The position numbers and the translations under genes were made by a program. Shown in pieces: positions 1 through 64,000 of a DNA stretch of 64,000 nt. The stretch's first letter is position 1. Every line of letters begins with the position of its first letter. A model generated the notes under the pieces. The model ran no database searches, was not told the DNA's origin, and saw nothing but the letters and a program-made list of their open reading frames with translations. The stretch comes from Paragonimus westermani (taxonomy: Eukaryota > Platyhelminthes > Trematoda > Plagiorchiida > Troglotrematidae), in assembly GCA_008508345.1 (NCBI GenBank), contig QNGE01000404.1, positions 51,225 through 115,224 on the forward strand, written 5' to 3'.

Positions 1-289
1 CTTTGTTTAAGGGTACCTTTTCTAACCCCCTTCTTCCTGATACGGAAGACAGCAGTGCCGCAACTATAAAAATAGTTCTGCTGTATGCCCATAGGATCGT
101 GCCTCACTGCCTAAGCACTCCTACGCGGTCAGCAGTGCGGCATACAATCCTATGAGTGTAACTGCTTTCCGTCTGACTGCTCCCCTTTGGCCTGTCTGAC
201 AAGGTTGCACCTGGAAGGACAGGAGATCCACCAAACAGATAACCAAAAGACAAGCAACAAGCAAACCGGGGGTTGTTTGATCATTATAA

Positions 290-1422
290 TTACTCGATCG
301 AAATCGGGCTCTCACTAAAGGCGACAGTTGGGTCCTCAAAAGCTGCATGTGGGCAATTCAGCTCGATGTGTTTATTCAGCCTTCGTTTAAATGACTGAGT
401 AGTAGCCACCTGCACTACCGTTTCCGGTAGCGAGTTCCATGGGCGAAAAAAGCGCATAGGAAAACAATCCTGTCTATGCAGAAGGCGTGGACGCTGTTGG
501 TTTAACTTCAATCAGTGGCCACGCAGATTATGTGAGGGCAACTGTGAACATGTGCCGATTTAGGTGAAACTCATTACGGAAGATCTTGTGGAAAAATATA
601 ATGTCCCTGCGGGCTCGCCAATATTCAAGACTGAACAGGTGCAATGTATGGAGACAATCCGAATGGCATTTTTGAGACGGCCCGTGTACACTAATTGTGG
701 CTCTACGTTGAACCCTTTCCAACATATCCATGCTCCGTCTCAAGAAAAAAGCACAAGCTTGAATATTAACTTTCAAATGAGGACGGGCATGAGTGGCAAA
801 CACTTCCAAAATTTGCCGTAGTGAACTGGCCTAATAGGCGGCCCGGCAGGCTCATCTTATAAGTGGTCCTTCCGGGACAAGCCTGCTTTAGTAAGTGGAT
901 TGCGAGAGCCCACTAATGACGACCGTCTCTGGATTGAACATTTTAGTTACTACCTGCAGCCTAATAATACCCAACAAACAACTGAGATTCGCTTGATTTA
1001 CAATTCTTAAGACCTTGCAATTAATGACATTGAACAGCACAACATTTTGAGCAGCGTACCCGGACAGGACATCTGAGTCACTTTGTAGTGCATCTTTGTC
1101 CTGTGAGCTGTGAGTAACACGGAAAATTCTGACATCATCCGCGTAAAGCAGTTTTTCGGAACTTACTAAGGCTAGTAGTTCGTTCACGTATAATGTAAAC
1201 AGTCGGGTCTAAGAATGGAACCTTGAGGGACCCCGTAGAAAGCTGTCGTGATAGATGAGAGGACTCATTGACACGGACCTGGGAAGAGCCATCCTGCGAA
1301 CACTTCTGGAACCAGTCAGCCAGACCACCTCCAGAGCCTAGTGCTCTAAGTTTGTTTAATAAGGCATCATGATTAACACTATCAAACGCCTTTGGGAAGT
1401 CAAGGGAAACAGCAACACTCAC
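290..1422 (-). pseudogene. CR1 LINE reverse transcriptase, palm to C-terminus, broken
   Basis: Three frames carry adjacent pieces of one RT. Piece 1135-1422 has the motif A block LDFPKAFDSVNHDALLNKLR, with the catalytic Asp. Piece 888-1187 has motif C as YADD, with an aliphatic residue before it. Piece 528-809 carries the thumb signature ERVQRRAT followed by the LFSLEYWRARRD block. Piece 290-511 has the C-terminal WNSLPETVVQ ... FKRRLN signature typical of CR1 ends. The GVPQGS motif (motif B) is corrupted between 1190 and 1260 and coincides with a frame change. This is a pseudogene: at least three frame shifts separate the blocks. The family call rests on several ordered motifs and is firm; the exact clade within CR1 is not. 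Confidence 0.85.
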
Positions 1423-1439
1423 GGCAACCGTTCATCAGT

Positions 1440-2445
1440 TTACTTCTCCCATGAGATTTGTCTGGCACGACCTAGTTTCAAGAGAGGGGTGTTGAATCAT
1501 ATGCAGATGTCTCGCACATCTTAGGAAGTACCACACAGCATTGTCAGTCAGATTTTCCATAAATTCTGGAATCATTCACAGCAATACCACTGAAAGGTAG
1601 TTTTGAGGGGCTGAACGATCTGCTGATTTAAATATCGGATGTAACACGCAGGTTTTTCACTCAGTTGGAACTTTTTTAACTTCAGAGTGAGATTAAATAA
1701 ATGATGAATGTGACAAAAAGTCGGCACATTCTTTAAAACTATTGACGCGAGTTCACAAAAACCTGGGGAATTTCCCACAGCTTACGTTACACATGCACGG
1801 CATTAAAGCCTAAGTGGCCGAGGCCTTGTTCGGCGTACTCCGTTGGGGAAGCAACGTGCAGGTCGTCAGTTACTTCTGGAGGCCATGGCAAAGTACTTTG
1901 CCAGTATTTGGATAGTGCGTTTGTTGCCCCCTTATTGTTACCGGTGAGTTAACTGTCTAGTCTATGCATCTGAGAATCCTGGTTTGGCTTGAGTTACACG
2001 AGATTTGGTGACGAAAATCTTTAGGGTGGGTCAGTACTTAATTGAATAGTAGTCTTTGAAATTCCCTGGTGCCTTGTTTGCAATGTTTGTTAATGATGTT
2101 TCGAACCGGCAAATAGATTCAATAATCATATGAACTCAGCGTGGGCTGGTATCGGTCCCATGCGGCCCTTTTCCTTTTGAGGATTTTGACAATTCTGCTG
2201 TGTATATGTGGCTTTGGCTTACTTGATTTCGGTGGGGAACGGAGAACACTGTTGCGCATTGCTTCGCCCAACAAACCCATCACCCGGTCCTACTGCTCAC
2301 CTATTGAGGTACAGTTTTGCAACCAAGAAGCGGAGCTGAGGAAGTCTTTCACAGACGTAAAGTCTGCCCTGCGAAAGTCCCATCGAGTGACGAGATCGGA
2401 TTGGTGGAGCTCCGCTGAGTGAGTGAACTGGAATTGAATTATACT
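1440..2445 (-). pseudogene. CR1 LINE endonuclease-RT linker and RT fingers, broken
   Basis: Minus-strand reading from 2445 to 2100 gives a basic linker ending in a lysine/arginine-rich helix (KRKRAAWDRY), the usual stretch between endonuclease and RT in CR1 ORF2. Further along, 1778-1572 carries a degraded RT block 0-1 (ELASI ... LFNLTLKLKK) that normally reads as a donation site before the WK...V..PI motif. The piece 1560-1440 matches the region with RSCQTNLM, normally just before motif A. All parts follow in the same order and direction as the RT palm downstream, so I treat them as one element. Several stops are present. A plus-strand ORF at 2141-2422 is the antisense shadow of the linker. 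Confidence 0.65.
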
Positions 2446-2454
2446 ATGGTCACC

Positions 2455-4310
2455 CTGCGTTTCAACGATTTTAGAAGTGTAGATCGATCCACCGAATCAA
2501 ACTCATCTCTATAATCAAGAAATACAGCGATTGTTGGCCGGCGGTACACATGACGTTGCTCCAGAATTTGAGGAAGAGTAAAAATGTGACCTACACATCC
2601 CCGCCCAGGGCGAAACCTTGCCTGCTCTTCTCTAATGTTTACCTCGTGAACTGCAGTGAGCCGACGATGTGTTAAGATGTCAGAACTCTAGAAATGACTA
2701 GAGCCAAACTAATTCTCCTGATACCTTTCTCGAATATAGAAACTATTATCGCTTGCTCCCAGCACGGAAGGACGGTCTCCATCCTCCATACAAGTTGAAA
2801 CAGCTGAGTCAAGGCCTTTAGTAACGCCTCCCCACCTTCTTTGAGAAGGGTCGGCAAGAGATAATCTGGACCAGCAGCCCAATTGCTTTCGAGAGCCGAG
2901 ATGCAACTGAGGACCTGTCCCAGTGGGTAGTTCCGAGTCTACCGACCAAGGTACTACATCACAAGTTTGTGGTTGCGACACAAGAGAAGCAGTAGGCCAG
3001 ATAAACTGACTCTCAAAGTGCTCCGCCCACCGCTCTAATCTTCGCTAATAACTTCACTGGCAGACGATTGCCTGGGACCAATGGCACGGGTAGGCTTGAA
3101 GAGTATTTCGATGTTCCTTGAAGCAAAAGCGATCCCCATTTCCTTAACTTTCTGCGTTAACCAAGCCTCCCGATCAGTCTTTAGACGATGTTGCAGGTTC
3201 CTACGGACAGCTCTTCTAAACTTGTTATATTAGACACCTTCTCCTGGTCTGTTACCACTATTGTGGTCGGTGAAATACCGACCAGCGTAAATAGCTACTC
3301 CTGTTCCAGGATGTATATGCGACGCAGTACCTAACTTTCATTTTATAGTCAGCAACGATGTAAACGTAAATCAGCTAGTAGTGTTCACCTAACAGAAAAC
3401 CACCTACAAAACCCTGTCCACCATGCTTTCGGACAGTAACATGACTTTGAAAAACTTAGGCCTGGGTATATGAGGTGGGAGGGGCGTGGTAAACAACGTA
3501 CACCACTGGCTACAACGCCATTGACGTTCCAGAGAATAAACTGCCATTAGGACAAATTATGAGTAGGATTACTGAGTTCGTCTTTTCCAGCAGCCTATGA
3601 CACTCCATGAAGTACTATACTACCAGCCCTGATGTTCTTCAATGATGGAAATGACAGCTGACTTCTGACTGATCTCAGGGTACTCCCACGAATCTGAACA
3701 GCTATGGAGTCTCGCAGAACCTCAGTTGGGCTAGTAATTTCTGCGTCGGACTGAACCCAGTGATACTTTAACCGGATGAAAATGCATTGCGAGGCGAACA
3801 TCACGGATCAGTTGAAGCCTCATGATTGAGAATGAACAATTTTTCACATATTTCCCTAAACGACTACGTATCTTACTGCTCACGCCCTGCTAGCGAGGTT
3901 GAACAGCCTTTCGGTATAGCGAAGACCGTCCGCGTGTCTAGAACGGTAAGGTTGATTTCGCATGGAATTAGCGTGGCTTTGTCGGAATTTCCTGAGGCCT
4001 GTTGGCCCTTGTGAGATAGCTTCGCTTGTAACTGTTAATATGGTTATATCCGTTTGTACGAGCTTCACCTTCAACATATGAAGCTTCGATTCAGTCTCCC
4101 TTCTAAGTGTCCCCGAGGTTACACTTGTTCACACGAGATTTGTTGTCGGCGAACTTGCTATCTGGTTATCAAACACAGTTAGGATATTGGCGATGATGGA
4201 TAATTGAGCTGAGTCTCCAACAAGCTGAACCCCGTCACCGCTTGGACAACCAGCCGGCCCATCTTCGGCCATTTTCCTCATTTTCGCCTTTATCGAAAAG
4301 ACCTGACAAC
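2455..4310 (-). mobile_element. RTE-type LINE fragment, truncated in RT
   Basis: Minus strand from about 3330 to 2455 shows the RTE-type layout. A basic helix with DREAWLTQKVKEM is followed by KPTRAIGPRQSSASEVI, then LLKEGGEALLKALTQLFQLVW, a degenerate SWG..IIVPIFKKG block and FRPGRGCVGHIFTLPQILEQ. It ends in motif A-like FLDYRDEFDSVDRSTL. The RT stops there at about 2455, before the YADD motif, where the CR1 copy begins. ORFs at 3595-3804, 3880-4077 and 4129-4314 on the same strand look like upstream parts of the same element but I cannot match them to the endonuclease motif by motif. It is broken by many stops. The RTE assignment is by pattern memory and moderately sure. Confidence 0.65.
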
Positions 4311-4934
4311 CCAAGATGGCAAGTCATGCAGATAAAATGAGTAAAACCAGAAGGATCTCGATTTAGAGCTTCATGTGATTTGGACATGATTCTATCGCAC
4401 CCACAGAAAAATCACTATTCACATGTGAATATTGTTTAATATATTAAACACAGAAGAGTATGGTTGCAGCACATACTCTTTTAGAGCAGTTACCGCAGAG
4501 CTCCGCACATTGTTTAACTCCATATTGAAATCTATCAAAGTAATCGATGGTGGCGTAATTCACAGACAGACTCATGCAAACCAGCCATAACTGACTCCAG
4601 TCAACATGATTAGTGGGGGCGCTTTACGTAAGCGAACGTGAGCTCGAGTCTGGCAAGAAATTAAAATGACTATGAATTTCATTGCTATAAAACTGCCGCT
4701 GATGTCGGCGACTTATGGTGAAATGCCCCCGAGAGTCGGCTCTCTTTTATACAAAAATTTCAGAATTCAGTGGAACATTTCATATGAAAGTTATATCACG
4801 TTCGGGTAAAACTAAACAAATACTATTGCTAGAAAGCATATAAAACACGACACCTCTCGCGAAATTGTTCGCACTTATTTCAGCGACACGTGCCCTGATA
4901 GCACATCCAGAGATTGACAGACGTTTGCGCGCTT

Positions 4935-5150
4935 AGCAGCTCATATATATGGACATACATGTATTAAAATATAGAGGGACGTCTATAAATAATGTACACA
5001 TCTATGAACATGAAATTCTATATCATCATGTATATATATAAGTATACACATAAGTATATATAGGTATGTGGACTTGTGGATACATATATCTTCATAAGTC
5101 CATATACCCATATATACTTATGGATATAGACATACGTATACAGTTAGCAC
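4935..5150. repeat. AT-rich TATA-type low-complexity tract
   Basis: Alternating purine-pyrimidine sequence rich in atatata, gtatac and catatg words, degenerate rather than a clean array. It contains several short self-complementary segments. No coding potential is visible. Confidence 0.7.
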
Positions 5151-5524
5151 CATAGAAATCGGCCAATTTTTTTCTAGGTTCAATTCAATTCAGTTCACAG
5201 GCCAGATGAATGCCAGGAGCCAGAACGTCCAGATTCTTCAGCCAATAAACCCGCGGTCTTCAAAGCTTTAACTTCAGGTTTTCTTATTCCAACGTAAGGC
5301 GTCCTCTTGCGACTTCATCACAACAGAGGAAAGGAGCATCGACGGAAGTATACACCTACAGAACTGTTGTTACTGCTCGTGAGAAATTACGCACACATGA
5401 GAACGCTTCAACTTGCGAACTGAAGATTTGCATTTATACTCATCGATGTCCAGCCACATTCACTATCGCATACGTCCCAACATCCATGCTCGTCAATGCC
5501 TACCTGTTCGTACTAACGCATACA

Positions 5525-5549
5525 CCTACTACTACTACTACCACTACTA
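5525..5549. repeat. (CTA)n microsatellite
   Basis: About eight CTA units, with one ACC interruption. A short simple repeat that could be length-polymorphic. Confidence 0.8.
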
Positions 5550-7055
5550 ACGCGTACACCATTTGAAAGTCAGCATGTATAGTACACCTGCACTCGTATA
5601 GGTTTGCACACATGGGGTCGCTGATCGAGTTTCATGTTATTCCCCGAATAGCTCGTGCCCAACGTAACCAGTTAACAACAGTGAGACAGACGTTCTTAGT
5701 AAGTTCGTGTTAGGTGCAAATTAAGCACCTGTTAAGTTCAGTGCTGACAGCCTAGAAATAGAGTATATTGAAATGGCCCGAGAACATTGGGGGAGAGATA
5801 CATCCTATTGCATGAACATGATAAAGTAAAAGGAAAAATGTATATATAAGTATAAATGTAAACAGCACTTGTACTCAACGGAAGCGAAGTTCCACAAGAT
5901 AGGTACTGTCTCGAAGATGGAAGGGGAGGCTACCTACCCAAGCTCTCCAACGCATTCTGCTTTGTATGGGCTGTTTTTCATTTTTTAAAACCGTTTTTAG
6001 AGATGTGATCATGTGTACGTACGTCAGTCCATTTCCTAAATATCCTGGGCTACAAAGGTCGGGTAGGAATGATTCGTGATTAACCTAGTTCACAATTAAC
6101 GACCACTGATCTGGATCACAAGAGCAGAATCGTAGTGGGTACTCCAGTGAAAACCAGACCATCACTTTATCTTAACCACACCCTGGCCACAGGGTCATCT
6201 ATTTCTAAGGGTAGCATATTTGGAATACTGGCAGAGGTGAGCAACATCGGATTACAGCCCTGAGAAGATACAGTGTATCCGCATGGGGAATCGGTTCTAA
6301 GGCGTAGTTGCAGAAAGCCAGGAGGAAGGGTGGATGTGAGCACTCGCGAAGTGATAGACACAGCACGGGTGAGTGGAAACTAAGAAAGAAAAAGAAAGAT
6401 GACTTTGGCGCTTGTGTTAATCTTGCTCACAAGTTTTACTAGTTCGCTTTGGATCACTCTTTGCAGCCATGGTTAGGCGAACTGTCCGATACCGCTTACT
6501 ACACCTCGGCGCCACATGACTACTACCTGTCTTTTAAACAGTGATGCATACATGTACGCATGTAGACATTCTATCACGTACTGGCTTGCAATGGTATACA
6601 CACTCATTTGAGAACGCAAGACAGTTGCTCAATGACACTCACAAAAATGCCCTAAACAGACAGCAAACTGCATTCATGCTTCGAACAATCAGGCGACAAC
6701 AGTGTAAGGGTGATGTCATATCTGGGAATAAACGTTCCCAATCCTGATCCAGTCTTCTCTCAAACGAGTCGACCGAAGTGACCTGGACTACAGACTCTGG
6801 TAGCTCGTTACATGGGCTAATGACACTGTTCCCGAGAAACTCGGCTCTGATAGACGTGAGCACGTGGCATGCCCAGAGACAAGGAGTGATTCTTTAGGGG
6901 AGACGTTTCCCTGGCTACAAGCAGAGACTCTGTGAGACTCAGTGAAACAATACGGAATTTTATGAGTTTCGACTAGGTCCCCGCGAAGTCATCTACGTTC
7001 CAAAGAAAATAAGTTGGGTTTTTTCAATCCGGTTACATAGTCCATATCTTTCATT

Positions 7056-8160
7056 CTACCAGCCATCCTGGTGGCCAGCCTCTGAACCTTCTCCAGGCAC
7101 TTTGTCTATTTTGAGACGCGGATCCCATGCCTTAACACAATATTCCAGATGCAGCCTCACCAACGCCTTATACAGTGGTATGAATACACCAGGGTCCCTG
7201 AAAGGGATCACTTTTTTGAGTTGAAAGAAGGCTGCCCTGGCCTTTTTGCAGCAAACGCACATTGGGCTGCCGGTTTTGAAGGTGCCGCAGACGGACCCTC
7301 AGATCTCTAACTTCATCTACCTGGGTAATCCATATACGCTCATTCGTCCCCGGGAGATAGAGACGGGGCCCTGTTTTATCGCAACATTAAATCAATGCAC
7401 ATATCAAAGTTAGATAGAGGGTCCCAGTCATCCGACCATGCGATCAACCTAATCAGATCCGTTTGAAGGTCCGATCGAATCGGATTTCCTACAATCTTTA
7501 CATCGTCAGCGAACATGTAGCAAGGCGCATTCGGTTGATCAGCCAAGTCGTTAACAGATACCAGAAACGGGATGTGTCTCAGCACAGAGCCTTGTGGTGG
7601 ACGTTGGACAGTCCTCCTCCAACGGACATTGTGAATGTCCTGTCTGACAAGAAGTCCCCAGTTCATTCGAGGACTTTTGGCGCAATGTAACAGTACCTAG
7701 GCTTTTCCAAAAGCAGTGGGTGATTGACTGAGTCCAACGTTTTGCAAACGTCGAGGTAAAAGAATTCCACATGCTCCCCGTTGTCTCTTGGTTATTTCGT
7801 CTACGAAGCAAATGAGGTTTGACAGACACGACCTTTTTTCACAAAGCCATGTTGATCAGCACTTTGAAGGTTGGTTCTACACAGAAAGCCAGCCAAGCGA
7901 TCTCTGGTGACTCCCTCGTATCCTTTCAACAGGACGTAGGTCAGGCTAATAGGGCGGTAGTTTGTCTCTCTTTCGCACCTGCTTTGTGAATGGCAACCAT
8001 AATGGCTACTTTACAGTCTTTAACATCCCCCTGGTTTAGTGACACGCTGATTAGTGCAGTTAACGGGTGGACCAAAACCTTGGCCAAGGGACTAACCAGA
8101 GTGGCATGAATACCGCTTGCTCCAGGGGATTTCGACAGACCCAGTGACTGCAGAATGGTC
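7056..8160 (-). pseudogene. CR1 LINE reverse transcriptase, broken
   Basis: The piece 7376-7666 carries a motif B remnant (PPQGSVL) and motif C as MFADDVKIVG. The region 7690-7860 has VCKTLDSVNHSLLLEK in a shifted frame, corresponding to motif A where the second Asp context is lost. The piece 7056-7262 has the thumb block KKVIPFRDPGVFIPLYKALV then RLHLEYCVKAW. Several frame shifts lie between. In working elements this enzyme copies the LINE RNA at the nicked target. It is the sense-strand continuation of the endonuclease at 8690-9310. Confidence 0.85.
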
Positions 8161-8689
8161 TGTACCTCAGAGGCTAAGGTCGTGAAATTTTGCTGTCATT
8201 TTGGCTCTTACTGTTGTCGGGCCTTTCAGATTGTCCTGCCGATGTACGCTAGCAAAATACTAACCCAAGTGGTCTGCTGTCTTCTGATCGCCAACCAAGA
8301 TTCCACCCTCAGCCGTGGTGAGATTGCCAACGTGTTTACGGAGAACAGGGTTTGACTGCACGTATCCGCAGAACAGCTTCGGGTTGGATTTAGCCTTAGT
8401 CCTAGTCCTGCTTCATGCCTTAGTCCGTAAGTTTTGCGGACCATTAAGGCCCGAACTCACTCGAGCTGAAAATGTAGTCTGTCCGCAACCCCACCTGTGC
8501 GTTTGAAGCGCTTCCATGAGGTCTTTTTTCACTTTTGTGCCTAAAGTACAGTGGCACTGCACCAAGGTGGTCTACCCCTGTTATGTTTGCGAACCACAGG
8601 CGCGTGCCTTCCTGCTAGCATGGTCATATTCAGCTTTATTGCGTTCCAGAAATTCACCAATCGTTCTATAGTTTCTAGCCCACTGTTCC

Positions 8690-9310
8690 GGCACTGGCTT
8701 CCACTTGACAGTACTGTAATCTCAGAATCGCGTGATTACTTTTACCTACGGGAGGAGAGATTTCTATGGCATGTATCCGGCTTTCACTTCTGGTTACTAC
8801 GAGGTCCAGCAGCGAGTCCTCCTGCCCTGACCTAAACCTGGTAGTTTGCTGAACATGATGCTGCCAAAAACGTTTATGGAGGCAGTTAAGGAACTTGTTC
8901 CAAAAACCACCCTCTACGGAGAACTTACGCTTTCAGTCAACCCCTCGTATGTTCACTTCGCCCAGTAGTGGGACAGAAATTTGCCTGCTGAAGATTTCAT
9001 CCATGGTACCAAGTCACACGTTTCCTTTCTCATCGGTAGCAGAGCATCGATGTGCGAGTTGGTGCATAGGGGAATACACACTCCATAATGGATTGCAACT
9101 AGCGGAAGCACTCTACCTCCGGGCCTGCCGTCCTCCTCATCCCGTCTACAGTAAATCAACCCTGGAGGGATAAAGCGATCGGTCGTCACTTCCTGTTTGA
9201 GCCACGTTTCAATGACAGCGACTATATCACTTTCTGCCACTTTGGTGTTTAACCCAGCCCATTTATTGCCAATACTTCATGCATTTGTGTACAGGATGCC
9301 CATCCATTTA
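8690..9310 (-). pseudogene. CR1 LINE APE-type endonuclease, broken
   Basis: The start of the domain reads ILYTNA then SIGNKWAGLNTKVAESD, the standard CR1 endonuclease opening, followed by IVAVIETWLK with the catalytic Glu in ETWL. Next comes YCRRDEEDGRPGGRVL. The GDFN motif is altered to GEVN in another frame. The domain closes with EDSLLDLVVTRSE and a KSNHAIL block, where the usual SDH has become SNH. These substitutions at catalytic positions, plus frame changes, show that it is inactive. The enzyme nicks target DNA to prime reverse transcription in working copies. It lies directly upstream of the linker and RT of the same element. Confidence 0.85.
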
Positions 9311-10001
9311 TCCTGAGATCACGTCGTCGATTTTGAGATGGATCTCTCGGGACTAGCGCCCCAGGTTAATACCCCGCTTTTGTGACGGTGTCGGAGATAT
9401 TACTCCACTTCTTCGGCATTACTTTTGTCTGGGAATGGTTGACTGGTCGCCTCTCCGATAACACAGAACTCGCTGCAGAGCTGATAATACTTCACAGGAG
9501 TTGTGGCTGTGTCTGCAGACGTAGCACTAGGTGGGGGAAGGGTGGATACAGGCTTGCTCCCAACATTAACGAGATCAGCCACTTCAATGTCTTTTGTGGT
9601 AGATTGAGCGGTTACACGTGGCCCAGTCAACGGCTGCTTGGGAAAATCGGTATGACGTCGGGCCCACCGACTTACGTCTAGATGTGAGTGAAATTAATCT
9701 TATGCACTCGCTGCATACCCACCTTAACTCAGGAAACTTGTAAAGTTTGAGTGCATACAGCGTGACCAATGAACACTGAACATAAAATGCCAACAGCCAT
9801 AAGCTACTCAAGGCATCTGTTACTGGTTGTGAGACGGCACCTTCCGCATTCGCGTTTGGAAAGGCCGCAGTGACCACGGGTTTCGTTTCTCATTTCGGCA
9901 GTTAGACCGAGTGGGTGCGCTATGGTGTCTATGACATCTACAAAACTGCCACAGAAGAAAGCAACAATGTCAAGCAGGAGTTGACGATACAACAAAGACA
10001 A

Positions 10002-11340
10002 ACAAAGGCTATAGTCTCTACATGGTAGGATTATACTGAAAGTCCTACAAAATGCAGCAGATGCTGAGGTGTTAACCAGTGATTAGTAGACCCGGAAGTA
10101 CTGGGGTAACAACCCAAACCTAACTAGATAACGCTTATTTTTGACAAGCACAAGTGAGCTAGAGGCAGTAGACTTTTTATTGGTCACTCCGACTAAGCGG
10201 ATGCCCACTGACCTGATCAGGTTGACCAAAACCTATGAGTACACAAGCGGAAGCGTTAGCCAAAATGTCATAATCATGGTCAAAGAAATATATATCGAAC
10301 CTCATCGATCTTACTGGGACATGTTGTGAGCATTTCCTGTGAAGATTAATATTCAAACGTCTATCAGAAAAAAAGAAGTTATCTCAGTGGGAGACAACAG
10401 TTATCGTCGTAATTACGATGATTAATTAGTTAACTAATTAATTCTGACCAAAGCAGTGTAACGAGAACGCAATGACACAAAATGCAAATAGAGAATCGCT
10501 GAGGCAGTGTCCTGTAACCAGTCCGCTTTGGTCGTGTGAGCGCCATGCGAACACTGGTAGCTTTGCAGAAGGACGACTTTACGAGTGTTTTGCCCACTTT
10601 CAGTGCGTGCAAACTGAAGGGTCAAGGAAATTAAATGTCGTTCCATCTGAGTTTCGCGGGTACAAAAGGAAATGCGCCCCCGTCACCTCCACTCGTTTTT
10701 CAAATAAGCGCCAATGATATTTTCAACCAATCAGAAAATCCCTACAGCCGATGACCACCTGCCGCAGAAATCAAGAGGCAACCTCGCTCAAGTTTGAATC
10801 ACCCGCTTGCTGGTGTTGACTGCAAGTACATGTAAAAAGACATGTAAATATATACACTTCCGTATCGATACATTTATAAATTTGTGCCCCTTAAACGTAC
10901 GCATATTTAGATATTAATCAATCTGAAGCCGGATTTATTCATCAAATTGTCAGAAGATTCGGCTGTTCGAGCTACCTGCTAGCACCAATGAGGGATTCAT
11001 TTAGGGGAGAATTAAGTTTGTTTGGGGAAAATTTAGGGTAGCTTTATTTTGACCAATAGTGTCGATAAATAAAACTATACCAGACCCGCTGCACGCTAGT
11101 GTATAATGAATTTATATAATACATGGAATACATGACAGAAGGAGTGACATTCAGATTTCAGCGATTTGTACACGGGTTCGAGGCTGGGGGCCCAATCTAC
11201 CCGAATCCAGTCAGTTTGGTCGTTTCGATGTCCGGCGATTTTTTGTTGACCTGGAAGGCAGTCATTGAAAACGGGGTGTAGCACCGCTCTTGGTGGTTAC
11301 AGAAAGTACCAATAACAGAGTAAAATAATAATCTAGCAAA
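10002..11340. other. No recognised gene; contains a palindrome and a candidate transposon end
   Basis: No protein domain recognised on either strand. The interval holds a perfect 22-bp palindrome at 10421-10442 and an 11-bp sequence at 10975-10985 that recurs inverted at 18537-18547. Short ORFs at 10141-10329 (+), 10430-10646 (-) and 10472-10717 (+) have no motif. Confidence 0.5.
10421..10442. repeat. Perfect 22-bp palindrome
   Basis: The 22 bases read identically on both strands, AT-only except for a central GTTAAC. Just upstream, CGTAATTACG is itself a 10-bp palindrome. Function is unknown. Confidence 0.9.
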
Positions 11341-11353
11341 ACAGGATAAATTA

Positions 11354-12550
11354 TTAATTCAGCGGTTTATTATGCAGGTGAGAATCCAATAACACTTTGA
11401 AATGGTCTTTAGTAAAGCAGCTAACAATCTCTAGTGGTAGGTTGTTCCAGTAGTTGATAACCCTATAAGAGAAGAACTGTTGTCTTGGGAAGGTCCGAGG
11501 TCGAAGCTTATAGAGCTTCTTGTCGTGACCTCTTCGACTGTTACCACTTACTAGGGTGATGAATTGTTGCACGAGTCCTGTGCTAAACAGAAAGTGTGTA
11601 AGAATTAAGTCGCTGCGGAGTCTGTGAAACTCGAGTGGATAAAGATCAAGAATTTCAAGGCGAGACTCGTAGGATAGATGCCGTAAGCCAGTGACCATTT
11701 TGGTGGCTACTCGCTGGACACGTTCAATGGCGAGTATGTCTTTCTTCAAACCGGTGTAGACGACTTGAATGGCATACTCGATCAATGGTCTTATGTAGAC
11801 TCTGTAAAGCGTGTGAAAGGCGCGCTTGTCAATCCTGGAGAAGGTTCGTTTGATCACCCCGAGAGTCATGAGACCCCTTTTGGCGGCCAGCTGGTGATGA
11901 TAAGAGAAAGACAACCCAGACGATAGCCAGATTCCTAGGTCTTTTCTGAGTCATACTTTCGTGATATCTACTACAGTTCGTGCACCATGTATCACGAGTA
12001 GGTTCCCGTAGTCTCCTCGGGGTGACATGTGCGCACACTTACTGTCGTTTAGAGGGAGACTCCAACCATCTGACCAGCAATTAATACGATCAAAGTCAAT
12101 CTGCAATGCATTGGTGTCACAGGCGTTCCAGATTTTTAAGTCATCGGCTTTAAAGGAAAGGTAGTTCAAGTTCACTGAGTCGGATGTTAGGTTGCGTGTG
12201 CTTAAGAACGTCCTTAGTGCGTTAAAGTCTGCTTTCTGGAAGTTTCGGAATGCAGTCTTCGTTACAGCGCTTTGGAGCCAGTAACAGATAAAGTCAAAGT
12301 TTAGCAGCATATGGTCACTATGCCCTAGCGGCGGTTTGATGACCACCTAATCTACCAGGTGAGCCTCGTTCGTAATGACCAGATCGAGCAGGGAGGGTAT
12401 CTGTCTTGGACGGTGCCTTGTAGGTAGATCGACATGCTGTGTCCAGGCTTTCTCATGGATCAACAGTGCAAAGGGTTTCGAGAACCCACAACCACAATCC
12501 TCATAAGAAGCCGCCATAGGGTTGAGTTTGGGTGCGTTGAAATCATCCAT
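11354..12550 (-). mobile_element. CR1-type LINE with in-frame deletion of most of the RT
   Basis: Minus strand. Piece 12550-12347 carries the endonuclease block DDFNAPKLN (GDFN motif) through SLLDLVITNEAHLVD. Piece 12346-11951 continues with LGHSDHMLLNFDFICYW (SDH motif) and the linker with FQKADFNALRTFL. Then within the same open frame it changes to KADDLKIWNACDTNALQIDF, the RT motif C region. RT fingers, motif A and motif B are therefore missing. Piece 11914-11354 is an intact 186-residue thumb and C-terminal tail, with IERVQRVATKMVTGLRHL, LDLYPLEFHRLRSDL and YWNNLPLEIV, ending in a natural stop at 11354. The single-frame join makes this look like a clean deletion or a template-switched copy. 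Confidence 0.85.
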
Positions 12551-12749
12551 AGTATGTAGGAACTAATCACTGTACGGATAGACTCGTTCTTTGTTCAACC
12601 AAACTCGAACCGCTTTGATTATCCACGCGCGCTGTACTCAAATTTACGTCCTTCTAGAGGTTCCCGTCTCTTGTAACCTTTGCCGAAGTTGTCATTATGT
12701 CTTAGCAGCATCACGATCACGCTGAAGTAAAAGACATCCTATTCATTAA

Positions 12750-14400
12750 AGCATTAGTGGTTTTCTGAAGTGTTAGCCAGTCGTTCCACCATTTATCAAA
12801 ATGTGCAACGCTTATTTGTCCAGCTTAACCGCAATGTACAAGAATCTTTGGAGAATTTAGACGTTTGCCAACGTTCTCCATCCACAATGGCGTCCGTACC
12901 GGAGCGCATATCACAACGGCTTTCTGAAGGCAACCTATCAACCCATCACTTTCATCCAGCACCTTCCTCCCTCAGTGGAAACCTTCAGTCAATATGCCTC
13001 GTCACAAGAGTGGTTCAAGGCAGGACGTTAGTAATTATCGTCCCATCAACCACACATCAATCTGCTTGCGAAGTTTGAGAGGATGATAAAGGTTCACATA
13101 GTCGAATTCTTAAGGACACAAAACCTTATAAACCCTTCACAGCACGGTTTCCTTAGCAAACGCTCTTGTATGACATGTCAGCTGGAATTATTGAACCATA
13201 TATAGACGTCCGTCAATGATGGAAGTGCGGTAATTATCATACTCTTGGACATACAAAGGACATTTGATCGTGTGCCTCATAAGCGCCTCTTGATCAAGAT
13301 AGCATCTTTTGGCATACAAGATCCCTTGTATAGCTAGCTGTCGTCATGCCTCGAAGGTCGCACTCAAACAGTCAAAATAAGAGAGCACTATTCAACACCA
13401 AAACCAGTAACTAGTGGGGTGGTCCAAGGAAGCGTTCTGGGTCCGTCGCTCTTCTTAATGTACATAAACGATCTGTGTGACGTTATTACACATGGCAAGC
13501 CCTTTCTGTTTGCTGACGATATCAAAATCGTTTACATATTCCGCCAGGGCAGTAGTATCAATAATTTCTGTCTACAAAATATACGACAGGACCTGGTGTC
13601 CTTGCAGTTGTGGTGCAGAACATGGCTGATGTCGTTCTCAGCACACAAATCGAGCATTCTCACTCATGGTTGTAAAGTACCCCATGGCTCCATCTTACTA
13701 GATGATTGTAATATTGGTACAGCCTCTTCTGTCAGCGATCTAGGAATACGGTACTCAAACTCCTTCAATTACTCTGAACAAGTATGCTTCCAGGTTGCAA
13801 AAACTAAAAGAACAATAGCCTGCATCAAATAGGCGTTCAGCCTACCAGCTGCGAAGCTGACGCTCCACAAAATTTGTGCTTGGCCTCAACTCGAGTATTG
13901 CACCTTCAGCTACTGCCACCTACGCAAGTCCGACAGGCTTGTGTTAGAAAACCTTCAACGATCGTCTACCAAAACCTTATCAGGATATTCCTCTTCGCTC
14001 ACCTATAGACAGCGTTGTGAAAAACTTGGCACTGATCCACTTTGGCTGCGTAGACTGAAGTTGAACTTGATGCTGCTGTATAAACTCATACATTCGGATG
14101 CGATTACCTCAGCGATCACCGTCCACTTACAACAGAGCCCTCCATATAGTCTAAGAAATAAGGATTCCACCTTGCCAACCCCGATATCCCGGAAGAATAA
14201 ACGTGCAAACTTCTCTTTGTAAAGTATTCCTACATTTGGAATAAACTTCCAAGTGAGGTCAGAGCCAGTAACAACGTTTAGCGTTTTAAAGTGGGTTTGG
14301 ACAGCTATCTTACGTTACCAAACACGATGTTCATCTTCAAACTTTCTGTATCACCTGGTGACCTTCTCGGGTGTGGTCTGAAAAACATTTAGCCGTCAGA
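12750..14400 (+). mobile_element. CR1-type LINE RT remnant, plus strand
   Basis: The fragment starts in the RT fingers (YRP-like block, about 13030-13060). It runs through QHGFLSKRSCMTCQLELL (13140-13195), motif A (ILLDIQRTFDRVPHKRLL, about 13240), motif B (VVQGSVLGPSLFLMYINDL) and motif C (LFADDIKIVY) in the 13419-13832 frame. It then passes to the thumb (LENLQRSSTKTLSGYSSSL) in the 13941-14222 frame and a C-terminal tail to about 14400. Motif B has SGVVQGS where SGVPQGS is usual. No endonuclease is seen upstream. The same family recurs at 28200-30780 (+) and 32060-33480 (-). It is frameshifted and inactive. Confidence 0.88.
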
Positions 14401-14465
14401 TGAGTGATACGTAGATAACCACTTTGCTGTCCAACGCCTCTCGAGAACAGCCCGCTTGATACGGT

Positions 14466-14972
14466 TTGTTATATGGTTTACTCACAAGATCCTTTAGCAA
14501 TTGGCCTACTGCGCGCTCACCAAACCCTTTGACACACAAAATTATTTTAATGATGTGTTTACTCATGTATATGCAATGCCCAAATTGCTATGAAATGTGC
14601 ACTCGGCGCTCAATAGTAAGTCCAACAGAACATTGTCATGTGAGCTTTAGTTGTCACGCACATTTCATGCGGCCCTCCAAACCGTCGACTCAATTCTCCG
14701 TTTACTCGAATAAATCTCGAGTGCATAGTAAAATACCACAAAAAACGGTAGATAGGGTTATACATTCCAATAATCATAGCAAAAATATTAATATCGAACG
14801 AGTTCTTCGTCAAAACTCCCCCATACATAGTAAATGTCATAGTAAATCTTATAGCCCCACATTTTCTCATCTAACGTGTGAAATTACATTCTTCATCCCG
14901 ATTCCCATATTATCCATTGAGCGAGGAAATTTTTCTGCGACGGATGGACGCACGGAACTTCGTCTAAGCTGA
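14466..14972 (+). other. Unrecognised 168-residue ORF
   Basis: A long open frame without any motif I recognise. It is rich in serine, histidine and asparagine, and contains reiterated words such as catagtaaa and HSK-type tripeptides. Composition suggests low-complexity DNA rather than a gene. It lies between the CR1 remnant and the CACTA-like transposase. I would not annotate it as a gene without expression or homology support. Confidence 0.2.
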
Positions 14973-15540
14973 ACGGTTCGCGAAATGTTCAACTCTGTGA
15001 CGTTTTCTAGCAATCGATGAGATGCTGCGTTGAAATCTGCCCATTTGTTCGCTTGATTTTTGGATTTTCCGTCATGCCTCGCCAAAGTTGATCTATCTTG
15101 ACAATTTCCGGACGCCAATTTCATTCCCTAACAGCAAATAATTCCTAAGGTGCGTTTGGACATCCTCTCAGAGTGACTTGAAATATTTGAAAAAATCGCT
15201 CATCCCACAACCTTGTAAACAGTGAATTAGTGTAACAACCCATTTTTTTGAGACTGAATCGGTGAAATGAGCGAACTATCTAATTCTCTGTTGCGTGCGT
15301 GAAAGTTTCATAAACTACAGTCGTTTTCTCTTTGACCACGTAATTCTTGCAAGAAACTTCACGTTTGTGCTTCCGTTAAATTATTCGTTTATGTATGGTT
15401 TGCAAATATCCACAGTGATCGCGCATAACCAAGCGTGCTTCTCACATATGCGTTGGAAAACATATATTATTTATTCATTTACTTAAACCTTCGTAATGCA
15501 AACGGTTGGTTTCAGGTGTAAAAGACAGCTAAACGGACAC

Positions 15541-16790
15541 TGGTATGCGGGATCCGGAAGCTGATATTCCTGATGTTAGCGTTGTCGATCGCCTTCGAGA
15601 GTGGTCACTTTTCACCTACACTTCCAATGTGTAGGTGAAACAACTTTTGCGCACCTTGAAGAAAAGAATACCGGAGTTACTCAGTGAAGCCCGAACGTTG
15701 TTGTCGACACCGAGAAGTTCGCCTTTACCTGACGTTGAACCAGGCGATTATGCTCATTCAGGGTTGGTTAAAGGCATTGCGAATATTATTCTAAGCAGTC
15801 GACTACGGATGCGACGTCCGTAGGAATCCAGCTGAATATTGATGGTTTATCACCAACGAATTAACGATGGTTAACAACATGGCCTGTGCTTTGTCGCCTG
15901 AAAGAGCCGGTTGTAACCGAGCTGTCTGTGGTTGATGTGTATGAAGGGAGTAAAAACCGGAAGACGTCAACGTATATCTTCTGGACGTATTGCAAGAAGT
16001 GCATGGTGTGCCATACGATGGCATAAAGATAAACGATTTCACCGTTACGGGCTTTTTGAAAGTGGCGACCTGTGATATACCGGCTCTTTCGTATATCAAG
16101 CAGGTGCACCGGCACGGTGCACACTATGACTTTGAATAGTGTGAACAACGAGGAGTATACTGCGAACGAAAAGTAACGTTCGTGCCGTGAAAAGATTCTC
16201 TTCGGACGAACACATCCTCTTGCATCGCATGCCTCAAGTCTCCGTCCCCGTTTATGTCAATACCGGTCAATATGACCTCCATTCTCCCCATTGAACATAT
16301 CCATTCGGAATGTCTGGGTGTTATCCCTCGTATTATTAGTGACTGGACGTCGGGACCAATCTTCATAAACGTTCGTGTAGGCCCTCAAGCACTTCAACGG
16401 ATAAATGAACAAATTTTAATATGTCGGGAAAGCCTATCTCGTGACTTCCCTTGCGAGTGTCGCCTTCTGAAAGACTTTAAGACTCGGAAGGCTACAGAAT
16501 GTTGCGCACCGGACCGGTAGCTTTGGAGAATATTTTGGACGGTGATAAGTATAACAACTTTTTAGGTTTGTCTGCCGCTATATATAGTTTATGTAACCCC
16601 ACCTTTAGTTTTACTCGTTGTGAATTCGCGAAACAATTAACGCACGCAAATGTATCGAATTATCGTAAGCTGTATGGGCAAGAAGAGATGGCGTATAGCG
16701 TGCATCCGTTGAAACACCTTGCAAATGATGTAGCCACACATGGTTTACTTGATAACTTTTCTACAGATTGAAATCTGTGTCTAACGGGCC
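15541..16790 (+). pseudogene. CACTA/Tnp2-like transposase, broken
   Basis: Several frames in order match the layout of the Tnp2-related transposases that are common in invertebrate CACTA-like elements. First is VVDRLREWSLFTY, then LLRTLKKRIPELLSEARTLL (about 15645-15700). LNIDGLSP follows at about 15835, then a CD-PA type region (about 16070) and a block with HIHSECLGVIPRIISDW (in 16254-16520). Next are RDFPCECRLLKDFKTRKATE, TGPVALENILDGDKYNNFLG and FAKQLTHANVSNYRKLYG (16499-16771), ending YSVHPLKHLANDVATHGLLD. In this family the last part reads as WKATEFR..LLYTGPVVLK and NVH.LxHL.DDV, so the match is close. Stops and at least three frame changes make it inactive. The catalytic Asp/Glu set was not assigned. 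Confidence 0.75.
15610..15640 (+). repeat. 12-bp perfect hairpin inside the transposase
   Basis: TTTCACCTACAC at 15610-15621 is followed by a 7-nt loop and its exact complement at 15629-15640. The hairpin sits where the transposase frame meets a stop (TAG at about 15632), between the first and second conserved blocks. Confidence 0.85.
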
Positions 16791-17029
16791 AACGCGACCA
16801 GTGGGACAATTTTACAGTTGTTTATCAGAAAGATCTTCCGCTTGTGGGACCGCCGAAGCCGTGCATTCTGATGTTGGTATACCTATCAGTTGTCCTATAC
16901 CTGGATGCTGAATGTTTATTAAGGGTCCAATTTTGTTCATAAACACTCCCCCCCAACGAAGTTGCTCTTATTAGTGATGTTTCCTGCATAGTTGTCAAAA
17001 TATGTGACTCTAATTCTGGAGGTTGCACT

Positions 17030-17604
17030 GTGATTGATCGCCCCTTTTACCACGCCCCGAACTCTCTCTTCACCCAAAGGTTTTCATCCCACCATTTGCA
17101 TATCTTCACTGTCAACGATTTAACAAGTGCGTCCCGCACTGAGGTGAAAGGTTTACTTCTACGGCTTCATTCATGTTTTGTTTACATACTCATTTTGCAT
17201 CCCGGTAAAGAGAGTCATTTAAAAACCATTGCAGTTTCGTCGGGGACTTACAGCATGCAACTTATTTTGCCTTGTTGTTTATAACGTGTCACTCAACTCT
17301 TAATGAGCTTCGACTTCAGATGTACACCGTTGTACCCTTTCCGGAGGACGGCGAACCCTGCTGCACAGTGCTGATTTCGACGTGGATAGACGGTGGCGTA
17401 CCATTGTTATCAAATAACCAGTCTCTTCAGTTTACTACAGCTGTGCGGGACATCTGGGTTGCGCCGCCCGACTCTGCAAGGGGGTCAGTCAAAGTAAGTG
17501 GCACAACTGCTGATTTCATGATTGTCTTGTGTTTTAAACGACCATTTGCGGGTACGTCGTCATGCAAAGAGGGCGGAGATCTCATCAAATGTAGGTTTGA
17601 CTGA
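17030..17604 (+). other. Accessory reading frames downstream of the CACTA-like transposase
   Basis: Two overlapping open frames follow the transposase on the same strand. The second (17272-17604) contains MYTVVPFPEDGEPCCTVLIS then TWIDGG. This resembles the short 'VV.F.ddg..vevVPs.WI' segment at the N-terminus of DUF4806-type accessory proteins found beside Tnp2-like transposases. That resemblance is from memory and is weak by itself; the position and the downstream segment at 18600-18990 support it. Nothing is recognised in 17605-18300 apart from proline- and serine-rich translation. Confidence 0.35.
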
Positions 17605-18319
17605 TGTGACACTGCGAACGAGAAAATGGAGTCAGAGGGCCAGCTAACGTCGATGTGCCTTTAAATCCTATTGGTTATTTGCAAGCGTTCGAAGAAGCTT
17701 CTGTCGCACTCAGCCTCCGAGGACCCCGACGGCTGTTTGCCCATGCCTGCTGCTGGTGCCATAGCAGCACGATATTCGGCGTTCGTCTTGGAGGCTCTTC
17801 AGGAAAGCAGGAGTGCCACACACACTAGCCTTCAGTTCAAAGCGTTCCAGTCGCCATTTTCCGCAGTCCCTTCTCTTCCTCCGTGGGCATCCCCACATTT
17901 CATCGTCCCATCTCTCCTACTGCGGTGCCTGATCCAGCGGTCACCTCAACCGGCCTCGTTCAACCATCCCCACGTTTTCTTCCTTCCCACTGCTTGACAA
18001 TTCTCTTCCAATCATTCATACTCTTGTTCCCATGTCACAACCAACGTTGCCGCAGCCATCCTCCAGTCAATCCGGAGGACCTGCAAGTTACCCATCCCTC
18101 ACCCTTTTTGTAATCCTCATTTATCATTAAACTTTTCGTATTGCTCTCCCAGATTTCTGCTCTAATTTTGGGCGTGCTCCATATTCCGCTGTTCGGGCAA
18201 CATACGACGTTGCATTTGGTGTTGATTTATTTTGCTGTAGGACCGTTTCCATATGTAATGCGTTCTGCAACGGCGTTGAGACCTATGGTTTACAGCTAAT
18301 TACATCCATTTATGTCGTT

Positions 18320-18550
18320 TTAGGGATATTTTACGGCGATTCGGGATAATTTACGTCGATTTAGGGATATTTTACGGCTGTACTACAGTGGACGAATGGA
18401 CCAATGGGATTAATTTTGCGCTACACATTTAGGGTAATTTAGGGTTTTATGTGTCAAAAACGTAATTCATCCCTAAAGCACGCTCGCATTGGTCAATGTA
18501 GAGCATATTGGGTTTTTGCGTAATTTATACCTAATTGTGCTAGCAGGGCC
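18320..18550. repeat. Cluster of related short motifs ending in an 11-bp inverted word
   Basis: The word TTTAGGGATATTTTACGG occurs at 18320 and again at 18361, with CGGGATAATTTACG between them at a spacing of about 21 bp. Related words appear on the opposite strand near 18462-18478 and 18518-18535. The cluster ends with GTGCTAGCAGG at 18537-18547, the reverse complement of 10975-10985. Clustered degenerate motifs just inside an end are typical of subterminal transposase-binding repeats of CACTA-type elements. That role is inferred. Confidence 0.5.
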
Positions 18551-18599
18551 GCGGCACCTCTGGCAACATCCTCACCACAAAACGACTCTACTGTTTCCT

Positions 18600-18990
18600 C
18601 AGAACTATCAACGATAATGCACATGCTTCAAGAATTAATGAAGGAGGTGGCCGTTTTGGAGGAACATTTTCAACAACATCGACTGTTCCCCAAGTTGGAC
18701 GTTCATGGTCAGGCTGTTCGTGAGATTCGCGCACTTGTCCCCGTAAACACTGCGGCTAGTTTCTGTGAGCTGGAAGGCAATAATTTCGAAGAACTGCCGT
18801 GAATATACGGGTAATACCTTGGACACTGCTAAATGGACCATCTGAAATCAGCGACAGCCCCGTCTGCAAGGCTGCTGCTTCGCCGTTGCACGAGGGAGGC
18901 CATTAGATCAGAGCCGGCCATGGGAATTAATTACGCTGGGGAAAAAATAAGACCTCCTTCAAAGAATCTATCCTACAGCGTGCAGTAGAA
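18600..18990 (+). pseudogene. Possible DUF4806-like accessory protein remnant
   Basis: Open frame 18617-18802 starts with a helical, coiled-coil-like stretch and continues as AVREIRALVPVNTAASFCEL. This resembles the 'PL.t..ef..lE..L' segment of DUF4806 proteins. About 70 bases on, in another frame, is ARLLLRRCTREAIRSEPAMG followed by INYAGEKIRPPSKNL. That resembles the later 'R.l..l.s.e.a..y.~~G~~~K~~f' segment of the same domain. DUF4806 genes are frequent partners of Tnp2-like transposases. Both segments are on the transposase strand, 2 kb downstream. The call rests on remembered consensus patterns only. Confidence 0.4.
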
Positions 18991-19059
18991 GGGTATTGCA
19001 GTGAAAAAATGATTCAGTATCCTTTGATCGTAGAATCAGTACTATCTTATGAGATGGAC

Positions 19060-20820
19060 CCAGAAACCGAGAGGTAGGAGGTACATAAATGGATGTGGTG
19101 TTGGTTCTGTGACGCCCGTGACCGTGGAGGAAGGGTCCGATTGAGACAGCCCAGGACAAAAGCTGAAGTAAGTATCGAACAAAGCGTGAAGTTCGTTTTC
19201 AACTGCATTGAGTTATGCACACTGTAAGTCCCACAAAATTGTCCCAACACTTGGTATGAGGACAAGTTTAGGGCCAATAATACGTTTGGTAACAATACGT
19301 TTCATTGTTCACGTGGATGTGCATCCCCGTTTTCGTGAGCTCCATTTGGCTCATAGTGTTTGCAAGTTTTTCAAAGCCATTTGTTGAGTACATACCTGTC
19401 TTCTTCTGCAGGAAACTCAATCTCTTCTGGATTGATGAAGAGCGCACGAGAAAATTCCAGAGTGTTTTTGCATCCAGTGCGAAATGCATGGCTTCCTAGA
19501 AATTCATGGCGAATCGCATCGCTCAATGTGAAAATGGGAATGGGTTACGTGGTATCGGGTTAATTTAGAGGCGAAGTCGCTGGTTCCAAATTCCTTTGAC
19601 AGAGGGATCACGTGGTTTACAGTGAAATCCGCCTTGGGTTAATTTAAAGATGGATTAGGACGCGAGGAATGGACTGATCGAAAAATTACTACGTTACACG
19701 TAGTAGGGATACGCTAGGGCTTTTCTCCCAAATCCCTAACAAATCCACAAATGATCATCCGAGTGGTTCATTAGACGGTATCGGGGGTTTTACGTAACTC
19801 ACCCCTAGCTGTGTTGAAAGGTTACTCCCGTCGTATGACAAGGGTTTTCTTCCATCCACAAATAAGTGGAAACCTGCGATAGGGCGGGAGTTACGACGAG
19901 TAAAACGTCCAATTTATGTGTATGAAAAGCAGCACACTTTACGGAACCTAACATCATCGTATCCAGTTAGTGTTCAAAAGCTCCACTACATATAAATCAC
20001 TTTCCTACTGCGAATCAGTATGACGATGAACAACGAGAACGTGTTCTGGATAATATTCACGGAGAAATATCTGAACTTCCGGAAATACCTTGAGGACTTC
20101 GAAAAATTTTGCCGCAGACATTTTGCGACAGATGGTATAGTTGGTCCTTTGGAAACAGCACTTATAATGCGAACGATTATAAGTGGCTTAAGGAAATTCG
20201 AAAGGGAGCCGAGGGAGCTTACTATAAGAAATATGGCATTCACATCGGTAAACAATGAGGTTTGCTAGATATGCTATCTAAAGCGGGATCCCGTGGATTC
20301 TGGCAAGGAAAACGTTAACTGGGTCCAGTGCTCCCGCTGCTTGTGTTGGCACCATCATTCGTGTGCTGGCTACCGGCAATCTGACATTGGATTCACTTGC
20401 GTGGACCGCGAGACAAGTAAGCAGCCCACGTGAAGCTCGCAACTGCACGCTCAACAACAACACGGTAACAGTCTCGTTGTCCTTTTCAGGACAAACAGGA
20501 CTGACCCCACGACCCATTTCGGGGCCTTCTACAAAGTGATTTTCAACAAAAACCATGCTCACTTATTGTTAACATGCGTACGATCATTCACCGTCGACAG
20601 ATGATGGGTCCATTGGGTCTTATTTCAGTGGCAGTCTCCTGAGTCCTTAACCGATTGGGCAAGTAAAACCACCCAATGCGCTATTCAGTGCACCTACAAA
20701 TGTAAGCACACAGCGACATATATATAGTTATAAACACCGGCTAAACCACATGTATGTATACACACATATGCATATATATACATATGTTTAAGAACAAACA
20801 TACGTGCATAAATATATATA
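19060..20820. other. No recognised gene; more short-motif repeats
   Basis: Translated frames (19047-19489 minus, 19305-19563 plus, 20020-20268 plus, 20278-20562 minus) show no family motif. The words GGGTTAATTTA (near 19556 and 19638) and AGGGATACG (near 19705) resemble the 18.3-kb motif cluster. TACTACGT/ACGTAGTA (19687-19705) forms an 8-bp stem with a 3-nt loop. An AT-rich tract with TATA/ACATA words occupies about 20695-20825. Confidence 0.4.
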
Positions 20821-20824
20821 GATA

Positions 20825-21030
20825 TTTTGAATTTGACCATCACTCACACGGTTGCCTCATGATTGGAATGGCCGGAGTTCAAATCCCGGCCGTGACAAAA
20901 ACGTGCACTACTGACGAGCTCTAATGAGAGCAAAACTCAAGTCTGGTGCTTCTATTCGAAAGAGGCTGGCCGTCAATTCTGTCTAAATGCGGAGGTTGCG
21001 ACCAAATGTGAGTGATGGTTCAATTTAAAG
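20825..21030 (+). repeat. Inverted-repeat element carrying a hammerhead ribozyme, copy 1
   Basis: The outer ends are inverted: ACCATCACTCACA at 20836-20848 against TGTGAGTGATGGT at 21008-21020. Both ends are flanked by TA (20823-20824 and 21031-21032). The left inner arm carries a tRNA-like T-arm with a perfect 6-bp stem (20870-20875 with 20886-20891) and a B box-like GGAGTTCAAATCC (20874-20886). The centre holds a hammerhead fold. Homology with copy 2 (49043-49248) covers the ribozyme, the GAAAGAGGCTGG segment after it and both outer arms. It also continues about 20-25 nt beyond the right arm (CCAAATCC...ACTCATCAG), so the true repeat unit is a little longer. Confidence 0.85.
20905..20949 (+). 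ncRNA. Hammerhead ribozyme (type I), core-mutated
   Basis: Stem I pairs 20905-20910 (GCACUA) with 20944-20949 (UGGUGC), six pairs including one G-U. The conserved CUGACGA box (CUGANGA) is 20911-20917. Stem II is a perfect 5-bp helix, 20918-20922 with 20927-20931, closed by AAUG. The conserved GAAA box reads AAAA at 20932-20935, so the essential G is substituted. Stem III is A-U and C-G closed by UCAA (20937-20940), followed by the cleavage-site C at 20943. Loss of the box G predicts greatly reduced or no cleavage. Confidence 0.85.
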
Positions 21031-21356
21031 TACACCAAATCCCAGATCACTCATCAGTAATATATAAATAAGTTGTAGCCCTTGACTCAATACGCGAGTA
21101 CTTCCATGGTATAATAAGACGATTGATAGGAAATCGGGTTCTAGTTCTTGATATAATTAACACGGCAAATCTCGGCTCTGAAAATACGCGGCAGTCACTG
21201 GTAACTGCACCCAACACAGGCCAAAAGACTGGTGAACGAAAGCAACTATAATCACCTCTGAAACGTGTGCGACAAGGGTAAAATTGCATGGAATTTATAG
21301 GGTAATAGTGACCTACCAATATTCTCGACATTGGCGAGCGTTTCTGAAAGGTTAAG

Positions 21357-21714
21357 TGTAGAAGGATGACGAATGTGTACGCAGGGCAGCGATCGCAGGC
21401 AATCCCGACGCAATCCGAAACCAGAGAAAAGACGTAGGGAACAATCACAACCAGCGAATTGGGAATACAAAGACGGGGCGGCGATCCGCACAACGCCAAT
21501 GGCGACATGAGAATCAAAGTCGCAATCACAACATATTTTTTAATCCTTCCAAACAAGTAAGTCCAGTGGGATCGAATATCACAGTTTTATGGACGTTCAT
21601 GTCGTGTGGAACACGCCGAGTAATACGTAGGTGGGCGACCTGAAATAGATAACAAGGGAGAGATCATCAACGGAAAGTTTAAATCGCATGCGCAACAGTT
21701 TCCATATTGTTACA
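21357..21714 (-). repeat. 3' LTR of the Gypsy element
   Basis: Direct repeat of 25835-26192. From about 21378 to 21714 the two copies differ at only about five positions. The outermost 20 or so bases (21357-21377) differ much more. The inner end in element orientation is TGTAAC next to the polypurine tract. ORFs inside the LTR are duplicated in both copies and are not genes. Confidence 0.92.
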
Positions 21715-21730
21715 CTGCTCCCCTCTTAAT
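21715..21730 (-). other. Polypurine tract
   Basis: On the minus strand the bases immediately upstream of the 3' LTR read AAGAGGGGAGCAG, an almost pure purine run. This is the primer site for plus-strand DNA synthesis in LTR elements. Confidence 0.85.
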
Positions 21731-21742
21731 CAGGCAGTGTCC

Positions 21743-22300
21743 TCAGTGCCTCGGTACCGCCAATATTGCTGCAAAACCTCGGGCTGGTATTTCGACTGTT
21801 TGCTCTACGATCGGAACGTTGCCAGTTGGTACTGGCAGGGGCCGCATCTGGGCTCCTTCCGGCGTTTGGGCTTGCCTCAACTCATTGTAATAAACCATAG
21901 GTACACCCGCTGTTGGGTTCGTCATGTCACGAATTAAATATACAATAGGTGATCGCACGTGCACAGTTACGAACGGACCTAGCCACCGGCGATGGAATTT
22001 GTGCCCGGCCCCCAACGGTGGTTTTGGTCTGAACAACCAGACATGATCCCCGACGCGGTAAACTGGTCCGTTTTCTGTACGGTCACAACAGCTTTTCTGA
22101 TGGTGTTGTGACTTTGGCTGATGCTGGGCGGCAATTTTATAGGAGACTCTCAAACGTTCGCCCAGCTCCTTAACATAATGTGGTAAACCTATGCATTCGG
22201 CTGGCGCCAGCGGTGTTAGTACTTCAATTGGCAGGCGCGGTTCATGTCCTAGGGTTAGTAGTGAAGGTGTGTACCCTGTACTCGAATGGACGGCTGCCAT
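21743..22300 (-). pseudogene. Gypsy integrase C-terminal part
   Basis: A 185-residue open frame continues the integrase after a one-frame shift at about 22300. It begins with VHSSTGYTPSLLTLGHEPRL, the end of the integrase core. It then has the chromodomain-like GPY/F region: VYRVGDHVWLFRP, HRRWLGPFVTVHV and a VVYLIRD-like strand. A proline-rich tail ends at 21743. In working elements it follows in frame with the catalytic core. It lies directly before the polypurine tract, as expected for the pol 3' end. Confidence 0.88.
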
Positions 22301-22301
22301 A

Positions 22302-23610
22302 TCAGGTTAAGAGACACTGTGGCAGGATTTCTTCCCGACGATCTGACAGGTGTCGTTCAATAAAGACACGTAGAATTGTCATTACAGTACGATTGGTTCG
22401 TTCGACCAAGCTGTTACTCTGAGGGTGGTAAGGAGTTGTTCGGGTTTTGTGTATGCTTAACACACGACATACTTCTTCTAGAAGACGACTTCCAAACGCA
22501 GCGCCTTGGTCGGAGTGCAGCCCAATGTGTGTACCGAGACGAGTGACCCATTCGTTTACGAACAACGATGTTATTGTAGAAGCCTGTTGGTTTGGCATCG
22601 GAAAGGCTTCACACCATTTAGTAAAATAGTCGACAATCACAACAATATATTTATTTCCCCTTCTCGAAGTCGGTAGTGGTCCCATCACATTAACTTCCAC
22701 ACGGTGGTTGGGGCCAACTGTTGCAACCGTTTGAAGCGGGACCCTGTGAGCTACAGTGGGGGATTTGGTTTGCGCACAGAAGTTACAGTTGACACATTTG
22801 CGAACAACATCGTCATGTAGCGTCAGCCACCAAAAGCGCTGTCGGACAGCCGCTCCAGTCCTTCGCTGACCCGCATGTCCAAGTTCTACATGCATCTCTC
22901 GGACGACCTTCGACACCTTGCCAGATGGGACGATTAGTCTGTGTGTTCGTTTGGCCCTATCAAATAAATGCAATACGCCATCGTTAACTCGCAAAGTCGC
23001 CCACTGTGACCATAAGCAGCGCTCTTCCGGGGATCTGCCCTCTAATTCGCGACCAGTCGGTTTTGGGTTTCCAATAAGTTGCCGACGGCAGATGGTAGAA
23101 ATGTGCGGATCACCCAGTTGACAGTGTGCCCACGTAGCCCCAACTAATGGTGTGAATAACGTAGCGTTAACAGTTTCCGTAGGAAAGTGGGACAACGCAT
23201 CAGCATTCGCGTGACGGCTGCCCGGGCGATAGATACAGTCGAAGTCGTAATCTTGCAAATATTCCAACCAACGTGCTACTCGATCCTTCGGCTTTCGAAA
23301 GTTGCGAAGCCATTGTAGCACTCGATGGTCCGTTCGAACTTTGACGGATTTCCCGAGTAAGTAAGGGCGGAAGTGTTTTAGGAAATACACTGAAGCTAAC
23401 ATTTCACGCCGCATAGTGCAATAACGCATTTCCCGCTTGTCGAGCCGACAACTTGCATAGGCAATCACGAATTCCCCATTGGCCGACTGTTGGAACAGTA
23501 CAGCACCGATAGCTAGGTCACTGGCGTCAGTGCCTATTATGAGGGGACGGGCAGACGGCGAGAAATCGGGGGATGCGAGAATAAGAGGGGAGCTCAGCTG
23601 ATCTTTAAGT
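22302..23610 (-). pseudogene. Gypsy RNase H and integrase core
   Basis: The RNase H begins near 23560 with GTDASDLAIGAVLFQ (catalytic Asp). The long open frame 22302-23468 continues with REMLASV (Glu), VRTDHRVLQWL (Asp) and HANADALS (Asp). The integrase follows: an HHCC zinc finger (HVELGH then CVNCNFC), the core region with HRVEVNVMGPLP, SDQGAAF, and LVERTNRTV. In Gypsy integrases the first catalytic residue is an Asp in the position that here reads Asn (VEVNVMGP). The second Asp and the Glu are retained. The frame ends at a stop at 22302 and resumes shifted in 21743-22300. RNase H looks catalytically complete; integrase does not. Confidence 0.92.
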
Positions 23611-23637
23611 GTTGAACGCTGCGTGATATTCAGCAGA

Positions 23638-24330
23638 TCATACGGATTTCTTGTCTTTCTCCGTAAGTTGACGCAGCAGGAATGCTATCTCCGCAAAATA
23701 TGGAACAAACTTCCGGTAATACGGAGCCAGTCCCATAAAACTGCATACTCCGCTTACCGATTGTGGTACTGGCCAATCAGCAACTTGTCTGACTTTTGTG
23801 CCATCGGTTTTTACTCCTGCAAGTGTGATTAGATGGCCCAAGAATGATACTTCTTGCTTTAAGAGCACGTATTTTGTAGGCTTCAGTTTCAGGCGTGCCA
23901 TTCGGAGAAGTTCGAATACATTTTCCAGTCTGGAATTATGCTCTTCTATTGTGGGGGCGTGAAGAATAATGTCGTCGAGATAGATTAAACATGGGCTTGG
24001 AACTAAATTTTGAAACACTGTCTGCATTATTTACTGAAAAATAACAGGCGCGTTAGCTAAGCCGAACGGCCTTGTTTCAAATTCATACAACACGGATGGA
24101 ATGAGTAATGCCGTCTTTTGACGATCTGTGGGGGCGGACTTCAACCTGCCGGTACCTCGAAGCTAGATCAAGCGTGGAGAACCATTTCACGCCAAGCAAC
24201 GCATCGAGTGTGATGTCTATGCGTGACAGAGGAAATGAATCTCTTTTCGTTATAGAATTCAGACGTCTGTAGTCAACACACAACCGTAAGCTTCCGTCCT
24301 TCTTTTTAAACAACACGATGGGGGTGCCCA
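23638..24330 (-). pseudogene. Gypsy reverse transcriptase
   Basis: Two pieces. Piece 24083-24316 begins with [19 protein letters not shown] and contains [15 protein letters not shown] (motif A Asp). Piece 23638-24027 has the catalytic box YLDDIILHA, then FLGHLITLAGVKTD and YYRKFVPYFAEIA, which lead to RNase H. A frame change lies between about 24080 and 24030, where the PFGLxNAPxxFQ block is ([16 protein letters not shown] on the minus strand). The main catalytic residues are intact; the reading frame is not. Confidence 0.92.
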
Positions 24331-24721
24331 GGGGGAAGTCGATGGGCGTATAACTCTCTTGTTAAGCATGTCTTAAATCATGGTATTCACTCGTGACTGA
24401 TAGTGAATAAGGATTCTTCTGGCGGGTTGTCGGAGAGGGTGGTGGTCACTTGTATCGATTTCGTGTTGTACAAGTCGAGTCCGCCCAAGTTCCTCACTAC
24501 CTCACTGGAACACATCGGGGAAGCTACGTAGAAGGCTTGCTAGTGTGAGTCTTTCAGTCTGGGGCGGAGCATTCTCAGTTAATATTGGTTGTATCAAAAT
24601 CGATTCCAGTTCGTTTAGGTTGTTGGCAGCTTCTAGTACGTTTACTGTTTGAGGCTTTCTTTCGTGCATTCTTAGCATTATAACAAAAACGGATTATCTG
24701 TGAGGATGGGTCGACCTTATC

Positions 24722-25069
24722 TCAGTACCGCCGTAGAAAATCCATTCCTAAAATCGCGCTCCATAGCAGATGGCTACTTACTGCAAACTGATGTCGAGTG
24801 GTTAAGTTAGCCAACTGTACAGTAGCCACTACTTGCGAGCCCGTCTGTAAGATGGTGCCGTTTTCCGTTAATATATGATGGCGGTATTCAGACCAGAATA
24901 TTTTACAATGTGATTGGGCCACCACGGTCAAGTTTAAAATGGAACACGAGGCACCAGTATCAATCAAAAAGCAGATAGCCTCGTTATCCAATCTACCGTT
25001 CACACTTAGTGGCTTATCTACGTCAGCGTTGGCGCGACAGATAACAGAAGGTATAGATGCATGGGACAA
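24722..25069 (-). pseudogene. Gypsy aspartic protease
   Basis: Open frame with FLIDTGASCSIL, the retropepsin active-site triad DTG followed by A. It also has a downstream SAILGMDFLRRY, the second conserved (I)LGxDFL block. It lies between the zinc-knuckle segment and RT, as expected. Nothing in this piece itself is broken. The protease matures the polyprotein in working elements. Confidence 0.92.
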
Positions 25070-25079
25070 AATTGAACTA

Positions 25080-25620
25080 CCGCGTTTTACTCGTCCTGCT
25101 ACCAGAGGTGGAGTGTGTTCACACTTCTGCGCGCGGGAGCCAAACCTTTTACAGTAGACGCAATTACTCGCCGGGGAACTTGGTTAGGGGAAGTTTCAGT
25201 TGGCTAAACACATGGGTCCTTTTACTGAGGAGGTGTCGCGCATCGACCCCCGCACCGCCCCAAGTGCCCGTACTTTTCAACTGCTTTTATTAACGACGAC
25301 GCCGGTTTGTAAAGGAATTTTCCACTTAATTCTTGATTAGATAGCCCCAGACAGAAACGGTCACGAATCTGACAATCTCTTTCCGTCGGGAATGATTGTG
25401 AAGACGCTTTCAGAACTAGTTCCCGCAGGTCAAGAAGGAACGAGTTCACCAATTCCGACGGTTGCTGGCGCCTGTCGTGGAGCCTTTTGCAATACACAGG
25501 CGTTAATTTCGTGCGCCCAAAGAGTGCTTATACGGTTTTCCATATAACATCGGGTGGTGAATCTGAAGCCATACCAGAAGCACAAATTGCTTCACAGCTG
25601 CATCACCCAAAAAACTAAGG
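25080..25620 (-). pseudogene. Gypsy gag C-terminal part with degenerate zinc knuckle
   Basis: Open frame 25222-25497 reads YCKRLHDRRQQPSELVNSFL then LDLRELVLKAS and RDRFCLGLSNQEL. This is the typical gag (retrotransposon gag, PF03732-like) end with its 'F..GL....' block. About 80 bases further on, in another frame, is CVYCKRFGSRAQKC. This is a CCHC knuckle that has kept its three cysteines and lost its His. gag would form the particle. The N-terminal part of gag (25620-25810) is poorly recognisable. Confidence 0.75.
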
Positions 25621-25814
25621 ATATAAAAGCTGCGAAGCTTGTAATTCACCGCTAATGAGTAAATTTTGACTTCAAATGCCCAGTCATCGAAGTCATCATC
25701 GGGATTGCAAAAGGGGGTTGACCTGATGATGGTTTAACCCCGCAGCACAACTCGTTCATTTCGATGGTATAGTCCGTCGATAACGGGGGTGAAGTGAACT
25801 CCGGTTTCGTATTC

Positions 25815-25832
25815 ATCCCACCTCTGTCACCA
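25815..25832 (-). other. Candidate primer-binding site
   Basis: Minus strand reads TGGTGACAGAGGTGGGAT, starting TGG as required to pair with a tRNA CCA end. It sits a few bases inside the 5' LTR. The pairing tRNA is not established; the form is compatible with a leucine-type tRNA end. Confidence 0.5.
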
Positions 25833-25834
25833 TT

Positions 25835-26192
25835 TTTAACAGGACGACAAAAGAATACGCAGGGCAGCAATCGCAGGCAATCCCGACGCAATCCGAAACC
25901 AGAGAAAAGACGTAGGGAACAATCACAACCAGCGAATTGGGAATACAAAGACGGGGCGGCGATCCGCACAACGCCAATGGCGACATGAGAATCAAAGTCG
26001 CAATCACAACATATTTTTTAATCCTTCCAAACAAGTAAGTCCAGTGGGATCGAATATCACAGTTTTATGGACGTTCATGTCGTGTGGAACACGCCGAGTA
26101 ATACGTAGGTGGGTGATCTGAAATAGATAACAAGGGAGAGATCATCAACGGAAAGTTTAAATCGCATGCGCAACAGTTTCTACATTGTTACA
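25835..26192 (-). repeat. 5' LTR of the Gypsy element
   Basis: Direct repeat of 21357-21714 (about five differences over the 336-bp core). On the minus strand it starts TGTAAC at 26192. The inner end near 25835-25855 is poorly matched with the other copy. Confidence 0.9.
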
Positions 26193-26559
26193 CAAGTATT
26201 TACCGTGTGAATATTCATGTGGTATTTTCTCTTATGCTTATCATCGGTGACACTATTAACCTGTATAATCTGGTCACATTCCACTTTCGTCCATGTCTAC
26301 CCGAGAATCTAATCTTATTTGCGAACATGGTTACCAAAACCATTGGTCATGCAAGATCCGCGGGTGCCAAAGCTACATTATGAGGATCTAAATTCGGTGT
26401 TAATCGTTTTAAAGGCAAAGTTTCTGGGTTCAGAACTTATGTCGGCTCTCCCAAGGTTACAACCGTCAAAGGGAATGAAAATAATCAGGTGGTTCTCACC
26501 TCTCGAACTAAAAACTGTTCTGTTCGTACAGATAGTGTATTGGCGAACTTATTTGTCAG

Positions 26560-27218
26560 AGTTTCTTAGCTGGAAGCAGAGCTCGCCCAAATAAGGTCAA
26601 GCCGCCCTGCACTTGATTCTCTAAAAGAGAATCTTTTCTCTTTATCTTGCGTTTTCAAATTGCCCCAAAGTCCCAGGATGGATAACATTCGGAGCGCAAA
26701 CATGTTCATCAACACATTGGTAAAAGGAATCACAAAACGGATGCGTTGCTGAAACAATGCCACCATATTCAGTGTGTCAGAAAGCATTTAAAAGATACTT
26801 TTGAATGTTATTGGAATAGGCCCAACATCATATACCTGCATCCGTCTTCGTAAGAATACAAAAGTTATGCTGCCCGCTGTTATTCAAATTCCATAGCGAG
26901 GCAATTGCAGAACAGTTCATACAGAACCAGGACCATATTAAATCTAAAACCTCGCTTAAATTGTTGAAAATTCTGGAGGACAGAACGCCACCTGAAAGAG
27001 AGTGTCAAAAACTCTTGCTGGGCAGGACCTCCATCTCCGACTCTAACCATGTGATCCAGGACGCATCGAGACAGGGTACAACGATGTCCAAAGATGAAAA
27101 ACTGGGTTCCAAAGATCGCGCAGTATTGCTTTGTTGCATCACGCCTGAATGCATCAACGACTCTATCAACAATGCCAGCGCCATCAAAGAAAAGAACTTC
27201 GCTGACCTGATTGATTGA
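26560..27218 (+). pseudogene. LINE ORF1-like protein remnant
   Basis: A coiled-coil-like start (ELAQIRSSRPALDSLKENLF) lies at about 26580. A segment with NNATIFSVSESI and CIRLRKNTKVMLPAVIQ follows (about 26755-26890). Then KILEDRTPPERECQKLLLGR appears in the 26961-27218 frame. The order of coiled coil, RRM-like strand pattern and a DRTP..RE box is that of nucleic-acid chaperone ORF1 proteins of CR1-type LINEs. Frames change at least twice. ORF1 would coat the element RNA in working copies. Confidence 0.55.
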
Positions 27219-27953
27219 ACAGTGGATCTTGACAGTTCCAACAGCGTGCCCAGCGTTGGGGTTACGTCAGTCAAGGAATCAACCGAAAAAAGAAGGTACA
27301 CGAATGACTGCACCCTTATGGAAATCAATGGAGCATCTGGACCGCAACCTATCTGCGCGGAAACAGGATACCGGCAGTCTATTAATCAAAGACACGTCGG
27401 TGTCTCAACTTTGAACCAATCCCGTAGGAAACCACAAACTGACAACCAATGAGGTATCCGTGATAACAAACCCTCTCGAAATCATTACCCTACAGGTCGC
27501 CCGAGTTTCCTCATGAGGGAATAAATGAGCAAGGAAACGCAAACCCAGCGAATAAAAAGACGCATCTCTTACCAGCCCCCAATTCTAGGCCTCTGCCTAA
27601 TAATAGCAGTCTCCCTTGCGACGCACCTATTCATGTAAGGCCAAACCATAGCCACCCTGGAGTTGCTTACCGTATGTTCAACACCCCATTCAATACGGTT
27701 AGCCCCTTAACTTAGAATGTTCACCTAAATGCAACCCGCGCTCTCCTCGTTGACAACGAGCCGGTGGATATGACCAGTTTACCTCAGCCTTACCCTTTTT
27801 AGCGGGACATAACTTTCAAACCTCCTCTACTAACTCCATCTCGCCTACAAGACAAGACCACACTTTAGACCTCATCTTTACCACAGTTATCTCTTCTGCT
27901 ACTGTATAGGTCTCAAAAAATTTCCAGGAAGTATTCATAACATAGTCAACTTC

Positions 27954-29275
27954 ATGCTTGACCTAAAAGCTGTTAAAGAGTCGACAGTCATAAACTACCG
28001 CCAAACTAAATTCGTCGACTGGAACGTGCTCACCACACTGCTGAGATCTCTGGAATGGAACACAATTTTTCTTACCTCCGATCCTAGTATTGCAACCGAG
28101 GCATTTAACGAACACTTCAGATCTTGCGTGAACATCTTGGCGCCGCAAAGTTCAAAACACCCTATTGTGTAGTGTAACGGCATAATTCTCACTCTAAAGG
28201 TGCAAAGTAAGCTCAAAAGTTTTAAATCCAGGGACTGGAAAACACGCGACTTCTCTATTACTACGCAACTGCATAAATTGATCAATGCTATTGAATATAG
28301 AACCAAAATGCTCCACATGAGTGAAGAAAAAGATGCGCTCAACAGCACAGATAATAGCTCGCAGTTGATGCAGTTGATGAGACGCAGGACTAATAGGATG
28401 GACCCTGCCATCTCAGTAGTGACACTACAGGACAAAACCACCGTAGATGATCCTGTAACAATCTGTGAGGTCTTTAATTCATATTTTGCTGCTTCCCTCA
28501 GCACTGAAGGACGCATACTGCCCCAATCTCTCCCCGTAAGTACAAGTACGTTCCTTAGCCATATCCCTGTTGATGCAGGGTTCATACGCTCGCAGTTAGC
28601 TGTTATCAAACCTTCTCACCTATCTGGTCCTGATGACATGTATCCCGTTGCTCTGAAACACGGAGGAGAAGACATCCCTCCACTCCTGCTCAATATTTAT
28701 ACACTTACACCAACATCAGGCTCCTTTCCTCTTCAGTGGAAAAACTCTACAATTAAGCCCCGCTATAAAAGTGGCTGGCGGCATGAATTCAGCAATTATC
28801 GTCCCATTAACCATACCTCAATTTGTTCTAATGTGTTGGAAAAGATAATAAAATGCCGCATGGTCGAACTCCTGTTATCACGAAACCTTATAAACCACTC
28901 CCAGCATGGGTTTCTCAACAGGCGTTCTTGCATGACATGCAAGCTAGAAATTCTTAACCATGTGACAGAATCTACTGGCGCCGGAGAGGCGATTATCATC
29001 ATGCTGTTGGACATGGCGAAGACTTCCCATCGTGTGCCTCGTAAGCGTCCTTCACTCAAAATAGAATACTTTGGCATATGTAATCCATTGCTTAGCTGGT
29101 TTTTCACGTACCTTACAGGCCGCACACAAACAGTGAAAATAGGAGACCACAGCTCAACGCCCTGACCGGTCACCAGTGGGGTGACACAAGGAAGTGTTCC
29201 GGGACAGTTGCTCTTTCTCATATATATGTACCATATATGTCAAGTTATCAAGCATGACAAACTATTCCAAATCGC
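27954..29275 (+). pseudogene. LINE linker and RT (321-residue open frame)
   Basis: Frame 27954-28172 is the linker (SLEWNTIFLTSDPSIATEAF). Frame 28200-29165 runs through TICEVFNSYFAASLS, SGPDDMYPVALKHGGE (fingers), FSNYRPINHTSICSNVLEKI, QHGFLNRRSCMTCKLEIL, and motif A with IIIMLLDMAKTSHRVP. The catalytic context there is damaged (LDMAKTSH for LDxxKAFD). Stop at 29165, then motif B (SGVTQGSVPGQLLF) and motif C with IADDTKIVY (about 29270), where it ends at 29300. This is the longest intact LINE frame in the window. Confidence 0.88.
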
Positions 29276-29659
29276 TGATGATACCAAAATTGTCTACAAT
29301 CTGGTAAATGACCGTTGAAAGTTTTCTAACAAAACCTACCCAACCCGCGTAGATGGCGGCAGATGGCTGTGCATTAATCAATTCGAGGTCGAACACATTT
29401 TGTAAAGCATGAGCATCGCGACTGGTAGACAGAACGTCCTTTAAATACGGTCTACTCTATTGTTTTCTCTGCCTGGAAATATATCTGTTTGGGGAAATTG
29501 CAGGGAGTTGAAGGCCGTATTTCTAGATCTCTGACGGAAGTAGCGGTGTCAACATCAGCATTGGGTAATTTACAACCACAAGTGATTGTGTTCGATTTGT
29601 TCGCTGAGAATGTCATCAGCCATGTTTTGCACTACAGTTGCAATGACTCTGGGTCCTGC

Positions 29660-30640
29660 CGTATATTCCATGTGCATCATGAGCGTATTCTGCTCAAAAT
29701 GGCATTCTCTGGTATACGTGATCCATCGCTTAGCTGGTTTTCCACATACCCTACAGGCCGCACACAAACAGTGAAAATAAGAGACCATAGCTCAACGCCT
29801 AAACCAGTCACTATTGAGGTGGTACAAGTAAGTGTTCTGGGACCGTTACTCTTTCTCATATATATGTACGATATATGTCAAGTTATCAAGCATGGCAACC
29901 TATTCCTATTCGTTGATGATACCAAACTTGTGTACAGCTTTCCTCCTGGCAATCCCAATCCATGTTTAGAAAATATGCGGAAGAACCTCATGTCATTAGA
30001 GACTTGGTGTCAGACTTGTCTGATGGAATTTTCAGCCAACAAATCTACTATCGTTGTGCATGGTTGTCACGTACCAGATGGCTCTATAAAGTTGGACGGT
30101 CACAGCATATCAACCGCGAACTCAGTACGTGATCTGGGAATGCGTTACTCAAACTCATTCAACTTCGCAGAACATATATCTTCCCTAGTCGCTAAAAGCA
30201 CATTAAACACTCATTGTTCCCACCAGCTGCACGATTACACCCTTATAAACTATGTGTACGATCCCAGTTTGAGTATTGCACGTTCATGAATAGAATGACT
30301 CTGGAAAGCCTCCAGCGTACAATCACGACAAGCTTATTGGGTCATCTATCTTCTGTGAGCTACAGAGAACGCCGCCAGGCGCTTGCAATCGATCGTCTTT
30401 GGTCATAACGGCTCAAGCTTAACATTTCACTCACGTATACTCTGGTCTATGGTAATAAATTCACTGTCAGCTTTGCGACTCGCTCACAACGCAGGTCGAA
30501 TTATAACCTCAGAGACAAGGACTTCAACTTGGCAGCTCTTGAATACCGGAAAAACTGCGTTCAAATTTTTTCTTAGCAAAATATTCCTACATTTGGAACA
30601 AACTCCCGTATGCAATTAGATCCAATAAGAATATACACCG
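29660..30640 (+). pseudogene. Second, overlapping RT segment of the same LINE
   Basis: Frame 29489-30289 enters RT at HHERILLKMAFSGIRDPSLSW. It repeats the LSWF.TY.TGRTQTVKI block and motif B (here VVQVSVLGP) seen at 29090-29220. It then goes on where the first segment stops: FVDDTKLVYSFPPGNPNPC, TWCQTCLMEFSANKSTIV, SVRDLGMRYSNSFNFAEHIS. The thumb (LESLQRTITTSLLGHLSS) is in 30214-30408 and the C-terminus (LRSN-like) is near 30600. Motif C has VDD with the preceding Ala changed to Val. It is frameshifted and inactive. Confidence 0.82.
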
Positions 30641-30789
30641 ATTCAAACAAAACTTAGAAACTTTCCTAAGAGTGACGAACGTCATGTCCATTTTTGAGTT
30701 CTACTTGTCTGAGGACGTTATCTTTGAAAACGGATCTAATAACACCTAAAGAAACCCTCCTGTTTTGCGTGATATTAAGTCACGCACCC

Positions 30790-32050
30790 CACAAACTGAT
30801 CAAAACTATTGATTTCAGGATAAATGTTGTACTGTTAGGCTTGCCAGCGAACAGGAAAACATGCCTATATTCAACGCGTATGGGTGTCAATATACATGCC
30901 CACTGGTAACAACCCAATTATCCCCATACACCCTTACCTCATGATTATTGATAGCTTGTGTGTCTGTGTTGTAAACCAGCATGCAATAGCTAAGCATGCC
31001 AAAATGGTTTGGATAAAAGAACTCAACCTGTTCATCTCGTGACTGCATAATAACCTTGAGTCGCAACTCTTCCTTTTTCCCCTCCGATACGCCACCAGAC
31101 AACTTCGCAGTATTATCAAACATTGTTCTCATTCTATAAGTCCGCCGTAGAGAGATAACTGACATTTTAATCCGGCAGTAATCGTATACCAGGGAAAGCT
31201 TCTAATCGATCTCTTCTCGTGTTATTTGATGACAGCTGTTCGTTTATGGTAAATATTCCATCAATTAACACAATGCTATTAACGCCACATAGAAGGTGAT
31301 GCCAGAATGTCATATGTTCCATTGTTCGTCATAGCTCACATAGTCCGTTCCACGTTCTCTCGTTTGTCGCGTGATTCCGCTCTACATTCTTGGTTTCACT
31401 AATATATCCCGCGTGAGGAAACATCCCACTCCGCCCAGACACTCAAAATTCCGCAATGGTTAGGCATATCGTGAGCTTCTCATAGTTCTTTGGAATTTGA
31501 GCGAAAAATGACGTCCGGTTGAGAGGCTCATCCGTTCCCCGCGAAAGTACATGCGTCCCCACCTCGTCCCCAGCACAAAAACTTTCCGAACATTTTCCTG
31601 GGACTATTTACATGGAATAGTGATAAAGTTCTTTGCCAATACATCCCCTTCATTCTCCAAGCCCCCTTTCTTTGGCGAGAACTTGAGCATTGGGCCGATG
31701 ATCACCTCGTGGAATCCCAATTGATGTAACAAATCAACTATTTTATCGAATTGTGTAGACTGCAAGTGCCATCGTCTCAAAAGTATGAAGCTCGAAGTTC
31801 TCTGTCTAAAACTGAATTTTCCCCTCAAATGTTGTCTGTTTTGTTGCTCTGTTCGCATAGCTGACTCATTGTACGATTTACAAATTCGGTGTTCAAATGT
31901 GTATACGCTTAAAAATCTGTACGTTGATTACGCTCTTCTGAGCGTGTTTCTCACAAATGCGTCGATAAATGTGCCATTATTATTATTAGTGTCAGTATTA
32001 AATCGATGTTACTGGGTTGACGGGAGGAGTGAACGATTATCCTAATCAGG
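30790..32050. other. No recognised gene
   Basis: Open frames 30887-31165 and 31604-31858 (minus) and 31785-32045 (plus) carry no motif I recognise. The interval separates two oppositely oriented copies of one CR1 family. Confidence 0.4.
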
Positions 32051-32059
32051 ATACAGAAA

Positions 32060-33480
32060 GGGTTTGCCATATTCTGCAAAATCGCGTACGTCATTCATGT
32101 ACATTAAGAACATCAGAGGCTCAGTGTGCTTTCTCGTGTCACCCCACTAGTCACTTGTTTTGTTTTGAGCAGTGCTTCCCCATTTTGACTGTCTTAATAC
32201 AGCCTTCAAGTTATGACGAAGGCCTGTTATACGAAGGATCCTGTATGTCAAAATATGCTATTCTGTTCAAGAGACGCTTGTGAGGCACACGATTAAAAGG
32301 CTTTGGCATATCTAAGTGTATGGTGATTACCGCATTTCATGTGTTGACTGACATCGACATATGGCTTGAGGATTCCAGATGACATGTCATACAGGAGCGC
32401 TCACTAATTAAGTTGTGCTGTGAAAGGTTTATAAGTTTTTATGGCCTCAACAACTCGACACTTTGTACCGTTAGTATCCTTTCAAACACTGTGGAGCAGA
32501 CTGGCGTTTGGTTGGTGGGACGATAGTTATTAACTTCCTGTCTTGGACCACTCTTGTGGCGAGGCATAATTTTTGACGTTATCCACTGAAGGGAAAGATG
32601 CTGGATAAAAGTAATTGGTTGAGAATGTGTATATCCTCACACCATTGCTTGATGACCATTGATGGGATACCATCTGGTCCAGGATGGATTGGGGGTTTAA
32701 TAGCAGCTAACTGTGAAGGAATACTCCGAACATCAACCGAACCATGATCCAAAACTCCATTAGTTTTCGACAGAGAATTGGCGGGTAATAATGTGCTTTC
32801 TGCGCAAAACTAAGCAACAAACTATGAGTTGAAGTCTTGAAATATTGCAACAGGGTCATCGACAACCGTTTTGGTGTCTGAGAGCAACAGCTTTTATTTC
32901 AGGGTCCCCCATGGAATTTCTTCGCTTCACAAGCTGCATTATTTTCACACACCTCTGCTCGCTACAAAGCTCTAGTTTCTATTCACTTGAATGACGGAGT
33001 TGCGTCTGATGTTCTGCATGTTCAGACAATCCGCTCACTTGCATCACCAGGGAGCAATCTAGTGTTCTTCCGTACCTCGATTTAGGCATTTCAAGTCTAT
33101 CATTTCCTTTGGCAGTAAGGATCCCTTCTTATACATACGAGCCGACGCGTTCTGACTTTATGGAGGCCAGAACTTTGATACAAAATGTCAGATGTTTGAT
33201 GAATTCCCCAACCGCTATATTTGGGCGTGACATGAGAAAGGGGGTATTCCAATCCAGGGATTTAATAGCAACATTTGAATGGAGGTTATTTACTCCATTG
33301 CGCAGACAAATCTTTCCCCCGTCCTTCTCCATTTCCATGCGGTGCATCGAAATGTCGCAGCTGGGATCACCCCAATTCTCGCTGATTTCTGGCCTTCATA
33401 TTCCGATTTCTGCCCTCAACCACTCAACTAACCTGTTCTTTGTTCGTGAGGCTCAAATTAGTATTCGCAGTGGCAGCGAG
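32060..33480 (-). mobile_element. CR1-type LINE RT remnant, minus strand
   Basis: Minus strand: linker (33347-33129, with AIKSLDWNTPFL), fingers with PGPDGIPSMVIKQWCEDI (about 32690), NNYRPTNQTPVC (about 32530), SCMTCHLESSSHM (about 32390), a motif A remnant (DMPKPFNRVPHKRLL, about 32300) and motif B region near 32140. It ends around 32060 at the YGKPFLY segment just before motif C. It is the same family as 12750-14400 and 26320-30780, but inverted. No endonuclease, thumb or tail is seen, so both ends are lost. A plus-strand ORF at 33109-33561 is the antisense of the linker. Confidence 0.8.
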
Positions 33481-33489
33481 TTTCCTCTG

Positions 33490-34100
33490 ATTTCATGGAT
33501 TATACTGTCGGTTCAGGCAATAATAATATTGTTAGTTGCCCAAGTATGCCGAGGTTTGTGAGAATAATTGTGTTTATCGTTCAAATTGCAGAAGTTATTC
33601 ACTGTTTGGTGTTGTCTAAATGCATTTAGAAGCTATAATGGAAGTTTCACTTAATCACAGGGAACACTGAAAGATTTACAGATAAAACGTGCGGACCGGG
33701 AAAATCTGGCAAGAAGTCAGATCGGAGTAGGCGTGGAGCAGAATCGAGAGTCGGCCCGACTCTGGCGAGAGGCGTTTTCGAGTGGGCCAAAGTCGAATCC
33801 GAGATAGCCAGAGTAACGTCCGAATCGGTCAGTCATGTTAACAGTACCTTTCTGACGTTCCCGGTTATCTCTCACAACTACTCGAGTAATTCGAAACTTA
33901 TATAATCCAATGGTCATGGACTGCCGACATTAATCTGTTTTTTTGCAATAAGCTCCTGTTGGCAAGCGATCCTATTTAACAAAAAGTGGCGAGCTAAATT
34001 AACAAGACCACATTTTAGTGAAGTGTTTATTTCGACCGCCTTCAAGTAACCTTACGTGGACAGGTGTAGTGGACAAGTGGGTGTGCGCTTAACCCTCGTC
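33490..34100. other. No recognised gene
   Basis: Short frame 33717-33917 (minus) has no motif. The interval contains no recognisable repeat. Confidence 0.4.
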
Positions 34101-34670
34101 AACTAACAATTTGAAACACCTTTCCTGGAGAGCAGTCGAAACATAGTCCCATCAGACATCAAACTAAAAGAACGCGTCAGGGTTTGGAAACAAACCACAT
34201 ATTTCCAACAATGTTTGGAAATATGATAAGCAGCTATTTCTGGCCTAATCTGGGACCAACGGCAGCAACCAATGGATGAAAGAAGAGGAGTGCGAAGTGG
34301 GTTACAGCCCACTCGAAGACAACCAAAAGCGCGCCCAGTCAGAAGTGCGTGGAAACTTCGCGTGCGTTAAACAACGCTCGAAAAGGCCCAAGTCAAACGA
34401 CCTTGAACAATGGAGGAATAGACGGGTCGTTGGAAGAGGAGCAAACATTCGCTGCGTGAAATTAGTTACACGGTTCATAAAAGTGGCACTGAGTTCATAT
34501 CAGGCCTCCCATAGCAGGCGCACACAGAATCATGCGTAAAGAACAGACAAGCAATAAAACATGGTTGAAGCCGGGTTTCTTAGAGAAGCCACACGATCGC
34601 TGGTCACTACACAGGTATAGAGATAAACGATGCTTGTCATGCTAACACTCCAAAGTTCACCTTGAAACGG
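34100..34670. repeat. Dispersed repeat family of unknown type, copy A
   Basis: Shares short, ordered blocks with 42690-43520. These are AAATATGA-AAGCAG (34219 and 42810), ATAGCAGGC-ACACAGAA-CATGC (34511 and 43387), and a GGCCACA-GATCG-TGGTC-type block (34590 and 43160/43460). A hairpin at 34198-34225 has an 11-bp perfect stem and a 6-nt loop. Coding content is not recognised. Confidence 0.4.
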
Positions 34671-34768
34671 ACACACTTCCGTTGAAAATTATTTATGTGA
34701 CCGCCGAACACATGAAAATTAACACCAAAACGGTTAAAACCTTGTAAAGAAGAAGGTATGCGTATATT

Positions 34769-35029
34769 TCAGGTTACATCAGAGTTCATCGGGCAGTTGC
34801 GACTAGCGGTCATTTCCGTGCAAGCTGGAGACGTTTCCAGCTGTAGCATTTCGATCGTGATTTCCGGGACAGCGCGCGACTTGTGAATGTAATATAGAAA
34901 AGCTTGAACTACAAAAGGAACGGAAAAGGAAACAAACGTGCCTAAAAAAATAAGCAGTGGAAAAAACACGAAGATATCAGCATTAAAGCTCCACAAAATC
35001 TCTTCTTCCCTGATACAAGTTTTCAACAT
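34769..35029 (-). other. Unrecognised ORF with a membrane-like segment
   Basis: Minus frame of 86 residues. It contains a hydrophobic stretch IFVFFPLLIFLGTFVSFSVP followed by FVVQAFLYYIHKSRAVPE and a polar tail. It would be a single- or double-pass membrane segment and cytosolic tail. An AG preceded by a pyrimidine run (acceptor-like) occurs at about 34942, so it could be a terminal exon. No upstream exon was found and the family is unknown. It may be a chance ORF. Confidence 0.25.
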
Positions 35030-36117
35030 TCGAGGTTATAGAATGAGTCAAGAAAACCTAACAGGCAGGACTTTACCACATCAAACATCAAGCTTCAGTG
35101 ACAAACATTCTAGACCCCTACGCCGGTGTTTTTCGTTAAGGGATGTCAACAAGGATGGTCAGTTTGGATGGACAATACAGGTCTTCAGTGTGTCAAAAAC
35201 CTCGGGGACATACTTACCTGAGCGATGTTTTGCACTCACTGATGGTAGTATTTTTAAGAAACATCAGACTTATGTTTGCGACAATTTTTTTCAAGTTTTT
35301 CCTATCCACCAGATAAACTTGTATAACAGAAGATATATAGCATAAACTCAGCAGTTCATGTATACGGTAAGTTTACACCAAAATACCTCAAATTTATATT
35401 GCCATGATTCAGAAAATATAACATGCCCCTTCATGTTTTCCCCTGGTTTCCTCCTCCAGGCTTTCCTTTACGCCTACCAGGTCCGGATTGCTCGCTCGAA
35501 TGAATGACCTTCGTGAATTTACAGGTTCCTCATCCTTTGCGATTAGCCTTTGTGTGTCGGCGTTTGGATCTTTCATCGTCTCTGTCTTTGTCTCCCTGGA
35601 ACCAATTCACGGTAAAATGTCTCACGTTTCTCTTACTTTCTTGGAGATAGTTTTGATCAGATGGAACGGCGTCTTTTGAAGCGTTGTGATGAAAACCTAT
35701 TGCTTACAAACGCTTGAAAAATGTTAATGTCCATTAGGCGATACTTCCCGTTGGTTTGTTTTCATCGCCAGTGGTTGAGCAAGCAGAGTTACACATTGTT
35801 CGTGTGCACCCATATAATGTGCACTCATAGTGATTGATTGCAAGAATGCGACTCTATGAAGGGAGGACAGTAATCAGCACAATCATCACGACGACCTGTG
35901 TATAGGAATGAGTGGAAGGCAAAAGAGGGGCTGATTGGTTGTTAACACTCAAGGGAACGCAGGGCGCTAACAGTACGTTTCCACCTCGTTGAACATAATG
36001 AGGTTAAAAATATTTCAGGAACCCAAAGCATTTGAAACTATGGCGCACATCGCACACGAAGTCCTCGTAGACTACTTAGTTATCCAGGTCATCCTTTATT
36101 TTTAGAACTTGCAAGTC

Positions 36118-36740
36118 TCATAGTGGCAAGCGAAGTTTACCGTGGCTGGAGGAGACGGTTGTTTGCGATTGCAGCTGTGGGATGCTGTTGATATAGACCA
36201 TCATATTGCTCATTATGGCTCCAACGGTCACCAGATTATCTAACCGCCTGTGCAGCAGTTTTTCCAACTGCTTGCTGTCGGTTCGGAGTTGTGATATCTG
36301 TTTCTCAAACGGTCTTTGCTCGCTGCGGTCACTTCGGAAGGCGGAAGTGACGGCCTGAGAAATGTTCCCCTGGATGTTGTTTTCAAGTGACAGCATCATA
36401 CTGTACGTAATCCAAGGCGTATGTAAGTTATTGCTTATCTGTTGATCACATTACTTTCCTTTGAAAGGGAACGAGCGAACAGCCCTCTGGGGAAGGGGCT
36501 AAGGATTTGCGCTCTCATCTTCGGACAAGGATATTTCGCGTGGTTTCCTCCATAATGACACGTGGTGAGGTGCAATGAAGGGAGCAGTGACCTTATCGAT
36601 CGGTCATGAACCGGGACATCCGCGTGTGTGGCATCAGTGAAAGCGAATTCGGACTCCGAATTCACCAACTGTTCCCAACACCATGCCTTATCGTACGAAT
36701 CTATGGATAAGGTAATCGTTGATTCCTTTCTAATCTTCAA
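36118..36740 (-). pseudogene. Accessory reading frames of the second CACTA-like element
   Basis: Two minus-strand open frames follow the transposase: 36435-36740 (KIRKESTITLSIDSYDKAWC and later CHYGGNHAKYPCPKMRAQIL) and 36118-36399. The latter is a coiled-coil-like 93-residue frame (QISQLRTDSKQLEKLLHRRL). Position downstream of a Tnp2-like transposase on the same strand parallels 17.0-19.0 kb in element 1. I cannot match either to a named domain; the parallel layout is the argument. Confidence 0.35.
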
Positions 36741-36969
36741 TTTTCACGGCTAGAAAGCTTAGCTCCAAGCGCGGGTTAAGGATATGGCTTCTACGTACCT
36801 CAATAACTGTGAGGGTCCCACCGAAGGCCGAGCACATATATTTGTTTCTTTCAACAGTTACGACGTGGACAAGCAGTTTTCCAAGTAATTTCGGAAATTA
36901 TGCACAATGAACGTCGTTCTACTAAATGCAGTATAGCGGTGATCACAAACTTATCATCCATATATACAC

Positions 36970-38640
36970 ACTCATTTGCCAATTATGTCGGCAATGCGCT
37001 CAAAATGTGTGGTGGCTGACCGTGACTTCCTACGGAGGACACAAGGAGCGGAGGAGAAGGATTCATGGTCAAGAAACTCAGAGTGATCGAAAAGACTGAC
37101 AGTGAACGTCGTTTGACTGGCCGCCACCAAATAAATAGGATGGTTTATAGATGACAACACAGTTGTCCAGTTTACTGAGTGATGACAATAAATTGGCCAT
37201 GGGCATAAAAGGTTGCTACTGGGCAATGCATTGAACCGGTAAAAGGTTAAAATCTTGTAGCACATCTATACTGCCATTTTGCATAAAGACTGGGCGTTCT
37301 CAAACACTGTCGTGCACCTGTACTTCCGGTGATTTCCACTCTTTCACAAACCACTTTGCTTGAGGCATGAAGCTCTCGAATGGAGACAACCAAAACATGA
37401 TCAGTGGGCCGAGTTGTTCAAAATCACCACATAAAGGAGGTAAGCAGTGCACATAATATACAGCTTTGTCACCACACATAAAAGTAAACTAATTAACAAA
37501 TTTCCGAATGAGGTAAAGGCAGTGTGAATAAATGACATATGAAGATTGGGAAAGAGTGTGTGTGAATACAAATAAGTTCTGAGAGTTTTCGTAACAGTTG
37601 CTTTGTAATCGACTTTTCAGAACAACTGGTCTCGAATACAGAAGTTGCATACATTCGACGACATTTCACCTTGCAGGTTGAACAAAGGAACGACATTTTC
37701 GGGGAAGGTCTAACTTGAGATACTTTGACACGACGGACAATTTGATCTCAATGGCATTCTGCTTACTTAGTGGAAGGCGAACATCAAGTACGATATCCTA
37801 TGAACATCAACTCCTGTTGGAACGCTTAGTAACACCGAGGTGTATCAGGTGCGTGAGGTGAAGGAGGAATTGTGATATCGCGTCAGTGGGCAGATCTGCT
37901 AAAAAAGTTAAACCGTTGTGATGTTCATAGACAAATTGTTTTAGAAAACTGGAATCCCTCCCTAGTTCTTTCAGAAATGCCGAGGAGGTTAGTAATATCC
38001 TTTCATGGTAAACATATCTCAGCGTGCATTGGTTGCAGCAGTGGCATGTGCTGTGGCACTTGACCTAACGTGTGAAGCGGCGAGCGAGTGTGTCATAGCT
38101 ATTGGAATGAAGCGTCACAAAACTGTCATTCCAAGCGCTTCTGACTGGTCTCTGCGACAAATCCACCAGCATTTACCTCAAAAGTCCCCGGTCAGCCAGT
38201 GCAACAACAAGAGCCAATCACAAGTAGGCAGCTTACAAACGGCCAAATGATGCAACCGAATATACGCCACATTCCAGTGTCCGGGTAATCAAAAAGAGGC
38301 AGCCCCCTGATGTTAACTTGCAAAGTTGAGCGGTCACTGTCTCTAATCTTGTGCTTTTCATGTGCACGTTGTAAGCAGCCGTGGAGTGTAAAGTGCACGT
38401 ACGAACCCTTGAGAAGCGCCCTCTTTGAGTATGTTCTCAGACTTTTGCGTACAGTTTTCAGGTCTGAAGGCAAGTCAGGAACGGGCGGCTTCACTGCTGT
38501 TATAAATAGACTCAGATCAGCAGCCGTGAGGAATTTCGCTTGGACAGGAAAGAATCTCATTGCATCAGGAATAAATGGGCCGTTACCATAGCATTCACCA
38601 TAACAATTGAATAGTACGTTGTCCGCAGAGCTCAAATGAA
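36970..38640 (-). pseudogene. CACTA/Tnp2-like transposase, second copy, broken
   Basis: Minus strand. The open frame 38192-38635 has the PDLPSDLKTVRKSLRTYSKR block (the 'LP.daRTLL' position) and STLQVNIRGLPLFDYPDTGM (the 'lNiDGlPLfkSs' position). Then, in changing frames, come HCCNQCTLRYVYHERILL (about 38040, cysteine-rich), HHNGLTFLADLPTDAISQFL then HLIHLGVTKRS (about 37900-37800, the 'MH..cLGV.kRLL' position). LPRKCRSFVQPAR then LLYSRPVVLKSRLQ follows at about 37740-37600. It ends with LDHESFSSAPCVLRRKSRSA in 36972-37265 (the 'LD.fSaFpFEN.L' position). The order is identical to that of 15541-16790, but sequence divergence is high and orientation is opposite, so it is a different element of the same class. 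Confidence 0.75.
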
Positions 38641-38644
38641 CCGT

Positions 38645-40397
38645 GCGGATCGCGTATCGTCCAAACAGGTGGGGTGGAACACATGTGCCCTACTACTTGG
38701 ACACATTTATCACCTCCGAAATGACGTGAGCATGACAAAAATAAGGATTACCAGGTTTTGCTAATAAAATGTCCTCATTTCCCAACGTAGCTGGGATAGC
38801 ACTGGGGAGGCACCAATAGTGAAGATGTTTTCTCAGGCGTTTCTGGCTTATTTGGTGATATATAGTGGAACGAAAATATAACTTTCGCGCAGTACTAAAC
38901 AGAAGGTTTCAGGAATTATGAAGTCGAACAAATCAAAAATGAACTAGTATCTAACACAACTGGGACACCTCAGATGGAAATTGCGGTCTTCAGCATATCT
39001 TTATCAAGTAAAGAAACTGCGTTATATTACGTCTGCATTCGAAGCTACTATTAATTACAACTCTCCGTGGAACATCACAAGGATAAAAGCGCGTAAAGCT
39101 AATAAATCAGGGACACGTGAAAATCGAATGACTCGGGACTATCGACCTAGCCCGAGTAAACAAAAATTGGATAATGACCACCCATTCTCATGTCAGGTAT
39201 ATCTGTTACTGTGAGAACATCATTCTCAATTTATTATTAATCACTGCTCAACGATGAAGTTAGCCCCACGAAAATGTTCCGTTCACGGAAGTTTCGAAAT
39301 GTTTGGTTGATCAGTGGAATACAGGAGAGACAGACGCCTGGTCTACTCCTGGGAAAATTGACAGATTCAGTGGCGTGTTTACCGGGAGCTTGTTTGAGCT
39401 GGTGAATTTATTAAGTTACACACTGAAGGGCAATATGCAGGTATGCCTGGGGCAACTGTAATATTAAACCATTTCGACGGATGAGGCGGATATTTCTGGA
39501 AAGAAATTTGCAGTCATCTTCTGTGACACTGCAGGCGACACTAACAAGGATGGTATCCGGAAGATTGAAGACACTTCCTGCGTGTGTCTGATAGGAAGTT
39601 TTATGGCAGAGTGCACACTACTGATAGGCAACATGGGATCAGGCAGTTTGACTGCGCAATTAACAAGATTCGGTGAGCAAAGGTTCGTTTCCAAACAACT
39701 TTATACGTTACACCACTGGCAGGCCAGTGGGATCATCAGATGACTAATATAATATAACCCCTTCGCACACGCAAGCTAAACCCTTTAATTCACCGAAAAC
39801 ATGAGGATAGAAGATGCTGCTGATAACAAGCATTATCGCGAGCCTGTGTACAATGTGAAGTAACGGCTCTGAAAGCACTTTGTGCATCCCACAATAAGCA
39901 GACCGCAGTAGTCTTTTGGATACCACATCAATGCAGTGAAACATTCATTTTGAATACTTTCGCGGCCTCCCTCAGGTGGAGAAAAGCGCATACATCATAT
40001 TTTGTTTCTCTTTAAAAGACTAACTTAGCGCGGATCTGTCGAGCTTTGTTGTATGAAGTCTAGCTGGGGACACGTGGGGCTACAGGTCTTGATGGATTTG
40101 CGCTGTGATGGACATTGACTACATCGGAGTATGTTTAATTTTTGACGGTTGACCAGATGTAAACGTGAAAGAGGAACGGTTAATGTAATATCTCAACTTT
40201 ATATATGTTAAGCGATTTAGGTGGAGGGTTTCATGAAAGGAAAGTTTCGAGTACTGATGAAACGCACAAGTGAACTCAAATGAAAAAGGTCATCTTATCT
40301 TTTAAATAAAGGAGCATATTCGAAATCCTATCAAAGAAGACTGACTGTACACAAAATGGTCAAGTGCCGGCAGTTTTAGGAGTTTTGAATGCAGAAC
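38645..40397. other. 3' flank of the PDZRN-like gene; no other gene recognised
   Basis: Downstream of the gene's stop codon on the minus strand. AATAAA hexamers on the minus strand occur at about 39407-39412 and 39230, so a 3'UTR of about 1 kb is possible. Frames 39464-39694 and 39744-39944 (minus) have no motif. Confidence 0.4.
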
Positions 40398-40665
40398 CTA
40401 AACAGTTGTCATGGTCACCAGACCATTTGTCAAGCTAGAGTTTGGTTTATTTTGCGTGTCAGTTGTTGTATTGTCTTTTATGTTCATTAATGCAACTGGG
40501 GGTTGACGCTTTTTCCGATCAGCGCGTGATTTTCCTGCTGGTTTACGGCGTTCCATCCTTGTCCAGTGGCGACCGGTTTTTATTTCACTAGCTACGTCGT
40601 CGTCTGTCGTTAGTCCGGAACGTTCCTCCGCCACGCGTTTAGCACGTTCTTTCAATAGACGGTTT
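40398..40665 (-). CDS. PDZRN3/PDZRN4-like: PDZRN3/4-like E3 ubiquitin ligase, last coding exon
   Basis: The exon starts after a pyrimidine-rich acceptor ending CGCAG (40670-40666). It completes the split Arg codon left by the upstream exon and ends at TAG (40398-40400). It encodes NRLLKERAKRVAEERSG, then LTTDDDVASEIKTGRHW, the strongly conserved C-terminal block of PDZRN3/PDZRN4. A Lys/Arg-rich region and a serine/asparagine stretch follow. The last residues are VTMTTV, a class I PDZ ligand, which also closes the vertebrate proteins (TTV). These proteins are RING-type ubiquitin ligases with TRAF-type zinc finger and two PDZ domains, acting at synapses and in Wnt signalling. The identity is firm; whether it is nearer PDZRN3 or PDZRN4 is not. 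Confidence 0.9.
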
Positions 40666-41558
40666 CTGCGTGGGATAGAAGATATTGAATTGGTTCTTTC
40701 AGTTTTCAGAAACTTCAAAATTTATTTTATGCAAACCTCACAGATAAGAAGCTAGAAGGATATTCAAAACACGTATACTTTAACGTCCGTACATAGTGGA
40801 CTGCATGAGCAGTTTAAACGTATTTCAGAAGGTCCGAATTTTATGATATAACCACCTTAAGGAGGCTGGTGGAACCCACTGCTGTTGATCTTATCAGTGG
40901 TGTGGAAAGGTGACTAAAGACGCCTATAACTGAATGTGAGTAAGATAACGGATCCTCTCAGCTTTAGCGCTGTAACGGTGGAGTGGATGTTTCGACAACA
41001 CTCCATCATAGATACTGTGTGTGTTGAGTGTCTCGAAGGTTGAAGGTAGAGAGGAAACAAAGACAATTTCAGCACGAAGACGAGAATTCCCACACGATGC
41101 AAGCTAACTGAGAGCATTTCGTAAAGTTTGGGGTCAATATAAGGGGTGGTTGACTTCCATTTATGACTTCTAACGCAACAGTCACTCCAGGCAATAAATG
41201 TATAAGGACTCTGCAACTCAAGCGGGTCAAACGTTAACCCACCGTCGGTAAATTCGTACCATTTGCTTTATAAAACGTTGAGTGTATCCTGTTGCAGATG
41301 GTAACGCCAGTGTCCATTATGTTGGATTGCCGCGGCAACTGCTTTAGTTGATCAGTGAAAACAGCAGCGCTTTGTTGTTCATCGCTACCTTGAATATTTA
41401 CTATCTAAGCCGTGAGGCTTTCAGCCCTTGCTAAACATTTAGTGCAAAATGGAAGACAGGCACGCACTGTCGTATGAATAGGCGCAGCAAGTAAAGCGGG
41501 ATGTTTAGAAATGCAGTTCTAACATAGGCACAGTAGACAAAATCTACCACCCAAAGAG

Positions 41559-42086
41559 GTGGTCACTGTAGAGAAAAAGAGAGTTTACATAGAGCTACCT
41601 TCTAGGGGTGATTATGTCATGCAACAAACAGCACAGCAATTGGGAAATTCAATTAAGCGAACGTTCAATGCAGCTGAACTCCGTATAATAGCTCGGACTC
41701 AGAAACTACCAGTTCCTTCGATCGAAGGAAATCAACCTATCGGTGTCACTTCACATTGTGTTCATCAATTTGTATGTAACTGCAGAGAAAGTTGATAAGA
41801 CAGAACCGGGAGATGCTTGAGCTCCAGAATGAAGGAACATCTACCAAAATGGGTACAGAAGTGGGTGTTACCGGAGAATGGCGATGTTGCTGAAACGCGT
41901 AAACAGCCAGTTTCCTCAGTCGCTAGACACGTCTTGACCACCGGTCAAGCTACCGATCCATCTTGTGCATTCAAAATCTTGTTGCGCCATTCCAACCCGA
42001 GATTCTTACGGTTTGCTGAAGCAGTTGCAATTAATCGACTCAAACCAGTTATCTGTGTTCAGACAATGGAAATGTCATTTACGTGA
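41559..42086 (+). pseudogene. Penelope-like element 3' fragment with GIY-YIG endonuclease
   Basis: Two adjacent open frames. The first (41559-41795) reads KRTFNAAELRIIARTQKLPV and then GVTSHCVHQFVCNCRES, matching the linker and first strands of the GIY-YIG domain of Penelope-like elements. Two stops fall where the 'YIGRT' strand should be (about 41794-41812, TTGATAAG). The second frame (41817-42086) resumes with CLSSRMKEHLPKWVQKW and later SSVARHVLTTGQATDPSCAF and LRFAEAVAINRLKP, the helical part with the catalytic Glu (FAEA). Penelope elements pair an RT with this nuclease. The RT is not seen upstream. Confidence 0.82.
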
Positions 42087-42689
42087 TGACTGCGTACATT
42101 GGAATATCAGACGTTTTACAGAGTGGACCGGGGTTTCAGGCTTGCTCATCAGAATTTGATAAAGCAACTGTGAGTGGTCTGCAGATATTGATACAATTAT
42201 GGATCCTGTGAATTACCGACGCCAATTCACCAGCTGGTAACTAGCAGAGCAAACAGGACTGATAGTTTGGGCAGCAGGACGGCAGTGTATCTTGTGTTAT
42301 TTTTGAAGATGATGAGTGCATACAGTATATTCGAAGTCGCGCTTCATTATATATTTTTAATACATCTGATTTTTCACCCACATTCATTTATAGTTTGTGC
42401 CCTAGCGATAAAAAGACAATTCGCTTCTTACCTTTCTAGCTTGACGCGTTTTTTCTCCACACTTCATTTTCCAGTGGTCAGCGCGCTGAATTTTTACTTT
42501 CACTGCCTTGCGTGTCTCGATAACGAGAAACAGACTGAATGTTAGCCTGCTGGACCATTTCAGCTGAAGTAATTAACAATAACCACCGAGTGTTTTGCAG
42601 TAAGAAGGTGTTCCAATCAGGCTAGTATCCAACGTTGGTCGAGAACACCAAAGCTTAGCGTCCAATCCAAATAAACGTTTGCTATACTG

Positions 42690-43520
42690 ATGATGTAATG
42701 GACAAGCTAGTTTTCACTAGACCGTCTTCCACTAATGGTACAAACAGGTAGAGGACTAAGAGAATGCGGTAAGATTTGGGGCCAAACTCTACATTCCCGG
42801 CAACTTTTGAAAATATGACAAGCAGTTGGGCTTAACCTTCTCTGGAAACGGCATCAGCAGCCAGGGAAGGAAAGAGGAAACGCCATATGTCCCCAAATAA
42901 CTCGGAGGTACTCGGAAGTGCACCGCACAGAAAGTTTGTGGATATTTTGACTTCATTCCGCAACGCTAGAAGAAATGCGGGCGGAACGGTATTAAAGAAG
43001 AGAATAATGGGTGAGTCGCCGGGAATTGACACATATTTTCGGCGTATAGTCTGTTGCACGACTGGAACTAGTGACACTGACCTTGTATAAGATCTTCCGT
43101 GGGAACCACACATGGAAGCACGTATACGAAACCGAGGCACAAAAGAGTGCCGCTGTAACTACGATCCCTAAAGGAGGCACACGACGGCTGGTCACTGCAT
43201 AGCAAGATGGAGATAGGCAAACTTCGTTCATGTAACCGGAGGTACTGTTGGGCATGTGAAGTGTCCAGAACAGTGTGCAGGTTGGCTAGCGCGGAAACGT
43301 GCTTAAGTTATTTGCGTGCTTCTGAGGTTGCTCGGCTGTTGCATATGTAACTGTCGATCACGACATGTGCTCGCATGAGTTGTCATATAGCAGGCATACA
43401 CAGAAGAACTCATGCAGAAGTTATGAGTGGAAAGGGGTGGTTGCAGCTCTGGCAGCTAGAGAGGCCACATAATCGTTGGACAATGCAACGGCTTATGAAA
43501 AACGTCCAGCTCGAATTGGG
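42690..43520. repeat. Dispersed repeat family of unknown type, copy B
   Basis: Shares ordered short blocks with 34100-34670, with larger gaps. Open frames inside (42832-43255 minus, 42887-43090 plus, 43375-43700 plus) are not recognised. The block 43145-43260 (AAAGGAGGCACACGACGGCT) and the block near 43450 are internally similar to each other. Confidence 0.35.
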
Positions 43521-43930
43521 TGTGTACAGTCGAAAAGATGGCGCAACGGAATTTGCAGTATACGCTGTGTAATATTACGACTAAAACGGCAGACTACTGA
43601 AAACAGTCAAGTAGTGCGTGCGTTAAAATCAATTAAACCACAACTGAATGGCGACCGGGTTATAGGCGACATGACCAACTCACTTTGGTTACTTAGATAA
43701 CCAGGACTCATTATAACACAATGCTCAAAAGGCGATGGTTACACAGAAAATTGCTGATTGTGTGTGATATTTATACGACTACAGAGTGACTGATTTGTTT
43801 GTCCTTATGTTCATGAGATGTACCTAAGTTGCCAGAAGTTTTAAGGATTATCAGTATGCAATGATGACGCAATAAAGTCAATCAGGCTGGGATTGTTAAA
43901 ACTTAACTGGAAACCAGCCCATAATTTGGA

Positions 43931-44143
43931 TCAGTTGTTAACCTTATTAAAAAGTTTTAAGAATTTATAGTCCGGGTGCGAATTAGCCATATTCACTAAC
44001 TCGGTCTTACCAAACTGCCGCCAAATGATACCCCATTCGATGATGCCGTCTTGGCTCAAAACGCACAACCGTTGTAAACGAAATGAAAACCTTTCATGCG
44101 AAAGGTTAGACCACCCGGTGTGTGAAATAAGCATACTCTTCAT
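43931..44143 (-). other. Unrecognised ORF with coding-like composition
   Basis: A 70-residue minus frame (LSHERFSFRLQRLCVLSQDG, then IEWGIIWRQFGKTELVN and a stop at 43931). It looks protein-like in composition, with mixed charged and aromatic residues, but I cannot place it. It lies within the last intron of the PDZRN-like gene on the gene's strand. It may be a transposon remnant or a cryptic exon. Confidence 0.25.
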
Positions 44144-45710
44144 GAAAATCTATAGGAAAAGGGATCGTTGGGTTGCTTTCCATACTTACTATTTATCACT
44201 TGGGAGTGAGAGTTGTAGAACAGTGGAGATTGTGAGTCCAATAGACGTGGGATTAATTCCAATAATAAGATGCCGGTGTACCACAGTTTTCCGGCAACGG
44301 CGGTTGGAAAGTGGAGGTCGCACGAAGTAAATCGTAACGTATCTCAAAGTGCACTTTATATGTAAGTGTAACCAGAATTTAAAGTTCTAGAATTACTCTT
44401 ACTTTCCGCCTCGATGTTCGGCGCTTTATTTTGTCAGACTGGTATTACTTTGGTTATTATGGGAAAACTTCTTGAGATTCTGGTCCCTAGTATTCACATA
44501 TCTTTGAAGTGTTCATACTACTGTAGGAATCTGATTGAGATGTTAAGTCTATCGGAAGTTGACCGTCAACGGCTTGGAAGAAATTGTGGAGCGGACACAC
44601 GTGGCACGGTTAACAGCATTTTAAACCAACATAGGCATGCTTTTCACGAATAACCTTACGGTTCGCGTTTTCTTAATAACAATCTGGTGCAGCCAAAGAC
44701 GGGAGGGCAGGTGTTCACGCATCTTGCAACACAACAGGCTAAAAGACACAGGGTTAAGGTGCATGGAAATCGTGTGCATGTGAACAGTGAGTAACAATAT
44801 GGACCAACAAATCCAAAATCTAACTGCCAACAGAAAACCTCACCTACCATGTGCATGAAGAATGCTCTCAAATGGTTGAACATTCCTTCGAACAGCTGTA
44901 ACTGAGCTGACATTATTTTGAGAGAAGTTGGCCTATCATGGTTTGAACAGTAACAGATAGTTGTATGGCACAGAACGATGTCAGTTTGTCCGGTGTCCCA
45001 AATCGGATTTTAAGGTTAGTTAGTTCAAAGCTCATCGGATAAGGTAAGGGGTAAGTTGTAAGACAATTTTCAATTTATGAGAGATGTGGAACCTTTGTGT
45101 TGTCGAAGGTGATATCAGATTAGGAACCGGGGATTGTCATGAAAATGAGATATTGTGTGACTCTCTAATGAAGATAGTACGGACCGACTTACCCTGTCAA
45201 ATAACAACGGGATTCGGAAAGATCGAATCGCTCAGTCAGTATGTATGCGAACGTCCTATTTTGCGTGTACAGCATGCTAAATAATGTGACGTGAATAAAT
45301 AATGTTATGACGTGACCAACTCGACAGTCTGGCGTTTTCGTCTAACCGTTTGAACGCCTAATTAAAGGTTAGAAGTTAGGCTCGTCTGTGGACGACCATT
45401 TCAGTTGAGAGAAGTGTTTGATACTGATGGCTAGTCTGACAGATGTTGGTGGGTTGTAAGAGGTCTTAGTACGTAAATTCTAGACATCAGTTCGATTTAA
45501 ACCGTGGACGAAAACAGCATGCTTAAACGTGAAAAGCGCTGTTGCCGAATCAGCCATTTATTTATCACTAACACAGCAGCAGCACTGATGGATTCCAGCG
45601 TGAACTGTTTGAGAAATCAGGCGCCAGCGGTTGATCTACAAACTGGTTGATGAATTCCATGTCAAACAAAGGGGCAGGGCGGTGATCGGCCACAAATTTA
45701 AAATTTATGA

Positions 45711-45800
45711 GCTACCGGAGTGGCATTGTTGACCAACTGGTAGAGCACTTGCTTAGTCTGGGCATGCTGTTTTCGTCTCCAGCTCGAATTTGGTAAAAGT
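45711..45800 (+). repeat. tRNA-derived SINE head
   Basis: Contains an A box-like TTGACCAACTGGTAGAGCAC (45729-45748) and, about 35 nt on, a B box-like CAGCTCGAATTTGG (45780-45793). The spacing is that of a tRNA-type Pol III promoter, but pairing of the arms is too poor for a tRNA gene. Confidence 0.55.
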
Positions 45801-45877
45801 ACAAGTTTTTTCCTATTAGATCTCACTTAAAATATGTTTGAAATCATTGGGGTTATGTATAATGATACAGTGGTTAC

Positions 45878-46401
45878 CTGATTGGACGGCGTGTTATATA
45901 CCGACTTCCGTCTGATCGTTTCTTCACTACCCATTCCATCACATTAAGGTTTTGTGTGAGATATTCGACAGGAAGAGCTGGCACCCCAAACTGGTGAACA
46001 GCTGCGGTTCGTGTTGACTGCAAATGAGAAGCCATTGAGTAAACAGGCATTTGGTATAGTGGAAAAGGTAGGGAAGGACAGGCTCCATTCCACTGGCCAG
46101 CGGAAGTGAACAAAGGGCTGAACGTATTAAAATCACTCGCTGGTAGTTTGGATTCATTTAATCTAACACAACCGATGGACGATAGTGCAGGTGTTGCACA
46201 GTTCTTTGGCATACTGGTCAAGTCCTGTGGTGCCACGACTTTGTCAGCACTGTTAACTTTTCCAGTTGTGATGTTGGAATGAGAGTTGGTTTGTCGTTTC
46301 ATGTTTGGTTGCCAACACGAATGTTGGGATTCTGACTCATCCTCCAAAGTTACAGAGGCGTAGGGTGTCTCATAGATATCCGAGCTGATGGCTTCCTCGA
46401 T
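45878..46401 (-). CDS. PDZRN3/PDZRN4-like: PDZRN3/4-like E3 ubiquitin ligase, penultimate coding exon
   Basis: The exon begins in phase 0 after CCCATATTCAG (46402 upward) and ends at ATCAG before GTAACC. It is 524 bases, leaving two bases of an Arg codon. It encodes IEEAISSDIYETPYASVTLE, a long Ser/Pro/Asn-rich stretch with no repeat, and ends MEWVVKKRSDGSRYITRRPI. That last block is the diagnostic start of the PDZRN3/PDZRN4 C-terminal region and continues without loss into the last exon. The composition is in line with a real exon and not with the surrounding repeats. The ATG at 46437 upstream is in intron and is not a start. Confidence 0.88.
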
Positions 46402-49042
46402 CTGAATATGGGGAATGAACAAGAGCTTTAACACCAATAAGTGTAGATACTAAAATTAAAATGAATCAAAACAGATGTTCATTCCACTTTACTTATGGTG
46501 TTCATTCTCATTCCTCTTATTTTTCTTGACTTTCCGCTCTGCTTCTCCCTCATGCAGTTCAACCTCTTCCTTTGGCCTCCTCATTATCATTTTCATCACG
46601 GATTTTATTGACCGCAAAACGGCTAATCGATATTGGCTGATTAAAGTGTGGCTTTTGTGTTGAATGAAGCAAATCTGATGAGATGTTTCTGTACCATGTT
46701 TCTGTTTATCTAAAGAAGTTGAACATTGATATTGAGATGTTTAAGGGCCACACCTTAATTATAAGATAAATATGGTCCAACTTTCCTAAAAAGAAGTAGC
46801 ATTTAGAGGTAACTGGCTATTTCTGCTCGGACTGGATGTAAATCCTAACGTCATGCTTCATCGGACTGCATGACATGCATTTTGTGAATCCTGATCGAAA
46901 TGTGTTATTAGTGAAAAAAAGGTTACTTTTTATGTTTAATATGTGACGTTCTGTACGATACCTCCAGATAGCACGTTAGAAGTGCTGTTCAATGTTTGCA
47001 CTACCAGTGAAATAAGATCACATCATTGGACAAAAATGGGGTTAGCCGATTCCCAAGTCGAGTTTATCTGGCATGTTAGGTATATGGTCGTCTTCTTCCG
47101 CCCGCCCCATCTTTCCACAAGTGTGTTGGCATTTCAAAAGCGACGTTTAGTAAATCTCCATCAGCTTTATGTGACCTTTCCATTTGGTCCCGACTGATCA
47201 GACACTTTATTCAGAAATCATGTGGACAAAAACAGTACTACTACTGTCAGTTTATCCAGGAAAGGAGGATACGTCTGTTCTGTCATAATACCCATGATAA
47301 ATGTCGAAGGTAATTGCATTGAATGTTTACACGTGCTGTTGATTAGCCCTACGACAACTTCTGCATTTCCGGTACACTTTTTCAAAAGCTCCAAACATTC
47401 GTCTATTTTATCATCAGAAAACTACTCTATTGTACCCTGTGAGTAACCAATTCTCAGTTTCCTCATCCACCTTCCGTCAGACTTTCTACAGCAACGATAT
47501 GCGAATACCAATAGGTATGTGCATATTTCTCTAATATTCAATCTCACCAACCCGAAAAACATCATGAATCAATTAACTAGAGCTTGAAAATAAAAATGTA
47601 CCAAACTATAAAGGTCTAATCGGCACATATGACGTGTCTACCACGTCTGGCAATAAACACAAAGTTACTTGAAATCTGGAAAACAAAAGATGAGATGGAA
47701 AAACTGAGGTACACGGCTAACAAGAAATTTGTAGTTGCAGCTTTTGTCAGCTATTGTTTAGGTTCAACAAAATCCTGCCATCCGCTTTCAGGACAAAATT
47801 CGGACCATGGCGCATTTTTATCTCTAAACGTCGATCTGACCAGCGCTCATGTAAGGTGTTTTTTGCTAATGGTCTGCGTTTTTAGAAAAGCTGGATTCTG
47901 AACGCCTATACACATCTTAACCGTGTTTGGCGATCCCTAACAGCCAGGATATCAAACAGATTCGATAATCGTTTTTCCATACCATAGCTGATCGATCAGA
48001 CAGTAAGAATGTCTGAGATGTGCGGATACACGTTCCTGTTACGTCTTGAGTGCAGATTTCCATAAAAATACAGGCTTCCATTGAAGAGCATTTTATACAC
48101 ACATGAAGTGGTCAGAGAGCGAGGGCACGCATCTTTCCTAACACGGTTTCTTTGTTGCTACAATCCCCATCCAAACCTTATCTTCGTCGAGGTTATTTGC
48201 AAAAATTCGGTTAGTCAGCCGTTGCACTGATGTTTTAATTGTCACGTAAACTATGAACTATGCTGCCTTTTTCCATAACAAATGACCGACGGTACAGCAA
48301 CAACAACCAAACTGACGTGCCTTTAGACATTCTGCGAATAATAGTACTCAACAAAAGCAAACCACTAGGACAGAAGCCATACCAAACAGCTTCGCTTTTC
48401 GAAGTGGTACAGTTTCCGAGATCTCGTAGGACTCATGAGACTGAATCGAAATCTATGATAGTTTGCCACATGATCCAGCTTAGTTGAAAGAAAGCCTTAT
48501 AAAATATCATGGTTCTATTGGGTACAGGAGAAATCGTTCTATCCACCATAAGTTGAAGCTTGGCCTCTCTTGACCACCTCAATATTCTGGCAATGGAGTT
48601 TATTAGCCGATTCTGCTCTACTTTCGTACGTCTAAAGAACAAACACGGGTAAGTCTAACGTGTGAGCACTTTCACACGCAACTTTTCTGACTGATTTGGA
48701 TCAACAAACGTCGGAACGTAACGGAGCAATATGGACAAAATATGTGAACCAGGCAAAACAGATACTGTGAGCTCTTCTTTTCAATTGGGCCGTTCGAATT
48801 TGATTATGTAACTGTGGAATCTGCTATTGTGACTGACGCTCAATTGGAAAACATACAATGGTCTCATTCCCTCGTCATTGTTTATATTTCTGTCTATGTA
48901 TGCACTCTGAACGTTTCGATAATCTGATTTTCACAGACCTAAGCGTTTGCTGTTTGACAAAATATGTGTAAAAAACGTTCACGAATAAACATATGATGCA
49001 GTGCAAGTGAATTTATGGTCAGTTTCTTGTCACCTTGTGTTA

Positions 49043-49248
49043 TTTTCAAATTGACCATCACTCACATTTGATCTCAGTCTTCACATTCAGATAGACTTTC
49101 CAGCCAACCGTGGTAATGATATGCACTACTGACGAGCTGTAATGAGAGCGAAACTCGAGTCTAGTGCTTCTTTTCGAAAGAGGCTGGCTGGAAGGTCTAT
49201 CTGAGTGTGAAGATTGCGATCAAATGTGAGTGATGGTCAATTTGAAAA
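49043..49248 (+). repeat. Inverted-repeat element carrying a hammerhead ribozyme, copy 2
   Basis: Outer arms are near-perfect inverted repeats. The left arm begins TTTTCAAATTGACCATCACT and continues CACATTTGATC (49043-49073). The right arm is the exact complement (49218-49248). Inner arms (GTCTTCACATTCAGATAGAC against GTCTATCTGAGTGTGAAGAT) extend the pairing with a few mismatches to over 50 bp. The element is flanked by TA on both sides (49041-49042, 49249-49250). The ribozyme lies at the apex of this long hairpin. It lies in an intron of the PDZRN-like gene, opposite to the gene's strand. Confidence 0.9.
49123..49167 (+). ncRNA. Hammerhead ribozyme (type I), intact core
   Basis: Stem I pairs 49123-49128 (GCACUA) with 49162-49167 (UAGUGC), six Watson-Crick pairs. 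The CUGACGA box is 49129-49135 and the GAAA box is 49150-49153. Stem II is 49136-49140 with 49145-49149, closed by AAUG, with a G-G mismatch at the fourth pair (49139/49146). Stem III is A-U and C-G (49153-49154 with 49159-49160), closed by UCGA. Cleavage is predicted after C at 49161. The very short stem III is typical of the minimal hammerheads found in Penelope-like elements and retrozymes, which may act as dimers. Confidence 0.9.
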
Positions 49249-49467
49249 TAAACCAAATCCATGACTACTCATCAGCAACCTTATGTTACTCGGAAAAAGC
49301 AATTTAGTGGGCTTTATGATCCGGTAATTGGGGACCTCACAGTGAAAGGGTTATTACCTGACGGTGGATCATCAAGGTTATGTTAATCAGCAGCTGACCT
49401 ACGACACACTGCACTTTACACTAAGCAATCGAAGAGTAGCCACGGGACGGCTAACACCACGCCTTAC

Positions 49468-50069
49468 CTTTGCTGATGTGCTGACAGCTTGCACGGTTCT
49501 CACGGATACACGGGGCAGTTCATATTCGTCAACACCTTTCTGCACGTTGGGCAAGTGTAACGGCTGAATCGGTAATCTATCATTCCAGTGTGCAGAACTG
49601 AATTGATCGTAGCATTCATAAGGATGAACCGATTGATCACTGGTGTTTAGCAGAGGTGAACCTGTGCCCAAACCTCTAGGATAAGATAGGCCATACCTGG
49701 AGGTAACGGGTGCAGGGTTTGGGACACCGGACCGAGTGAAGACGGGTGTCTGAGATCGTTTTTGTACTGAAGGGTGGCTGTGGATGAGTTGTGGGGAGAA
49801 AAATGGGGGCGAGCACACGCAAGAAACTGGATGGGCACCGGGAATAGTGGTTTGCGATCCAGTGAGATTCGATGTGGTTGGGTGAACGTTCGGCGCTGTT
49901 GATGAAGTCTTCTGAGATTTCACTCGAGGTGGAGTGGAATCTGAGCCTTGCGCGCCTCCCGAAGCACCCATCCCTGGGGCCTGGCTGTAAACAGTGTGGG
50001 TTGTGGCGCTGGGGGATGTGTTGTGCAAACGATGAGCTGCAAGGTTTATCATCTGTTCTTTGGGATTCA
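49468..50069 (-). CDS. PDZRN3/PDZRN4-like: PDZRN-like gene, internal exon (linker region)
   Basis: A 602-base exon. Acceptor TTTCCCCAG (50078-50070); it begins with TG, completing ATG with the one base left by exon 58515-59303. It ends in AAG before GTAAGG at phase 0, which fits the next exon. The translation is Ser/Pro/Thr-rich (SGGAQGSDSTPPRVKSQK and similar) with a closing block PLHLPNVQKGVDEYELPRVS. No domain is known for this part of PDZRN proteins, and it is poorly conserved. Assignment to this gene rests on perfect phase matching at both ends, same strand and good splice sites, not on sequence similarity. It is probably disordered. Confidence 0.65.
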
Positions 50070-51587
50070 CTGGGGAAAGTGATTAAACAGCAAATTTTGT
50101 GAAGGCTTAGTTCACACGGTAAAAATGTTCAATTCCAATATTACTTTCAACATTTTCTGTGAAAATACGTAATCATCGTACAAGTTTTTCGAAAAGTTGT
50201 CATCTGCACTGATATATGGACTAAAGCGAGTCTGACGTGAACGGCAACTGAATTATCAACGTCCACCGTCAGTATACAACGACAGTGTGATAGATTATGT
50301 GGTCGGTGCTCATCGGTACGTACGTCTGATGAGTGGAAAAAGCACGTCACTTGTGTGCCTCCGGCGAATTTTCATAAGTACACGCATGCTGTACCCACGT
50401 TAGCCGTGAAGGTATCGAGGCAATTATAAAAATTTGTTCCGAATCAAAGGTAGAACGATGTGAAAATATGTGCAAGAGCACTTGATCTTGTTGCTGCATA
50501 AAAATTGCGCGGAATTGTCTTGCAGTAAAAAAAACTGAGGTTTATAATTTGAATGCTCAGATGAAAGGGACCTCAGATGTGTTCAGTAGCAGTCAAATTG
50601 ATGCAGGTAGGCTAAGACTCTACTGAAGATGGACGAATTTTTGTATTGTCAAGTTAAAAAATATAAGGACCAACAAAACGTCGATTTGAGCTTATCACAG
50701 TTGACCAGCTCAGATCTTCGGTTCGTTGGTGGTTAGTTAGTAATCTGCAAGCCCAACGATGTGGTGAGCATTGTATACTGTTCAGTCAGTTATGTAAGCA
50801 GCCAGTTGAACGGCTGGTCCTTGATCAGCCTGCTGATGCTCATAGAACCAACGCACACAGTGTGTTGATTTTCACCAAAGCCTTGTTACTGCTGTTTGTG
50901 TGGTTCGAATGCAAACGAAATGTTACAAGATCGACTGGACGGTTTTATCTAGCATTGTTTGTAAGACAGGCTAGCACCTTCATGCTACAGTGAAACAAGC
51001 TTCAGTGAAACATGATGTGTCCAGTGTGCAAACAGTTGTATTCTGCTTAAAGGATAGGCATAATAGACAGTCGAGTGCAGTGCGCCGTCGCCGAGGTTCC
51101 GTCGATTTTGTCAAACGTTCAGAGATACAGTAGAATCCCACCCAGATGACACTCACATGTGTGCTTCGTTGCTTGTGATTTCACGAGACTGCAATAGATT
51201 ATAGTGGGCTTTTGGGGTTTGTACCACGCTACACTCTTGTTTAAAACTTTAACAACAGAACGATAGTATTTATGACTGAAACAAAATGGCTGCTATAAGT
51301 AACACTTTCAGCATCCTGACTGGTTAGTATGGCGTATTCAGTACAAACGATTTTATGCGTTTGGTTGAAAGTGATGTAATTTTCGGAGAACGTGAATTGC
51401 GCCTCACATTTGCCAGTTAACGCCAGTGTCGTGCCTTCTGTCGCTGTCTTAGACTAACATATTTCTCTTTGATGAAAAGTAGTGTGACAGTTTTATCATT
51501 TAACAATTGATCAATCATTAGATGTCTGGGCTTCTACAAAGCAACTTGGCAGATTTGTTAACTCAGTAGAGATCAAAGTGTAAGAAT

Positions 51588-51690
51588 TTGGGCTTCGGCC
51601 GGGTTTGAAACATCAACGGGAACTGCATGGCCGGGTGCGGCAAGCGCTTCATCAGCTAAGCTACGAAGTCAAGCCGGCAGCTTCGAATAT
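51588..51690 (-). repeat. tRNA-derived SINE head
   Basis: Minus strand: A box TAGCTTAGCTGATGAAGCG (51662-51644) and B box GTTTCAAACCCGG (51611-51599), correctly ordered and spaced. It shares the CTTCGTAGCT.A.CT...GAA.GC block with 56164-56270, so the two belong to one SINE family. Poor cloverleaf arms rule out a tRNA gene. Confidence 0.7.
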
Positions 51691-52952
51691 TCACACTTGA
51701 ACTCTCTCGTAAAGTCGTTCCAATGTATCGTATGGAATCTACTAAGAACCCCATGAGATCAGGTGTTGTGGAATTATTCCTCACACAGTTGATGATGGAA
51801 TCCATCAAAGTTACTGTTAAGCGATGAAGTAATATTTTTGGTAAGGTTCGATAACTTAGAAGAGATTCGTGAAAAATTTGCGTTTCGGATGGATTCGGAT
51901 TAGTGGTAAAAACGGTCAGTGCCAAAAGATGATAAATGATCTATAGGCTAAAACACGGCGCCAAGCCAAGAGTTTGACAATCTCATATTTTGACTCAGAT
52001 GCTGTCCAGTCCGTCTGGGGCACATGGCTTCTATAGAATGGAATTTACAGACTGATTTACAGCCATATTTCTCATGTGACTGATGAAAGCAACTTCTAAT
52101 CACCAAAAGTTCTATCAGTTCAAAAATAAGACATGTTGCGATATGTTGATATTTCGTTCACTCTCATCAGTGGCAAACGTAAAACATACACGTTGTATAT
52201 GACACACAAATAAAGGTAGACAGGGCATGGACACGCGTACAGTCACATCACGTATTGTGTCATCATCACCGCAGCAATCCTAGAGGTTGCTTGAACCACT
52301 ATTATGTACAAAACACCAGCTGGCGAGTTCTGATCACCACAGCTTCGCTAAAGTCCAGTAGCTTCGGGTTCTGATTGCGTGACAATACGTTGAATGACCT
52401 AACTGGGTCAACGTAGTGACCTGTTTAACAATCGGTGATACCGAGCAACGGGTTCAGCGGTTTGATTTTTTTGGTGTCATTGGTTGTTTTAACCAGCTCG
52501 GGAAGCTTTCTGATACTCACTGAGATGGAGGTCAGTCTGTTATGCTTATATGAACATCATCGCAACTGCAAGTGAACTGGTAGACAACGTGGGAGATAGA
52601 ATGGTGAGACAAACTACGTTCGCGGTTGTGTAGGACCGGTTCTTTGGTGGCTTGAACTAAACGTAATTGGGCAGGCGCATATGTGTGTGATAGTGCAGAC
52701 TTCATTTTGTACTTGATTTCATTGGCCAGGTGATTACCTTTAAATTACAGAGATAGGAATATATCCTTCTTTTGGGTTGTCTGAAATGGCACATTGCACT
52801 TATTCACCTTTCTGTGGGTCCCTATGGATTTCTCAAGATACCCACTTTCCAATAATGTTTTTCTTAGCTGTCTTGTTCTTTCTGAAGCTTACCAGGGTTG
52901 AAAATCCGTTTAGCCCTATGAACTAGGGTCTTGACTAAACCATGCTCGTATG

Positions 52953-53500
52953 CTATCGGTGCCAAGTTACAGAAATGAAGACATTGTCCGCCCCGTTCTG
53001 ACTTACAATGGACCAATCACAGTGTTGCTCCATCCTCACACCCAGTGATGAAGTAGCTTCTTGCACAGTTGTTTCTTTTAGGTTTGTCGCTAGGACGGTT
53101 TCCTTCATACTGTATCCCACAGAAACAATGGTGTCGAAATGAGGCTCTTTGAAATGGGAATCTTCATTACAATCTCTGGATAAAGTGTCAGCCGTGTGTA
53201 TCTGAGTCCGCGGCTGAGAGATCAATCTGCCAGCATATATTTGAATTCTGATATGCATTCTTTGTAGTCTTCTCGGTGCACCGGATAACGGTTTTCTCAA
53301 TATTGAAACTAACTGTTTGTGGTCAGTGTGATCTATTGTTTTCCGACCAAAAGTATAAGTGCTGAATCGTTCCAGGACGAATATCGCTGCCGGCATGTCT
53401 TTCTCAACTTGCGCACAGATTCGCACAAAGGGTGAAAGACTTCTGATATGGTATTCTAGTGGACTTCCTTTTTTTGTAATAACACCGCCCCCAGGCCAGT
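52953..53500 (-). pseudogene. Gypsy RNase H fragment
   Basis: Preceded by a piece with VIQCDKSETGLGAVITKKG (about 53520-53460), the first catalytic Asp block. The open frame 52953-53426 has RICAQVEKDMPAAIFVLERF, with the Glu, then TDHKQLVSILRKPLSGAPRR and TADTLSRD, with the last Asp. Typical Gypsy RNase H order. After TADTLSRD the frame runs on as a poorly conserved linker to a stop at 52953; the integrase expected next is absent. Confidence 0.85.
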
Positions 53501-54339
53501 TTCGCTTTTATCACATTGAATGACTGGACTGTTGATAGGGTCCTAATTGCCAAATGACAGAAGATGAGTCAGTTTCAGCAAAATGGTATCGATGATTGGG
53601 AAACGGTGATGTTCTCTTCAAAGCACCTTATTTAGTGCCTTAGAATCGATACACAAACGGAAGTCATCTGATATTTTTTAAAGTTTTAGAAACCTGACTG
53701 ACCCAATCGGTTGGTTCCTCTACTGGAGCAATCACGTCAGTTCGAACTAATCGGTCCAATACCGACGTTCACTTACTACGTATGAACAACGGAATTCCTC
53801 GAACCGGTAACGCAACGAGAATGACATCGCTAACCGCAGATGAACTAGCTACACCTGGCATACGACCGACTATCAAATCCAAAACCCACGGACATTGACC
53901 GAGAACGCTGGAATCGGCTGATTTATGCAGAAACTCCTCGTGACTGACGGTGATGAAAACCACCGACTGAATGACATTAAAACCTAAAAAGAACGTGGAA
54001 TCCCGATCGACCACACAAAGTCAAGCATATAAATCTGCCCATTCTTCGGATTCGTGGCGGATAGTTTTGCAACCCCACTAAAGATTGTCACCACACCATT
54101 CCGCATTTTCAGCTGTGCATTTTATTCGCGCATGTCGTCCACCTTGATGATATGACATTAACTGACGCTTCGGACTCCAGCCGGCATCTTCTTGTATATT
54201 CTGTGAACAATTCTGCACAGATCCCTTTCAGCCTGCTTTGTCCGTTGAGCCGATTGTCCGCCATAGTATAATCTTCGTCGATCACACTGATCGTAGGCGA
54301 CTTGCACTGTCTGACAGAGTGGTTCCTTCTCCCGGCAAT

Positions 54340-55060
54340 TCATGCTTGTTTTTTTCGTAGACTAGACAGTTTTCTTTTTGATGAAAATGTTTTCCCCCGC
54401 AAAGCTAACATGAATCCATCACGATTCGTTTTGTCGGAAGCTTTTGACGCCAGACAGCGGTCCGCATTTGAAGATGTCATTCTTTGTTCCGTTGTCGCTT
54501 TGATATTGCAGATGTCGATACACTGGGCTAGCGTCAACTTTGGACTGCTCAATAGCCTGTTCGTCATAACTGAATTCTGAATACCAATGACTATTTTGTC
54601 TTGGATGAGTGTCTCTCCTGAGCATTTGCAGAAGAGACATGATTTTCCAAGTTTCTTCAGAACGGTTACATATTGATTAGTTGTTTCTTTGGCCTACTGA
54701 GCCCTCTAAAAAACTGGAAGCGTCTGAACATCTTGTTTGTTCCTCTCAAACCATTTACCTCCGTTTTGCGAATGATCATGTTCGCTTAGTTTCTGTCTTC
54801 TGTGTCCTAGAAGATGAAGTTTGCAAGAATGTGTCTTCCTCCATCTCCGATTGCATGACGAAACATAGCCAGTTGGTATTCCTTACTGGCATCCGACAGA
54901 TTGGCCAAAAAGCAAGAATCTTCGTATTTTTCTCCCCATAATCACCAGTTGTCCGCAGGTCTGTTCGTATTGTGCAAATCCAGCGAAATAATTGTCGGCG
55001 GGTTCGTCGTGTTTATTTTGTCAATTGCAGTTTTCTTCTCTCCTGACACCATGCTGAAAA
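54340..55060 (-). pseudogene. Gypsy gag remnant
   Basis: Starts near 55055 with a PPTIISLDLHNTNRPADNW-like piece and SDASKEYQLAMFRHAIGDGG. It continues to KLGKSCLFCKCSGETLIQDK (about 54630) and the open frame 54340-54567 with SSPKLTLAQCIDICNIKATT. This is the gag order of K02A2.6-like elements (helical capsid, then 'LIRDRIV.GI....LRERLL..P.LTL..AI.IC'). Several stops and frame changes. A plus-strand ORF of 169 residues at 54901-55410 is antisense to it and flanking DNA. Confidence 0.75.
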
Positions 55061-56163
55061 ATCGCGGCCTTCCGAAGCGAACTCAAAATCAGAAATTGCT
55101 GCACGGAGAAAATCCAGATATTATTGAGTTTCTATTGAGTATATTACAGACACGACGCATCAGTATGGCGAGGAATTACAATTGGTGTCGAGGCTTTGAT
55201 CTTCTTGTTGGTCGGCTCTGCTGTGCTTGTAGATCGGATACTAAGGCAACGTGTTATGCTGGTCGGTCACCGCGTGGTCACGGCAGTTTGCTCGCGCTGT
55301 TGACAAAGTTTGGTCCTAGCTTTTGGCGAGTCACCAGTGAAGTTCCTATCGATGTGTCTGTCCAATGCACTCCATTCACAACTACCATTGGATGCATCAT
55401 GTGGTTCTAGTCGTTAACTCGAACTTGATCCACACGTTCGTTAGTCCTCACTTTTTAAAGATCAAATTTTGATTCACTTGACAAAATTTCATTCTTTGTT
55501 TACTCCCTAACTGTACTGAATTGACCTTCGTATAAATGATGGAAATTAATTTTCAGGTTTGCTTCTCTGGATGAAGAGCAACTGAACAGGGGTAATAGTT
55601 CTTAGGTATGTCAAGCTGATATTAATAACACTTATATTTCCAATGTAGTTATTACGACTTTAGGTGGACAGGGTTTTGTTGCAATCTTTACACATTATGA
55701 AAATTTTTGTTTCGGACTGACTAGTTACTAAGAGTTGAGAGGTTACTGGGTAAGGTCATTAGTCCTCGCTCAACCCATGAAACTAGTGCCGGGAAGTGAG
55801 CAAACAGACGCAAATATACGCTGGTTGATTATTACTTCCCTTGGCAAACATTTTCGGTCGTCCGTATGAAAGTTGAAGCGAGCAAAGGTTTCATTGATCA
55901 AATTGCTTTGGCTTTAAACTGGAAGTGCACTTTTAACTAAGAAATACGTCAATGTTTCACCCGGACATGTTCAGATAATTAGCTGCGTGCGTCAAAAGTG
56001 TTCACTCGTAATCTTTTGTTTTGGTTCGGCCCTGGACTCTTCAACATCCCAGTACGATTGCGGTTTGGATAACATGTGGAAACGTTTGTCCGAAATATTC
56101 CATAATTGTATTACTTTTAACTAGTATGACAGATTTCATGGATAAGATGAGAACCCTTGGCGA

Positions 56164-56270
56164 AAAATCCGGGGGTTTTGCTGGATTTGAACCAGCGATG
56201 GACACAGCGTATCCAAATGCAGTAAGCGTTCTACTAGTTGAGCTACGAAGCCATGCCAGAAGCTCAGAAG
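56164..56270 (-). repeat. tRNA-derived SINE head
   Basis: Minus strand: A box TAGCTCAACTAGTAGAACG (56245-56227) and B box GGTTCAAATCC (56193-56183) inside a perfect 5-bp T-arm stem GCTGG/CCAGC. The D-arm and T-arm look tRNA-like; the anticodon arm does not fold. Same family as 51588-51690. Confidence 0.75.
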
Positions 56271-56441
56271 TTTTCACATTTGGATCTAATTATATTTTCT
56301 AATTAACAGTGCGATTACTGTATTTTTCAAAATTTACGTAGGGTAGTTCATTCCCTCATAAATGCATTCTGATTTGTTTGCATCCAGTTTCACAGCTTTT
56401 CCTTTGTATATAAGGCGAAATTTTGTCACATGAATGAGTAG

Positions 56442-56926
56442 TTGAACAAGTGCCACCAAAGACGGTTGCAAGCCCCAAGTATTTATAAAACGACCACCTC
56501 AATCATTTATTCGATATCAACTACTCAACACAATCTTCGTACGATTGAGCTGATGGATTCTCTGATCCTCAACGCAGCTAGTAAAGATGACAACGTGAAC
56601 AGCCTACCACTTGTTTTCGCGATTTCTGGTGAAGTAGTCTGCAACGGTCATAAGACAAATTTTGAAGACTACATCAAATTTTCAGTTGGTGTTTTCTATG
56701 CTAAAGACTGTCGTAGAACGTGGAAGATCTCCGGAAATTTGACGGAATTACGAGAAGTCAGCGCACACAAAGCAGATCAGATGACGGAATCGTTCATATT
56801 CGTTTGATAACCATTTTGGTTAATGGTTCACCTATTTCATTCTCTGCGTTGTTGGACAGATGTTATGAAGATGTGGGATATTGCACTTTTAACCATAACA
56901 ACACTTTCGGGAAACAACCACAGTGA
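56442..56926 (+). other. Unrecognised plus-strand frames, one ORF shifted into another
   Basis: Frame 56442-56807 has a coding-like middle (FAISGEVVCNGHKTNFEDYI, then FSVGVFYAKDCRRTWKISGN). It overlaps frame 56720-56926, which continues with protein-like sequence (VNGSPISFSALLDRCYEDVG). The two together read like one diverged, frameshifted protein of about 150 residues. Some spacing suggests an RNase HI-like start, but the catalytic Asp is not evident. I do not name it. It lies in the long intron, antisense to the host gene. Confidence 0.25.
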
Positions 56927-58514
56927 GACATTGTAAATCCCGCACAAAAGAAAATGACATTTGCTATCTCCTGAACTAACAACAGCATACTCCTGACAGC
57001 GTCTCTAACATATCACATATTGATCGCAAGTGAGTCAGCGCTCCAAAAACTGTGGAACTCCCAAACAGCCTTTATTCCCGCTTTTCTGTTGCATGTGTAC
57101 AAGCTGTCTCCCAGTAACCACCAATATCCCATAAGTAAATATATTAATGATTTTTCTGTCACCCATAACAAATTGACAAAGAGAAGAGTGGCACCAGGTC
57201 ATTATTCGATAATGAACTAAACATCGTGCACAGATAGTTTCTAACCCGTGTAACCGCATAAGACAAAAGGACGTTCTCGGCAGTTCGATCTTCATATTTC
57301 CTAGAGCAACTGTCAAACCAGCTAGCAGTTATGTTGAATAATTCAAAGCATTACATCTTGGTGACATCTGTTAGTCACCACATGCTTTTACTCTCGTGTC
57401 AAACGTTCGACGGGTATCTCAATTCATCTGTCGCCTACACATTCTAACCAGCGGTTTCATCATATAAAACTACTGAACGTGATTTGTGTAGTACCACGAT
57501 TCCTGTGGTTTTGTTTTGTATATTCAACAAATGGGAAGTAAATGGTTTGTTCCTTTTGATTCGTCTTCCTGATTCTTTCCATTCCATATATATTCATACT
57601 CACCTTGCCAGTTCCCAGTACCGATTCCGAACACCTCGCCGCTTTTCATACTCTTGATAACAAATTTGTTCATGAATCATACCGGAATCACTGCGATTTG
57701 TTCACAATGTGCACTCCATTGTAGAACATTAAGACATTTAATTCTATAGCACCGGTACATCCATGACTTCGTTGTAATCTCTGTGACAGACCTAAATCTA
57801 TTTACACAGTTTAGTGAATAGTTGGCTTGTAGTTAATTCGATAATATCCTCTTTTGTTCTGTTTAGTTATCCGCATTTTACATTCAAAATCTGTGTATAT
57901 TGCTGTCGAACAGTTTTGTACGACTACTCTAACTGCCGGTCGGATATCTACTTACCTATGGATTAAACAAAACAAATATTTGTTGTATCGTTTGTGGTGC
58001 TTTCCCTATGGCACTACATGACACTATAGCGTGCGCAAACCTTCTGTACGGTTGCAAAGAAATCGCCATGAAGTGTCTGTGAACTGATCTTAATAACTGA
58101 TCATCGGATGACCCAGTTGAAGTTATTGGTAAGAACTTCAGATTCACAGCCACTGACTGAGTTTTCTTCAAACTACTACATACACAGAGCGACAGTACGG
58201 TGAGATCTGGTTGTCGCAGTTAAGAGCCCACAAATTCACAACGACTGTGATTACAGCAGTAAATTTTAATGTATGAAAGACAGTCTTGACATGCTGTCTA
58301 GAGTGGCTACCCTAAGGCTGCATGTCGTTGACCTTGACACTTAACCAATGGCCCCAGAATTGGTGCAATGTTAGCCATGTATGGCCATAATAATTTGCTG
58401 CTGAACTGGCCTGATATCTAACTTTAGGAAGTCTTAACCAAAACAGGACCCGTTGTAACCTACAGATGCAGAACAGAACCTTACGTTATCAACGGAAATT
58501 TGTGTTTGACTCAC

Positions 58515-59303
58515 TCCCAAGACAGGACGTTCCCTGCGAATTCACTTGAGGTGATCGATTCTTCTTTACCAAACGTTGTATACACGGTTTGACCAAGTGT
58601 TCGTGTTCAGGAGGCAACAGAACGCCAAACGAGCTGTCAGCCACACTCAAACTATCAGAGGAGGAGACGTTTGAAATTCCTGAAGGTCTACTTCGGTCCA
58701 TTCCGGTGCCTTCTAGATCCAGAGAACTGGGAAGAAGTAGACCATCATGACTGCCGTCGGTAGACGGCTGACCGGGTTTTGAGTTGGATATGCCTAAGGA
58801 ATGAAGCAATTGTTTGGGTAAACGCTGGTTTGACTTCGAGCTACCATCAATTGACCAGTTGGATGTCGGGCTCAGTGAATCGGTCAATAGATGCGAACTA
58901 ATCATGGATTCGTTCGGAGCTGGAAAGAAATTTGGTACACTTGAGACTGTAGTAGCTAAGGAAAGCAGAGAACCACCTAAGTCAGATAGAGATGCCACTG
59001 CTATTGGTTCGTCCCACTGACTCAGAGGTTGGCCAACTTTCCGACTACTTCCACCGTCTGGGGCGCTTTCTTGCATAGTACACGATGGCGTGGGTTTCCA
59101 CAGTCGAATTCCAACACTTGCCTCTTCCCGTCCACTTTTTACGCTCTCTCCCGTGCAATACGCACTTGTCTGACCACTTGGTGTATGTTGTAGTTCAATT
59201 TGTTCCAAATAGGGGCCATGCACCACAGATGGTCGCTTGTAAGAGATCAGGTCAGGCAATCCGGTCGGCGTCTGAGATGATGGGCAAGTTGTGGAGGTCA
59301 TTT
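58515..59303 (-). CDS. PDZRN3/PDZRN4-like: PDZRN-like gene, internal exon (Ser-rich linker)
   Basis: A 789-base exon with a strong acceptor (pyrimidine run then CTTCAG, up to 59304) and donor GGGA before GTGAGT (58514). It enters in phase 1 (AA completing a codon) and leaves one base, A, which with TG of the next exon makes ATG. It encodes a Ser/Pro/Leu-rich segment (for example SYKRPSVVHGPYLEQIELQH and SLSDLGGSLLSLATTVSS) that ends near HLVKPCIQRLVKKNRSPQ. Long, unstructured linkers of this type lie between the second PDZ domain and the C-terminal block in PDZRN proteins. Assignment rests on phase, strand and splice sites. An ATG at 59484 is upstream of the acceptor, so not a start. Confidence 0.6.
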
Positions 59304-59869
59304 CTGAAGACGAGATAAACAGAATTCCAATCTCGTGAATAAAACAGTTCTGCCTGTTCTCACGTATACAGAGATCAATAGGCGATTGCAATACAAAGTA
59401 ATTTGAATAAGCGGGCACAAACAAATTGAGTTTACCTAAGGTGTTCAACCAGCAAGTTGCGTTGACAAATAATTTAAAACACAAACCGAAGTGTCCCTAA
59501 GGCACGACAGTTTCAAATTCCAGTGAAACCAGGATGTCACATTTCCAACAGGAGCGGATTGTTTTAAGTGATCATACAAGAGAAGCTCAGAATGTAATGA
59601 GTTTCTTATCCATCTTGACCCGAATCAACTTGACACTGCAACTCACTTTGGACTAGTCTCGTGTAACTAGAGCGGTTCATCAATGGTTCTGTTTGGGTTT
59701 ACAATTGTACACATTACTACGTCTAGAATGACCGAGCATTGACTGATATACGATGCTGAGCTATATGGACTAAACGTACGTTTAGCCAGTTGTAATGTAG
59801 AGTTCTACACAAGCACTAGATTTCCATAACCTGTGATAGGTGGAGAACGCATGCCTTCAACAGAGAACA

Positions 59870-60850
59870 ATTTTAAAAGCAGACACTCATAGTCACCAGT
59901 GACATCTTTAAGGCTTTTGACTGACAAGATCACTTGACGCTCAGTGGAAGGCCTCTTATGTACAGCACAAGATATCCTCTACTTCTGTGGCTCACCCAGT
60001 ACCATCAGGATCTTTGACTTAAGACCAACGTGAACGAGGTTTGCCAGATTGGTACTGTGCGAATAGCGGTGCATCACAAGGTTATGTACTGGGACTTCTG
60101 TAATCTGCTCTATTCGTGTTCAGAATCCTCATCATCATTAGTATGTATTGACAATACAGAAAGGTGGCAGTTAGTGAATGAAACTGAAAAGCTACGGAGT
60201 TAATCAAACATATCACAGTGTTAAGCCACGGGTAACTCGCTCCCGTTTAACACTTGGGCTACACAGAATAGGCAAGCGTGATTCGGATTCGATTATCGTA
60301 AGTGACCCAAGTCTATCTTCCATCAGTGCAACAATGACCAATAAAGTCAACTGGGTGATTGGGTCCCTAATCAGACTATTTAGACGGTTTCATTCGGTCG
60401 ATTTAAATAACACGTTCAGTTCGCCCTTGTGGTCTCACCTTAAGTTAAACATAAAACTTGTCTGCCCTCTCTGGTGGAATAAATTATTCTTACTGACAGT
60501 CTGCAACGCAGAACTCCAAAACGGCTTACGGCACAAGTTTCACACCTTACTCAGATAGGTTGTACAAACTCGGGCAGTTCTTAATGAGTTAGTAACATGT
60601 GAGGGAAGATTCGAATTTAGTAAATGGGATACTTCTTCAAGGAAAATGCTTGTACCTATCAAAATTCCAACGTTTGCCCTATCTCGCTAAAGATACGTCA
60701 ACGGAGACGTTTGGTGTTCAGAAAACACTCACTCTACATCCGGGCTGACCCAATATGGATTTACCTGCCAGAGTCTGTCTTAATCAAGTAACTAGTAATT
60801 AACTTCAAGCGCAGACCCGGGGCAAATATTTGGGATATCGTGTCAAGTAT
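59870..60850 (+). mobile_element. CR1-type LINE RT remnant, heavily decayed
   Basis: Plus strand: a motif A-like piece SDIFKAFD (about 59900) is followed by a motif B-like piece (VHHKVMYWDF for VPQGSVLGPL, about 60070). The open frame 60178-60558 has SDPSLSSISATMTNKVNWVI then IRLFRRFHSVDLNNTFSSPL. These are at the position of the CR1 thumb ('DLGV.vd..L.f..H......A...LG.I.R.F' and 'L.KALVRP.LEYA'). A tail reaches about 60850. Order is right for CR1 but identity is low and motif C is not seen. It lies in the intron region of the PDZRN-like gene, antisense to it. Confidence 0.55.
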
Positions 60851-60859
60851 TCGGAAGAC

Positions 60860-63800
60860 TTGCTAATCACAGCAGTTTGGATAGATTGATGGTACACCCG
60901 GAGTCTTGTGGTTGGTGTCATCAAGAAGTTGACCGTTTTACGTTGCAGTACGATCACTGTACACTTGGCAGACCGTGATTAAGTTTCCACTCTGCTCACT
61001 ATCCTCTCAAAATTCCCTTGGAAACCTTTCTTATGCCAACCATGTAAAACAAAACACTCTTCCAGCTTATCAGTTGTCTCTAACCTATCTAGCACAGATT
61101 CGGCTGTACGTAAGCAATTTTAGCTTCGACTAAACTGAAAACCTTGCTGACATGAGACCGGTGTGTTGATTACTGTCCCCATAATACTAAACTATCTTTT
61201 TTGCTATGCAAAGAAAAACCACAGTTTACGGTAATGAGCAGATTAGATTTTAGCCACGAAGTGTGCGAACTTGTTGAACTAAGCAATGTTGAGGTTATAT
61301 ATTCTATGACAAAATAATACAACCTTCCAATTTGAACCGGACTCTTGTTATCTCCACGATCAACTTATACCCAAAAACGAACATGGGTATAACGGAGCTG
61401 AGATGAATCTTATGCTTACAGCGCCCAGTAAACGTAATTAACGTACCATCGTACAGACAAAGCACCAATAGATGCCTAATATTGTCCGGCGAATGCTAAA
61501 CATACTGGTGTTGTGAATCCAGAAGGCGGATGACACCAAAGGTTGTTTTATTGGAGAAGCCAATAAACCACTTAGGCGTCTCAACGGGACTAGAAACAAA
61601 AACACTCATTTGTACACCGCACTCTTCTGAGGATGCTCCAGTCGCTTTGGACACCATGTATCAGTTCCGTCATGTGGCGAAAGTCATTAAATGTCATTCT
61701 AACTTCCAACAATCCTCCCCGTATCTCTCCCGTATTTATCTCCCGATCACTTCCATCCTAGCTGCTACTGAATAGTGGTGTGAGTAGTACGGTGCGACCG
61801 TCTATCCTCATTACACTAGGTCATCCACTAACATGCTTTCTGTTGCCAAATGGGCGTGAGCGAGAAAAGTATCATCCCCCGAAACTGGCCTATCGGGTAA
61901 GTGGCCAGTTACTTAGAGCAAAATTCTTTACAACTAGGATCCGCCTGTGTTCGAAAGCACCGCAGAACAATGTCATCACAAGAAAATCAATTAGGATCTT
62001 CTAGTACCCACTGTTAAGAGAATAATCCAGATTATTAGTATCCTCTTACCTGCTGACAGAGAAGTATACTTGTCAGATTATGGCTGAACTGTGGTTCAGA
62101 TATATGCACAGAAATGTTCACAAGCCAGTAGCCTTTTCTATCCAGTTTCTATCATTTGTAGGTTTATTTTTCGTTGTTTTTCTCTCAAACATCTCAACGA
62201 ACCGTTTGTCAGAATGACTTCGACCAAAGCAGCACGAATGATTGGACTAACAGAGATCTGTCTTCAGTTTTTACAAATAAGCAAATCCGCTAACAACATG
62301 TTCACTGTCACATTACAAAAGAGGTAATCAAACAAGCTGGGTAGTAGTACCAAGACAAAACGGATTCTGGTGGTAGACTCTAATTACCTATTAAATTTCT
62401 TAAGGAAAATATTGATGGTATTGCAATACTTGCATGTCCTGTTTTTAAAGATTACTTTCAAATCGGCGGTTACGAAACCCATGGGAAGGAGCGCCAGGCT
62501 CTTAGGGACTTCAGACTGAATGAGTTCATATTCCAGTTGTGTGAACAGAGGATGTTTGAGACTTTCGAGTGTTGAAGTCGATCATCAGGTCGAACTCAAG
62601 ATACAGCGAGAGAAAGGAAAGTAATTCAACTTGAATATTAGTGGTTACCATGACATCAAATTGCGATTTGATGACTCGGAAATGACATTCTAGTTAATAA
62701 GCTTGTTTTGAAAAAGAAATTTTTGCATTAGTGTTTCGTAAGTTTAATATGAATGAAGTCTGTTCCAGCAATCATGAAATTTTGTAACACTGGTTTGAAG
62801 CAACAAAGAAATACGTGTATCTTTTCGATAAATTTTGACAGTCGTTCGAAAACTTACCATTCTGAAACAGGAAACATTAATCATACTGTCATTGTCCTTT
62901 ACAATATTCAGGCTTGTTCACTGGTTTTAGGGGGAAATGTCGACACGCCAAAAGGTAATCAGTTATCACGGACGTTGCCAGTGGTCATTTTTGAAACAGC
63001 CTTTAACCGTGAACAAAAATCGATATTCGCACAGTGGACGTTAATGTTTCTTACTCATCCATTCCACTTTGTCCCGTAATCTGATCACAGGGTGTATTAG
63101 GATATTTTCCATTATTTATGCAAGTGAGTGTATTTCGATAATAACCTGCTCCAATCCAAACTGGCTTGGATTAGTCGCACTCGAATGAATTACTTGACCT
63201 GATAGTCAACTAATTTCAGCAGTTTATTTTTGTGAACCTTAAAAGTGTTTCGATTTTTAAATTAGCGAAATACTGGACGGCATGCAGTCTTTCGAAGTAG
63301 ACGTTTCTACCGGTCAGCTTCGATGACATGGTGTAAAATGAAGCCTTCTGCACTCTGCACACTATCTGAACTAAAGCTGGATTAGAGATCGGACTGGGAA
63401 CGGTATGCGCTTAGCGGAACAATGGTTAACAGTCTTGCTTCTGAGGTTTGTATACCAGAAATCAACTGTCACTTCCGATGAGTTCACTCGTAGGCAACAG
63501 GCGATGATTGGCGGGCAGGAAGGACTAAAAACTTATCAACTACAGTTGAACGTTTACAGAGCTTCCGGCTTTGTTGAGAAGAGCTTGATGAGGTAGTTAG
63601 CAAGAAGAATTAAAAACAGCTGGTCACAGCTTGAGAAGTGAACTTAACGTTCACCTCCCAGGCTAGATGTGTCGGCTTACCTGGCTACTGGGTAAGAAGA
63701 CTTGAAGAAATGTCCGCTCTCAATATCACAAGTAATGGATTGATTGTATCTGAACCACTGACAGTGACATGACCGAGGACAGTACCCAAGACGTAAGCTT

Positions 63801-64000
63801 TTCCGCGGGTGCAATGTGAATTTTATCTGGCACTGCGTTTATTGTTTGAAAAGTGTGTACTTGGATGGTGAATGACTAAATTTAACCATAAAGAAATACG
63901 TTGCGTCCTTGGTTGCTTTCATTTACAAACTAGGGATCCTTGTGTTGTTTTCAGGATTTCAAGGCACTTCAAAATCGGCGTCAATCTATGACTTATTTAT
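60860..64000. other. No recognised gene or repeat
   Basis: Open frames at 61530-61775, 61780-62004, 62091-62327, 62753-63079 and 63405-63596 (all plus) have no motif and no coding-like block structure. No tRNA, microsatellite or inverted repeat was seen. Confidence 0.4.

Follow-up and report, generated by a model that had tools for sequence, protein, structure and literature searches.

A ribozyme-tipped hairpin in the lung fluke Paragonimus westermani as a probable two-sided insertion of an abundant hammerhead retroposon

The closest described counterparts of the lung-fluke repeat studied here are the SMalpha and Sjalpha elements and the metazoan non-LTR retrozymes, for which we draw on excerpts of the papers cited. 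Like this repeat, SMalpha and Sjalpha are dispersed in trematode genomes and carry a type I hammerhead together with Pol III boxes A and B (PMC2576457; PMC8490949). The likeness to SMalpha is one of description; the unit of 431 nt is longer than the SMalpha-like W36.2_W001, which has 335 bp, and a two-sided inverted insertion, which is frequent in the lung-fluke repeat, goes unmentioned for SMalpha in the excerpts of those two papers. Hammerheads have also been described in the transcribed repeats W25.2, W26.2 and W27.2 of Schistosoma mansoni, some with cleavage tested, but these repeats are W-chromosome satellite DNA with some autosomal copies (PMC8490949), unlike the lung-fluke repeat.

Metazoan non-LTR retrozymes have units of 150–450 bp with type I hammerheads (PMC7229834), a range into which a unit of 431 nt fits. 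They usually form tandem repeats (PMC7229834) and have been described without promoters (PMC7761336, in the excerpts available), whereas the lung-fluke copies examined are dispersed, span less than 1.3 units and have promoter-like boxes; the frequent inverted insertions set the lung-fluke repeat further apart. Retrozyme duplications, when present, are longer than 4 bp (Cervera and de la Pena 2020, PMC7229834). Tandem cDNA copied from circular RNA has been proposed for these elements, and LINEs or Penelope-like elements (PLEs) acting on a circular template have been proposed for animal retrozymes (PMC7229834); a further paper states that retrozyme repeats carry no motif by which a LINE helper could be told from a PLE helper (PMC7761336). 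Minimal hammerheads have been reported in PLEs themselves (PMC7761336). None of the papers searched mentions both Paragonimus and the hammerhead ribozyme.

The window, i.e., the whole stretch of 64,000 nt of contig QNGE01000404.1 that was analysed, holds two copies of the repeat, referred to as the window copy and copy B. The window copy carries a predicted type I hammerhead with a conserved core, three stems and an open stem I at 49123..49167 of the forward strand, where cmscan aligned Hammerhead_1 (RF00163) with all core bases present (31.5 bits, E 5.6e-6 in a 501-base scan). Model and core pattern together place stem I at 49123-49128/49162-49167, CTGACGA at 49129-49135, stem II at 49136-49138/49147-49149 and GAAA at 49150-49153, with a short stem III within 49123-49167 and predicted cleavage after C49161. 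The score falls 2.5 bits short of the Rfam gathering score of 34, which is why the site was not listed in the gathering-score scan, and in a scan of the whole window at E ≤ 10 it appeared only as Hammerhead_HH9 (27.3 bits, E 0.013). The core pattern matches once in the window against 0.39 expected from shuffles, and because at least one match occurred in 25 of 100 shuffles, the pattern alone is weak evidence. Stronger evidence for the predicted hammerhead comes from the family: the gathering score was reached by 14 of the 20 family loci given to Rfam (of 60), with the locus of the window copy below it, the strict core is kept in 44 of 62 ribozyme readings (both strands, copy B included, poorly aligned readings left out), and 39 of the 49 loci having a reading hold at least one intact hammerhead. 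The type I hammerhead with an intact core that had been recognised in the first-pass annotation is upheld, and the ribozyme may be active.

The window copy spans 235 bp (49043-49277), with limits set by the flanking repeats and by homology to copy B, which in a self-comparison of the window extends ~28 nt past the right arm. At these limits lie the two halves of an 11-bp target-site duplication, ACCTTGTGTTA at 49032..49042 and ACCTTATGTTA at 49278..49288, matching at 10 of 11 positions. Of the 63,100 window positions compared at the same spacing, 2 give a match of 10/11 or better; none of the 5,481 positions lying up to 3 kb from each of the two window copies does so, the copies themselves excluded. 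Aligned by BLAST to the family unit (U, 431 nt, taken from locus L014), the left arm (49043..49109, reverse strand) runs from unit position 404 down to 338 at 93% identity, and a forward segment (49107..49275, forward strand) runs from unit ~262 to 431, also at 93%, and contains the end of a tRNA-like region, the hammerhead, the right arm and a 27-nt tail ending CATCAG. The arms form an inverted repeat of 75 nt with 91% complementarity; over 65 nt from 49043 there are 60 Watson-Crick pairs, 3 G-U pairs and 2 mismatches, and the hairpin fold stands at z -17 relative to shuffles. The hammerhead is absent from the free fold of this hairpin, and forcing it costs 4.5 kcal/mol.

The first-pass annotation had taken this locus for a MITE-like hairpin of 206 bp with arms of ~50 bp, TA flanks and the hammerhead at its apex. 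The apical position of the ribozyme, i.e., of the RF00163 match between the two arms, agrees with our reading, and so does the inverted repeat as such, but its arms are longer than was given, 63 of 65 positions forming standard pairs. The limits were drawn too narrowly, as shown by the homology with copy B beyond the right arm, and the TA is the end of the 11-bp duplication around 49043-49277. A TA-flanked, MITE-like DNA transposon carrying the ribozyme would explain both the long inverted arms and the TA adjoining each of them; it is nevertheless highly improbable, since homology runs beyond the right arm and leaves the 3' tail outside the inverted repeat, the 11-bp duplication marks the actual ends of the element, many copies are forward only, neither left ends nor inner junctions are constant, and a long inverted repeat is not a trait of the family. 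The MITE was rejected on the element limits and duplications, terminal inverted repeats with a TA duplication not being found.

Copy B, found by the same self-comparison, also spans 235 bp (20825-21059) and lies between ATATATAGATA (20814..20824) and ATATATAAATA (21060..21070), an 11-bp duplication with one difference that is AT-rich and so weaker. A reverse-oriented segment (20825..20848, reverse strand; unit 404 down to ~381 by self-comparison) is followed by a forward segment (20846..21057, forward strand; unit 220 to 431 by self-comparison and alignment to the unit), within which lie a B-box-like motif at 20876-20886 and a hammerhead at about 20905-20949, both on the forward strand (HH9 24.6 bits, E 0.096). 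This hammerhead is probably inactive because AAAA replaces GAAA, the G of which is said to be essential (PMC2576457, in excerpt). As the left arm of copy B comprises just 24 bases, followed by inner sequence unlike that of the window copy, a long inverted repeat is not the form of the family. Copy B is directly adjoined by a Gypsy-type element on the reverse strand (about 21047-26121), in which near-identical ORFs at 21252-21539 and 25652-26017 are LTR-like in appearance. Its integrase ORF (22302-23684) is 97% identical, along 86% of its length, to a protein of Paragonimus westermani, which marks the genome as that of a lung fluke. AT-rich stretches beside copy B (20737-20825) and at 5030-5146 gave weak matches to microRNA models, which were taken as low-complexity noise.

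When the 823-Mb assembly was searched with the window copy, 3,429 candidate places came up; 40 of these were scored and 30 extracted. A 61-base query spanning the inner junction yielded 129 candidates, again with 40 scored and 30 extracted. Once four loci that repeat or overlap others were dropped (L031, L032, L033 and L054), 56 loci were dissected against U, a set that is query-biased towards the window copy. The earlier suggestion of a non-autonomous element is borne out, the element being mobile and having many relatives by these numbers, and the case it had considered of a sequence with no other genomic copies is contradicted by the dissected loci. The unit starts TAATCT and carries motifs at 206 (TGGCGCAGTGG, A box) and 250 (AGTTCAAATCC, B box) upstream of the type I hammerhead, with CTGACGA at 285 and the cleavage C at 317, and its tail of 27 nt (positions 405-431) ends CATCAG. 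By comparison with the box consensus, we take the motifs at U206 and U250 to be Pol III A and B boxes; since ARAGORN found no tRNA in 8 of 8 loci and the Rfam tRNA model was not listed for L014 1200-1680, a tRNA identity was rejected and the claim is limited to Pol III-like 'boxes'.

Outside the main copies, about 325 kb of sequence contained eighteen clusters of the repeat, both window copies counted, or ~1 per 18 kb, which by rough extrapolation suggests tens of thousands genome-wide. From its sequence the family reads as an abundant dispersed retroposon, i.e., a retrozyme or SMalpha-like SINE with a 431-nt unit. The circular fold of the unit is only moderately better than shuffles (z -2.8), and a viral-contig pattern scan gave 0 places.

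Reverse-then-forward copies account for 34 of the 56 loci, with 21 forward only and 1 reverse only, and the 3' ends of the inverted copies point outward at both sides. Of the 22 loci whose rank came mostly from the forward part (L008-L030, L011 excepted), 6 are inverted and 16 forward, two of the latter cut off by N on the left. Among chance-met clusters other than the window copy, with copy B included, 5 of 17 are inverted, several of these clusters being old and short. The outer left ends of the inverted copies lie near 404 in 13 and near 431 in 11 (24/34), and right ends near 431 in 41 and near 404 in 12 of 55; because the selection of loci favoured resemblance to the window copy, these counts overstate left ends at 404 as well as ribozyme-proximal junctions. 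A duplication score of 7 or more was reached by 19 of the 33 inverted copies and by 6 of the 19 that are forward only, compared with ~1.3% when flanks were swapped; three further loci were set aside because N adjoins their left end. The other 14 inverted and 13 forward-only copies fell short of that score. With a repeat as dense as 18 clusters in about 325 kb, two of them in the window, two separate insertions in opposite orientation or a later rearrangement between copies might be thought to produce such composites, yet this is very unlikely, as a single duplication encloses the entire composite in those 19 inverted copies of 33, and in 24 of 34 the start of the reversed piece lies close to one of two fixed positions.

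The flanks past 431 read YAA outward on both sides, like the next bases of the joined unit. Where copies end at 431, A stands at +2 in 34/39 and at +3 in 30/39 right ends, and at +2 in 8/10 and at +3 in 9/10 left ends; where they end at 404, A stands at +2 in 11/14 left ends and in just 3/9 right ends. The outward flank bases match those expected if the RNA ran on, either to the TAATCT of the following unit or to the TAAACC of the tail. Additionally, the unit joint, at which CATCAG is followed by TAATCT, is crossed in 14 of 56 loci by alignment coordinates and was seen in full in 9, with L010 diverging from the unit shortly after the joint. Thirteen segments span more than 431 unit positions, the longest 543, and as no segment reaches two units, a linear template of 1.3 units is possible.

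The inner junctions bear on whether the hairpin itself is mobile, i.e., whether transcripts of an inverted copy that formed a single time spread as a ribozyme-hairpin subfamily lacking a promoter. The junctions of L001 and L006 are identical save for one substitution and those of L002, L003, L007, L034 and L051 lie a few bases away, as such a subfamily would predict. However, a few bases separate these junctions, the window junction was favoured by the query, the left ends differ (404 in L001 and L002, 414 in L004, just past 431 in L034), L006 and L007 hold more than one unit of reverse sequence, and the remaining inverted copies join throughout the unit, all of which makes a mobile hairpin improbable. 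Junction microhomology has a mean of 1.88 against 1.75 in a simulated control (Mann-Whitney p 0.050) and is at least 2 in 19 of 32 copies against 61 of 196 in the control, a signal that is at best marginal. In view of this and of the selection bias, a junction hot spot at the base of the ribozyme, which complementarity of stem I might have caused in L005, L011 and the window copy, was rejected. The idea that ends at the cleavage site are relics of self-cleavage was likewise rejected, just two reverse segments stopping at 318-319 (L011 and L005) and both being ambiguous because of stem I.

Elsewhere, the reverse and forward segments meet at stem I (L011), at unit ~381 and 220 (copy B) or, in L029, with a reverse segment of 177-141 followed by a forward one from 189, which resembles ordinary twin priming. 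In a further inverted copy, at L050 156-349, the halves meet at unit 323 and 313, beside the cleavage site, with a duplication of ~12 bp by eye. Head-to-head repeat pairs forming long palindromes were also seen, one in L027, with the reverse copy ending at ~unit 404-408, and one at about 93.0-93.5 kb of G000:C1842, known from the genome-search table only, with its reverse end likewise at ~404-408.

Ordinary LINE twin priming inverts upstream sequence. In the lung-fluke repeat it is the 3' region that is mostly present twice, which calls for a second template or for one that is circular or tandem. Target-primed reverse transcription from both 3' ends of a staggered break on joined RNA is the simplest account. 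The RNA would be transcribed from the Pol III-like boxes or by read-through, and hammerheads would cut tandem transcripts, the pieces being rejoined to give a circular or tandem template for a reverse transcriptase. A Penelope-like reverse transcriptase/endonuclease would then cut the two strands of the target ~7-15 bp apart. The 3' ends exposed there, both tending to end in TTR, would pair with UAA just past 431 or alternatively with UAAA past 404 and prime cDNA inward from either side of the break, and the two cDNAs would be fused where they meet. In the window copy they may have met at 338, where the reverse segment breaks off, and at ~262, where the forward one begins; these positions flank the ribozyme, which hence forms the tip of a hairpin. 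The sequences directly show the family, its limits and duplications, the inverted structure, the two preferred ends and the joint-crossing segments. We infer two-sided priming, a circular rather than a linear tandem template and a PLE helper, and consider it probable, with good though not full confidence, that the window hairpin is a single hammerhead-retroposon insertion made by this two-sided mechanism on joined RNA. Such an insertion would account for a ribozyme hairpin that resembles a novel type of transposon. In the related literature, among the matches listed, 'twin priming' is not mentioned.

This insertion pattern hints at the enzyme that spreads ribozyme elements in animals, and the combination of readable scars (two preferred ends, adjoining YAA, duplications, inverted copies and joint-crossing cDNA) with dense repeats and many PLE copies may make the question of the helper answerable by counting. 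The window holds the C-terminal region of a decayed Penelope-like element at 41523..42086 (forward strand), recognised from its ORFs and from a relative in which RVT_1 lies upstream in frame (E 2.8e-13). Together with a YIG motif read by eye in the relative, the RVT_1 match is the reason for calling the element Penelope-like. Pfam gave no match for the two ORF pieces of the window and no model for the endonuclease region, for which PHROGs gave only an unnamed family (E 0.025), and a PDB sequence search with the reverse-transcriptase piece gave nothing at E ≤ 0.01. With the ORF at 41799-42086 as query, 14,727 candidate places were found in the genome, and among the 150 that were scored an open frame of more than 800 codons without internal stop was found in 15.

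The PLE is a candidate helper of the repeat on the strength of the comparison given below, and we tentatively propose, at somewhat less than even confidence, that its machinery copies the lung-fluke retrozymes from joined, probably circular RNA, UAA-primed at both ends of the break. The same insertion route with a LINE as helper, in the manner of L1-style twin priming, could draw on the LINE-type reverse transcriptase ORFs of the window (RVT_1; the LINE label is by eye), on duplications of 7-15 bp, which are compatible with a LINE or a PLE, and on 5' inversion by twin priming, which is known for LINEs. We regard a LINE helper as rather unlikely, given that the reversed piece mostly repeats the 3' end rather than upstream sequence, that the same two end sites are used at both sides, and that the PLE of this genome has a similar layout. 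The PLE parallel agrees with, but does not prove, the proposal that animal retrozymes are moved by PLEs, as set out in excerpts of PMC7229834 and PMC7761336. If true, the PLE reading would identify the missing helper of animal retrozymes, and inverted copies with two alternative 3' ends would be a footprint common to the repeat and the PLEs of this genome.

The PLE resembles the repeat in several ways: a hammerhead-like motif lies near its 3' end, that end comes in a short and a long form, one joint between tandem units was read, and one inverted copy is flanked by a duplication. It differs in encoding a reverse transcriptase. The motif was found in 4 of 4 PLE ends read (RAGATH-1 model, 22-28 bits and E 0.04-0.96, against a gathering score of 56.3), and reads CTGATGAG...GAAA in L072, L073, L074 and L075, ~60 nt before the shorter 3' end. 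The 3' end is short in one case (L073) and long, by 22-30 bases, in L072 and L075, and the long tail is present in the single tandem joint read (L074). This resembles the 3' layout of the repeat, in which the extra tail is 27 nt; by eye, the PLE and repeat tails have no similarity. Among the 150 scored places, four head-to-tail pairs lie 2,576-2,580 bp apart by eye, and the three opposite-strand pairs less than 3 kb apart are all reverse-then-forward. The ends of the one inverted PLE pair that was examined share a 13-bp duplication, against 0 shared 13-mers in 200 shuffles.
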